IMG/VR virus record: IMGVR_UViG_3300042894_000738
Coordinates: 1 to 42,553 of that record
Reading direction: 5' to 3' (one strand)
DNA length: 42,553 nt
Source of the DNA: a virus
The notes below the pieces were generated by a model. The model ran no database searches. It saw only the letters and a list, made by a program, of their open reading frames with translations, and was not told the DNA's origin. The translations under genes were made by a program, and so were the position numbers. Within the stretch, counting starts at the first letter, position 1; every line of letters begins with the position of its first letter. Below are positions 1 to 42,553 of this stretch, piece after piece.

Positions 1-38
1 TTTGTGCCTACCGCATCGCTTAAACTGTGTTAAGCCCC
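1..38. repeat. Left copy of 38-nt imperfect terminal direct repeat
   Basis: Positions 1-38 match 42516-42553 at 36 of 38 positions; the two differences are adjacent (AC at 24-25 here, CA in the right copy). The repeat starts in the T-run of the right-end terminator and stops inside a C tract. It may be a real terminal redundancy, or a circular genome whose assembly broke at the homopolymer and was polished imperfectly. Confidence 0.85.
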
Positions 39-50
39 CCCCCCCCCCCC
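35..50. repeat. C16 homopolymer
   Basis: Sixteen consecutive C residues; the complementary strand is a G16 run able to form G-quadruplexes. The window also ends after four C of the equivalent tract, so contig ends and homopolymer coincide. The true length is uncertain. Confidence 0.9.
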
Positions 51-53
51 TGC

Positions 54-160
54 ATACACACACACACGCACACGCACACGTGTTCATTGATCTTTAAGAT
101 CAACGCAGCACACACGCTATACACACACACACACACGCACCGAGCCACACACTGCACACA
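54..160. repeat. CA-rich alternating tracts flanking a palindrome
   Basis: Two alternating C/A stretches (about 54-80 and 108-160) flank a perfect 17-bp palindrome at 87-103 (TTGATCTT, centre T, AAGATCAA). The strand is strongly C/A biased with almost no G, so it is unlikely to code. Such DNA can melt or adopt Z-form. An origin or replication-pausing role is only an inference. Confidence 0.75.
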
Positions 161-293
161 CTGCCCAGGCCACATAAAGCGGCTTATAAGCAGCTAAGTG
201 TATCCACGATAACCCATTGATAAGGCTATCTTATCTGCTGCGACAGTGTGCCGAACACACGGTCCCTGACAGGGTAAAGTGGTATCCACTATG

Positions 294-322
294 TTGACAT
301 AGCGTAACCATTGTGCTACTAT
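294..322 (+). promoter_or_regulatory. Early promoter P1 (sigma70-like)
   Basis: TTGACA at 294-299, a 17-bp spacer, and TACTAT at 317-322 preceded by TGC (extended -10). The predicted start is near 329, about 20 nt upstream of the first ORF. Confidence 0.8.
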
Positions 323-351
323 ACAAATGCTTAGAGAAGGGAGACACAGTA

Positions 352-564
352 ATGCAGATAACACAAAGGTTAATGGATAAGGCACGCGAAGCAGGCTACA
401 CATGCAATGCTAAAGGATTGTATGAGCCTGTGCCTGCTAACATGTGTTTCACACATCCACGTCAGGCAGGAACATTCGTGTTCCGACACAGGTTGATCCT
501 CTCAACCATGCGACTGACACACAATCAAGCAACAGAATTGCTTGATGATACGGTCGATGCTTAG
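352..564 (+). CDS. Small early protein, 70 aa, unknown
   Basis: First gene of the left arm, directly under P1. The start at 352 is chosen because AAGGGAG lies about 9 nt upstream; an in-frame ATG at 313 would lie upstream of the predicted -10 element. The protein is basic in its N-terminal half (KAREAGYTCNAKGLYEP) and ends in an acidic helix-like stretch (TELLDDTVDA). I recognise no domain. Its position suggests a host-takeover role, as is common for first-expressed small phage genes; this is inferred from position only. Its 18-nt leader is almost identical to that of the next gene. Confidence 0.7.
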   Translation: MQITQRLMDKAREAGYTCNAKGLYEPVPANMCFTHPRQAGTFVFRHRLILSTMRLTHNQATELLDDTVDA

Positions 565-590
565 TTAACACAGTGAAGGGAGACATAGTA

Positions 591-773
591 ATGGATATCA
601 TCCACTGTTCACAAGAGGAATGGAATGACTCAGAGTCGATGTTCCTCGACTCTGATACCGCGTTATCATACATTGGACACATCCAACCGCAGTGCTTTCC
701 AAGCATTGGAGCGAAGCAAGCACTGCGTCATATCTACATTGAAGCAGTGTGTCTCGGCTACGTCGAAGAATAA
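591..773 (+). CDS. Small early acidic protein, 60 aa, unknown
   Basis: The start at 591 follows AAGGGAG with the same leader as the gene at 352 (17 of 18 nt identical). The protein is acidic, with two aromatic/cysteine clusters, and resembles no family I know. It sits 26 nt after the first gene and just upstream of promoter P2, so it is probably co-transcribed from P1. The duplicated leader argues for coordinated early translation. Confidence 0.65.
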   Translation: MDIIHCSQEEWNDSESMFLDSDTALSYIGHIQPQCFPSIGAKQALRHIYIEAVCLGYVEE

Positions 774-780
774 CCTACAC

Positions 781-809
781 TTGACTTAACAATGTATCTA
801 TGATACATT
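781..809 (+). promoter_or_regulatory. Early promoter P2 with dyad over -10
   Basis: TTGACT at 781-786, a 17-bp spacer, and TACATT at 804-809 preceded by TGA. A perfect dyad AATGTATC / GATACATT (791-798 and 802-809, 3-nt centre) covers the spacer and -10, a possible operator. Begins TTGACTTAAC like P3 and P4. Confidence 0.6.
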
Positions 810-814
810 ACTCA

Positions 815-841
815 AACAACATCGCAGAAGGTGATGTTGTT
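815..841 (+). promoter_or_regulatory. 5' leader hairpin upstream of gene at 861
   Basis: AACAACATC (815-823) pairs perfectly with GATGTTGTT (833-841) around a 9-nt loop. The predicted P2 start is about 816, so the mRNA would begin with this stem. A 5'-terminal stem commonly stabilises transcripts; here that is inferred. Confidence 0.55.
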
Positions 842-860
842 AACACAGAAAGGGAAGACA

Positions 861-1217
861 ATGGCTATACCATATACGGCGTATGCTCGTGAGACGACTC
901 CGAGTGTGTTTGAATACATCATTTGGATTAGTGGCCTTGTTCAGCCGGCAGAGCGGCGTATCAGTGCCATTACGGCAGTGCGTGTGATTACCAAGAATTG
1001 GGTAGATCACAGCACGCGCTGTGGGACGCATCCCCTGGCGGGATTGCGTGAGGCGAAGGACTTTGTCGAAAGCATCTGTAATGCGATGCTGAAGGGCAGT
1101 GATCCTTCCACCTTTATCATTGCTATGCCAGCGGATGACGAAGAAATCCATGAGGCGTTGATTGCCACCGTCCTCTGTCACCTCCGCGTGCCGTTCACTT
1201 TGGAACGCAAGGTGTAA
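861..1217 (+). CDS. Early protein, 118 aa, unknown, high-expression codon use
   Basis: The start at 861 is chosen for AAAGGGAAG about 6 nt upstream; earlier in-frame starts lie inside the leader hairpin. Codon use differs from most neighbours (GCG, GGC, CTG instead of CTA and TTA) and resembles the capsid and presumed ssDNA-binding genes. The gene has its own promoter (P2), a leader hairpin and an intrinsic terminator, so it is probably a strongly expressed single-gene unit. The protein looks mixed alpha/beta with an acidic loop (MPADDEEIHEAL) near residue 100. No family recognised. Confidence 0.8.
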   Translation: MAIPYTAYARETTPSVFEYIIWISGLVQPAERRISAITAVRVITKNWVDHSTRCGTHPLAGLREAKDFVESICNAMLKGSDPSTFIIAMPADDEEIHEALIATVLCHLRVPFTLERKV

Positions 1218-1237
1218 CACAAGTTAACACAATAACA

Positions 1238-1269
1238 GCCCCGTAGTGGTAACACACTGCGGGGCTTTT
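1238..1269 (+). terminator. Intrinsic terminator after gene at 861
   Basis: GCCCCG (1238-1243) pairs with CGGGGC (1260-1265), extended through a T-G wobble and AGTG/CACT, with a 6-nt loop and TTTT at 1266-1269. It overlaps an in-frame GTG at 1246, which argues against that codon as the start of the next gene. Confidence 0.8.
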
Positions 1270-1284
1270 CGCATGAGGTATGTC

Positions 1285-1563
1285 ATGGCTCGTAAGCCTG
1301 ATGGTAAGATTGTCTATGATGACATAGACGAACGATACTTCAATGAAGACTACGAATATGATGGTGACCCTGATCTTGCTTATCAGACACCATTCGCTGA
1401 TCCTGGCGGACGTTCATCACTCCGCGCTGCGTCGAAGCGTAACCCACGGATACACCCATGTCCTAACTGTGAACGTGAGAACACACTCACGGCTGCTGAC
1501 GTAGCATTGGGCTATCAATGTGACACATGTGCTGATGAAGCAGAGAGGGGAGGACCGTTCTAA
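1285..1563 (+). CDS. Small zinc-ribbon protein, 92 aa
   Basis: The start at 1285 is preferred because GAGGT lies about 5 nt upstream; in-frame starts at 1246 and 1273 lie in or against the terminator. The N-terminal half is very acidic and tyrosine-rich (DDIDERYFNEDYEYDGDPD). The C-terminal half has two CxxC knuckles, CPNC at about residues 59-62 and CDTC at 79-82, typical of a zinc ribbon that could bind nucleic acid or a protein partner. Function unknown. Its stop overlaps the next ATG (TAATG), so translation is probably coupled. Confidence 0.7.
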   Translation: MARKPDGKIVYDDIDERYFNEDYEYDGDPDLAYQTPFADPGGRSSLRAASKRNPRIHPCPNCERENTLTAADVALGYQCDTCADEAERGGPF

Positions 1564-1742
1564 TGTCACAGACATGTTCATGTGACTCTGGCCTACCACG
1601 CCGTGAGCTATACGACGCACGCGGTATCTTCTGCTGCTTCATCTGTGACTCATGTGAGTCTCGGAAGTATGAACACTACCGTGCAGAGATATTTGCCGAC
1701 AGTTACTATGAGACAACGGAGGACATTGAAGATGACTACTGA
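1563..1742 (+). CDS. Cysteine-rich small protein, 59 aa
   Basis: The ATG shares its A with the stop of the previous gene. The protein has six cysteines (C5, C7, C24, C25, C28, C31) in its first half and an acidic, tyrosine-rich tail (DSYYETTEDIEDDY). Small phage proteins of this kind are usually zinc-binding and uncharacterised. It overlaps the next gene by 11 nt. A longer plus-strand frame that crosses it uses another register and is not supported upstream of 1732. Confidence 0.65.
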   Translation: MSQTCSCDSGLPRRELYDARGIFCCFICDSCESRKYEHYRAEIFADSYYETTEDIEDDY

Positions 1743-1986
1743 CACACAGAGCAACAAGCCTCGGCTTATCTGCACCATTGCACGTGAGATACGTGCTGAT
1801 TGGAAGAAGCCCTACTTCGGTGCTGTTCCATACCTGGATGCGATGCGTGATCTGTATTCTATTACAGACAACTACGGTGCTGACTCTGCTAAGAGCATCA
1901 TCATCTACTTCCTATCCAATGCCACTACATGGCGTGGTGAGACGGCGCGTAGAGTGAAGAAGGAATTGAATGAGATGGTGAAGTGA
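1732..1986 (+). CDS. Hypothetical protein, 84 aa
   Basis: The start at 1732 is chosen because GGAGG lies about 9 nt upstream and inside the previous gene; the reading frame extends further upstream but without a ribosome site. The protein is basic and probably helical, with a C-terminal Arg/Lys-rich helix (RRVKKELNEMVK). No domain recognised. Its TGA overlaps the next ATG by one base, continuing the coupled series 1285-2126. Confidence 0.65.
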   Translation: MTTDTQSNKPRLICTIAREIRADWKKPYFGAVPYLDAMRDLYSITDNYGADSAKSIIIYFLSNATTWRGETARRVKKELNEMVK

Positions 1987-2126
1987 TGTGGATAATCTAC
2001 ACACTGAACAAGCGTGGCATCTGGCAAGATGACATGAATGTTAACAACTTCTATGTTGCATTGGATATGCAACAATTCACCGAGTATACACTCGGTGTGG
2101 CATGTGCCATTCGTCAAGGATACTAA
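1986..2126 (+). CDS. Hypothetical small protein, 46 aa
   Basis: Short frame starting at the ATG that overlaps the preceding TGA and ending TAA two bases before the thyX ATG. It begins MWIIYTLNKRGIWQDD. It fills the only gap between two coupled genes, which supports its being real. Function unknown. Confidence 0.5.
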   Translation: MWIIYTLNKRGIWQDDMNVNNFYVALDMQQFTEYTLGVACAIRQGY

Positions 2127-2127
2127 C

Positions 2128-2943
2128 ATGATAACAGCAGATATCATCGCTGACTCAATCAGTGAAGCCGGCAAGCGTATTACTACACTTAGTCTATACT
2201 ATCCACGGTTCATCCATGCAGAGTTCATGGCTCACCGCATGTTCAGTCGTAATGCGTCTAGTTCACGCGCTATTCCAACGGAGAAGCTGATACAGGATAT
2301 CATTGCTAACCCAGTAGAACTTGTCTACTGGGGCAAGAATATGAAAGGTATGCAAGCACAGGAGGAATTGAATAAGTCAGGGAAGGAATGGGCACAGATA
2401 CAATGGAAAGTTGCGCGTAATGAAGCAATCATACGTGCACGTAGGCTCGATGATATTGGAACACACAAACAGATTGTTAACCGTATCATTGAACCTTACT
2501 CACACATCCGTGTGTGCGTCACCGCCACTGAATGGGATAACTTCTTCAAGCTACGCTTGCACCCAGCTGCGCAGCCAGAGATGCAAGCGTTAGCTAAGGC
2601 TATGAAGGATGCAATGGATGCGTCAGAGCCGAGGCTACTTACGCCAGGACAGTGGCATCTGCCTTACGTCAGTGACGAAGAACAAGCAGAGTATGGTGTA
2701 ACCATCTCTAAGACGCTAAGCGTAGCACGATGTGCTCGTGTATCCTATCGTCTACATGACGGGACACCTACACATATGCAAGCAGATGAAGAACTGTATA
2801 AGAGGCTGCTTGTTGAACAACACATGTCACCATTTGAGCATCAGGCTACGCCATTCCATCATGGAATAACACGCGCCAACAACTTCTATGGTTGGGAACA
2901 ACTACGTAAACAGATTGAGTATGCACAACCTGACTTGACTTAA
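2128..2943 (+). CDS. thyX: Flavin-dependent thymidylate synthase ThyX
   Basis: ThyX converts dUMP to dTMP using methylene-tetrahydrofolate, FAD and NADPH, supplying thymidine for phage DNA synthesis. The signature motif is present at residues 36-47 as HRMFSRNASSSR followed by AIP, matching the RHRxxSxNxxSxR pattern except that the first Arg is Ala. A second conserved-looking region near residues 235-260 (MSPFEHQATPF) is typical of the family C-terminus. At 271 aa it is somewhat longer than the usual 220-250. The ATG at 2128 is chosen because the N-terminus then starts with the expected beta strand; the frame is open upstream to 2038 but overlaps the 46-aa gene. Confidence 0.93.
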   Translation: MITADIIADSISEAGKRITTLSLYYPRFIHAEFMAHRMFSRNASSSRAIPTEKLIQDIIANPVELVYWGKNMKGMQAQEELNKSGKEWAQIQWKVARNEAIIRARRLDDIGTHKQIVNRIIEPYSHIRVCVTATEWDNFFKLRLHPAAQPEMQALAKAMKDAMDASEPRLLTPGQWHLPYVSDEEQAEYGVTISKTLSVARCARVSYRLHDGTPTHMQADEELYKRLLVEQHMSPFEHQATPFHHGITRANNFYGWEQLRKQIEYAQPDLT

Positions 2944-2963
2944 CAGTAACACTCTGCTATACT
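2935..2963 (+). promoter_or_regulatory. Early promoter P3
   Basis: TTGACT at 2935-2940 (overlapping the end of thyX), a 17-bp spacer, and TATACT at 2958-2963 preceded by TGC. A small dyad CTATA-CTA-TATAG (2957-2969) covers -10 and the start region. The start is near 2970, followed by GGAGGAAGGG and the next gene. Confidence 0.78.
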
Positions 2964-2986
2964 ATATAGACAATGGAGGAAGGGAC

Positions 2987-3250
2987 ATGCCAAGCAACAC
3001 ATTGTTTGTTAAACGACACTACGATTACCTCGGAGCATGGTGGAAGACAGAGCCGTTGCACCGTCCTGCTGTCCGCGTAGCCTTGCTACGCTTTACAGTA
3101 GAACTGCGAAGGACACAGAGTAACTTCCATGCTACACGCTTTCTGCAAGCGTGTGGTTACACACGTGGAGTAGCTGAACAGATGGCAGCACAAGTCGATG
3201 ACGCCTATAATCAGGCTAACCATCCAATCAACCAAGTTGTTGACGACTAA
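2987..3250 (+). CDS. Hypothetical protein, 87 aa
   Basis: First gene under P3, with a strong GGAGGAAGG ribosome site about 6 nt before the ATG. The protein is basic in the middle (RVALLRFTVELRRTQSNFHATRFLQACGYTRG), looks mostly helical and ends in VVDD. It could be a small DNA- or protein-binding factor, but I recognise no family. The end overlaps the frame of the next small gene. Confidence 0.7.
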   Translation: MPSNTLFVKRHYDYLGAWWKTEPLHRPAVRVALLRFTVELRRTQSNFHATRFLQACGYTRGVAEQMAAQVDDAYNQANHPINQVVDD

Positions 3251-3395
3251 ACGCGTTGACAACGGTTGGTTAGTGTGGATAGCAGGCTCACCAGAGACTG
3301 CGTATCACACATACATACACCTCTATGATACTGGCGACATAGAACGTGTGACTGAAGGGCCAGATACAATCGACGTTGTTAAACTACAACAGTAA
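3198..3395 (+). CDS. Hypothetical protein, up to 65 aa, start uncertain
   Basis: The frame is open from ATG 3198, but the first 52 nt lie inside the previous gene and no ribosome site precedes that ATG. TTG codons at 3237 and 3240 are alternative starts, giving about 50 residues. The part beyond the overlap (GWLVWIAGSPETAYHTYIHLYDTGDIERVTE) looks like a small beta-rich domain with protein-like composition, so it is probably real. Function unknown. Confidence 0.5.
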   Translation: MTPIIRLTIQSTKLLTTKRVDNGWLVWIAGSPETAYHTYIHLYDTGDIERVTEGPDTIDVVKLQQ

Positions 3396-3406
3396 AGGGT
3401 AATACA

Positions 3407-3754
3407 ATGGACAAGCATCTCATGTTTGAACACATGCTCCGTGAGCATGTGAACACGCAGTACGATCGTTGCCGCCAAGTCCTGGCTGACAACGGAATAG
3501 GTGAATACTCACAGGATGTGGACCTCAGCTACTGTGGCAGCGATGGTGGATCGTGGACGGCACACAAGTATCTAGCTAAAGGTAGCATCACCTTCAAGGC
3601 TGCTGAGCTTGAAGCTGCTGTCGATGGGTGGATCATGATGTATGAAGCACAGAACCGGACTAAGGTTCTGCGTAGCATGATTGCTGGTCCGCAGGCATCC
3701 ATTGTCAATAGTCCGTCGAAGTCGGACACTGACGGTGACAACATCCCCTTCTAA
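3407..3754 (+). CDS. 115-aa protein with SSB-like C-terminal tip
   Basis: Preceded by AAAGGG. The striking feature is the C-terminus, SDTDGDNIPF, close to the acidic DDDIPF tip with which bacterial single-stranded DNA-binding proteins recruit partners. The N-terminal 90 residues (helical MLREHVNTQYDRCRQVLADNG, then CGSDGGSWTAHKYLAKGSITFKAAELEAAV) do not look like a canonical OB fold to me. It could be a divergent SSB, or a protein that uses an SSB-like tip to capture host repair/replication factors. Gene order does not decide, since another likely ssDNA-binding protein lies at 9198. Confidence 0.75.
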   Translation: MDKHLMFEHMLREHVNTQYDRCRQVLADNGIGEYSQDVDLSYCGSDGGSWTAHKYLAKGSITFKAAELEAAVDGWIMMYEAQNRTKVLRSMIAGPQASIVNSPSKSDTDGDNIPF

Positions 3755-3761
3755 CTACAAT

Positions 3762-3791
3762 GTAGCCATGTAACACATGGCTACTCTTTCT
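3762..3791 (+). terminator. Terminator-like hairpin immediately before tRNA
   Basis: GTAGCCATGT (3762-3771) pairs perfectly with ACATGGCTAC (3775-3784) around AAC, followed by TCTTTCT running into the first bases of the tRNA. It may be a terminator for 3407-3754 or a processing hairpin for tRNA maturation. The broken T-run makes full termination uncertain. Confidence 0.55.
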
Positions 3792-3873
3792 GCGCGTGGC
3801 GGAATGGTAGACGCAGTAGACTTAAAATCTACAGTCGTGAGACGTGGGAGTTCGAGTCTCCCCGCGCAGACCA
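3790..3873 (+). tRNA. tRNA-Leu (anticodon UAA)
   Basis: All arms can be drawn: acceptor CTGCGCG (3790-3796) with CGCGCAG (3863-3869), discriminator A and encoded CCA (3871-3873); D stem GCG/CGC; anticodon stem GTAGA/TCTAC with loop CTTAAAA (anticodon TAA at 3823-3825); a long variable arm with GTC/GAC, as expected for Leu; T arm GGGAG/CTCCC with TTCGAGT. It would read UUA, a codon used freely in the phage AT-leaning genes and often rare in GC-rich hosts. No integrase is present, so an attachment-site role is not supported. Confidence 0.95.
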
Positions 3874-3891
3874 CTGATGAAGGATAAGACA

Positions 3892-4314
3892 ATGAACCAT
3901 GCTGAATGCCAAGTATCCATTGATAAGCTAATCAATGGTATCGGTTCCAAGTGCGGACCGAAGCTGCTCAAAGCCAATGATCCACTCGATGCTGCTGCAC
4001 AAGAGTATGCTATCGCAAAGATGGCGGCTGATAGTGCAGAGGATCGTGCTAAGATCGCACGTGAGAAGCTGCTCACAGAGCTAGCATCTGTCATGCCTGA
4101 TATTAAAGGCAAGCATCTGCTACATGATAGCACTGTTACCAATGTAGTAGTGCAGAATGTAGCTAACCCTTCACGTATCGTTGAAGCTAAAGTGCTTAAC
4201 CTACTTGTTACCAAGTTCGGTTGCTCACTGACAGAGGCAGCGGCTATTATTGAGAAGGAGTGTAAGTCAGAAAGTGCTGGCTTCCAGCACAGGCTTAGTG
4301 TATTGTTGAAGTAG
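3892..4314 (+). CDS. Hypothetical protein, 140 aa
   Basis: The start at 3892 is chosen because AAGGA lies 8 nt upstream; the frame is open into the tRNA but cannot code there. The protein is largely helical: KANDPLDAAAQEYAIAKMAADSAEDRAKIAREKLL suggests a coiled coil around residues 25-65, followed by a small mixed domain and a second helical region with two Cys. The composition resembles small phage DNA-associated or regulatory proteins, but no family is recognised. It is followed by the structured intergenic RNA at 4330-4433. Confidence 0.75.
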   Translation: MNHAECQVSIDKLINGIGSKCGPKLLKANDPLDAAAQEYAIAKMAADSAEDRAKIAREKLLTELASVMPDIKGKHLLHDSTVTNVVVQNVANPSRIVEAKVLNLLVTKFGCSLTEAAAIIEKECKSESAGFQHRLSVLLK

Positions 4315-4329
4315 CAACAGGACAGAATG

Positions 4330-4433
4330 ACCGACGGGGTTTCCCCTTCGCCTGACCACCTATGCTCCATTGCTGCAAACAATGTAGAGCAACGCTACAC
4401 TGAGTGGTAACGTCGGTAAGGTGTAGCACCTTA
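4330..4433 (+). ncRNA. Candidate structured RNA / leader element
   Basis: This 135-nt gap without an ORF folds convincingly by eye. A closing stem ACCGACG (4330-4336) / CGTCGGT (4411-4417) encloses a small GGG-TTT-CCC hairpin (4337-4345) and a second stem ACCAC (4355-4359) / GTGGT (4404-4408). Inside that lies GCTCCATTG (4364-4372) with CAATG (4380-4384), a TA bulge and GAGC (4387-4390). An alternative stem TGTAG (4383-4387) / CTACA (4395-4399) excludes the inner one, so a switch is conceivable. A further hairpin AAGGTG-TAG-CACCTT lies at 4418-4432, just before the ribosome site of the next gene. It could be a leader regulator or a small RNA. Confidence 0.5.
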
Positions 4434-4449
4434 TATGAAGGAAGCATGG

Positions 4450-4623
4450 ATGAAACTGTATCTGCTATTCCAAGGACACCACGGTGATGCCAATGGTGGA
4501 TGGAAGGACTTTGTGTTATCGTTTGATAGCATCAAAGATAGTGAGATAGTTGCACAACGCCTTGGTGGATGGCGGCACATCATTCATAGTGAGAGCGGTA
4601 TCATTGTTAAGGAGAGTGCGTAA
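4450..4623 (+). CDS. Hypothetical protein, 57 aa
   Basis: The start at 4450 is preferred to ATG 4435 because GAAGGAAG lies just upstream of it. The protein has a predicted beta-alpha-beta character (MKLYLLFQGHHGD, a central helix, WRHIIHSESGIIVKE) without cysteines. No family recognised. It lies directly after the structured RNA, so it is the most likely target if that RNA is a cis-acting leader. Confidence 0.6.
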   Translation: MKLYLLFQGHHGDANGGWKDFVLSFDSIKDSEIVAQRLGGWRHIIHSESGIIVKESA

Positions 4624-4624
4624 C

Positions 4625-4816
4625 ATGGATAAGAAACAATGCAGTAGCTGCCATTGGTGGCTGCGTGATAATGGTGCATCACCTGCCCATTGGGGCGCAT
4701 GTACATGGGGACAGCATCATCTTCCACAATTTTACGTCGATACTGACGCAGGGATGCGTGAGAATGATGGTGACTCATGTGCTACATGGCGTGCCGTTGG
4801 TAAGGAGGCAACGTAA
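4625..4816 (+). CDS. Small Cys/Trp-rich protein, 63 aa
   Basis: Begins 2 nt after the previous stop. The N-terminus has CSSC (C6, C9), with further C26 and C52 and six Trp residues, a pattern typical of small phage zinc-binding proteins. The longer upstream frame (from 4550) overlaps the previous gene without a ribosome site and was rejected. Its stop codon overlaps the next ATG. Function unknown. Confidence 0.65.
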   Translation: MDKKQCSSCHWWLRDNGASPAHWGACTWGQHHLPQFYVDTDAGMRENDGDSCATWRAVGKEAT

Positions 4817-4962
4817 TGTCCTCTGACTACACTGTATCATCCAAGATGGATGAACTCGATCTATGCAAACTCATTGCATCTGAGTTAGTAGAAGGTCCAC
4901 ATACTGTAGAGGAAATCTATGGTATGCTTATCCTTATTCTACGATTGAAAGACAAACGCTAA
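4816..4962 (+). CDS. Hypothetical protein, 48 aa
   Basis: Short frame coupled on both sides: its ATG overlaps the preceding TAA and its own TAA overlaps the ATG of the MazG-like gene. An acidic N-terminal half is followed by a hydrophobic C-terminus (YGMLILILRLKDKR), possibly an amphipathic helix. No family recognised. Confidence 0.55.
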   Translation: MSSDYTVSSKMDELDLCKLIASELVEGPHTVEEIYGMLILILRLKDKR

Positions 4963-5375
4963 TGCACAAAGACGAAGCTATGGACATTGCACATCGTGTG
5001 TCAGACATGACACTCGATGATCTTATCACAGCGTATGGTAAGTTCCATGCGGAGGTAGAGAATACACCTAATCACTTTCCCAAAGTGTTAGATGACTCGC
5101 TCGTGCGCAGTGAAGGCAAGTCTCACAACTGGCAACGTGGTCTACACGCTGCCATTGGTCTATCCACTGAAGCAGCAGAGATACTCGATGCACACAAGAA
5201 AGAACTCTACGGTAAACAGCGTAAGCTGTCACCAGCTAACATGCGTGAAGAATGTGGTGACACATACTTCTACCTCCATCTACTGATGGATGCGTACGGC
5301 TTCACGCTACGTGATATCATCGCTGACAACGTTATCAAGCTAGCTAACAGATACATTGAGAAGTTCGATGTATGA
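4962..5375 (+). CDS. MazG-like nucleotide pyrophosphohydrolase
   Basis: MazG-type all-alpha NTP pyrophosphatases hydrolyse (d)NTPs to monophosphates and pyrophosphate, or lower ppGpp. The metal-binding ExxE...ExxD signature is visible as E70-x-x-E73 (LSTEAAEIL) and E97-x-x-D100 (MREECGDTYFYL), followed by the usual helix LLMDAYGFTLRDII and a C-terminal NxxKLxxRY element. 137 aa fits a single-domain phage MazG. It sits in the early region after small coupled genes; a role in adjusting the nucleotide pool is likely, with ThyX and the dNMP kinase as partners. Substrate unknown. Confidence 0.85.
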   Translation: MHKDEAMDIAHRVSDMTLDDLITAYGKFHAEVENTPNHFPKVLDDSLVRSEGKSHNWQRGLHAAIGLSTEAAEILDAHKKELYGKQRKLSPANMREECGDTYFYLHLLMDAYGFTLRDIIADNVIKLANRYIEKFDV

Positions 5376-5454
5376 CTCGTTAGTCACAATGATAACTGCC
5401 ATTGGCATTGTCATTGTCACATACGGTGTGTTGATACTCTACATCATGTGGTAG
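5368..5454 (+). CDS. Putative 28-aa single-span membrane peptide
   Basis: Overlaps the 3' end of the MazG-like gene by 8 nt. The residues ITAIGIVIVTYGVLILYIMW form one unbroken hydrophobic helix after a short polar N-terminus (MYDSLVTM). Only a weak GAGAAG ribosome site precedes it. Tiny single-span phage proteins can act in lysis, superinfection exclusion or membrane takeover; none of these can be chosen from sequence. It may also be chance. Confidence 0.4.
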   Translation: MYDSLVTMITAIGIVIVTYGVLILYIMW

Positions 5455-5471
5455 TACAGGAGGAAACGTCC

Positions 5472-5711
5472 ATGACACAAGCGAACTGCTTCTTCTGTTC
5501 AGATCGTACAACGATCGAACGGTTCGGTAAACCGTGGGCTGTGCAGTGTGTTAACGCTGCATGTGGTGCACAAGGCCCACTGCATGAGCGTAGATGCGCT
5601 GCTGTTGAAGCATGGAATGGTATCGCTGCACGATTAGGTGCTGCGTCGCCTACGCCACACATGCCTATGCTCTTTGTCAGAGCTGCGCCACTTGACTTAA
5701 CCTCTCACTAA
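5472..5711 (+). CDS. Lar-family restriction alleviation-like protein
   Basis: Small zinc-binding protein, 79 aa, with the Lar-family layout: CxxC near the N-terminus (C6, C9), a Trp-containing strand leading to C26 and C31 (QCVNAACGAQGP), and an AVEAWN helix (W48, N49). Lar of the Rac prophage modulates type I restriction-modification; most phage members are assigned only by similarity, so an anti-restriction role is plausible but unproven. The start at 5472 is supported by AGGAGG 8 nt upstream; the frame is open to 5448. The P4 -35 element lies inside its 3' end. Confidence 0.75.
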   Translation: MTQANCFFCSDRTTIERFGKPWAVQCVNAACGAQGPLHERRCAAVEAWNGIAARLGAASPTPHMPMLFVRAAPLDLTSH

Positions 5712-5720
5712 TGCTATGAT
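5692..5720 (+). promoter_or_regulatory. Early promoter P4
   Basis: TTGACT at 5692-5697, a 17-bp spacer, and TATGAT at 5715-5720 preceded by TGC. It shares TTGACTTAAC with P2 and P3. The -10 is the left half of a perfect palindrome listed separately. Confidence 0.78.
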
Positions 5721-5732
5721 CTATAGATCATA
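5715..5732. promoter_or_regulatory. 18-bp perfect palindrome over P4 -10/+1 (operator candidate)
   Basis: TATGATCTA followed directly by TAGATCATA, with no spacer. It covers the -10 hexamer and the predicted start, where a bound dimeric repressor would block transcription. The RHH-like protein at 10109 is one candidate ligand, as an inference. Confidence 0.55.
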
Positions 5733-5748
5733 ACGGAGTAATCATGAC

Positions 5749-5967
5749 GTGGCAGTCATTCCAATGCAGTTAGTATCAGTTACACCGAAGTCAGAGCGTG
5801 GTCGTCGCAGCAATGCTGAATGGTCTATCACATATGATATGACTAATAAGCTATGGCACTGGTCTGTGACCATTACACTGTCACCGCAGGTATTCAAGGG
5901 TGAGGCTGCCACACTAGCTGATGCTCGTAAGGAGGTGGCACAGTGTATGCCTAATCATAAGCTATGA
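5749..5967 (+). CDS. Hypothetical protein, 72 aa
   Basis: First gene under P4. The frame starts with GTG at 5749, about 12 nt after GGAG; ATG 5764 is the alternative. An ATG at 5744, better spaced from GGAG, opens only a 9-codon peptide in another frame, perhaps a leader peptide. The protein looks beta-rich (SITYDMTNKLWHWSVTITLSPQVF) with a C-terminal helix (LADARKEVAQCM). No family recognised. Its end overlaps the next ATG by 4 nt. Confidence 0.6.
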   Translation: MAVIPMQLVSVTPKSERGRRSNAEWSITYDMTNKLWHWSVTITLSPQVFKGEAATLADARKEVAQCMPNHKL

Positions 5968-6260
5968 TCCATGTCGATGACAATGCTATGTCACGTAAGC
6001 TATTCATTGAGATGTTACCTACAGATCAGGAAGCATTCCTCAAGGGTATACGTGAACGTAGACTAGCATCTGCTAAGAAGCATGAGGACCTCATGCAGCA
6101 GAAGCAGATTGTCAAAGACAGTAAGACACGAGAGTTGATTGTTAAAGAAGGTGCAATGATGGAGAAGGAACTCCTAGCATTGGATAAAGCAATCGACAAG
6201 GTAGAGAAACGCGCAGCACGTCTTGCTGCATTGCAAGTAATGGTGGATGCAGAGCAATGA
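5964..6260 (+). CDS. Coiled-coil protein, 98 aa
   Basis: Starts at ATG 5964, overlapping the previous stop. Nearly all of the protein from residue 15 on is charged helix with heptad-like leucines (LMQQKQIVKDSKTRELIVKEG, MEKELLALDKAIDKVEKRAARLAAL), so it is probably an extended coiled coil. It overlaps the next gene by 4 nt in a coupled string of four small helical proteins (5964-7188). Function unknown; a scaffold-like partner role is possible. Confidence 0.7.
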   Translation: MIHVDDNAMSRKLFIEMLPTDQEAFLKGIRERRLASAKKHEDLMQQKQIVKDSKTRELIVKEGAMMEKELLALDKAIDKVEKRAARLAALQVMVDAEQ

Positions 6261-6631
6261 GCATTGTTACTGACACTGATGACGTGCCTGAGCATGTGAT
6301 GCAGGAACTGCAACAGTCTGCTGAACAGGCTGAAGGTCTGTATCAAAGCTTCGTTAAGAAGGTTGTATCTGCCGAGGGCAATGCTATTGAAGATGCAAGC
6401 ATTGAACTCTTTGTAGTTATGCAGGCTACGCTGCCTACGGATAGTGATGAAGCTGCGTCACAGTTTCTAGCCGCCGCTCGGCTTAACTGCTTGCTTATTG
6501 CACAGTTGCGTAAGCATCTATCCGATGCAGGTACACCTGTGTCCTTCGACGCATGTAATCTATTCATGCAGAAACTGATGATGACAGTGCAGCAGGCAAC
6601 GATGGGAGAGGAACATAACAGTGTCCATTAA
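6257..6631 (+). CDS. Helical protein, 124 aa, unknown
   Basis: ATGA overlap with the previous gene. The protein is acidic and alpha-helical throughout (VPEHVMQELQQSAEQAEGLY, then SEDA-type loops and long helices with Cys114-like buried positions). No catalytic motif seen. It lies in the coupled string upstream of the nuclease gene and overlaps the next gene by 11 nt. Confidence 0.7.
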   Translation: MSIVTDTDDVPEHVMQELQQSAEQAEGLYQSFVKKVVSAEGNAIEDASIELFVVMQATLPTDSDEAASQFLAAARLNCLLIAQLRKHLSDAGTPVSFDACNLFMQKLMMTVQQATMGEEHNSVH

Positions 6632-6905
6632 GTCACGTGATATCGTTCTACTCGAACGTGAGTTAACAGGACAGATACATCCGGCCTTGTTGAAGATGCT
6701 TGTACGTATTGCAGAGGATCACAATGCGATGAAGCAACAGATCATGACACTGGCTAGTCTCATGGATCGCATGGCGGATAATCAGTCACATACGATCATG
6801 GCTACGAAGCAGTTGCAATCTGCATTGCCATTGCACAAGCGTGCTAAGGAGTTAGCTATCCGTGTGGGTAGTGATCCGACACTGACAGGAGAAGGTGATG
6901 AATAG
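6621..6905 (+). CDS. Helical protein, 94 aa, unknown (GTG start)
   Basis: The start is GTG at 6621, with GGGAGAGG about 10 nt upstream inside the previous gene. The protein is a series of amphipathic helices (VLLERELTGQIHPALLKMLVRIAEDHNAMKQQI split by short turns) with several Met and Gln, probably oligomeric. No family recognised. The C-terminus overlaps the next gene. Confidence 0.65.
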   Translation: MSIKSRDIVLLERELTGQIHPALLKMLVRIAEDHNAMKQQIMTLASLMDRMADNQSHTIMATKQLQSALPLHKRAKELAIRVGSDPTLTGEGDE

Positions 6906-7188
6906 TAGGAATGATCTGCTCGGTAATCCCGAACCAGAGATTACTACACATATTCAACGTAAGTTGAAGCGTGAGATACCTGATGTGATGCACGTGGCAC
7001 GTGATGTGCCTAAGCCTGCCAGGCCGGCGACAGGTTATCTATCTATTCGACAGACACGTGTTGGCAACTACGTTGTCAGCGTAACGGGTGATACGAAGTC
7101 ATCGAACCAACGCATTAGTAGCCTCAATGAACTGCTTACCTTCGTAGGTGATTGGGCTAGTGGACAGTTCAATGAACGGAGAGAATGA
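6898..7188 (+). CDS. Hypothetical protein, 96 aa
   Basis: ATG 6898 is preferred to GTG 6895 (GGAGAAGG upstream serves both). The N-terminal half is basic and polar; the C-terminal half (YLSIRQTRVGNYVVSVTGDTKSSNQRISSLNELLTFVGDW) looks like a three-stranded sheet plus helix. Could be a nucleic-acid-binding accessory to the adjacent nuclease, but only position suggests that. Confidence 0.65.
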   Translation: MNSRNDLLGNPEPEITTHIQRKLKREIPDVMHVARDVPKPARPATGYLSIRQTRVGNYVVSVTGDTKSSNQRISSLNELLTFVGDWASGQFNERRE

Positions 7189-7190
7189 CC

Positions 7191-8273
7191 ATGCGTCCAT
7201 GGCAGAAGGTTAACATTGTTAAGGCTACAGCAGATGACATAGCTAGGCTAGAGTCATTCGACTACACTAAGCTGAGTGCCACTAACACATGTCCTACATG
7301 GGGTATCATTCGATACTCTAAGCATCTGACTATGCCCGGCGGTGGCCGTGCTATGGCGCTCGAAGCAGGTAGTGCTATGCATGAATGCTTCTCTGTAATC
7401 AGGCTGATCCAGCTTGGACACATCCAAGGTCAGTGCCTAAGTGCACACATGCACTACCATGGTATCCGTCTGTTCGGTGAACAGCGATGGGCTACCATCA
7501 TTGCAGGATGGAATGACTTAGACCTAAGCATATCCATGCGTAACGCTGCATTGGAATGTTTATCTACCGCAGGATACGTCGATGACATGTATGACAGGAG
7601 ACGTACTTACACTAACCTCGAAACATCCTTGTTATATTACGTTCAGCGATGGGACAGTAGCCGCTATCCCATTTGGGTTGAAGATGTCAATGATCCTACC
7701 GCCTGGGTCGGTATCGAGATCCCTTTTGCTATCAAAGTTAGCGCATATGGATGCGTCGATGACGGTGACTATCTCATCCATGAGTTCATCTACACAGGTA
7801 GAGTCGATGGACTCCACACAGACCGTGATGGAGCTTTGATTGTACAAGAGAACAAGACTGCATCACGTCTAGACGACGCATGGCGTATGTCATTCGAGAT
7901 GTCACATCAAGTGACAGGCTACAGTGTAGCTGCCTCACTGTGGTGCGGTCAGTCTGTCGAACGTGCGTTAGTCATTGGTCTGACTATACCATTACCACGT
8001 ATGATGACTGATGGCATGGCCATTGAACAGGTCCGTCGTCCATCATGGACTAAGGAACGCTGGTTCAGTTGGCTAGAGCATACAATAGGATTACATCTAC
8101 AGCACGTAGATGATCCTATCAACGCACCGAAGTACACGCACTCGTGTAACAGATACTTCCGTCCTTGTGCATTCATTCCACTATGTGCTACTGATCCAGA
8201 GGATCAGAAGCTAGTGTATAGTGAGATGGTTAAGGAAGAATGGAGTCCATTGGTGGAGAAGGCCGGTGATTAA
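7191..8273 (+). CDS. RecB/Cas4-like PD-(D/E)XK nuclease with Fe-S cluster
   Basis: Phage exonuclease of the RecB/Cas4/AddB type, probably degrading DNA ends for recombination. Seen in the 360-aa protein: H64 in a GSAMHE motif, D206 in GRVDGL, the E220-N-K222 core (LIVQENKT), and Q240/Y244 in HQVTGY. Four cysteines placed as in Fe-S nucleases (C34 in ATNTC near the N-terminus, then C319, C326, C332) should hold a 4Fe-4S cluster. ATG 7191 is preferred over 7185 because GGAGAG is then about 6 nt away. It is immediately followed by the Sak4-like ATPase and SSB candidate, a typical phage recombination cassette. Confidence 0.85.
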   Translation: MRPWQKVNIVKATADDIARLESFDYTKLSATNTCPTWGIIRYSKHLTMPGGGRAMALEAGSAMHECFSVIRLIQLGHIQGQCLSAHMHYHGIRLFGEQRWATIIAGWNDLDLSISMRNAALECLSTAGYVDDMYDRRRTYTNLETSLLYYVQRWDSSRYPIWVEDVNDPTAWVGIEIPFAIKVSAYGCVDDGDYLIHEFIYTGRVDGLHTDRDGALIVQENKTASRLDDAWRMSFEMSHQVTGYSVAASLWCGQSVERALVIGLTIPLPRMMTDGMAIEQVRRPSWTKERWFSWLEHTIGLHLQHVDDPINAPKYTHSCNRYFRPCAFIPLCATDPEDQKLVYSEMVKEEWSPLVEKAGD

Positions 8274-8276
8274 CCA

Positions 8277-9089
8277 ATGCAACTAGGTAACATCACCGTT
8301 CAATCCTCTGCCGACAGACAAGAACTGTTAACCATGTTACTATGGGGTAAGCCTGCATGTGGCAAGACTGTCCTTGCATCTACTGCCCCAGGTAAGAAAC
8401 TCTGGTTACAGTTTGATCCTGCTGGCACAGCATCACTGCGTCGCAGTGAGGATATCCTCGTAGCTGACTTCGCAGGTTACAAGCCTGCACAGTTAGAGAA
8501 CTTCAAACAAGGAGGTATCATTGAGAAGGACTTGCTCAAGCTCATTGCAGAGCAAGGTGTAAACACCATTGTCGTAGATAGTCTCACGTCATTCGGACAG
8601 CTTGCATTGTACTATGGTATCAGTACAGGTAAGGCTAACCGTGGCACATTCCGTGCGTCTATCGAAGCACCGGGCCAGACAGGCTACGGTGTGCGATCTG
8701 CAATGGTCCTTGACTTCTGTGCCATGGTACTGCGAGTAGCATCTGACACCAAGTGTCATTGCATATTCATTGCTCACGATCGTGAGTCAATGGATGATGA
8801 CGGTAAGCTAAGTGAGATTACACTCTCACTTGGTGGACAAGGTGCGACAGTGTTACCTGCTAAGATCAGTGAGATGTGGCACATCGAGGACACCGGACGT
8901 GAGCGACTGATCTACACACGTAACCACGGTATAAAGCGTCCTATGCGAACACGCATGTTCCTTATGGATGACAAGGTTACGAAGTTCGTATGTCAGTATA
9001 ACCAAGTTAACGGCACAGGTGATGGCATCACACAGTGGTATGAAGCATGGAAAGCGAATGGCTTTAACCCTGTGCCTGCACCGAAGTAA
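8277..9089 (+). CDS. Sak4-like RecA-fold ATPase (single-strand annealing/recombination)
   Basis: Sak4 proteins are minimal RecA-like phage recombinases that promote single-strand annealing with an SSB partner. Walker A is GKPACGKT at residues 24-31, and a Walker B-like strand NTIVVDSLTSFG lies near residues 95-106. Later motifs include CIFIAHD (sensor-like) and the C-terminal WYEAW. At 270 aa the length fits the family. It is located 3 nt after the RecB-like nuclease and upstream of the likely SSB. The last residues run into a hairpin and promoter P5. Confidence 0.85.
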   Translation: MQLGNITVQSSADRQELLTMLLWGKPACGKTVLASTAPGKKLWLQFDPAGTASLRRSEDILVADFAGYKPAQLENFKQGGIIEKDLLKLIAEQGVNTIVVDSLTSFGQLALYYGISTGKANRGTFRASIEAPGQTGYGVRSAMVLDFCAMVLRVASDTKCHCIFIAHDRESMDDDGKLSEITLSLGGQGATVLPAKISEMWHIEDTGRERLIYTRNHGIKRPMRTRMFLMDDKVTKFVCQYNQVNGTGDGITQWYEAWKANGFNPVPAPK

Positions 9090-9097
9090 CCCCATAT

Positions 9098-9117
9098 CTA
9101 GTGGCTGACACCACTAG
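9098..9117. terminator. Intergenic hairpin after Sak4-like gene
   Basis: CTAGTGG (9098-9104) and CCACTAG (9111-9117) with a CTGACA loop, but no T-run. It may protect the 3' end or weakly terminate the transcript before P5. Confidence 0.35.
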
Positions 9118-9137
9118 CTCCGCACCATATGTATGGC

Positions 9138-9166
9138 TTGACATAAGCTGCGTGATCTACTATACA
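9138..9166 (+). promoter_or_regulatory. Early promoter P5
   Basis: TTGACA at 9138-9143, a 17-bp spacer, and TATACA at 9161-9166 (TACTAT at 9158 is an alternative). A dyad ACAAG-C-CTTGT (9164-9174) lies at the expected start and could form a tiny 5' hairpin. Drives the gene at 9198. Confidence 0.7.
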
Positions 9167-9197
9167 AGCCTTGTTGCAACAGAGAGTGTTAACATCC

Positions 9198-9611
9198 ATG
9201 ACTGAAATCAGTTCTGTCTATGAATACTCGCAGGACATTGCCTCTGCTGAGGCACCGCCTCCGCTGCCCACGGGTGAATACCGTGCGTCAGTGCGTAGCG
9301 TTGAAGCTGCTATCTCTAAGTCGAGTGGCAAGCCTATGATGGTGCTTACGTACTACGTCAGCCCTGACCAGTATCCTGCGGACTACACGGAAGGTAATGC
9401 CGACGGTGAGACGCTGAACTTCTATCAGCCTCTCGAAGACACGCCTCGTAACCGCTTCCGTCTGCGTAAGTTCTGTGAGATGCACGGTGTCGTGCCGTCA
9501 CGTCGCATCAACCTGCCTGACTTCATTGGTCAGGATGTTATCATGAACGTGTCTCATGAGGATTACCAGGGTATCCCGCAGGCACGCGGTAACCCGGTCC
9601 GAGGGGCTTAA
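9198..9611 (+). CDS. Probable phage ssDNA-binding protein (DUF669-like)
   Basis: The 137-aa protein has the layout of SSBs paired with Sak4: a proline-rich N-terminus (APPPLPTGEYRASVRSVEAAISKSSGKPMMVLTYYV) leading into a beta-barrel-like body, then LRKFCEMHGVVPS and a GQDVIMNVSHEDYQGIPQ strand pair. The assignment rests on this pattern and on the gene pair with the Sak4-like ATPase. It has its own promoter and GC-rich, CTA-free codon use, as expected for an abundant protein. ATG 9198 is chosen over TTG 9171 because the upstream codons lie across the promoter start. Confidence 0.65.
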   Translation: MTEISSVYEYSQDIASAEAPPPLPTGEYRASVRSVEAAISKSSGKPMMVLTYYVSPDQYPADYTEGNADGETLNFYQPLEDTPRNRFRLRKFCEMHGVVPSRRINLPDFIGQDVIMNVSHEDYQGIPQARGNPVRGA

Positions 9612-9618
9612 CATACGT

Positions 9619-9650
9619 TAGGGCACATTTCTCATTGACAATGTGCCCTA
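9619..9650. promoter_or_regulatory. 11-bp perfect inverted repeat overlapping P6 -35
   Basis: TAGGGCACATT (9619-9629) and AATGTGCCCTA (9640-9650) with a 10-nt loop. No T-run follows, so a pure terminator is unlikely. The -35 of P6 (9635-9640) lies in the loop and right arm, so it may be an operator, or a 3' stabilising stem for the upstream mRNA. Confidence 0.55.
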
Positions 9651-9663
9651 GCCTTGCTACATA
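9635..9663 (+). promoter_or_regulatory. Early promoter P6
   Basis: TTGACA at 9635-9640, a 17-bp spacer, and TACATA at 9658-9663 preceded by TGC. A small hairpin TGAGG/CCTCA (9672-9687) sits at the predicted transcript 5' end. Confidence 0.7.
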
Positions 9664-9713
9664 CAATCTCATGAGGCACAGACCTCACCTACTACAGCAA
9701 AGGTTCATAACAC

Positions 9714-9986
9714 ATGGCTCGTTCTCCGAAGACTGACGACACTGGCGCCGCGAAGCCGGTGCGCACGCAGGGTCCGCGTAAGCTGTTCCTGGTCCTCAAG
9801 CCCGGCACCGATGTTGCCTCCATCCGTCAGTCGATCTCTGCCGTTACCTTCAACGGCCGTAAGATGCTCGACATGATCTCTGGCTCCAATGAGCCGTGTC
9901 CGTTCCTGACTTACACGATTGTCGCTGACAAGCGTGGTAAGCCTGCGGATGACCTCGTTGCCGATGGCAGCGCGGAGCAGGTCTAA
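9714..9986 (+). CDS. Hypothetical abundant early protein, 90 aa
   Basis: A single gene with its own promoter (P6) and terminator, and marked high-expression codon use (CTG, GCC, GGC; no CTA), unlike most neighbours. The N-terminus is basic and low complexity (MARSPKTDDTGAAKPVRTQGPRK), followed by a compact domain (LFLVLKPGTDVASIRQSISAVTFNGRKML) and an acidic end. It could bind nucleic acid or a host protein; no family recognised. The ribosome site is weak (AAAGG about 13 nt upstream). A structured RNA follows its stop. Confidence 0.75.
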   Translation: MARSPKTDDTGAAKPVRTQGPRKLFLVLKPGTDVASIRQSISAVTFNGRKMLDMISGSNEPCPFLTYTIVADKRGKPADDLVADGSAEQV

Positions 9987-9992
9987 CTCCCT

Positions 9993-10053
9993 CTACGCGG
10001 CGTGGATGCGTGGCATCCCGCAGCGGCCTGAGTAGCGAAGGCACGCCGCCTAG
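9993..10053 (+). ncRNA. Candidate small structured RNA in 3' region of gene 9714
   Basis: GCGGCGTG (9997-10004) pairs with CACGCCGC (10042-10049), extended by CTA/TAG across a C-C mismatch (9993-9995 with 10051-10053). Inside is a perfect hairpin GATGC-GTG-GCATC (10005-10017) and weaker CCG/CGG and CCT/AGG pairings, giving a branched fold. An intrinsic terminator begins at the next base (10054). Stable fold plus terminator is the layout of a 3'-UTR-derived small RNA. No ORF explains the sequence. Confidence 0.5.
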
Positions 10054-10088
10054 AACCCCACTGGTAGTCCCTATCAGTGGGGTTTCTT
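10054..10088 (+). terminator. Intrinsic terminator after 9714 unit
   Basis: AACCCCACTG (10054-10063) pairs perfectly with CAGTGGGGTT (10075-10084) around an 11-nt loop, and the tract reads TTTCTT at its end. Confidence 0.8.
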
Positions 10089-10108
10089 AGCTACATAAGG
10101 TATCCACA

Positions 10109-10372
10109 ATGAGTTCGTATGTATCCGATCCCACTGACAAAGTCACAGTGCCGCGTCCTATTCCATTAGAACACCGTAGAGGTATTCGTAACCTTAACTC
10201 ACACGGTGCTCCATTGGCTGTACGCATTCATGTCGATGACATTGAACTGCTAGATGCAGAGGCACATGTGCTTGGTATTACACGCGCTGCGTTAATACGA
10301 TGGTTCGCTGTGCTAGGTGCACAGGAACTGCATTATCAACGTACGCGTGTACGAAAGGATGTTACTCCATGA
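10109..10372 (+). CDS. Ribbon-helix-helix-like DNA-binding protein
   Basis: 87 aa. After a polar N-terminus, residues 35-72 show the ribbon-helix-helix pattern: a strand (PLAVRIHVD), helix (DIELLDAEAHVL), a Gly turn, and a second helix (TRAALIRWFAVLGAQEL). RHH proteins bind palindromic operators as dimers through the paired strands. It is therefore the best candidate regulator in the window for the operator-like palindromes near 5715, 791 and 25384, although the pairing is inference. AAGG precedes the ATG; the stop overlaps the next gene by 4 nt. Confidence 0.6.
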   Translation: MSSYVSDPTDKVTVPRPIPLEHRRGIRNLNSHGAPLAVRIHVDDIELLDAEAHVLGITRAALIRWFAVLGAQELHYQRTRVRKDVTP

Positions 10373-10803
10373 AGTTGTCAATCGAGATTGATAACCTGTT
10401 GACATGTGTAAATGATATCCAAGCTAAGGCTGGTGATCAGGTTGTGATCTACCAAGGCGCAGTGCTTTGTGTGTACAAGGCTCCATTGGTATGTGAGACT
10501 GCGGTGAAGCAGCGTTACACTAAGCCTATTGAGGCTGTATTATCCGTGCGTGATCTTACGCCAGCACATCGCTATAGGATACTGTCAATCATCTTAGCCG
10601 TGCCCTATCTAGCCTTACGCACACTGCGTAACTATTCTCCTACTACCTTCCCTGAAGGATGCAAGGCATGGATGATGGCGCTGCGCAATGAGGGACTGCT
10701 CACTGTAGAGCCTAGTAGTCAGATGACTAAGCGTGGCACGTGTTATCTTATTACCGATGCAGGTAAGCAGTTCATCAAAGAATATGAGGATGTGCGTCCA
10801 TGA
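10369..10803 (+). CDS. Protein with possible winged-helix C-terminus, 144 aa
   Basis: ATG 10369 overlaps the stop of the RHH-like gene; the earlier in-frame GTG at 10300 has no support. The N-terminal 60 residues look alpha/beta. The C-terminal part (KAWMMALRNEGLLTVEPSSQMTKRG with YLITDAGKQFIKEYE) resembles the recognition helix and wing of a winged helix-turn-helix. It could act together with the RHH-like protein. No family name can be given. Confidence 0.6.
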   Translation: MKLSIEIDNLLTCVNDIQAKAGDQVVIYQGAVLCVYKAPLVCETAVKQRYTKPIEAVLSVRDLTPAHRYRILSIILAVPYLALRTLRNYSPTTFPEGCKAWMMALRNEGLLTVEPSSQMTKRGTCYLITDAGKQFIKEYEDVRP

Positions 10804-12089
10804 GTAATGAGATTACACTAGAGCAGCTTGATGACAAGCAGCGTCTAGCTGTAGAACAAGGACTAGATGTAAGTAAACGCATCTCTGCTGTCGCTGGTCC
10901 AGCGGGTAGCGGTAAGACTACTATCATGCGTATGATTTACAATGGACTGACTGAGGCAGGGTATACTGTTAAGCTAGCTGCGCCTACAGGCAAAGCTGCT
11001 AAGCGTATCCGTGAGGCTACTGGCTTACCTGCTGGTACACTGCACATGCTGCTAGAGTACACTCGTCCATTGGAAATCGACGATAAGACTGGTAAGCCAT
11101 TCGGTGACACGTTCCCACGTCGTACTAAGGAGAACCCACTGGAATGTGATGTAGTCATCGGTGATGAGTACATGATGGTTAACCATGAGTTACACCGTAA
11201 CCTCATTGACGCATTGCAATCAGGTGCTAGGCTCATTGTCCTCGGTGATGTATCACAGCTACCGCCTATTGAGAGTAGTCCTATCCTAGCGCAGAAGCCT
11301 GCACCGTTCAAGATACTCCTTGATAAGTTCAATGGCATTTACTTAGACAAGGTACATCGCACCGCTGATGACAGTGGCATTCTACTGAATGCACAGCGCA
11401 TCCTCGGTGGTACAGCACCTATGCCCAACACAGACTTCACACGGATCATCACAGATAAGCCTGTCGATGAACTCGTTGCTGCGTTAGACAAGGCTGACTA
11501 CACTGCATTGAACAATCAGATTATCACCCCTGCTAACAAGTCATGGGTTGGTACATTGAAACTCAATGCTACGCTACAGACTGTCCTCATGGACAATGAT
11601 CGTCACACGCTTAGCCTACCACGTAACAAGTGGGACGCAGCCAATGCCGTCCGTGTCGGTGTTGGTGATAAAGTCATCATGACTAAGAATTGGTACGACC
11701 TCGACTGCGAGGACGGCAGTAAGGGCGTGTTCAATGGTGAAGTGGGTAAGGTAATCGAAGTCAGTGACGTAGAGGAAGTAGTCGTAGACTTCGATGATCG
11801 TATCTGTCGTATCCCTCCTGCTGTTCAGCTAGTGTATAATAACAAGGTTACCGTTGGTTATCCACAACGTGATATCTACCTAGCCTACGTAGTGACTACG
11901 CATAAAGCACAAGGCAGTGAGTACGATCACATCGTATATGTATTGAACAAGTCAATGCTTGCGATGATGAACCGTAAGAACATGTATACAGCCTTGACAC
12001 GTGCAAGGAAACATGCTACATTGATTACTGACATGGCGTCATTGAGCATGAGTGTAACAACTAAAGAACCGAAGGTGTTTAGTAAATGA
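10800..12089 (+). CDS. RecD/Dda-like SF1B DNA helicase
   Basis: 5'-3' type superfamily 1 helicase, 429 aa. Motifs in order: a Q-like LDDKQRLAVE (residues 10-19), Walker A GPAGSGKT (33-40), motif Ia APTGKAAKRI (61-70), Walker B VVIGDEYM (118-125), motif III GDVSQLPP (149-156), motif V TTHKAQGSEYD, and motif VI YTALTRARK near the C-terminus. The length matches Dda or a RecD2 without its N-terminal domain. It probably unwinds duplex at the fork or during recombination. Overlaps both neighbours by 4 nt. Confidence 0.92.
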   Translation: MSNEITLEQLDDKQRLAVEQGLDVSKRISAVAGPAGSGKTTIMRMIYNGLTEAGYTVKLAAPTGKAAKRIREATGLPAGTLHMLLEYTRPLEIDDKTGKPFGDTFPRRTKENPLECDVVIGDEYMMVNHELHRNLIDALQSGARLIVLGDVSQLPPIESSPILAQKPAPFKILLDKFNGIYLDKVHRTADDSGILLNAQRILGGTAPMPNTDFTRIITDKPVDELVAALDKADYTALNNQIITPANKSWVGTLKLNATLQTVLMDNDRHTLSLPRNKWDAANAVRVGVGDKVIMTKNWYDLDCEDGSKGVFNGEVGKVIEVSDVEEVVVDFDDRICRIPPAVQLVYNNKVTVGYPQRDIYLAYVVTTHKAQGSEYDHIVYVLNKSMLAMMNRKNMYTALTRARKHATLITDMASLSMSVTTKEPKVFSK

Positions 12090-12661
12090 GTATGCAAAAG
12101 CGTATCATCCTATTCAATGGTCCACCACGTAGTGGTAAGGACACTGCTGCATCCTTCATCTACAGTGCTAACCCATTCATTCATTGGTTCCGTATGTCGC
12201 AGCCATTGAAGGATATGGTATCAGCGTTCTTCACACTGAATAGCACAGATGCTAAAGTCATTGAGCAGCACAAAGATAACAAGTTACCGCTACTGTTTGA
12301 TAACACATTCCGTGAACTACAGATATGGTTCAGTGAAGAATGTGCTAAGCCTAAGTTCGGTCGTGATGTATTCGGTCGCCTAGCACGTAGGCGTATTGAG
12401 AATGCACTGTCAAAGCTACATATCTGTAGCGACTGTGGCTTCATTGAGGAAGCTATCCCACTGTTAGACCTAGTTGGTCCACAGAACATGCTTGTTGTAC
12501 AAGTATACCGTGACGGCTGTGACTTCACAAAGGATAGTCGTAGCTACATCACACTCCCTGGTGTGAAGACTATCAAGCTGGTAAACAGCGGCTCCATTCG
12601 TGACTACGAATACAATGTCAAGGCGGCAGTTAACCTATGGTTGGAAGCACAGGAGAGCTGA
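12086..12661 (+). CDS. Deoxynucleoside monophosphate kinase-like protein
   Basis: P-loop kinase fold, 191 aa, with Walker A GPPRSGKDT at residues 12-20. The following helix, a lid-like region (CSDCGFIEEAIPLL) and a C-terminal VVQVYRDGCDF strand resemble T4 gp1-type dNMP kinases. These phosphorylate dNMPs to dNDPs for replication, consistent with neighbouring ThyX and MazG-like functions. Catalytic Arg assignments are uncertain. Overlaps the helicase gene by 4 nt and the polymerase gene by 25 nt. Confidence 0.75.
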   Translation: MSMQKRIILFNGPPRSGKDTAASFIYSANPFIHWFRMSQPLKDMVSAFFTLNSTDAKVIEQHKDNKLPLLFDNTFRELQIWFSEECAKPKFGRDVFGRLARRRIENALSKLHICSDCGFIEEAIPLLDLVGPQNMLVVQVYRDGCDFTKDSRSYITLPGVKTIKLVNSGSIRDYEYNVKAAVNLWLEAQES

Positions 12662-14322
12662 ACCGTAAGTTCGTAGAACGTGCTACAGCAGCAGGACTGT
12701 CCTATGACTGCCTCGGTGATGGCAACTTCAATAGTGAAGTTGTCATTGTATCCGAGGCACCAGGGCCGCGTGAGACGCAGCTTAAGCTCCCCCTCGTAGG
12801 GGGGAGTGGACAGTTTCTGTGGAAAGTGCTAGCACAGTTTAACTTACGCAGACAGCATTGCTACATTACCAATGTAGTGAAGAAGCAGTTAGTCGATGGA
12901 GTGAAGGGTAAGGAGGGTCTATCGAAGAATGAGCTTAGTCATTGGAAAGCACTGCTAGATTGGGAACTATCACAGTTACCTAATGTTAAGTATGTGTTAG
13001 TCCTCGGTGGCCTAGCACTCGAAGCACTAGTCGGTGACACTGGCATTGAGAAGTGGCGTGGCTCTGTAGTCAATGACGGTAAGCGTACGTACGTTATCTC
13101 ATACAATCCTGCATTGCTAATGCGTAAGCCTAACTTAGAACCCATCTTCTACCTAGATGTATCTAAGTTAGATGCAGTCATGCGTGGGCAATGGTCTGAG
13201 TATCAGATCGAACACTTGTACGATCCTTCACCGAAGGAGGCGATACAGTGGTGTGATCGTATGATACAGGAAGGTAAGCCTATTGCATTAGACATTGAGA
13301 CTACTGCTGGTGAAACTGCATGTATAGGATTAGCCAACGATGCTCACATTGGAATGTGCATTAACTTCAGATCACGTACTGACAATCGTTGGACGCTTTC
13401 TGAAGAACGTGAGGTTCGAAGAAGTATACAAAGGGTACTCCGTCACGCATCAACGCGGATCGTTGCACAGAATGGTGGATTTGACTGTGGATGGTTATGG
13501 TATAAGGATCGGATACGATCGAAAGCGTTATGGCTCGATACACTACTTGCTCATCACACACTCCACCCAACGTGGCCACATAATCTTGCATTTCTCACCG
13601 CGCAGTACACTTCGCATCCATACTACAAGGATGACATACATGAATGGCGTGAAGGCGGAGATATCTCCACCTTCTGGATGTACAACGTCAAAGACTGTTG
13701 CATCACCTGGGAGGTAGCACGTAAGCTAGAGGCTGAGCTACGTCAGCAACAGATGTGGGACTTCTTCCATGGCCATGTTATGCGACTACAGCCGCACCTT
13801 ATCACTGCTACAGTGTTAGGTAATGACGTAGACCTACGTATGCGTGAGCAGCTTAACCATGACTATGGATTAGAAGTAGACCGTCTAGCGGCTGAGTTCA
13901 AAGCTGCTGCACGCATTGCTGCTAACGATCCAGAGTTGGATGTTAACCCTCTCTCGCCTAAGCAGCTAGGCTTACTGCTGTTCCAGAAGCTACGGCTTAT
14001 CGGTAAGACTACATCGACTGATGAAGCTAACCGTAATACAATGATTGAGAACCCTCGTACACCTGAGGATGCACGGCGTATGCTAGTGCTACTTAATGAG
14101 TTCAAGGAACAGCATAAGCTGTATAGCACATACATCACTGCTGCTGTCGATCCTGACGGACGTATGCGCAGTGACTACAAGCAGTACGGCACACAGTTCG
14201 TGCCTGGACGGCTATCATCTAGTCAGACACTATGGGGTAGTGGCATGAACTTACAGAACCAACCGGAACGGTTACGTGGCATGTTCATTGCACCGAAGAT
14301 TAAGATACCGGAGGGTATGTAA
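12637..14322 (+). CDS. DNA polymerase I, N-terminal fragment: UDG-like + 3'-5' exonuclease + palm start
   Basis: 561 aa. Residues 30-170 resemble a family 4-type uracil-DNA glycosylase (VVIVSEAPGPRE at 35-46, CYITNVVK at 75-82, YNPALLMRKP at 156-165). The usual YHP is YNP and the CxxC Fe-S cysteines are missing, so glycosylase activity is doubtful. The exonuclease motifs are complete: Exo I DIE (219-221), Exo II NGGFD (279-283), Exo III YNVKD (349-353). The polymerase then runs to the conserved GRLSSSQ...NLQNQP element and stops just before motif A. The rest of the enzyme is encoded at 14589. The stop overlaps the next ATG (TAATG). Confidence 0.88.
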   Translation: MVGSTGELNRKFVERATAAGLSYDCLGDGNFNSEVVIVSEAPGPRETQLKLPLVGGSGQFLWKVLAQFNLRRQHCYITNVVKKQLVDGVKGKEGLSKNELSHWKALLDWELSQLPNVKYVLVLGGLALEALVGDTGIEKWRGSVVNDGKRTYVISYNPALLMRKPNLEPIFYLDVSKLDAVMRGQWSEYQIEHLYDPSPKEAIQWCDRMIQEGKPIALDIETTAGETACIGLANDAHIGMCINFRSRTDNRWTLSEEREVRRSIQRVLRHASTRIVAQNGGFDCGWLWYKDRIRSKALWLDTLLAHHTLHPTWPHNLAFLTAQYTSHPYYKDDIHEWREGGDISTFWMYNVKDCCITWEVARKLEAELRQQQMWDFFHGHVMRLQPHLITATVLGNDVDLRMREQLNHDYGLEVDRLAAEFKAAARIAANDPELDVNPLSPKQLGLLLFQKLRLIGKTTSTDEANRNTMIENPRTPEDARRMLVLLNEFKEQHKLYSTYITAAVDPDGRMRSDYKQYGTQFVPGRLSSSQTLWGSGMNLQNQPERLRGMFIAPKIKIPEGM

Positions 14323-14582
14323 TGACACCTAAACAAGTGCAACGTAAGTTAGTTGTTATACAAAAGCGTACCGCTTCTGCGTATGCAGCATTGAAAGCGT
14401 TACAAGATACTTGTGCGCATCCTACACCTACATATAAGTACTGTGGTAGTTCTGGGAGCTACGATCCTAGCAACGACTCTTATTGGATAGACTGGCACTG
14501 TCCTGACTGTAATAAGAAATGGAATACACCACAACATCGACAGCATACAGACAAGTATCCTAATGCGGTGCGCATAAGGTAG
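14322..14582 (+). CDS. Zinc-ribbon protein inserted between the two polymerase halves
   Basis: 86 aa, translated from an ATG overlapping the stop of the N-terminal polymerase fragment. Residues 31-63 carry C31-x-H33, C41 and CPDC (60-63) with an intervening SSGSYDPSNDSYW segment. To my recollection this pattern recurs in small uncharacterised phage proteins, which suggests a separately acquired gene. It has no homing-endonuclease motif. It fills almost the whole gap between the halves, leaving little room for an intron core. It may bind the split polymerase, or only be a passenger. Confidence 0.75.
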   Translation: MTPKQVQRKLVVIQKRTASAYAALKALQDTCAHPTPTYKYCGSSGSYDPSNDSYWIDWHCPDCNKKWNTPQHRQHTDKYPNAVRIR

Positions 14583-14588
14583 GAAGTA

Positions 14589-15383
14589 ATGGCACATATT
14601 CAACGTGTTCGTGAAGAACAACTACACTTCGTATACTTCGATGGTGCTCAAGCAGAAGCACGCATCGTAGCATACGAAGCTGACATTCCTAAGTGGAAGG
14701 AGCAGTTTGAGAATGCAAGACTTAACCCAGGATCGTACGATGCACATATTGCGCTTGCGTCTGAAATGTTCAACATATCCTATGGTGACGTACCAACGTA
14801 TGATTATGAAGCGGACGGAAAGCTCACGCTACGCGGCATTAGCAAGAGGTGCCGTCATGGACTTAATTACCGGATGCAGTCTGCAAGGCTTGCCGGAGTC
14901 ACTGGTATGTCGCTTACAGAAGCTAACATCGCCTTTGATTTATATCATCGTACAACTCCTGAACTCCGACGCTGGTGGAATGACATTATCAATGAAGTAC
15001 AAGCAACTAGAGTACTCTATACATGTCTCGGTAGACGAATGGAGTTCCTCGGATCAAGGATAGATGAGTCTCTCATTGATAGCATCATTGCATTCAAGCC
15101 ACAGTCTACACTTGGTGACTTCGTATGCGGTGTACAGTGGAAAGTGCAGGAGGATGACGAGTGGCCACTCTATGCTAGAGTACCATTCAACAATCATGAC
15201 TCATTGACTGCAATGTGTCGTGAGAAGGATGTACAGCTAGTAGCTAGACTACTGCGTAAGTACGCTGAAGCACCATTGATAATCAAAGGTGAGCAGTTAA
15301 TCATCCCTGCCGACTTCAAGGAGTCATTCGCAGATGAACAAGGTATGCACCGATGGAGCAACTTAAAGAAGTTGAAGATGTAG
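14589..15383 (+). CDS. DNA polymerase I, C-terminal catalytic fragment
   Basis: 264 aa carrying the remaining family A polymerase motifs. Motif A is FDGAQAEAR (D18, E23). Motif B (O helix) reads R82-x3-K86-x3-H90-G-x2-Y94, with His where T7 polymerase has Tyr526. Motif C is NNHDS (H203, D204), where the usual second acidic residue is Ser. The N-terminus (MAHIQRVREEQLHF) looks native up to the strand before motif A, so the split falls in the palm. Fragment association is needed for activity unless RNA splicing joins them. AGGAAG precedes the ATG closely. Confidence 0.88.
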   Translation: MAHIQRVREEQLHFVYFDGAQAEARIVAYEADIPKWKEQFENARLNPGSYDAHIALASEMFNISYGDVPTYDYEADGKLTLRGISKRCRHGLNYRMQSARLAGVTGMSLTEANIAFDLYHRTTPELRRWWNDIINEVQATRVLYTCLGRRMEFLGSRIDESLIDSIIAFKPQSTLGDFVCGVQWKVQEDDEWPLYARVPFNNHDSLTAMCREKDVQLVARLLRKYAEAPLIIKGEQLIIPADFKESFADEQGMHRWSNLKKLKM

Positions 15384-15895
15384 TCGATGACTTCGTAGCT
15401 AACATGCGTTATATTACATGGAAGCCTAAGCAGTTAGCTACACTGCTAGGTGATCCTAGCTATACAGGACCACGAGAGTGGTTCTATGCAGAAGTCTATG
15501 CTCCATTAGATGTAGCACAAGCTGTTGCAGACTTCGCAGCATTCATTGCTGAGCATCCGTTACCACATGTGCCACATAGGCATAGACAAGGTGCAGTCAT
15601 TCGTGAAGAAGTGGTTGCGTTAGGTAAGTTATTACATGATTACATGGACATTGTACATATGTTACCTTCACAGGTAGCATATCATTGTAAATGTTCACCA
15701 TACGCAGTACGTGGTTGGTGGCGTGGATGGACCACACCACCTTGGGATGTGGTAGCAATGCTTAAAAAGTGGGCAGACTACATAAAGCTATACCCATTCC
15801 CACAGTATAGGAAAGGAACACATGGTGGTGCGCGATATCGACACAGTGTTAAAGTAAAGGAACCATTGCATGTTTCGAGAGGCAGTCAAAGATGA
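15353..15895 (+). CDS. Hypothetical protein with HTH-like segment, 180 aa
   Basis: The frame begins at ATG 15353, overlapping the polymerase end by 31 nt; ATG 15404 is an alternative. The protein is basic, and the segment MLPSQVAYHCKCSPYAVRGWWRGWTTPP (near 105-132, broken here by proline) resembles a helix-turn-helix of the Xre kind. It could be a DNA-binding accessory factor. It overlaps the ATPase gene by 26 nt. No family recognised. Confidence 0.6.
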   Translation: MEQLKEVEDVVDDFVANMRYITWKPKQLATLLGDPSYTGPREWFYAEVYAPLDVAQAVADFAAFIAEHPLPHVPHRHRQGAVIREEVVALGKLLHDYMDIVHMLPSQVAYHCKCSPYAVRGWWRGWTTPPWDVVAMLKKWADYIKLYPFPQYRKGTHGGARYRHSVKVKEPLHVSRGSQR

Positions 15896-17120
15896 CACAT
15901 TCCTTGCACAGTATCTGTCCTACATGGACCCACTGGAAACACCAGTAGCGTATGACTTCTGGTGCGGCCTGTGGCTGCTCAGTAGTGCTGTAGCACGCAC
16001 CATGCGTGTAGAGCGTCCACACGCACCTGTGTTCATGAATGTCTATGCCATCCTCTGCGCTGATGCAGGTACTACTCGTAAGAGTAGTGCTATCCGTAGA
16101 TGCGAAGCAGTGTACCGTAAGGCAGGATTGGATAATCAGGCTGCTATCATTACTGGCTCATGTAGTCCAGAGGCGTTGACAGCAGAACTGTTAGTGCGAA
16201 CAGCCACAGACTTACCTGCTAATGCTAACATTATTGTCAGTGAGTTAGTTACATTCCTTGGTAAGGAACACTATACCATGGGTATGCCAGGACTGTTGAC
16301 AGACTTGTATGACTGTCCTGACATACGTGATGTAAAGCGTGTCAGCAGTGAGAATATGGCTATCCGTGATATCTTTGTATCCTTCCTAGCAGCTAGTACT
16401 CCTAGCTGGCTAGTACGTGCTATCAATCCTGATGTAATCGAAGGAGGGTTCACTTCACGCTGCTTATTCATCATTGAGGAAAAGCGTAAACGTGTAGTAG
16501 CATGGCCTGATCCATCAGCAGGTGCTGACTACGTTAGCACTTGCGTTAACTCATTGCATAGGATACAAGAGGATGTGCGCAGATACAGTAACAGAGGTAT
16601 CACCCTTACAGATAACGCTAAAGCAGAGTTCGTACGATGGTACGAAGGACGTAAGCCAGATACACATGATCCATTCACCACTTCATTTGAAGCGAGAGAG
16701 GACCATCACATATTACGACTCGCAGGGCTGCTTGCAGTTAACGATAGATCATTTATCATTGATGTGTTCCACATCAGACACGCTGTGCGGATCATCAAGC
16801 ACCACAAGGACGGTGCCACTGATCTATTCGGAGCGGATAGAGACTCACACAAATTGGTCAATGGCGTCGATAGACTCAGACTCTTACTGGCGAACGCCGG
16901 TGCAGCAGGGCTGAGTCAGAATGAGATTAGCTACAAAGTGCGTAATGCACTACGCTCACGTGAGTTAGAATACGCATTGACAATCATGAATGAACTAGAG
17001 ATGGTATCTCGGTTCGAGGTAAAGACACATGGTCGTGCTAAGACTATATGGCGTGGTACGAATAAGTTACTAGTGAGATCACTGCAACAGACTGTGTTAG
17101 AGAGGATGAAGTATGAATGA
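15870..17120 (+). CDS. DUF3987-like primase-helicase-type ATPase
   Basis: 416 aa, resembling DUF3987/YfjI-type proteins found in phage replication modules. Residues 25-75 (PVAYDFWCGLWLLSSAVARTM, then VYAILCADAGTTRKSSAI) carry the family N-terminal helix and a P-loop variant AGTTRKSS (66-73). SELVTFLGK and FVSFLAASTPSWL follow as family-like strands. The C-terminus (AAGLSQNEISYKVRN...ELEYALTIMNELEMV) looks like a winged helix. Such proteins probably serve as replicative helicase or helicase loader; none has been firmly characterised to my knowledge. No other replicative helicase is visible, which supports the role. Confidence 0.7.
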   Translation: MFREAVKDDTFLAQYLSYMDPLETPVAYDFWCGLWLLSSAVARTMRVERPHAPVFMNVYAILCADAGTTRKSSAIRRCEAVYRKAGLDNQAAIITGSCSPEALTAELLVRTATDLPANANIIVSELVTFLGKEHYTMGMPGLLTDLYDCPDIRDVKRVSSENMAIRDIFVSFLAASTPSWLVRAINPDVIEGGFTSRCLFIIEEKRKRVVAWPDPSAGADYVSTCVNSLHRIQEDVRRYSNRGITLTDNAKAEFVRWYEGRKPDTHDPFTTSFEAREDHHILRLAGLLAVNDRSFIIDVFHIRHAVRIIKHHKDGATDLFGADRDSHKLVNGVDRLRLLLANAGAAGLSQNEISYKVRNALRSRELEYALTIMNELEMVSRFEVKTHGRAKTIWRGTNKLLVRSLQQTVLERMKYE

Positions 17121-17430
17121 TACTGTATCGCCATGGATACCCATGACAAATCCTGTGGATAAGAAGCTCGTAGGTAAGTTGTTGGAAGAACTTGGTGAAG
17201 CTACTTCAGCAACCGCACGAGCATTCATTCAAGGATTGGATGAAGTAGAACCTACTACGGGTAAAGTCAACCGGCGCTGGCTTCAAGAGGAACTAGCTGA
17301 TGTGCGTGCGTTATCTGAGTTAGCAATCGAACACTTTGGGCTTGATGCTAATGCGATTACTGAACGTGTTGAACGTAAGAAAGCATATCATCGTCGATGG
17401 TTCGCTATGATGGGAAAAGATGAAGTATGA
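17113..17430 (+). CDS. Second MazG-like protein, 105 aa
   Basis: Shows the MazG-type signature E26-x-x-E29 (LLEELGEAT) and E60-x-x-D63 (LQEELADVRAL), followed by a short helical end. It differs clearly from the first MazG-like protein at 4962, so the two probably have different substrates. It is the second-last gene of the early arm, coupled by ATGA-type overlaps to both neighbours. Role inferred: trimming unwanted nucleotides or a host alarmone. Confidence 0.75.
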   Translation: MNDTVSPWIPMTNPVDKKLVGKLLEELGEATSATARAFIQGLDEVEPTTGKVNRRWLQEELADVRALSELAIEHFGLDANAITERVERKKAYHRRWFAMMGKDEV

Positions 17431-17642
17431 GTAAGCGTGATGAAGTCAAATACATTGCTGTAGCAGCAGTAGTACACACTGCTACGCCTAAGGCGGTACA
17501 GCTACATATTGAAAGTATCAACGCACGTGCATGGGTACCACGCAGTGTATGCGAAGGCGGTGACAACCTTGTTGTCAAAGATGAAGATATCCGCATTGCG
17601 GATTGGTGGTTAAGGAAGAATGGATTGGAGGATGTAGGATGA
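17427..17642 (+). CDS. Small phage protein, 71 aa, last gene of the early arm
   Basis: The layout (strand, AVQLHIESINARAWVPRSVCEGGDN, acidic linker, IRIADWWLRKNGL) matches a type of small phage protein often seen next to replication genes, with a WxPRS strand and a terminal WLxKNGL helix. Function is unknown for the type. It stops at 17642, five bases before the end of the opposing late operon, inside a hairpin. Confidence 0.7.
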   Translation: MSKRDEVKYIAVAAVVHTATPKAVQLHIESINARAWVPRSVCEGGDNLVVKDEDIRIADWWLRKNGLEDVG

Positions 17643-17656
17643 CTACATCACTCCAA
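17625..17656. terminator. Bidirectional hairpin at the convergent gene junction
   Basis: TTGGAG-GATGTA (17625-17636) pairs with TACATC (17644-17649), a bulged A, and CTCCAA (17651-17656), around a GGATGAC loop. It contains the plus-strand TGA (17640-17642) and the minus-strand TGA (17648-17650). No T-runs, so it may act as an RNA stabiliser or transcription-collision point as much as a terminator. Confidence 0.5.
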
Positions 17657-20600
17657 CACAGCGAACTGATCTAGTCCCTTCAACGGGTCTAGGTCCTGTA
17701 ATCTCACGGCCCTTCCAGTCCGTGCCTGTAACTGCTTCTCCATTGCATCTATGTGATGATAGATGCCTGCATTGATGCTACGAATGTTCATTGCATGTTC
17801 ATTCTGTACCTTCCGCAGTTGCGTAGGATTACTACGTAACTGTGGGCTGGACATGCTATCACGCATTTCATCACTCTGCATCTTACGCATATCACGCAAT
17901 GGTGATAGCTTATTGTACAAGTCCTTGAACGCTGCAAGCGGTTCAATCATATCAGGTGGGACAGCCTCCTTACCTGCACCGTACGGGCTAGGCCGTGCAG
18001 TGCTCATGTTACCAATAGTACCCTCACCTGCAATGTTGCTAAAGTCTTTACCAATAGCTTGCAGCTTTTCCTCACTCTTACGTACTTCATCACCTACCAT
18101 GTCATTGACACGTAGACGACGGTTACCACCGAATAGGATACGGGATGAGCCGCTGCTAGTAGCAGTTAGCCCATACTGCTCTGCTACAGCAGACATGGCT
18201 CCTGCGTTACCTTTGATCTCATACGAGTATCCGTAGGTACGCATTAGCTCTAGTAGTGTCTGACCACCTAGGCCAACCATTGTCTCTAGTATCGTAGCAG
18301 CGTACTTGTTAATGGGATCCTTGTTCAAGGACGACTGCGTGTAGCCAGGAGCATCCCGCGTATCATTGATACGTAGCCCTGATGCAATGCTCAATGCGTT
18401 ACGCATATCTGCACCAGCAAATAGCTGTCCTGCTCCACGGATCAGTGATGGCGTAGACATGTCTACACCGGCAACACCGATGCCAGCACGGATACGTGAC
18501 CACGTACCGTCGTCTAGCAATGTCTCAATGCTATTACGCAGCGGTGCGTAGCGGTCAGTGTAGAACTCTGGATTAGTTACATCGAATGCTTCAGTCAGTC
18601 CTGCTAGTATAGCAGAGAAGAATGGTGACAACGCACCGTCGATGGGGATGCGGATAGAGTTCTCAGGGTCCTCACTACCAGTGTAGAAACGGAATGACCG
18701 TGCTGCGTCATTAGCATCACGTGTGACCATGTGTGCTACAGAGTTAGCAGGACGACCTTCAGCCAGTGCTTCCTCATCAGAGGATATAGCTGAGTGCAGC
18801 ATAATCAATGATAACATTGATCCAAGTGTGCCCATGCGTGCGGCAGTGGCCAACGGCTCACGTTGTGCTGACTTGAACACTTGATGCGCTGCTTGCATAG
18901 CAATGTTCTGATACGTCAGCATGGACGTAGCAGCTTGTACAGCCTTGTATCCACCGTACTGCGCTGGATCACCGACCACTGTACGTGCAAGTCCAACAAG
19001 TTCCTTCTCCTTACCAGCCATGTGGTTAATGTTAGCACGGAATAGTGCACTCTGCGGAGAGTTAGAGATTAAGTCTAATGCTCTGCTATAGAAGTGCCAC
19101 GCTCTACGTAGTGACGGCGGAGTAGCACGATTGCTAGTCTTAGCCATCCATTCATCGAACTGTGCTTTACTACGTACATCGAAGATAGACGCAGCATTGC
19201 CGCCATACGGCATACTCTGCGCGTACTCTGCTGACATGTTAGCAATGTTAGTATGTGTAGGACGACTGTCAGCAGCATATGCAATGCCTTGGCTGAGCAA
19301 TCCCTCACGACGCATGTAATGCGTCCATGAGTTTTCATAAGCACGTGTCATTGCTGTAGCAATGTCTTGTGCCCTCTGTGGTCCAATCATCCTGGCTACG
19401 TAGCCATTCTTATTCACTGAACGTGATAACGTGTCAGCTAGCGACGCAGCAGTATGTGCACCTAGATCACGGACTACAGAGTCAACTAGTTGCAGTGCAA
19501 ACGTAGGATCAGTGATACCTAACTGACGAATGTTAACAGTGCCACCTGTCATCTTACGGATGGCAGCATCAATGTATCCTGCTCGCAGCTTCGATGGAGC
19601 CGTTACCATTGCGGTAGCTGCGCTAGTCAGTGTGCTAACGAAGGCTTGTACGTTGCCAAGTAACGCACCTACTAGACCAGTAGTAGCGTTTTGCTCTAGA
19701 ATACGTAGCCCATTAAAGATGGGCACAGTTGTACGAGGATACGGCATAGCCGCAGCAGCGAGTCCTTGGTCTAACTCTACTTGCAGCTTCGATGCACCGT
19801 CATTGAATTTAATGCCTACGTAGCCATCAGCTGCTCTAGCTGATGCAGGTAGGATGCGTCCTACACCGCGAATGTCATTGCCACGCGGTACGTATGTGCC
19901 AGTAGCAGGGTCTAGCATATTACTAGCTGTAGACTTGGCAAAGTCTCTGATTGCTTCATTACGATGAATGAAGTCTAGTGTCTGACGGATGCCGTCTTCC
20001 ATCGCTAATGCAGGGTCTTGCATACGCAATGGACCTGCGTCCTCTGCACGACTACGTGCGTTGAGTGGAGAGTTACCCTCTACACCAGTAGACAACGGCA
20101 TACCGGCACCGCTGTTACGTTGGATAGTCATATCCTTAACTACACGGTGCATGTAGTTAGGACCTTTAGCTCGCATGGCAGCAATTTCATCAACACTAAA
20201 TGTGCCACGAGCAGCCGCGAAGTCTAACACTTTATTATTGATAGCGCGGTACGCTTGCTCTAACGCTGCGATCGTAGGATCAGCACGTCCGTCAGCAATG
20301 AGTTGTTTCAACTCTGCGTATGATTTATCACCGAGTGCTACACGATCAGGTTCACCTGTGTTACTCATCTTACCGCGTACGATGTTCTCCTGACGAACAT
20401 CATGTTCATCAGCCGCAGCCATTAGGCTAGACCACTTCGTACGCTGCTCAGGCGTAAGCAATGCTGCTTTATTGAACATGGTCCGAGGACTGATATCTAC
20501 ACGATGTGTGTTATCTAAGATACCAGTGTTCATGAACTCTGACATGCGGTCATTGTTCACTGCTTCACGTAGGTTAATGTAGTTAGCATTGATCTGTGCA

Positions 20601-21544
20601 TCAGCAGCTTCACGTGGGATGTTACCCACTTTCACTGCGTCGTTGAGACGATTAGTAAGCACCTCTAAGTTATTAAAGATACCAGCTTCTAATCCTTCAC
20701 CCATTGTATTAGACGATGTAATCGTATTCGGTGTCCCAGGCTGCGTCAGTCCTTGCGTATTAGCTGCATCAGCAGCGGCACCACGACGCATACCATCACG
20801 AGCCGCAGCAGTGATTGCTGCACCTCCACCGAGAAGCAGTGCCCAGGGCAGTTGATCCACAATAAACCGTGCATATGGATTACCCTCTGGGGCTGCATTA
20901 ACAATATCAGCGAAGGGATCATCCGCAGCAACAGCAAGCTGTCCTTGCGCACTTGGCACAGTCACACGCGGTGATGCGTCAATCTCTGGTGCAATAGCAC
21001 GATCAGGCTGTGGCACAGGTACCTGTTGCGGATACGCTTGATCTACTAACTCCTCTACACCTGCGCCTAAGCCGATAGATGCACCAGCATTTAATGCTAC
21101 GTTACCTTTAGTGAACGGTGACGTACCAGGAAGTGCAAGCTCTGCTCCACGAGCAGTACCTTGTACTATTCCCCTGGCAATGCCAGGAGCCATCTTAGCA
21201 CCAACCGTAGCTAGTCCTAATCCTGGAACAGGAATAAGCGCCTGCGCTGCCAGCTGTATCGCAGCACGTCCAGGTTCCTGATCGAAGCGTGCTTCGGGTG
21301 AAATATTCTCATTGATCCATTCGTTAGTACGATTACCCCAATCACCGATTGTCTCTGCACCAGTCATACCGACTAGGCGTGCTACATCAGACGGCACAGA
21401 TGCGACACTACGCACTGCATCACGTGCATACAATGGAACACCTAATGCAGCTAAACCTTTCTTAGGCTTAACTGCATCAGTCAGCAATGCTGCGAAGGGA
21501 TCGCCATTCTCATTGAGAATGTTCTCGAATGGATTATCGCTCAC
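17648..21544 (-). CDS. Very large internal virion / ejection-type protein, 1298 aa
   Basis: Last and largest gene of the late arm. The start is GTG at 21544, overlapping the previous TGA (GTGA). The protein is mostly helical and Ala-rich, with hydrophobic Gly/Ala segments near residues 95-115 (AALIPVPGLGLATVGAKMA) and 230-245 (LPWALLLGGGAAITAA) that could enter a membrane. Another lies around 630-665 (GLVGALLGNVQAFVSTLT). In podoviruses the giant protein in this position belongs to the DNA-ejection core that crosses the envelope. No lysozyme or transglycosylase motif was seen. Function by position and composition only. Confidence 0.75.
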   Translation of the reverse strand: MSDNPFENILNENGDPFAALLTDAVKPKKGLAALGVPLYARDAVRSVASVPSDVARLVGMTGAETIGDWGNRTNEWINENISPEARFDQEPGRAAIQLAAQALIPVPGLGLATVGAKMAPGIARGIVQGTARGAELALPGTSPFTKGNVALNAGASIGLGAGVEELVDQAYPQQVPVPQPDRAIAPEIDASPRVTVPSAQGQLAVAADDPFADIVNAAPEGNPYARFIVDQLPWALLLGGGAAITAAARDGMRRGAAADAANTQGLTQPGTPNTITSSNTMGEGLEAGIFNNLEVLTNRLNDAVKVGNIPREAADAQINANYINLREAVNNDRMSEFMNTGILDNTHRVDISPRTMFNKAALLTPEQRTKWSSLMAAADEHDVRQENIVRGKMSNTGEPDRVALGDKSYAELKQLIADGRADPTIAALEQAYRAINNKVLDFAAARGTFSVDEIAAMRAKGPNYMHRVVKDMTIQRNSGAGMPLSTGVEGNSPLNARSRAEDAGPLRMQDPALAMEDGIRQTLDFIHRNEAIRDFAKSTASNMLDPATGTYVPRGNDIRGVGRILPASARAADGYVGIKFNDGASKLQVELDQGLAAAAMPYPRTTVPIFNGLRILEQNATTGLVGALLGNVQAFVSTLTSAATAMVTAPSKLRAGYIDAAIRKMTGGTVNIRQLGITDPTFALQLVDSVVRDLGAHTAASLADTLSRSVNKNGYVARMIGPQRAQDIATAMTRAYENSWTHYMRREGLLSQGIAYAADSRPTHTNIANMSAEYAQSMPYGGNAASIFDVRSKAQFDEWMAKTSNRATPPSLRRAWHFYSRALDLISNSPQSALFRANINHMAGKEKELVGLARTVVGDPAQYGGYKAVQAATSMLTYQNIAMQAAHQVFKSAQREPLATAARMGTLGSMLSLIMLHSAISSDEEALAEGRPANSVAHMVTRDANDAARSFRFYTGSEDPENSIRIPIDGALSPFFSAILAGLTEAFDVTNPEFYTDRYAPLRNSIETLLDDGTWSRIRAGIGVAGVDMSTPSLIRGAGQLFAGADMRNALSIASGLRINDTRDAPGYTQSSLNKDPINKYAATILETMVGLGGQTLLELMRTYGYSYEIKGNAGAMSAVAEQYGLTATSSGSSRILFGGNRRLRVNDMVGDEVRKSEEKLQAIGKDFSNIAGEGTIGNMSTARPSPYGAGKEAVPPDMIEPLAAFKDLYNKLSPLRDMRKMQSDEMRDSMSSPQLRSNPTQLRKVQNEHAMNIRSINAGIYHHIDAMEKQLQARTGRAVRLQDLDPLKGLDQFAVLE

Positions 21545-22434
21545 TTAGCTAAATCCTCTGGTGTAATACCATACTGTGCTGCCATGCCAAGCATCTTGGT
21601 ACGCTGCTCAGGAGTAGCCTTAGGTAAGGCTGCCTTAAGCTGTGATAAGCGTAGATCACGTTCAGCAGATGGTTGCGGTGCGGCAGTTGTACTAGCCTGT
21701 GGCGCGGCCGTAGGCGGCACGAGACCCTCGCCAGTTGGCGCACTGCCTGCAGGCGATGGCACACCTTTCTTAATCAATGGAGTAAACAGTTGCGTAGTAC
21801 GATTACGTTCTTCATTAAGTCCAGCGATCTGTTGAGACAGATTACGTTGAACAGTGGCTTTAGCCGCAGCTTTAGCGGAAGGGCTGGTTGCTAATTGTGC
21901 ATCAATTTCAGTTAACTGCTTAGCAGCGAACTTCTCTAAGTCAGCCTGTCTAGTTGTAAGACTATTCATAGCTGTGCTGTATTGTGCAACAATACGCGCC
22001 TGATCTTTATCAGTAGCATCTGCAACAACTTTAGGCGCAGCAGTACCTCCGCCTCCACCAGATGCTAACCGTTGCATATTACCCGCAGCGGCTAGTTTGT
22101 ATGTAGTGTCAGCTTTCTTACCCGCAAGTTCTGCGGTCTGCATACCCGGCACATTCTGTGCCAGACTATATGCCATATCCTGCATATCAGGAGCTAACAC
22201 TTCTCGCCCTGGCTGGAACATGGCAGCCGTCTCAGGTGAGCGCGACAGCGCACTAGCTAAGCTGTATTCAGCTTGCTTGTTGCCTAATGCGATGCTCGCA
22301 TCAGCCTGACGTGTGGCCTCACGCTGTCTAGCAGCGTCGTCTACTTGTGCATTGTAAATGAACCCACCGATGCGATCGGCATTAGGTCCATTGATTAAAC
22401 TGTATAGTGTATTCAGTGAAGATGCGTTAGCCAT
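21541..22434 (-). CDS. Virion-associated protein, 297 aa
   Basis: Ala/Gln-rich, largely helical protein (residues 30-110: DDAARQREATRQADASIALGNKQ broken by short turns), a Gly-rich stretch (SGGGGG), a coiled-coil centre and a Pro/Ala-rich linker (PAGSAPTGEGLVPPTAAPQ). It ends in a small helical domain (KMLGMAAQYGITPEDLAK). It lies directly upstream of the 1298-aa protein and is coupled to it, so it probably belongs to the same ejection or internal core assembly. No enzymatic motif. Confidence 0.7.
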   Translation of the reverse strand: MANASSLNTLYSLINGPNADRIGGFIYNAQVDDAARQREATRQADASIALGNKQAEYSLASALSRSPETAAMFQPGREVLAPDMQDMAYSLAQNVPGMQTAELAGKKADTTYKLAAAGNMQRLASGGGGGTAAPKVVADATDKDQARIVAQYSTAMNSLTTRQADLEKFAAKQLTEIDAQLATSPSAKAAAKATVQRNLSQQIAGLNEERNRTTQLFTPLIKKGVPSPAGSAPTGEGLVPPTAAPQASTTAAPQPSAERDLRLSQLKAALPKATPEQRTKMLGMAAQYGITPEDLAK

Positions 22435-22435
22435 C

Positions 22436-23449
22436 TTAGGTGCCTCCTACGTGGCGACCGTCAGCACTCACGAATGATGCAGGAGAGGTGTAGTTACGAC
22501 TACCAGGGTCACCAAATAGATTACGCAACCATGCACTCTCTGATGCAGACTTAATGCCACCTTGTACTGCATTGGATATGTTACTGATATCCAAACCGTA
22601 GTTTGAAGTAGGCATACTCTTAACCTCAAACGGCGTCATGCCCCGTCCTACACCTTGCATCCCCATGGTGCCTGCATAGCTACGATTAGCTAGCAGCGAG
22701 GACAGGTTGTTGTCAATGTCAGTGACAGCAGACTGTTGCCCAACAGGTGTAGTAGCACGTCCTGCTAGTACATTGTACCTGTTCAGTGAATTACCTTCAC
22801 GACCAGCACGGCGTGCTTCAAACTCTGGATTAGAGTCAGCCTCTGCTTCTGTGATAGCAGTACGTAAGTCAGGAGCCGCGGTACGACTCATCTCACGGAT
22901 AGCATCAGCACCACTTGCACCTTGCAGTGAACGGATACCTACAGTAGATGCAGCATTCAGCCTGCCAGAGTTGGCTCTAGCAGCATTGCGTGCAATCAGT
23001 GTACCACGGATATCATCCAGTGTCTGACGACCTACGCCTGCGTCAGTACGTTGTACATCAGCTTCCGCTCCTTCACGTAGTTGACGATCGAACTGATTGC
23101 CACGCTGTAAGCGTTGCTGAACAGCATCACGTGTGAGACGTGTGCGTTCTTCACTATCACTAGCACTGATGATACCACGTGTGGTATCCGTCGGACGACT
23201 AACCCATCCCACACCTGGGACGTATTCAGTTACATCACCACGTGCATCGCGTGTGCCAGCCTGTGCCATCTCCTGCTGTCTAGCAGCGATCTGTCGCTGT
23301 AAGTAGTAGTTACGGAAGTTGATATCATTTTGTGCAGCGATTGCTGCGGTGTCTACCTTAGACTTATTCCTAGAACCAAAGATGCTGCCAATGCCACTGG
23401 CTAAAGCACCTGCTGCGCCTACGCCAGCAGCAATAGCTGAGAATGCCAT
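22436..23449 (-). CDS. Virion-associated protein, 337 aa, with hydrophobic Gly-rich N-terminus
   Basis: Starts MAFSAIAAGVGAAGALASGIGSI across residues 1-23, a Gly/Ala hydrophobic segment often found at the N-terminus of podoviral internal virion proteins, followed by a long Arg/Gln-rich helical region. The C-terminus is Gly/Ser-rich. The start shares bases with the stop of the acetyltransferase gene. Probably part of the ejected core with its two downstream neighbours. Confidence 0.7.
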   Translation of the reverse strand: MAFSAIAAGVGAAGALASGIGSIFGSRNKSKVDTAAIAAQNDINFRNYYLQRQIAARQQEMAQAGTRDARGDVTEYVPGVGWVSRPTDTTRGIISASDSEERTRLTRDAVQQRLQRGNQFDRQLREGAEADVQRTDAGVGRQTLDDIRGTLIARNAARANSGRLNAASTVGIRSLQGASGADAIREMSRTAAPDLRTAITEAEADSNPEFEARRAGREGNSLNRYNVLAGRATTPVGQQSAVTDIDNNLSSLLANRSYAGTMGMQGVGRGMTPFEVKSMPTSNYGLDISNISNAVQGGIKSASESAWLRNLFGDPGSRNYTSPASFVSADGRHVGGT

Positions 23450-23910
23450 CAGTTGATGTCCCGTGCATATACGTGTTCTTGTAGCTTGAAGTCATGCTTC
23501 TCGAACAACGGAGTTGTGTTATAGCAGGTGCGATAGCGATGTACTACTCGTTGAACACCACGATCACGTAGAGCATTGATAGAGAAGTCTAGCAGTGTGC
23601 TACCGATGCCTTCGCCACGGCGAATATGTGATACCGCAAGAGTGTCACACTCTGCGACGGTCATCGTCCTATGGTGCGGATGCTGTACAATCATGTACAG
23701 CCCTGCTCCATAGAGCTTGTAACCATCTTCGTTATCACGTGCTGTGGTAATGAGCAATACGCCTGCGTCTTGTAGCGCATAGTACAATGGCCAGTCGAAG
23801 TCATACGGAGGTAGATCAGTATGTGCCGGTGTAGCAGCGTAGTACGCTTCAAACAGCGCAGTCAGTTCTTCCTCTAGTCTAGGACTTAGACGATCTGTGT
23901 TATATTCCAT
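23449..23910 (-). CDS. GNAT-family acetyltransferase, 153 aa
   Basis: The acetyl-CoA binding motif A is visible as RRGEGIGSTLL (residues 97-107) after a central strand (MTVAECDTLAVSHI), with the terminal strand RVVHRYRTCYNTTPLFEKHDFKL typical of GNAT ends. GNATs transfer an acetyl group from acetyl-CoA to amines. It sits inside the virion-core gene cluster and overlaps both neighbours, so it is expressed late; it may modify a virion or host protein, substrate unknown. Confidence 0.8.
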   Translation of the reverse strand: MEYNTDRLSPRLEEELTALFEAYYAATPAHTDLPPYDFDWPLYYALQDAGVLLITTARDNEDGYKLYGAGLYMIVQHPHHRTMTVAECDTLAVSHIRRGEGIGSTLLDFSINALRDRGVQRVVHRYRTCYNTTPLFEKHDFKLQEHVYARDIN

Positions 23911-24851
23911 CAGAATGTCCCCTGTCCACCTAGACCACGCTGTGCATCCTGCTTCTCTTTACGCTGCGCAAGGATAGCAGGCTGTTCCAGTCGTGGATTA
24001 GTTGCACCTTGTGCAATGCCACCTTGTGTGATGATATCACCGATATCGAAGAAGTTAGTGCCACTCAACGCGCCGCGTAGATCACCTTCTAGATTAGATG
24101 TAATATCCTTAAACGTGTTATCACGCTGTGTGTGATACACATTCGGATCGAATGATCCACCTAACTCATAGCGTCCTGCGTCTGCACGTGCGGTATCACC
24201 GATACCACGGAGCCTCTCCTTGTAGCCCTGTAACACAGAACCACCTAGCTTCTGTCCTGTAGCAGTGCCTGCTTTGAACATCTCATCGAGACGTGACAAC
24301 GCACCGCTGTAACCTGTGGTATCGAGATTACCACGTGCCTTAGCACGGTCTAGCTGCTGCTGTGCAGCAGTACGCTGCGTGTTCAATACATCCATGATAT
24401 ACGGATCATCGACTGTATCTTGGATAAGATTATTCTCGAACCCCGGTGAGTACACTTTGTCTACATCACGGATGTACTGACTACGCTTACCAGCTTGTTC
24501 ATTCATTAACACATTGTTAATGAAGTCGTCAGTGTAATACTGTGCAGGGTTCGGATCACGATGCGGCACCATGAAGCTTTGGTCAGCAATGGCACTATTA
24601 ATGAGGCTCATATAATCCTGTGGATTAAGTCCACGCTGCGCCAGCGCACGCTGTGCACGGTTACGAGCACTTGTCTCTGCGTTGTTAACATTCGTACTGA
24701 ACGCTGCTTCCTGCTCAGCCCTTAGCTGTGCCGCTCTCTCATCCTCACGGATACGATTACGGTTAGCTTCTTCTTGACGCATACGCTCTAGCTCTAGAGT
24801 ATTATCCTCAGGAGGTATATAAATACCACTACTGCCGCCGCTACCACACAT
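23910..24851 (-). CDS. Internal virion-type protein, 313 aa
   Basis: Begins MCGSGGSSGIYIPPEDN; a Cys3 followed by Gly/Ser is lipobox-like in appearance, but no signal sequence precedes it. Residues 20-70 form a strongly charged helix (MRQEEANRNRIREDERAAQLRAEQEAA split by turns). The centre has QRGLNPQDYMSLI and repeated polar helices; the C-terminus is Gly-rich. Similar small-to-medium proteins sit between tail and ejection genes in podoviruses. The two acetyltransferase genes flank it on both sides. Confidence 0.7.
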   Translation of the reverse strand: MCGSGGSSGIYIPPEDNTLELERMRQEEANRNRIREDERAAQLRAEQEAAFSTNVNNAETSARNRAQRALAQRGLNPQDYMSLINSAIADQSFMVPHRDPNPAQYYTDDFINNVLMNEQAGKRSQYIRDVDKVYSPGFENNLIQDTVDDPYIMDVLNTQRTAAQQQLDRAKARGNLDTTGYSGALSRLDEMFKAGTATGQKLGGSVLQGYKERLRGIGDTARADAGRYELGGSFDPNVYHTQRDNTFKDITSNLEGDLRGALSGTNFFDIGDIITQGGIAQGATNPRLEQPAILAQRKEKQDAQRGLGGQGTF

Positions 24852-25297
24852 TACACAAACTCCTTACGGTATACTTCACCCCAACGTGCGTAGCCTTTAC
24901 GTTCGTACACTTTACCAATCGGTAACGTCTCAGCAGGCGCAGTCACACCTAGTGTAAGTGAATGAATACCATTCTGTTGACACCATGTCTCAGCTGCATT
25001 CATCAATGCGAATGTGATACGTGGATCACGTTCGGGTACGAAGAATGCTAAGTCACTAGCAGTGATTAGTTCAGAGAAGTAGTACGGCGTAGTACTGATA
25101 GCAATTAGCCCCTGTAGCCTCGCATCCTGCGACTCAACACACCATCCACGCACAGCGTCCTTAGCTACGGCATACATCATATGCCACACACTGTCCTCAC
25201 TGAACGGTATGTGTGCATACTTACTCTCTGCGTGCATCAGCTTACCTAAGCGTATACACTCGTATCCATCAGAGAACCGCAGGGGCCGGACCAGCAT
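24851..25297 (-). CDS. GNAT-family acetyltransferase-like protein, 148 aa
   Basis: Starts MLVRPLRFSDGYECIRL, the usual first strand and helix of GNAT proteins (xxIRxxxxxD). It has the central LQGLIAISTTPYY strand, FFVPERDPRITFALMNAAETWCQQNGI and the terminal PIGKVYERKGYARWGEVYRK. The canonical QxxGxG motif is not obvious, so the fold is clearer than the activity. First gene downstream of the internal promoter/operator at 25384-25439, with a 113-nt leader. Confidence 0.75.
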   Translation of the reverse strand: MLVRPLRFSDGYECIRLGKLMHAESKYAHIPFSEDSVWHMMYAVAKDAVRGWCVESQDARLQGLIAISTTPYYFSELITASDLAFFVPERDPRITFALMNAAETWCQQNGIHSLTLGVTAPAETLPIGKVYERKGYARWGEVYRKEFV

Positions 25298-25383
25298 GGT
25301 GCCTCATCAACTTTTGTTACTGGGCCTGAAATATGGCCTAGATGCCTATGGATTAGGCAGTTTATACCACAGAGGGGATTGAC

Positions 25384-25412
25384 ATAGCAAGATAAATATG
25401 TTATCTTGCTAT
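25384..25412. promoter_or_regulatory. Operator-like inverted repeat, 12-bp arms
   Basis: ATAGCAAGATAA (25384-25395) and TTATCTTGCTAT (25401-25412), perfect arms with a 5-nt centre. It covers the -10 and start of the minus-strand promoter at 25410-25439. On the plus strand TTGACA (25379-25384) abuts it. This is the clearest operator candidate in the window. Confidence 0.65.
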
Positions 25413-25439
25413 ATAGTAAAAGCGAGAGGGGGGAGTCAA
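25410..25439 (-). promoter_or_regulatory. Internal late-arm promoter
   Basis: On the minus strand TTGACT (25439-25434), an 18-bp spacer and TATATA (25415-25410), with the start near 25403 inside the operator. It would give separate control to the ejection-core and acetyltransferase genes downstream (25297 to 17648). Confidence 0.6.
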
Positions 25440-25501
25440 CAGAGTTGATAATAGTACTGATGAAATCACAAACATAGCACGCAATCGCATCAGTACTACT
25501 G

Positions 25502-25750
25502 CTACTTCGCAATACCACCGAGCAATCGCTCTGCGATCTCTGGCCCTACTGCCATTACAAATGCGAGCAGTACTATGCCGACTATTAAATAGTCGATGCG
25601 CTTCTGTAGAGCAGAGTGTAATGTCTTAACATTGTCAGTTAACTCCTTGCCATTAGTAATGATACTATTGTACCGCTCACCGCAGATTGCTTCATGCGTA
25701 TCTAAACGCCGTTCCGTAGCACGTAACCTACTTTCAAGATCGTCTGACAT
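25502..25750 (-). CDS. XhlA/holin-like small membrane protein, 82 aa
   Basis: Residues 1-50 are a charged heptad-like helix (LESRLRATERRLDTHEAIC...NVKTLHSALQKR), residues 53-71 (DYLIVGIVLLAFVMAVGP) a single transmembrane segment, and the tail is short. This coiled coil plus one span is the layout of XhlA/haemolysin-type lysis proteins, and of some holin partners. It is the best lysis candidate in the late arm; no endolysin neighbours it. A tail-attached membrane protein is the alternative. Confidence 0.6.
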   Translation of the reverse strand: MSDDLESRLRATERRLDTHEAICGERYNSIITNGKELTDNVKTLHSALQKRIDYLIVGIVLLAFVMAVGPEIAERLLGGIAK

Positions 25751-25786
25751 TACAGTGTCGTCCCGTCCATCGTTTCTACTCGTTTC

Positions 25787-26518
25787 TTATCTACCTACTG
25801 CTACCCAATAGAAGCTCACTGACTGTGTTACGTCACCGTAGACATTGAAGCCTGCGGTAGTAGGAGTAGCTCCTACGACTAGTGGAATAGCTGCACCAGC
25901 AGTTAATGCACCACTACCAGCAGCTACAGTAAGCTGAATGTTATCAATAGATGTACTAAACGCAGGTGAGATAGTCACACTACCAACACCGTTGGTAGTG
26001 GTGCCTATGCCACGCCTGATCTGTTGATCTAATTCATTCTGTACGAATGCTGTGGTAGCTAAGCTAGTGGTATCATTACCAATCGCACGTGTGGGTCCTG
26101 TAGGAGACTCAGTAAATGCAACTACACCTGTAGAACGTGTGATAGTAAAGACAGCAGCAAGCAATGCTCCTGCATCAGAATAACGGCTGAGTACGATATC
26201 ACTGCCTACATTAAAACCACTCTCCGCGGTAGCATTACCAAAGAGTAGTGCCCAACGTGTAGCAGTGCCTATCTGCGATGTCAGAGATACATTCTGCCCA
26301 GCAGCACTTCTACGAAATGTGAATGCTGGGCTAGCTTTAGATTGCCAAATGTCACCAGTAATGGTGCCGCCAGCCTTATCAAACTTAGCACTACTTAATG
26401 TAGTAGCGCTAGTCTGCAATGCACTGATTTCATCCTTCGCAGTCTGTAGCTGCGTACGCATTCCACTTTTACTGACTGGATCAGTAGTGATGAAGTTTGG
26501 ATCAATGGCACTTGTCAT
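25787..26518 (-). CDS. Tail fibre-like protein, 243 aa
   Basis: Begins with a short helical region and a coiled-coil-like stretch (MRTQLQTAKDEISALQTSA), followed by Gly/Thr/Ser-rich beta repeats (FDKAGGTITGDIWQ, then TAFVQNELDQQI) that recall phage fibre stalks. The C-terminal 80 residues are beta-rich and end VSFYWVAVGR, like small fibre tips. Lies after the nozzle-like gene, the usual place for a fibre. Length is short for a receptor-binding fibre, so the tailspike at 35899 may carry the main host-range function. Confidence 0.65.
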   Translation of the reverse strand: MTSAIDPNFITTDPVSKSGMRTQLQTAKDEISALQTSATTLSSAKFDKAGGTITGDIWQSKASPAFTFRRSAAGQNVSLTSQIGTATRWALLFGNATAESGFNVGSDIVLSRYSDAGALLAAVFTITRSTGVVAFTESPTGPTRAIGNDTTSLATTAFVQNELDQQIRRGIGTTTNGVGSVTISPAFSTSIDNIQLTVAAGSGALTAGAAIPLVVGATPTTAGFNVYGDVTQSVSFYWVAVGR

Positions 26519-26520
26519 TG

Positions 26521-28203
26521 TTATCTCCTAACTGAGCCAGTGAGGTATAGAATACCTACAGCAATGATGCTGAATGCGCTAGAGGTACTGCCACTGATAC
26601 GGAAGCGCATACGCATGAACTTCTGTGGCCAAGCGTATAACTGTTCATTATTCGGTGGACGATGTTCATACGATGCAGCATGTGGGCCACTCTCTTGCAT
26701 GAAGAACATGGACAGTGATGGAGTAGTGAACTCATCTATGTACATGTCTACTGTATAGCTGCCAGTGCCCTCACTGAATGTAGATACGTACTTACTCATC
26801 TTGTTATTCAATGGCTGCTTGAAGTCCGCCCATGGCATGTTCATGTAGAAGTTAATCGGCAGGTCCGCTGTACCTTCTTCCCATCCTGTGCCATCGTCCC
26901 ATGCGTCACCGTCGTCCCAGTTCTGCTGTCCAATGGCGCCTGCATCGGTATACCGAGGTTCATAAGCGTTATGATAATAACGCACTGATGTACCTGCACC
27001 GTAGAAGACGCGACCTTCTGTAGTCCTACAGGCTGCTCTGTACGGCATAGCATCGTACCGTGTCCATGCCTTGAACCGCTGTGACTTGTCATAGCAATAG
27101 ACGAATACGTCATTCTGCGTAGTAGCTGTCACCGTGTCAATGACAGGGATGAAGAACTGTATCTGATGCGCTATGCGATCATGGACGCTGAACACGTGTT
27201 CAGTTAACTGTGTGTTACTGAACCGTGCTAATGCACGCTGTACATCAGTATTGATGAGTGAACTAGCTGGCTCAGGGATGAAGTCAGTACCTAATGCCGT
27301 GCGCTTAATGCTGATGACACCACTAGTGTCTAGCACTAACATGTCATCGCCGATGACAGTAATAGCCTTATGGCTTACGGCACCGTAGCCACTGACAATA
27401 TCAGTTACATCGAACTCTACAGGAGCGGAAGTGGGAAGGATGAACTGTATAGCAAGGATTGCCTCTTGGTAGGTAACTACCAGTCGATCACGGTACGTAG
27501 CTAATCCTGTGATAACAGGGACACCACGGTCAATGTAAATGGACGTGTCCATGTTAGCACCATTGGTGCTTGCATCAGGATCGAACGATGTAACACCTTG
27601 TCCACTGACGTAGACAGTGTATGTATCCGTGGGAGTGACAGCCAGCACTAGATGGCCATCGTGTGTAGTACAATACTTCGCACGTGGCGTATTAGTATTA
27701 GTCCCTGATACAGGGTCCTGTACATACGTCACTGCGTACAGTTCATCCATAGTCACTGGCTTATCTACACCATTGCAGATGATAAGCTGTCCAGCAAACT
27801 GTGTGAACGATGTGTATGTGATAGGATTAGTCCAGCCTGCTGGGGCACCGGGAAGTAATGCTGCAATAGCAGTGCTCCACCGCAGGTTTACAACGCCAGA
27901 GGCGTCTACAGTAACAATCTTACCATTGGCTCCTACAACTACGAGCGCACCAGCATAGTACTCCATGCCTATGATTTCATCAATCGCAGCAGTGGTAGCC
28001 TGATCTTCCTCAACATCAGCAAATGGTGACGTACCGTAGCGTACAGACAGTTTACCATTACTATCTGGGTACAGATTGCGTACGTCAGTGAGATACTTAC
28101 TATTCAAGTTCAGTGGAGAGTCGAATGTGTTCAACCCTCCACGGAAGTCCCGTGCTACAGCAGCTTGTAGCTTATCTACAGCAGGTAGCTTAATCTTACG
28201 CAT
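26521..28203 (-). CDS. Tail nozzle-like protein (tail tubular B type), 560 aa
   Basis: The N-terminus (KLQAAVARDFRGGLNTFDSPLNLNSKYL broken at usual points) matches the start of podoviral nozzle proteins, with the DFRGGL and YPDSNGKLSVRYGTSPF segments. The body is a long series of beta strands, as expected for a propeller-like nozzle, and it ends in a beta sandwich. The start at 28203 is chosen because it overlaps the adaptor stop (TAATG) and follows GGAGG; the frame is open 18 nt further. Forms the distal tail tube through which DNA leaves. Confidence 0.75.
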   Translation of the reverse strand: MRKIKLPAVDKLQAAVARDFRGGLNTFDSPLNLNSKYLTDVRNLYPDSNGKLSVRYGTSPFADVEEDQATTAAIDEIIGMEYYAGALVVVGANGKIVTVDASGVVNLRWSTAIAALLPGAPAGWTNPITYTSFTQFAGQLIICNGVDKPVTMDELYAVTYVQDPVSGTNTNTPRAKYCTTHDGHLVLAVTPTDTYTVYVSGQGVTSFDPDASTNGANMDTSIYIDRGVPVITGLATYRDRLVVTYQEAILAIQFILPTSAPVEFDVTDIVSGYGAVSHKAITVIGDDMLVLDTSGVISIKRTALGTDFIPEPASSLINTDVQRALARFSNTQLTEHVFSVHDRIAHQIQFFIPVIDTVTATTQNDVFVYCYDKSQRFKAWTRYDAMPYRAACRTTEGRVFYGAGTSVRYYHNAYEPRYTDAGAIGQQNWDDGDAWDDGTGWEEGTADLPINFYMNMPWADFKQPLNNKMSKYVSTFSEGTGSYTVDMYIDEFTTPSLSMFFMQESGPHAASYEHRPPNNEQLYAWPQKFMRMRFRISGSTSSAFSIIAVGILYLTGSVRR

Positions 28204-28913
28204 TAGCGATCCTCCGCCCACTCATTGAGTAGCATAGGATCATTCATCCGTGGATCAAGGATCAGCTTAGCACTGTCATGCTGCTGTTCTAACTGTTGTA
28301 ATCTATTCTCGAATGATTGCTGTAACATAGTTACAGTAGCAGGGTTAGTGCCATCATCTGCTGCGTACTTCGCAGCGGCACCGTTAATGAGGCATGAAGC
28401 ATCGAATGGTACAATCACTGATGGATCAGTGAACAGATCAGCAGGGTCTAAGCGGATATGAATGCGTAATGGTTGTGCAACGGACGTAGTAGCCGTTAAT
28501 GGCCATACACGAAACAGGTTCTGTCCCGCAGGTGCCCAGCCTTGTACATCATCTGACGCATGTAGTGGTTCTACATAACGTGGTGACGTTCCAGTAAGTC
28601 TGTAAGGATTGATATTGCTAGATAGAATAGGCAGTGGAGTACTGTTACTACCGTAGCACACGCGATCCACATCACGGAACCCCTCACGTGTTCCAATGAA
28701 CTCTGCTGTACAGAGTCCTGTACTACCATTTAGTTGCCTAGTCTCCCATTTAGTGAGATTGTCCCACCATCTACGTGAGCGCACTAGCTCATACGTTTCT
28801 TCAATCAACATGCCAATAGCATCCTCAGCATACAACTGTGTGCTAGGGCCTGCTACCTGCCGTAGACGGACGATAGTCCGCTGTATTAAATCACTGTGTG
28901 AGTAGAATGCCAT
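28203..28913 (-). CDS. Head-tail adaptor (tail tubular A type), 236 aa
   Basis: Starts MAFYSHSDLIQRTIVRL and continues AEDAIGMLIEETYELVRSRRWW, matching podoviral adaptor proteins that form a dodecamer under the portal. The WD-rich segment WWDNLTKW and the C-terminal helical pair (LINGAAAKYAADDGTN, FENRLQQLEQQHD) also fit. It has GGAG before the ATG and follows the terminator at 28939-28971. Confidence 0.75.
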   Translation of the reverse strand: MAFYSHSDLIQRTIVRLRQVAGPSTQLYAEDAIGMLIEETYELVRSRRWWDNLTKWETRQLNGSTGLCTAEFIGTREGFRDVDRVCYGSNSTPLPILSSNINPYRLTGTSPRYVEPLHASDDVQGWAPAGQNLFRVWPLTATTSVAQPLRIHIRLDPADLFTDPSVIVPFDASCLINGAAAKYAADDGTNPATVTMLQQSFENRLQQLEQQHDSAKLILDPRMNDPMLLNEWAEDR

Positions 28914-28938
28914 GCTATACTCCTACACTCTACTTACG

Positions 28939-28971
28939 AAAAAGGCTCCACTGTGCATGGCACAGTGGAGC
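28939..28971 (-). terminator. Intrinsic terminator after capsid-region genes
   Basis: GCTCCACTGTG (28945-28955) pairs perfectly with CACAGTGGAGC (28961-28971), loop 5 nt; on the minus strand it is followed by CC and TTTTT (28943-28939). It probably attenuates rather than stops late transcription, since essential tail genes follow without a clear promoter. Confidence 0.8.
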
Positions 28972-28994
28972 AAGTTACTACAGCACCTACCTAC

Positions 28995-29684
28995 TTAGGT
29001 CAGCAGAGTGAAGTAATGCTGAACACCGTACAGGTGGGTCTTGTCCACAATACAGCGGATAACAAAGTTAACGCTGCCATTGGGGATAACAGTCGAAGGC
29101 AGGTACAGACCACGAGGGTCAGCGTTAGTCGCATTTGCGGTAGAAGTGACAGGAAGGCCCGAGGTCAACGCACCAGCATTAGCTGCGGCAGTGTTATTCT
29201 TCACCTCCGCAACCATGGACAAGCAGCGATACGGCACACCGAGGTAGTTGCCCCAGCCAACGTCAATAGTCGTAGCAGCAGTGGCCTCCCAGTTCACACG
29301 GTCGATGTAACGGAACGCTCTAACGCCCTGAACGGTAGTCGTACCATTCAGCGTCAATGCTTCCGTCATGGGCTGGCCCATGTAGTCACGGCCCTGCACG
29401 CGAACTAAAGTCGTAGCGGCACCAGATGCACGGACAGTGACGTTACGACCATACATGCCCCACTGCGCTAGACTACCCGTGTACGTAGAAGCAAATGTGG
29501 TAGTCATATCAGCAGTGGCGATGCTATTAGCAGCAAGGATGCCATCGAGATCGTGTGCATTCAGCACACCAATGTCCATGACAGCAATGTCAGGAGAGCC
29601 ATCAGCGCCGAACGAACCGATCACCGCATGGTTGAACCAATTGTTCACACGCTGCGGCCAGAATGAAGCAACACGACGCGTCAT
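28995..29684 (-). CDS. Structural protein downstream of capsid, 229 aa
   Basis: Ala/Thr/Gly-rich, beta-like protein without Lys-rich stretches (MTTTFASTYTGSLAQWGMYG, then TVRASGAATTLVRVQG). Its codon use is of the high-expression type, like the capsid gene. The terminator directly after it groups it with capsid. It may be a head decoration or abundant virion protein. No motif fixes the role. Confidence 0.7.
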   Translation of the reverse strand: MTRRVASFWPQRVNNWFNHAVIGSFGADGSPDIAVMDIGVLNAHDLDGILAANSIATADMTTTFASTYTGSLAQWGMYGRNVTVRASGAATTLVRVQGRDYMGQPMTEALTLNGTTTVQGVRAFRYIDRVNWEATAATTIDVGWGNYLGVPYRCLSMVAEVKNNTAAANAGALTSGLPVTSTANATNADPRGLYLPSTVIPNGSVNFVIRCIVDKTHLYGVQHYFTLLT

Positions 29685-29685
29685 C

Positions 29686-30024
29686 TTACAAACTCCTTAA
29701 CATAGCAGGCTGCTGCGTACGCTTGCCCACGAGTGATTTAAGATCAACATAGTCCGGTGCACGCACAGGCTCACCAGTCTCTAGGTCGATTTCTTCATTC
29801 GCATGTTCAAGGATGCCAGCAGCAGCCATCTTCGCTCGCGTCTCGAACCACACACTGTGTCCACCAGGGAAGTAGACCATGAAGCTCTCAGGAACAAGTC
29901 GGCTGACTTGCTCAGACTTCATGCCCAGATGCTTACCATCCTTACCCTTAACAGTGGTATAGATAGTAGACGTAAGCTCTCGGTCCTTGACTACTTCAAT
30001 CTGAAACTTCTTACTCAATGCCAT
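29686..30024 (-). CDS. Small structural or capsid-linked protein, 112 aa
   Basis: Lies between the capsid gene and the 229-aa structural gene, 1 nt from the latter. The first 60 residues look beta-rich (FQIEVVKDRELTSTIYTTVKG), the middle contains MVYFPGGHSVWFETRAKM, and the C-terminus is basic (GKRTQQPAML). High-expression codon use supports abundance in the virion. A head-completion or decoration role is inferred from position. Confidence 0.7.
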   Translation of the reverse strand: MALSKKFQIEVVKDRELTSTIYTTVKGKDGKHLGMKSEQVSRLVPESFMVYFPGGHSVWFETRAKMAAAGILEHANEEIDLETGEPVRAPDYVDLKSLVGKRTQQPAMLRSL

Positions 30025-30036
30025 GTGCTGTACTCC

Positions 30037-31011
30037 TTAGTTCATCACAACGGCGTGCGTACGGAACTGACGCCAAGAGCAGAAGTTACCCTGCCACACG
30101 ACTCGCTTGCCGATAGCATCAATGGCCCATGGAGCAACAAGGTTCTTCACACGCATGTTCACACCCTTGAGGATGTGCATACGCAGATACTTGCTGTTGA
30201 TGAAGTACGCCTTATCAACGTTACAGTCTTCGTCGTAGAGCATGGGGATGCCATTGTGCGTGACACCCTCAAAGCCAAGGTCATACATGCCCTTGCCTTT
30301 CTTGCTCTGATCCAGTGGGATCATAACCTTATCACGCACAGCCTGACGGTACGAACGGATAAGATTGCGTCCAATGAGGATCAGATCAGGCTTGTCAGTC
30401 TTCAACTTCAAATCCATGAGCACGTCATCAAAGGCTTCTTCGATGTTCGTAGCATCAAGGCCACCAGCGAAGTCGTACGCAGACGGACGCCACTGCACTT
30501 CCGTACCACGGTTCATGCCACCAAGCGTGCCAGTGGTAGGATCATCAGGGATGAGAGCTTCCAATCCGAGAGGATCGACACCAGCGCCAGCGCCGTAGAG
30601 GTACTCACTGAACTTCTCACCGATGCTTTCTTCAAGCACATCGAGCTTAGCAGTGAGCAGCTTGAACAACGCAGCTTCACCAGTGTTCTCGTCCACTTCC
30701 TGATCGCTGATAATCAGTGAGCCTGCAACACGCGACCAGCCGTAACCAATCGTGCTGAACTCACTCGTCTGCGCAACAGGCAGTTCATCGTAGTACTGAT
30801 ACGATGCGACGTTAGGATTACGACTCATTGTAATAGGATTGGTGATGTTAGCACCACCATCCTCGGTCTCGACACGTTCAGTCGCAAAGGCCCAGGCCAT
30901 AAGAGCGTTGCTCTTAATACTAGCCATGATGAGCTTACGACGGGACTTGTCCAGCATGGAATGCACAATGGTATCGAGAGTACCATTAGCAGCTAAAGAA
31001 GTGTTAATCAT
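30037..31011 (-). CDS. Major capsid protein
   Basis: 324 aa, directly after the scaffold-type gene and with the strongest high-expression codon use of the late arm (CGC, GGC, CTC, ATC). The N-terminus has an SKMLDKSRRKL-type basic helix (N-arm), then SRVAGSLIISDQEVDENTGEAAL (near 110-132, split by turns), a segment often seen in podoviral HK97-fold capsids. LGLEALIPDDPTTGTLGGMNRG follows as an E-loop/spine-like part. Position and composition carry the call; the fold itself was not modelled. Confidence 0.85.
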   Translation of the reverse strand: MINTSLAANGTLDTIVHSMLDKSRRKLIMASIKSNALMAWAFATERVETEDGGANITNPITMSRNPNVASYQYYDELPVAQTSEFSTIGYGWSRVAGSLIISDQEVDENTGEAALFKLLTAKLDVLEESIGEKFSEYLYGAGAGVDPLGLEALIPDDPTTGTLGGMNRGTEVQWRPSAYDFAGGLDATNIEEAFDDVLMDLKLKTDKPDLILIGRNLIRSYRQAVRDKVMIPLDQSKKGKGMYDLGFEGVTHNGIPMLYDEDCNVDKAYFINSKYLRMHILKGVNMRVKNLVAPWAIDAIGKRVVWQGNFCSWRQFRTHAVVMN

Positions 31012-31023
31012 TGTTGCTACCTA

Positions 31024-32154
31024 TTAGCGGTTAACGTTGATGCCGTGTTCACGCAGCGTTTCGCTAACAATGTCTCGCATACTGCGATCATGGTTAACTG
31101 CTGTGTTCACACGTGGAACTACAGTGCCATTAGTCGAACCGCTAGGAGCGACAACCTGTGCTGCGTTCATACGCTGCGGCTGTTGCTGCTGTTGCGGCTG
31201 ACGGGTCGCTGCTGCTTCATGCTGTGCTGAGAGAGGACGGTTAAGATCATAACCGTTCTTATACGCCCAAGCTTGAAGCATCAATGTAGCTTCGCGCAGT
31301 GGTAACCGCTCGTCAGCTTCTAATACACGTTGGAGTTCAACCTGTTGTTGCTCGGCCCAAGGGAACGTGTCAAACAGTTCCTCTAGTTCTCTATCCGCTT
31401 GTGCTTGAAACTGCTGCAACTGCTGCTGTTGTTCTAACTGCTGCTGCTGCGTAGACAGGTTCTGCTTAAACGGTGCAACTTCTGTCTGTATCATGCGCTG
31501 AATAGCGGCCATGTCTACAGACCCTTTAAGGTCCTCTAGATTATGCCCCAGGGCTAGTACCTCTGTCAAGACCTTCTTCGCTGCCTCGACGGGATTTGCC
31601 TTAAAGTGTGCCATGAATTGCATGGCAGTAGTCACTTCCTGAGGCTGTAGTCCTAGCTGCGTAGGAAGCTGTGCAGCTTCACGGAACGCAGTAAGGTGGG
31701 CAGTAGTCTTGTCTAACTCACGCTGTAGTGTCTCCGCTTGTCCACGATGCTGTTGCATCTGTGTATGGAAGTTACGCGCAGACTCGTATAGAGCACGCTC
31801 GTTACCTGCTTTGGCAACAACACGTCCCGTAGCAGGATCAACTAAGTTGCCTTCTGCGTCGGCAGGTAGACGCTGGCGGCCCGGTGTGTAGGCTTTAACA
31901 ACTTGCCGCTCGGCTGCGTGTTCTTTGTTAGTGTCAGTTCCAGTGACAGCGCCAGTTGCTGACTTGTCTGATCCAGGAGTAGCGGTCGTGCTCTGATTGC
32001 TGCTCCCTGCGACTGCTGGCGCACCTGTAGTGGTCTGTTCCTGACCTTCCGTACTGACATCATTCGTCTCCGTGGTTAGATTAGCAGTAGCAGCGTCATC
32101 CTGCGCTTCTAATCCAAACATACGGTCAACGCGTGCTTCGAGTGTTTCACTCAT
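31024..32154 (-). CDS. Scaffolding protein, 376 aa
   Basis: Typical scaffold composition: acidic, Thr/Ser/Gln-rich and low complexity at the N-terminus, a long charged coiled coil in the middle (residues 150-290, with Gln runs such as QQQQLEQQQQLQQF), and a basic C-terminus (SETLREHGINVNR). It lies between portal and capsid genes, the standard position. It should guide procapsid assembly and then leave the head. Confidence 0.8.
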   Translation of the reverse strand: MSETLEARVDRMFGLEAQDDAATANLTTETNDVSTEGQEQTTTGAPAVAGSSNQSTTATPGSDKSATGAVTGTDTNKEHAAERQVVKAYTPGRQRLPADAEGNLVDPATGRVVAKAGNERALYESARNFHTQMQQHRGQAETLQRELDKTTAHLTAFREAAQLPTQLGLQPQEVTTAMQFMAHFKANPVEAAKKVLTEVLALGHNLEDLKGSVDMAAIQRMIQTEVAPFKQNLSTQQQQLEQQQQLQQFQAQADRELEELFDTFPWAEQQQVELQRVLEADERLPLREATLMLQAWAYKNGYDLNRPLSAQHEAAATRQPQQQQQPQRMNAAQVVAPSGSTNGTVVPRVNTAVNHDRSMRDIVSETLREHGINVNR

Positions 32155-32156
32155 TG

Positions 32157-34343
32157 TTACATCATTCCATTTGCTGTAGTGTTGCCTTGTTGAACCATGC
32201 TGAGTACTTCAGGCAAAGCCTCAGCTACAGGTACACCTTTAGCAAGTATCTCACCAAGTGCGACCTTTGCTTGTGGCGGCAATGCGTCAATCATTGCAGC
32301 CAATTCTTCTAGCGCCATTCCGCCACCACCTTGTGGTGATGGAGCACCAGTCGGTGAAGTCGGAGCAGTAGCTCCTTCACCCCCACCACCAGCACCTTGT
32401 GTGCTATTCCCCCTCTGCATTGCAACTACAACTTCCTCCTTCATGCGTTCAAACGCATCCGCAGGGAGGTTAAGTTCGTCGAACGCTTCTTCGAGAATAG
32501 TAAGGATTGTCTCAATGACAACGCTAGGTGCAAACTGTGCCAGCTTACCAAGTATCTCAGACATTTCTAATGCCTGCTGCTTCTTACCAGCACTAGTGGG
32601 CTTCTGCGTAGAACCACCTACAGTCTGACACTGGAACATATCACGCAGTTCCTCTGGCACACGTGGTTGCCAGTTCATAGAACGCTTAGCACCGATCAAT
32701 GCACGGACTGCATCAGCTTCCATGAACTGTGCACAAAGGTAGCCAATGTTGTACAGTACAATGCCTAACGCATCTTCGATAGCGTCGATCTTCTCATCTA
32801 AGCGTAATGCAGTACCACTGTTGTAGTTCTCAATAGCCTTGTTAGTCGTGTTCGTCTTGAACTGCACGTTACGCATAACGTCAGAGACGCCACTGACACG
32901 ATCAATGGACTGGAATGGACGTTGCAGATCGAATAGCTGCATAGCCTTTAACATACTGTTAGGCTTCTCTACGATCATGTCACGCATGTTAGTACCTTCT
33001 GGTACTTCCACACCTACAGCGTTAGGTCCACCACCAGTGAGCCATGCAATGACGCTATCACGGTTAAACTTGTTGTTGTAAAGGATGTTCTCCTTCACCT
33101 CCTGCCTAGCACGACGGAACTCATCGTGTATCTCATTGATAGCATCTTGCTGATCTAGGTAGTACGTGACGTTACTAGGAGCTAATGCACCTACGACAGT
33201 AGTGTTGAACACTAATGCCGTGAGTGGAAAGAACCCAGGCAGCATGTACGGATCATTCTCTGCCCAAATAGGCCAGTCCCAACGGTTATCAGTGTACAAG
33301 TACACTCGCCGTGTAATACGATCCCAGATGCGCCAGCACATGGTACGCTGTGCTTTCTCTAGCTGAGCTTTACTCTCGTAACCGTATTGATGCGCAGACG
33401 CATCCGTCTCGAACAGCTTAAAGTTCTTAATGTCATCATCACCTGATGCATCACCTAGCAGCACATGCGTAGGCTCATACAAGGACATAACTTGTCCATC
33501 TTCACCCTTCTTACCATACCGTGCATTCAGGTACGCAGTGGGGTAAATCTCACGTATAGCCATCCATTTCGCATCACTGTAATCTGGCATCGACGCATCC
33601 GCATCGACGAGTACATCCTGTGGCGTACGATACTTGACAAACGGTCCTGGTGGCGTAAGAACATCTAATTCTTCCTCCAATGCGAGTAGCTGGCCTTCTA
33701 CTTCACGGATAGTCTTAGTGTCTTTAGCATCGGCTAGTTCAGTCGATAGACGTTGAATGTCATCCTGCGCAGCAAGGATGGATTGCTGACGTAGAGTGTA
33801 GCCGTATTCCATCCAACCAATGTTGCATAGCTCAGCAGCTAGTACAGCCTGCTTAGCATGTATCTTCAAATTCAGCCCAGGTGCGTGCTTACGTCCTGCG
33901 AGAGCATTGACTACATCTTCTACCTGCTGTACGAAGTCCTTCATGTCCTCATTAGGAGTGGTAAACTCTGCTTGAGGGTTCTTCGCATACAATGCAGGCA
34001 TCATTGCACGCACATTGGCGTAGACAATGTTCTCTGTCTCAGACCACTTGTTGTTACGACGCTTAGAGTAGTATCTGTTACCACTCATGCTATCGCGACC
34101 TTCACGGTGCTCTAGCTGATTGTTATTGTAGTAACGGATAGACTCGTCCCATGCTTCCTCATGCACCTTACGTGCAGAACGTGCAGCAGCTATGCGACCT
34201 TTCCACAGCTTACCATGCTGTTTACTAACAGGCACCTTGCTGCTTGGATCAATGCGATACATTGGCTCACCTGCGTCAACAGGTGCGATGGGAGCCTCTG
34301 CATCTAATGCACGTTCAATCGGTTGAGGAAGTGTGTCGCTCAT
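32157..34343 (-). CDS. Portal protein
   Basis: 728 aa, the usual size for podoviral portals. Visible hallmarks are the N-terminal helical region (WKGRIAAARSARKVHEEAWDE), the ENIVYANVRAMMPALYAKNP segment, an internal helix DQQDAINEIHDEFRRARQEV, and the C-terminal Gly/Pro-rich then helical crown region. It forms the dodecameric DNA channel at the head vertex. Its ATG overlaps nothing upstream but its stop is 2 nt from the scaffold start. TerL precedes it with a 4-nt overlap. Confidence 0.9.
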   Translation of the reverse strand: MSDTLPQPIERALDAEAPIAPVDAGEPMYRIDPSSKVPVSKQHGKLWKGRIAAARSARKVHEEAWDESIRYYNNNQLEHREGRDSMSGNRYYSKRRNNKWSETENIVYANVRAMMPALYAKNPQAEFTTPNEDMKDFVQQVEDVVNALAGRKHAPGLNLKIHAKQAVLAAELCNIGWMEYGYTLRQQSILAAQDDIQRLSTELADAKDTKTIREVEGQLLALEEELDVLTPPGPFVKYRTPQDVLVDADASMPDYSDAKWMAIREIYPTAYLNARYGKKGEDGQVMSLYEPTHVLLGDASGDDDIKNFKLFETDASAHQYGYESKAQLEKAQRTMCWRIWDRITRRVYLYTDNRWDWPIWAENDPYMLPGFFPLTALVFNTTVVGALAPSNVTYYLDQQDAINEIHDEFRRARQEVKENILYNNKFNRDSVIAWLTGGGPNAVGVEVPEGTNMRDMIVEKPNSMLKAMQLFDLQRPFQSIDRVSGVSDVMRNVQFKTNTTNKAIENYNSGTALRLDEKIDAIEDALGIVLYNIGYLCAQFMEADAVRALIGAKRSMNWQPRVPEELRDMFQCQTVGGSTQKPTSAGKKQQALEMSEILGKLAQFAPSVVIETILTILEEAFDELNLPADAFERMKEEVVVAMQRGNSTQGAGGGGEGATAPTSPTGAPSPQGGGGMALEELAAMIDALPPQAKVALGEILAKGVPVAEALPEVLSMVQQGNTTANGMM

Positions 34344-35899
34344 CGCATGTACCTATGTGATCTGTTATCTACAGTAGCTGCTTCCATCTCATTCCACATG
34401 CGGAGCTTAGGAGGCAGGGGCCTTCTAGTAGTCGTTACTAATGTACCCGGCTGTGGCGTGTCAGTCAACATATACTTTAAAGCATCCATGGCATGGTTGT
34501 TCATGTCCACTGGCATGTCGATAGCAGTGTCATCCTTACCACGCTTCCATCGCCATGTAGACATCTCATCATGGAACCATGTGAGCTTATCACTGACAAA
34601 CAGTGATGGACAACCGTAACCATGTGTGAATGGATTGAGTACAGTCTCACGGATGTGTAAGTGTTGCTTCACCTTAATGATGCCATTGAGAATGGCATTG
34701 TTGCCTCTACGCATACGAATGCCATTGTCTACAAACATTGCAGCTGTAGTCTGTCCTGTAACCTGTCCTGCGTTGGTACGACGGAAGATAGCTGGATCAG
34801 CTAACACTTCTGGCTCAGTGTCACGGACGATAAGCTCAGGACCAGCTAACTCCGCACGGAGTGTGTTGATTGCATCAGCCTGCGCACCAATGCCCATGTC
34901 ACGTTCATAGAACCCACCTACAACGTAGGTAATGCCAAGAGCATCTACTAACGCAAGTAAGTAACATGACGGAGCAGTGATGCCTAAGTCATAGCCTTCA
35001 ATGATCGTTAGACGGTAGCCCTGCTGACGTAGACCAGCAATGTGTCGTACGAGTGTATCATGTGCAATGATATGCACAGCTTCATCGAACTCGTCATAGA
35101 CGACACCATCGAATGCTACCCACTTACCTAGTAGGTAACGGTCACGCATCTTACCGCGGTATGTTGCTTCTAGCGTCTTAATGTAATCTGCTTCGAGGTT
35201 CTGTGCATTCTCATACGTGGATGCCTCAAAGACTTCCACTAGTGGAATAGGCTGACCGTTCACTAGAACAGGTCTACCATCATTGTCTACTTCACAGATC
35301 AGATCAGGATTGAACCGTCCTGCACGTAAGTCATGCAATGGCTTCACTAGACGTTTGTACACCCAACCGAGGGTAGGGTTACATGTCAATGACATGTACC
35401 GTGGACCAGTCAACGGCATGGTATCATCGTCACCAGCGTATGCTGCATTACCACGTAGACGACCTAGTAACTGCTCAAAGTCATGCTCTGTAATCTCAGG
35501 GTCTTCGATCTGATCTATGCCTACATAGTCATAGTTAGCTGATAACAAGTTGCTAGTAGACTCTCCGTCTGCGCCACCACGTTGTTCAATGTACCTGAAG
35601 TCAATGATTGTATCATTGCGTAGTACGCAGGTGTTATCCTGTTTGTTAAAGGACTTGATCCATGAGCTAGGGCACCACTTGAAGAACTCTCTACGTAGCG
35701 TGCTGTTTAACTTAGGATAAGATGCACGACCGAGCATCATAGATGCACCAGGGTAATCCCGTGCGATGCGCAGTGCATCAGCTACTAAGGCAGTGGTCTT
35801 GCCATTAGCAAAACCACCACCGTAGAGACGTATCTTCTTACGACTGAGGTGGAATGCCTCAGCCGCACTACCAGAGATTAACTTATACGTACCAGCCAT
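34340..35899 (-). CDS. Terminase large subunit
   Basis: 519 aa packaging motor. Walker A is GGGFANGKT (27-35), Walker B YVGIDQIED (125-133), followed by a coupling-like SLTCNPT (after residue 160). The RNase H-like nuclease domain starts at IIEGYDLGITAPS (first Asp) and ends with the TAIDMPVDMNNHAMDALKYM element that supplies late acidic residues. It packs DNA into the head through the portal. Its type cannot be tied to cos, pac or direct-repeat ends from sequence alone. Confidence 0.93.
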   Translation of the reverse strand: MAGTYKLISGSAAEAFHLSRKKIRLYGGGFANGKTTALVADALRIARDYPGASMMLGRASYPKLNSTLRREFFKWCPSSWIKSFNKQDNTCVLRNDTIIDFRYIEQRGGADGESTSNLLSANYDYVGIDQIEDPEITEHDFEQLLGRLRGNAAYAGDDDTMPLTGPRYMSLTCNPTLGWVYKRLVKPLHDLRAGRFNPDLICEVDNDGRPVLVNGQPIPLVEVFEASTYENAQNLEADYIKTLEATYRGKMRDRYLLGKWVAFDGVVYDEFDEAVHIIAHDTLVRHIAGLRQQGYRLTIIEGYDLGITAPSCYLLALVDALGITYVVGGFYERDMGIGAQADAINTLRAELAGPELIVRDTEPEVLADPAIFRRTNAGQVTGQTTAAMFVDNGIRMRRGNNAILNGIIKVKQHLHIRETVLNPFTHGYGCPSLFVSDKLTWFHDEMSTWRWKRGKDDTAIDMPVDMNNHAMDALKYMLTDTPQPGTLVTTTRRPLPPKLRMWNEMEAATVDNRSHRYMR

Positions 35900-38127
35900 T
35901 AGCTCTTACGAACGTACATGACAGGAGGCTGCGCTGCGAAGCCTGTGATAGTCGGTGACGTAGTAGGCAATGCTCCGTATGTGAAGGTGCCAAGTAGTCC
36001 ACGTGACGCACCAGTGACGCTAGATGCACCGAGTAGTGCGGTGTTAGCACCTGTACCAATGGTACAAGTCGGAGTAGCATTAAACACTGCGACTAGCCAG
36101 ACGAAGCGGCTAGATAGCTTCAATGCAGTGAAGCTAGCTTCTACGAATGCGATGCTAGTCGTATCGACTGTGCCACAGTCAACGAGTAGTTGATCTGGCA
36201 TACCAGCATTAGTGCCGTTGTCTTTGTTACTATAAATGCCTAGACGGCATGCACCAGCAGCACCTGTAGTGACATTGATCCCAATGCGATCAATGGTGGA
36301 GTTAGGCAGTCTGATAGGCTGCGCATACAATATATTAGCAATCATTGCAGCAGTCGTAGCAGACAGAAGGATCACAGGTGATGTGTAGTACGAAGTGAAG
36401 GATGAACGAATGCCTAATGGTGCAGCGTCTGCTGTGGTAAAGCTGAAGTCATTAAGCTGAATAGCACGCTCGATGATTAGCTCAGCAGCAAGTGTGCCTT
36501 GGTGCGGACCACCGCCTCCCCATGGGAGCAGTGGAACAATGTCAGGTGATGCAAACTCACGGTCTGTGAGTTCAGGCATATTCAATGCACGAGGATGCAG
36601 CATCTGCGTCAGTGATGCGTACTCGTCAGTGGCACCTGTCCACGTCAGTACGTTAGATGCAGCACCAGCAGTGCATGTGATCGTAGGCGAGTACGCACCA
36701 CCACAACGTGGCACGTAACCGTAGAACATAAAGAACGCATTGTTCGCAATGTTCACAGGCGTAGCAGGAGCATTACCCGGAGTTAGGTACCCTAAGTAGA
36801 CACGAGAGCCTTGCTGATGAAAGGTGAAGGAGAAGTATTGTGATTCGTTACAGATAATACCTGTAGCAGTAGTTGCTACAAATGTGTAATCCTCAGATCC
36901 ACCTTCAGCAATGCGACTCACCGTAATACGGTATGACAATTCAAATGTAGTAGCATTCCTGCTGATCCAGAAGCGGCAGCCATTAGCCGCAGCAGTCTTA
37001 GCACCACCGATCTGGAATGAGAACTCATTACCCATTGTAGTCCAGTCACCAGGACCAACACGGAAGTTTCCACCCCAGCCGTAGACAGGTACAGATGCTG
37101 TCCATGGCATGACTACATCGTAGTTACCTGTGTTAGCATTACCGATGATAGAACCATCACGGAGTAGTGGAAGGTTCTCTTGTGCAAAGCCAAGGTTCAG
37201 TTGACTGAACTGTGTCTCAGTGTCAATGAGACCGTAGCCATTGGCTAGTGCGTACGAACGGATGCCTGCCGCAGCGTAGAGATAACCCTCACGACTGTTA
37301 GCCGCTACTGCTTCAGTCTGCGTCTCACCAATACTGTTAGTCATGATGATATCAGGCACTTTCGCCCACCCTTGCATAATAGCAAGTGCATCACGGATGT
37401 GCTTCATCTGGAAGCTGGCGCCACCATTGCGTGCGCAGCTAACAATGACTACATCAGGAGCTAAGTCTTCGACGTAATCAAGCCATGGCTGATTAACATC
37501 ATACCACTCCTGCACAACAGTACCGAAGTGGTTATCTGGGAGCGTGTCCCAGTTCATCCCACCGATGCCACGGTTATACCAGTTAATGGTTACACCAGGG
37601 TTGTCACGCTCGAATGCTTCACGCAGCTTACCATGGAAATTGCCAATGTACGATACACCATTAACCTGCGGTGTGGAAACAGAGTCTCCCATTAGTACAA
37701 TGGTAACTTCACCACGTGCGGCTGCGATTGATCCCATAGGACAATGCTGCGAAGCACGGAATGTGGTCAGTGGAGGACGAGGCGGTGACGCATCCTTGGG
37801 GATGATAGGTTTAAGCACAGGAGAGCTAACAAGTGATCCATCACCAACGAAGATGAGATCAGCAGCTTCCTTGCTCATAGTCGGTACGTAGTATTCCTCT
37901 GCAATCTCCATCTTACGATGACCCGCAGCCAATGCTGCTGCAATGCAGAGGTTAACTGCTACACTGTCATCAATACTACCATCACCGATAGCATTGAAGT
38001 CACGCTTCGGTTCATAGTATTCTGCACCGCTAGTAAGGAAGTTATCCGTCAACGATGGATCAATCGGTCGGATAGACATATTCCCTGGAACAGAACCACC
38101 CCATGCGAGGTCAATGACAGTAGCCAT
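35899..38127 (-). CDS. Tailspike with SGNH-hydrolase domain, 742 aa
   Basis: Residues 43-60 (DFNAIGDGSIDDSVAVNL) match the start of a pectate-lyase-like beta helix. An SGNH (GDSL) esterase domain follows, with block I GDS at 147-149 (IVLMGDSVS), block II GIGG and block III ARNGG. It seems interrupted by a beta-sandwich before LHPRALN, which may hold the catalytic His. Such spikes deacetylate or cleave surface polysaccharide during adsorption. The start at 38127 overlaps the TerS stop. Unusually it lies between the small and large terminase genes rather than with the tail genes. Confidence 0.8.
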   Translation of the reverse strand: MATVIDLAWGGSVPGNMSIRPIDPSLTDNFLTSGAEYYEPKRDFNAIGDGSIDDSVAVNLCIAAALAAGHRKMEIAEEYYVPTMSKEAADLIFVGDGSLVSSPVLKPIIPKDASPPRPPLTTFRASQHCPMGSIAAARGEVTIVLMGDSVSTPQVNGVSYIGNFHGKLREAFERDNPGVTINWYNRGIGGMNWDTLPDNHFGTVVQEWYDVNQPWLDYVEDLAPDVVIVSCARNGGASFQMKHIRDALAIMQGWAKVPDIIMTNSIGETQTEAVAANSREGYLYAAAGIRSYALANGYGLIDTETQFSQLNLGFAQENLPLLRDGSIIGNANTGNYDVVMPWTASVPVYGWGGNFRVGPGDWTTMGNEFSFQIGGAKTAAANGCRFWISRNATTFELSYRITVSRIAEGGSEDYTFVATTATGIICNESQYFSFTFHQQGSRVYLGYLTPGNAPATPVNIANNAFFMFYGYVPRCGGAYSPTITCTAGAASNVLTWTGATDEYASLTQMLHPRALNMPELTDREFASPDIVPLLPWGGGGPHQGTLAAELIIERAIQLNDFSFTTADAAPLGIRSSFTSYYTSPVILLSATTAAMIANILYAQPIRLPNSTIDRIGINVTTGAAGACRLGIYSNKDNGTNAGMPDQLLVDCGTVDTTSIAFVEASFTALKLSSRFVWLVAVFNATPTCTIGTGANTALLGASSVTGASRGLLGTFTYGALPTTSPTITGFAAQPPVMYVRKS

Positions 38128-38705
38128 TAGCACGTCTCCATATCAATAGTAGGCACATTGCCTCGTTTGTCCACTACCTCAATGCGGAATGTATTGAGCA
38201 TGTCAGCACGGATATCGAGCTTCTCTGCCGCCTTGTGTCCGCCACGGTCTAGTAAGTCTTTGCTAGCAGCTAGTGCTACCTTGTCATCTTCACTGTCGAT
38301 GAGTTCGACTACACGTGTAGCAGCCTTTACCTCACCATTGAGTAGAATACTCTTTACCTCTGTAGCAGCTTCCTGCTTCACAGTCTCAATGATGAACTGT
38401 TCTAACTGCGAGTACGCTGGCTGTGCACGGAGCAGAGTAATCTGCTCTACAGTGAACTTAGTAGCAACGCTGATCTCTGCATCAGAGAGTCCACTAGCTG
38501 TGTAGACAAGGATAGCTGCATAGCTATTCAACTGCTTAGGCAGCGCAGGTAGCTCAGCTAACTTACGATGCGTGTTAGACACTAACCGCTGTGCTTGGCT
38601 ATTCGATGGAACAGCCACACGTGTAAACGTAGAAGCTACCGATGGGACAACAACTGTCCCATCTGGTAGCCGTAACGGTTCGTTAGCATCAGGTAGCTTG
38701 GCCAT
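38127..38705 (-). CDS. Terminase small subunit candidate, 192 aa
   Basis: An N-terminal polar region, then a helical DNA-binding-like part (ILVYTASGLSDAEISVATKF and VEQITLLRAQPAYSQL) resembling the HTH of TerS proteins, a coiled-coil oligomerisation region (EQFIIETVKQEAATEVKSI) and a C-terminal domain (DLLDRGGHKAAEKLDI). It recognises the packaging site in related systems. Two genes before TerL, with the tailspike in between. Confidence 0.7.
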   Translation of the reverse strand: MAKLPDANEPLRLPDGTVVVPSVASTFTRVAVPSNSQAQRLVSNTHRKLAELPALPKQLNSYAAILVYTASGLSDAEISVATKFTVEQITLLRAQPAYSQLEQFIIETVKQEAATEVKSILLNGEVKAATRVVELIDSEDDKVALAASKDLLDRGGHKAAEKLDIRADMLNTFRIEVVDKRGNVPTIDMETC

Positions 38706-39784
38706 TAGTCCTTGCTCTTACGTGTACTCTTACTAGCAGCCATCTGCTTACGCTTAGTCAGCGATTGTTTAATCGCAGCACCAGCACCAGCGGTATCAGC
38801 ACTGCCACCACTGCGGGGAGTAGCAGTGTTAGATTGTGTAGTTTGTGGAGTAGCAGTGTTCCGTGCGCCCATCGGCGCGGACGGATCACTCTCTCCCTTC
38901 CATGTAGGCGTGTTGGTCTTTACTGACGATGCAGGAGCAGAGGATGATGCAGATGGCGTATTACCGCCTTTGATGAAGTGATCCGATCCTTCACCTAAGT
39001 ACGGTGCGCGTTGTCCTGTCAAGCGTCGTGCTTCTAACGCAGCTTCGTAACCAAAGCCTTCTGGATTAGCCATGGCGGATGGAGGCGACAACATGGGTGG
39101 CGACTTTGGACCAGTAACCATAGCAGGAGTATTGCCATCATACCCAATGCGAGGCGCTGCATTATACGTCAATGCCTCTTGTCCTGATCGCATCGCAGTT
39201 GGTGCGCCTAGCATACGACGTTGTAGGAACAGCTTTAGATTAGGAGCAATACCTGTAGGTCCACCAAGTACCATACTTGCCATATCTACTGCGTCAGGTG
39301 ACTCCGGTAAACGATACGGAGCTAACGCTGCAATCGTAGGATCAGACATTTGATCACTTACAGTAGAGAACTGTCGTGGATCACGCATAGGCGGTTGTGG
39401 CGCAGCAGTAGTGCTAGAAGCACTACCATCTGGCATAGCAGTCTGTGTACCTTTGTCAGCAAGGAATGCTTCTACGCTATTGCGTACACCATCTGGTAAT
39501 ATGCCAGGAGTGTTAAGCTCTAACGTAGTAGCAGCCTGCTGCTGCGGTGGTACAGTAGTAGGAGGAACAGGAGGCGTTGGCAACGGCGGCGGCGATGCTG
39601 CTTGCTGCGCTGCGCCCATCGTACGATCCATACTACGATTGACCGCAGGCAATGCGGCACCCTCAGTGCTCATGTCATTCTGCGCTAATGCAAGCATACC
39701 TCTGTTCAGGTTAGCTGTAGTCAGAGGTAAGCCCTGCTGCTGTAGCAGTGATACTACAGCAGCATGTGTCTCCTGTGGAGTCAT
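38705..39784 (-). CDS. Low-complexity Pro/Ala/Ser-rich protein, 359 aa
   Basis: A helical N-terminus (TPQETHAAVVSLLQQQGLP), then long proline-rich and Thr/Ser-rich linkers (PPPLPTPPVPPTTVPPQQQ) and a very basic C-terminus (KQSLTKRKQMAASKSTRKS). Such composition suits a flexible or internal virion protein that contacts DNA. Coupled with both neighbours (TAATG-type overlaps). No domain recognised. Confidence 0.65.
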   Translation of the reverse strand: MTPQETHAAVVSLLQQQGLPLTTANLNRGMLALAQNDMSTEGAALPAVNRSMDRTMGAAQQAASPPPLPTPPVPPTTVPPQQQAATTLELNTPGILPDGVRNSVEAFLADKGTQTAMPDGSASSTTAAPQPPMRDPRQFSTVSDQMSDPTIAALAPYRLPESPDAVDMASMVLGGPTGIAPNLKLFLQRRMLGAPTAMRSGQEALTYNAAPRIGYDGNTPAMVTGPKSPPMLSPPSAMANPEGFGYEAALEARRLTGQRAPYLGEGSDHFIKGGNTPSASSSAPASSVKTNTPTWKGESDPSAPMGARNTATPQTTQSNTATPRSGGSADTAGAGAAIKQSLTKRKQMAASKSTRKSKD

Positions 39785-40224
39785 TATCGACCTACCTTAC
39801 TGCCACCACCGTTACCGCCTAGGTCAACAGGGTAGTTGATTACTGTAGTATAGAGTCCATTGCGAAGGATAATGTTCTCGACGTACGTTTCCATCGCAGA
39901 TGTAGTAACACCAGTTGCAAGCGTCTGCGTCTCAACAGTACGTGCACCGCCGTATGTCAACGAGTTGAATGGCGTCTGTGCTTGGATGCGCCTGTACGAC
40001 TCTGCGGCAGAGCCACCAGGTGCAGCACCGACTAAGGACAGGATAGACCGTCGCATAGCACGGAAGCCTTTACGCACCAGTGCGGCAGATGCGGCACGTT
40101 CAGTGCTGCTACGTCCGAAGCGAGGCATCGCATTGTACGACACATCATTACCACTACCTGCAATGCCAGCAGTGCTGCTATAGAATGGACTGTAACCAGT
40201 TACAGTAGGAGCGCCGAAGGACAT
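39784..40224 (-). CDS. First late gene, structural-type protein, 146 aa
   Basis: First gene behind the late promoter at 40251-40279, with AGGTGAT before the ATG. The protein is Gly/Ser/Thr-rich at both ends, with a basic helical centre (SSTERAASAALVRKGFRAMRRS). Composition suggests a virion component; the family is unknown. It overlaps the next gene by one base. Confidence 0.65.
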   Translation of the reverse strand: MSFGAPTVTGYSPFYSSTAGIAGSGNDVSYNAMPRFGRSSTERAASAALVRKGFRAMRRSILSLVGAAPGGSAAESYRRIQAQTPFNSLTYGGARTVETQTLATGVTTSAMETYVENIILRNGLYTTVINYPVDLGGNGGGSKVGR

Positions 40225-40250
40225 ACATCACCTGTGTTGTATATGAGTAC

Positions 40251-40279
40251 ATTATAGTGTGGTGGAGTAGTACTGTGTA
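40251..40279 (-). promoter_or_regulatory. Late promoter
   Basis: On the minus strand TACACA (40279-40274), a 17-bp spacer and a perfect TATAAT (40256-40251), about 27 nt before the first late ATG. The -35 is weak and lies in a dyad AGTAC-TGT-GTACT around 40267-40279, consistent with a controlled late promoter. Confidence 0.65.
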
Positions 40280-40322
40280 CTATTGTGTGCGTATGTATAT
40301 ATCTCAACCACCCTGCCACCAC

Positions 40323-40337
40323 CCTCATTCTATGAGG
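40323..40337. repeat. Small hairpin between the divergent arms
   Basis: CCTCAT (40323-40328) and ATGAGG (40332-40337) with a TCT loop. It is preceded by two direct copies of ACCACCCT around 40307-40325. Confidence 0.45.
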
Positions 40338-40384
40338 CATAGCCCTACGGGGTGCGTCTTGTCAAGTCTTATTAATAATACATC

Positions 40385-40398
40385 GTACTGTACAGTAC
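40385..40398. repeat. 14-bp perfect palindrome
   Basis: GTACTGTACAGTAC, identical on both strands. It shares the TACAGTAC element with the tandem repeat at 40548-40573, so it may be a related binding site. Confidence 0.55.
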
Positions 40399-40419
40399 TA
40401 CAGACAATAAGGAATATCA

Positions 40420-40653
40420 ATGACTTATAGGGGCGACTCCAAAGGAGGCGCCTCCGTTTCTCTCTACCCTGTTACATATATATCACATTTACCGCACTAT
40501 GTACAGCTACAACACTGCACAGCAGTACGCACTACTACGCTAATAGCAGTACTACAGTACAGTACTACAGTACAGCACAGATGGGAGCATCTATGTGATG
40601 GAGCAGTGGCGACTGCTGTAGCAGTGGCAATGGCTATTCTACGCAGCGTGTAA
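40420..40653 (+). CDS. Doubtful small ORF, 77 aa
   Basis: The ATG at 40420 follows AAGGAA at good spacing, which is the only support. The sequence is low complexity where it crosses the tandem repeat (VLQYSTTVQHRW, then AVATAVAVAMAIL) and shows no clear domain. It lies in the palindrome-rich hub and may be non-coding regulatory DNA. A short hydrophobic C-terminus (AVAVAMAIL) is present. Confidence 0.25.
   Translation: MTYRGDSKGGASVSLYPVTYISHLPHYVQLQHCTAVRTTTLIAVLQYSTTVQHRWEHLCDGAVATAVAVAMAILRSV
40548..40573. repeat. Tandem 13-bp repeat (two exact copies)
   Basis: AGTACTACAGTAC occurs twice head to tail (40548-40560 and 40561-40573). Each copy is itself an inverted repeat (GTACT-AC-AGTAC). 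The pattern is iteron-like and may bind a replication or regulatory protein. Confidence 0.6.
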
Positions 40654-41271
40654 ACACGTGCTATCGACATAACCACACACAGCGACGCTGTGCACAATAC
40701 CCCCGCTTTGGGATCACGCAATGAGGGGGGGGGCCTTGTGTGAACAGGGGGCACTATTCGCAGAGCATGGCGCTGTCATGTGTTACTGTGGTAACAGCGG
40801 CTAGGGTGCCGCGTGCGGCAAAGGGCCGCGGACTAGAATAGTCAATGATATCAATGGCTTAGCACTGTATATACAGGTGTAGCATACATGGATACCACAT
40901 AGGGGCATATAAGCGCATTGTGGTAACGGGCTACCGTTGGCAATGGACAGGCCGCATCGACCTACTGCCGCCGTCACCATGCTGCGCTTGCGTGCGCGTG
41001 TGCTGTTACTGACTGCTACCGCTGTTAGCATCGTCTGCTGTTCAGTTATCAGTGTTAACAATGTGTGCATTGTATATGCAGTATGTATGTCCATACAGCA
41101 TCTGAATGTGTGAACAATATCAATGCATTGCATGGGAGTTGACTTAGCATCCAACGACGTGCTATAAACCAAATCGTGTTGGACGATGTGTCTAACAGCC
41201 TACCGCTCTTTGAAAATTGCATATGACAATGGACCGCTTGGCTTGCAGCAATGCAAGCAAAGGGTAAAGAC
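40654..41271. other. Gene-free, palindrome-rich hub between divergent arms
   Basis: About 620 nt without a credible gene. It contains a G9 run (40725-40733), an inverted repeat TGCCGC-GT-GCGGCA near 40807-40820, a perfect 12-bp palindrome CTGTATATACAG (40865-40876), AACGG-GCTA-CCGTT near 40926-40939, and promoter P7. It is likely a control region and may hold the replication origin; no single element proves this. Confidence 0.5.
41139..41168 (+). promoter_or_regulatory. Strong early promoter P7
   Basis: TTGACT at 41139-41144, an 18-bp spacer, and TATAAA at 41163-41168 preceded by TGC. The predicted 5' end (about 41175) falls in a hairpin ATCGT-GTTGG-ACGAT (41173-41187). Drives the genes at 41272 and 41554. 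Confidence 0.78.
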
Positions 41272-41487
41272 ATGAACAAATACAACCACGCGATGGCACT
41301 AGAAGACAATGGTGCACTAGATTGTGAGTCAGAGTATGCCCAATGGCTGGAATACAACGATTGTTGTATGGCAGGCTTCTACCGGCGCCAGCATGCACTA
41401 GCAGTCAAGGGTAACGCTGAAAACGGTGTTATTTACTATCAGACCGATGATGTGCAGGTGCTAGCACTAGGCTGCATCGAAGAATAA
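41272..41487 (+). CDS. Early small acidic protein, 71 aa
   Basis: ATG 41272 is chosen because AAAGGGTAAAG precedes it closely; the in-frame ATG at 41251 lacks a ribosome site. The protein is acidic and aromatic (residues 18-36, CESEYAQWLEYNDCCMAGFY), with four Cys and a C-terminal strand pair. First gene under the strong promoter P7, so probably among the first made after infection. No family recognised. A host-takeover role is a positional guess. Confidence 0.7.
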   Translation: MNKYNHAMALEDNGALDCESEYAQWLEYNDCCMAGFYRRQHALAVKGNAENGVIYYQTDDVQVLALGCIEE

Positions 41488-41553
41488 ACCTACTTCTACA
41501 GTTCCCAACTGCTGCAAGCCTAGTGGTCCATTGTCCATTGCATAGAATAGGGA

Positions 41554-42468
41554 ATGAATAACATGGTTAAGAATGCGAACGATCCGATCCGTCTTGCTAC
41601 CGATGCCGCACGCGCTGCGTTGACGGCGGATGGGGCGGCCGAGAACAAAACCGCTGCTATCGCCTACGCGGTATCCGTGCTGCTAGGCGACGCGGATGCC
41701 TTCGGGTCTGGCGTCGTGCCGATGCTTCAATGGGCGCAGTCACCGGAAGCGATGAAGTCCATCCGTCTGCGTGTTCTGTCTGTCTGTGACTGCGACAGTG
41801 CAGCAATTACCCTGGCCCGCAAGGGCACTGGCAAAGCGGCGGACAAGTTGGTGAACGAAAAGAACGGGATGCGTGCTAAATTCACCAAGGCCATTGAGCT
41901 TCTGGGCGCAATGGCCATCATGAACGATCGCACGGGCTACGCTGCAACGTGGGTGGGTGACAAATGGCAAATGCCGCTACAATGGTTTATGCCAGAGGGT
42001 TACAAGGCTATGCCGAGCGCGTCGGGAGCCTTTCCTCCCGTCATGTTTGACGGGCCGCTCTCATCGCCTAAGGTGGCGGCATTCGATGCCGACGGCGACG
42101 CTACGTCTGTTCCGATTAAGCCGCACATGTCGTGGCTGATCGGCACCGCATACGACAAGAAACGTGGTGCGCGCCCTGGCGGTAATGACAAAGCCGAGAC
42201 TGACGCTGGCAACGACGGCACCACAAACGGCACCGATGGCGCCAAGGCTTCGCACAAGGCGAACGCTACGCCTACCGAGGCGCGTGATGTGGTGGCGAAA
42301 GAGGCGGGGCGCGACGACTACAAGTGGCGTCCCACTGGCGAGGTCGCGACGGACTGGCAAACCACGCTTGATACAATGGCGATGAATCCTTACTTCCGCG
42401 CTATGATGGTTCGGGCTATTTCCCGTGCCAACAAGGAAGAGGCCGCAAGCGCCAGCGCTACAGCGTAG
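41554..42468 (+). CDS. Abundant early protein, up to 304 aa, unknown
   Basis: The start is ATG 41554 (AGGGA only 2 nt away) or, better spaced, ATG 41563. GC-rich codon use with CTG, GCC and CGC and no CTA contrasts strongly with neighbours and matches the capsid-type genes, so high expression is likely. Residues 1-150 form a compact helical domain; LQWFMPEGYKAMPSASGAFPPVMFDGPLS (split by turns) follows; residues 205-265 are a Gly/Asp/Asn/Thr-rich linker; the end is a basic helix (MMVRAISRANKEEAAS). No family recognised. Followed by a double-hairpin terminator. Confidence 0.75.
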   Translation: MNNMVKNANDPIRLATDAARAALTADGAAENKTAAIAYAVSVLLGDADAFGSGVVPMLQWAQSPEAMKSIRLRVLSVCDCDSAAITLARKGTGKAADKLVNEKNGMRAKFTKAIELLGAMAIMNDRTGYAATWVGDKWQMPLQWFMPEGYKAMPSASGAFPPVMFDGPLSSPKVAAFDADGDATSVPIKPHMSWLIGTAYDKKRGARPGGNDKAETDAGNDGTTNGTDGAKASHKANATPTEARDVVAKEAGRDDYKWRPTGEVATDWQTTLDTMAMNPYFRAMMVRAISRANKEEAASASATA

Positions 42469-42470
42469 AC

Positions 42471-42486
42471 TGTTATCACGATAACA
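42471..42486. repeat. Hairpin just before the right-end terminator
   Basis: TGTTATC (42471-42477) and GATAACA (42480-42486) with an AC centre, starting 2 nt after the last stop codon. Together with the next hairpin it makes a tandem 3' structure; it is also operator-like. Confidence 0.55.
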
Positions 42487-42487
42487 A

Positions 42488-42518
42488 CCCCCATGGTTCA
42501 CGCCATGGGGGTTTTTTT
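42488..42518 (+). terminator. Strong intrinsic terminator at right end
   Basis: CCCCCATGG (42488-42496) pairs perfectly with CCATGGGGG (42503-42511) around TTCACG, followed by seven T (42512-42518). The terminal repeat begins within this T-run. Confidence 0.92.
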
Positions 42519-42553
42519 GTGCCTACCGCATCGCTTAACATGTGTTAAGCCCC
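42516..42553. repeat. Right copy of 38-nt imperfect terminal direct repeat
   Basis: Matches positions 1-38 with two adjacent differences. In this copy the differences complete a palindrome, GCTTAACA-TG-TGTTAAGC (42533-42550), directly before the C tract; the left copy keeps only 6-bp arms. Confidence 0.85.

Follow-up and report, generated by a model that had tools for sequence, protein, structure and literature searches.

Split phage polymerases are already known, namely gp43A/gp43B of the T4-like phages and the polymerase of MEP401. In the T4-like phages 25 and 44RR the replicative polymerase is encoded by two ORFs with intervening DNA, as at the locus described here, and the gp43A and gp43B halves from Aeromonas phage 25 purify together and are active as a polymerase (Petrov 2010, via PMC2988022). 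These are, however, family B enzymes, and what lies between their ORFs is either a seg homing endonuclease or an untranslated sequence. The nrdA gene of phage Aeh1, with mobE, is likewise an essential enzyme split by a free-standing gene, and it works as two chains (PMC2988022), which by analogy the enzyme studied here may also do; the Aeh1 enzyme is a ribonucleotide reductase and its insert a homing endonuclease. LUZ24-like phages carry a DNA polymerase part I and part II with small ORFs between them, but there the break separates the exonuclease domain from the polymerase domain and does not fall in the palm (PMC3890496). The PolA of Caulobacter phage Kuura (L117 1474-4878) has a break of the LUZ24 kind: two ORFs stand between its exonuclease and its polymerase part. 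The OM43 phages MEP401 and MEP402 (Zobellviridae) have a PolA split as NLQN...LFLSRYGE* / MILNADAKALEW with a small ORF between the parts, for which the authors suggested an intron (PMC10580990). Beyond MEP401, the literature on split phage PolA yielded nothing relevant for family A. Here we describe a PolA gene divided within the palm. We consider, with a probability of roughly 85%, that polA underwent fission, that two separately translated chains assemble in trans, and that the junction serves as a hotspot where passenger genes, neither introns nor required assembly factors, are gained and lost.

The window, i.e., the whole stretch of DNA analysed, is a virus record of 42,553 bases from a tailed phage (terminase, portal and major head protein genes are present). 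Three ORFs of 561, 86 and 264 aa lie on the + strand at 12637-15383. The first (12637..14322, the N half) encodes a UDG superfamily domain (residues 27-166, E 9e-20), a 3'-5' exonuclease (residues 209-368) and the thumb and palm as far as NLQNQPERLRGMFIA, and ends in a short tail, PKIKIPEGM (14293..14319), that stands in place of the junction loop of intact relatives. The UDG superfamily domain at its N terminus (window 12637-13200) is fused to the exonuclease and polymerase in intact relatives as well. The second ORF (14322..14582), which is Cys-rich and belongs to PHROG 4837, overlaps the stop codon of the N half as TAATG (14320-14324), and a GGAGG within the tail-coding stretch is a plausible Shine-Dalgarno sequence for it. 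The third ORF (14589..15383, the C half) has its own ATG, preceded by a purine-rich, Shine-Dalgarno-like stretch, and carries motif A (D18), motif B (R82, K86) and motif C (H203-D204). It opens with a leader, MAHIQRVREEQLHF (14589..14630), that has no homology to the loop of intact polymerases and whose [KR]EE[SQ]L core is kept across the split clade. The palm is thus cut between NLQNQPERLRGMFIA and motif A, which reads VYFDGAQAEAR; the break separates MFIA, at residues 549-552 in the first ORF, from VYFD, at residues 15-18 in the third.

The first ORF covers positions 25-149 of the Pfam family DNA_pol_A (E 4e-9) and the third covers 149-355 (E 6e-14); for PHROG 17 the corresponding spans are 546-1004 and 1007-1236. 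Since the matches of the two halves abut in both profiles, the polymerase gene was cut without loss. The Pfam matches are above cut-off in both halves and the motif residues are conserved, as expected for a family A DNA polymerase (PF00476); two complementary ORFs cover one enzyme, and intact homologues exist, as expected for a gene in pieces. These results bear out the original prediction of a PolA split in the palm before motif A, with an 86-aa gene in the gap that is coupled to the first fragment by TAATG. Its comparison with LUZ24 does not fit, given the different site of the break in LUZ24-like phages (PMC3890496); a split of that type was rejected, as the first ORF of the window holds the exonuclease and part of the polymerase domain together. 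An AlphaFold2 model of the C half alone (pLDDT 90.7, pTM 0.86) predicts disorder only at residues 1-6 and matches the palm and fingers of Taq, Bst and Klenow (Foldseek); the sequence profile places the start of the C half at about residue 600 of Taq, and the PDB match is to Taq and Klenow.

Alignment to uninterrupted homologues showed that the closest intact relatives, L031 and L032, join the same flanks without an insert and read MFIADPKYVYVYFDGAQAEAR. A six-residue junction was present in 21 of 21 intact sequences matching the junction pattern, L031 and L032 alike (43 intact sequences without a match to the pattern were left out of this measurement). In the predicted structure of L031 (pLDDT 90.5, matching PolA structures overall) the break site corresponds to an ADPK turn (residues 537-540) that adjoins the motif A strand (541-548), with residue numbers taken from the motif A Asp547 column.

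Scans of IMG/VR recovered 14 split contigs in the clade of the window, the window included, with about nine insert arrangements among them. Each has at least one small ORF between the halves, the smallest being a single ORF of 48 aa; no insert-free member of the clade was found in two further viral scans with clade-specific alignments, and a bacterial genome scan found no relative. In two contigs 98-99% identical to the window the split is kept, the inserts are completely different and the boundaries lie exactly at the ORF ends. The insert consists of a 67-aa-type ORF plus a WYL-like ORF in L005 (99%), one 67-aa-type ORF in L006/L007 (98%), three ORFs in L008/L009, two ORFs each in L014, L015, L017 and L018, one Cys-rich ORF of 48 aa in L024/L025, one ORF of 93 aa in L033 and about three ORFs in L034. 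None of 18 relative contigs, several of which are partial, contained the 86-aa gene of the window, and among the relative contigs compared the 67-aa gene was confined to those of L005, L006 and L007. In the genome alignment, 14323-14585 (+ strand) is replaced outright in G002, with flanks 95% and 91% identical, and is likewise swapped wholesale in G001, with flanks 99% and 96% identical. About nine stretches of at least 60 bases differ between the window and G002, so gene turnover is not unique to the polymerase junction. Over the 27 kb shared with G001, only 14323-14585 and 23439-23907 differ; the latter holds an acetyltransferase-like gene in the window that is missing from the otherwise near-identical G001. 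The C-half start is duplicated in L005 as a 19-nt direct repeat (2799-2817 and 3049-3067) on either side of the second, WYL-like insert ORF, the footprint of a recent gene insertion into the leader.

The 86-aa protein had been called a zinc ribbon. It does have a suitable pattern of residues (C31, H33, C41, C60, C63), from which the label is read; its Pfam match is sub-threshold, and its family, PHROG 4837, stands alone in jumbo phages and ICP1. The scanned inserts of the window's clade matched no endonuclease family, unlike the insert of ICP2, and so do not qualify as homing-endonuclease insertions.

In MEP401 and MEP402 the break falls in the corresponding loop, and the two parts enclose an ORF of 77 aa. 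Their polymerase is distant from that of the window, their first ORF lacks the UDG domain, and they belong to a separate, strongly supported clade that, unlike the clade of the window, includes insert-free and separated halves. With the MEP401 C half as query, an IMG/VR scan returned 80 loci, 76 of them with both halves; the polymerase is split in all 76, and 22 have no insert gene. Among these 22, stop and start overlap by one base in 10, the overlap is larger in 4, and 8 show a short gap that lacks any ORF of at least 35 aa; the remaining loci carry varied ORFs. The halves also overlap by one base, with no insert, in the isolated Alcaligenes phage QDWS535. In MW202796 (L208, 6800-12700), a complete circular phage genome from one metagenomic assembly, the halves are separated by about 3.6 kb that holds seven annotated genes, among them one for a cytosine methyltransferase. 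In Vibrio phage VS-ABTNL-3 the break lies about ten residues further upstream, around a 184-aa ORF, and in ICP2 an HNH endonuclease gene occupies nearly the same palm site (L205 3158-3667); the depositors annotated the ICP2 polymerase as a joined CDS. In the tree the clades of the window and of MEP401 and the VS-ABTNL-3 sequence fall in different parts, with intact neighbours (some branches are long); such scattered positions require several changes of state.

The proposed explanation is that polA was split at the short loop preceding the motif A strand of the palm and that each of the two ORFs is translated on its own from a single tight operon. The two polypeptides would then associate to form one family A polymerase, in which the N half would supply the UDG domain, the exonuclease, the thumb and part of the palm, and the C half motifs A, B and C. 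The intervening small ORFs would be passengers, gained and lost at a docking site between the two genes. As a speculation, a homing endonuclease that was later lost may have caused the original break, as the ICP2 arrangement suggests.

Among the alternatives, a self-splicing group I or II intron that holds the insert and its ORF, with splicing restoring one polymerase mRNA, retains the most weight, though we regard it as quite improbable. PolA genes often host introns, small inserted ORFs are typical of them, an intron was proposed for MEP401 (PMC10580990), and in ICP2, where an HNH endonuclease gene interrupts the polymerase close to this site, the annotation is a join. Against this, no Rfam match was obtained in the window or its relatives at E values up to 1, in a search of low power that also left ICP2 blank. 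Phages that are 98-99% identical share no insert sequence, whereas a group I or II intron would be expected to have a core conserved between relatives, and the gap in L024 leaves about 110-150 nt, less than a self-splicing intron needs. The C half begins at a start codon of its own, and its leader is translated; the leader changes among the three closest phages, small in number, are all synonymous. The turnover of inserts, the insert-free splits of the MEP401-like group and the 3.6-kb, seven-gene separation argue strongly both against an intron and against the insert as an assembly factor. Of the readings offered by the original prediction, splicing is accordingly disfavoured, and assembly of the halves in trans is the one best supported by the sequence comparisons.

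Somewhat less credible still is a role of the inserted protein as a structural or assembly subunit that bridges the halves, the second idea in the original prediction to lose ground. The gene does sit exactly between the halves and is translationally coupled, and several inserts are Cys-rich or helical. Yet unrelated inserts stand beside near-identical polymerase halves, the family of the 86-aa ORF occurs by itself elsewhere while the ORF is missing from the relatives compared, and the second phage group often has no insert at all. In the lineage of the window the insert is thus probably dispensable to the polymerase.

Breakage of the gene into two ORFs might also mean that an insertion inactivated polA, which is now decaying while the phage uses another polymerase, a scenario to which we give very little credence. 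Compared with L007, dN/dS is 0.031 for the N half (81 synonymous and 10 nonsynonymous changes) and 0.051 for the C half (29 and 6); overall it lies at 0.02-0.05 in both, and strong purifying selection acts on both polymerase halves. The catalytic residues are invariant across the aligned split and intact sequences, the catalytic motifs being kept across the clade at 68-75% identity, and no other polymerase was found among the window ORFs scanned. The dN/dS values rule out a pseudogene. They also speak against sequencing error as the source of the break, which was ruled out together with the finding that near-identical contigs from other metagenomes break identically. An intein was ruled out, as no intein domain was matched and the profile matches of the halves reach the break. 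Fusion of the halves into one chain by programmed frameshift, stop readthrough or ribosomal bypass, to which the overlapping stop and start codons of some insert-free MEP401-like splits would in principle lend themselves, is the least credible of all, as the halves in the window are separated by about 270 nt that include a coding ORF and both insert length and reading-frame relation vary among close relatives.

The intact polymerase gene of L031 (4375-6753) is nested in the split clade and is possibly re-fused. The tree pairs L031 with the split L033 as sisters (100/99), within the split clade, and monophyly of the split sequences was rejected (p-AU 0.0017). This placement implies either re-fusion or a regained intact allele, or a second split, at the identical codon, in L033. 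Resemblance between the tails (DRMTFDE in L033, DRMTFDD in L034) and between the EESL leaders favours a single split allele, and the nesting of L031 and L032 together with the p-AU value would point to precise re-fusion or allele replacement.

New here are the recurrence of the break at one palm loop, the turnover of the inserts and, possibly, a precise re-fusion. Whether the loop before motif A should be seen more generally as a recurrent and reversible fission site, used in at least three independent lineages, yielding a stable two-chain enzyme and serving as a docking site for gene exchange, we judge to be evenly balanced. A natural PolA split point beside a catalytic strand would be useful for folding studies and for engineered split polymerases. 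The two-chain model offers a testable replacement for the untested intron reading of MEP401-type phages, and the locus would represent an essential gene at which small genes are exchanged, and a close relative with the gene intact could serve as control.
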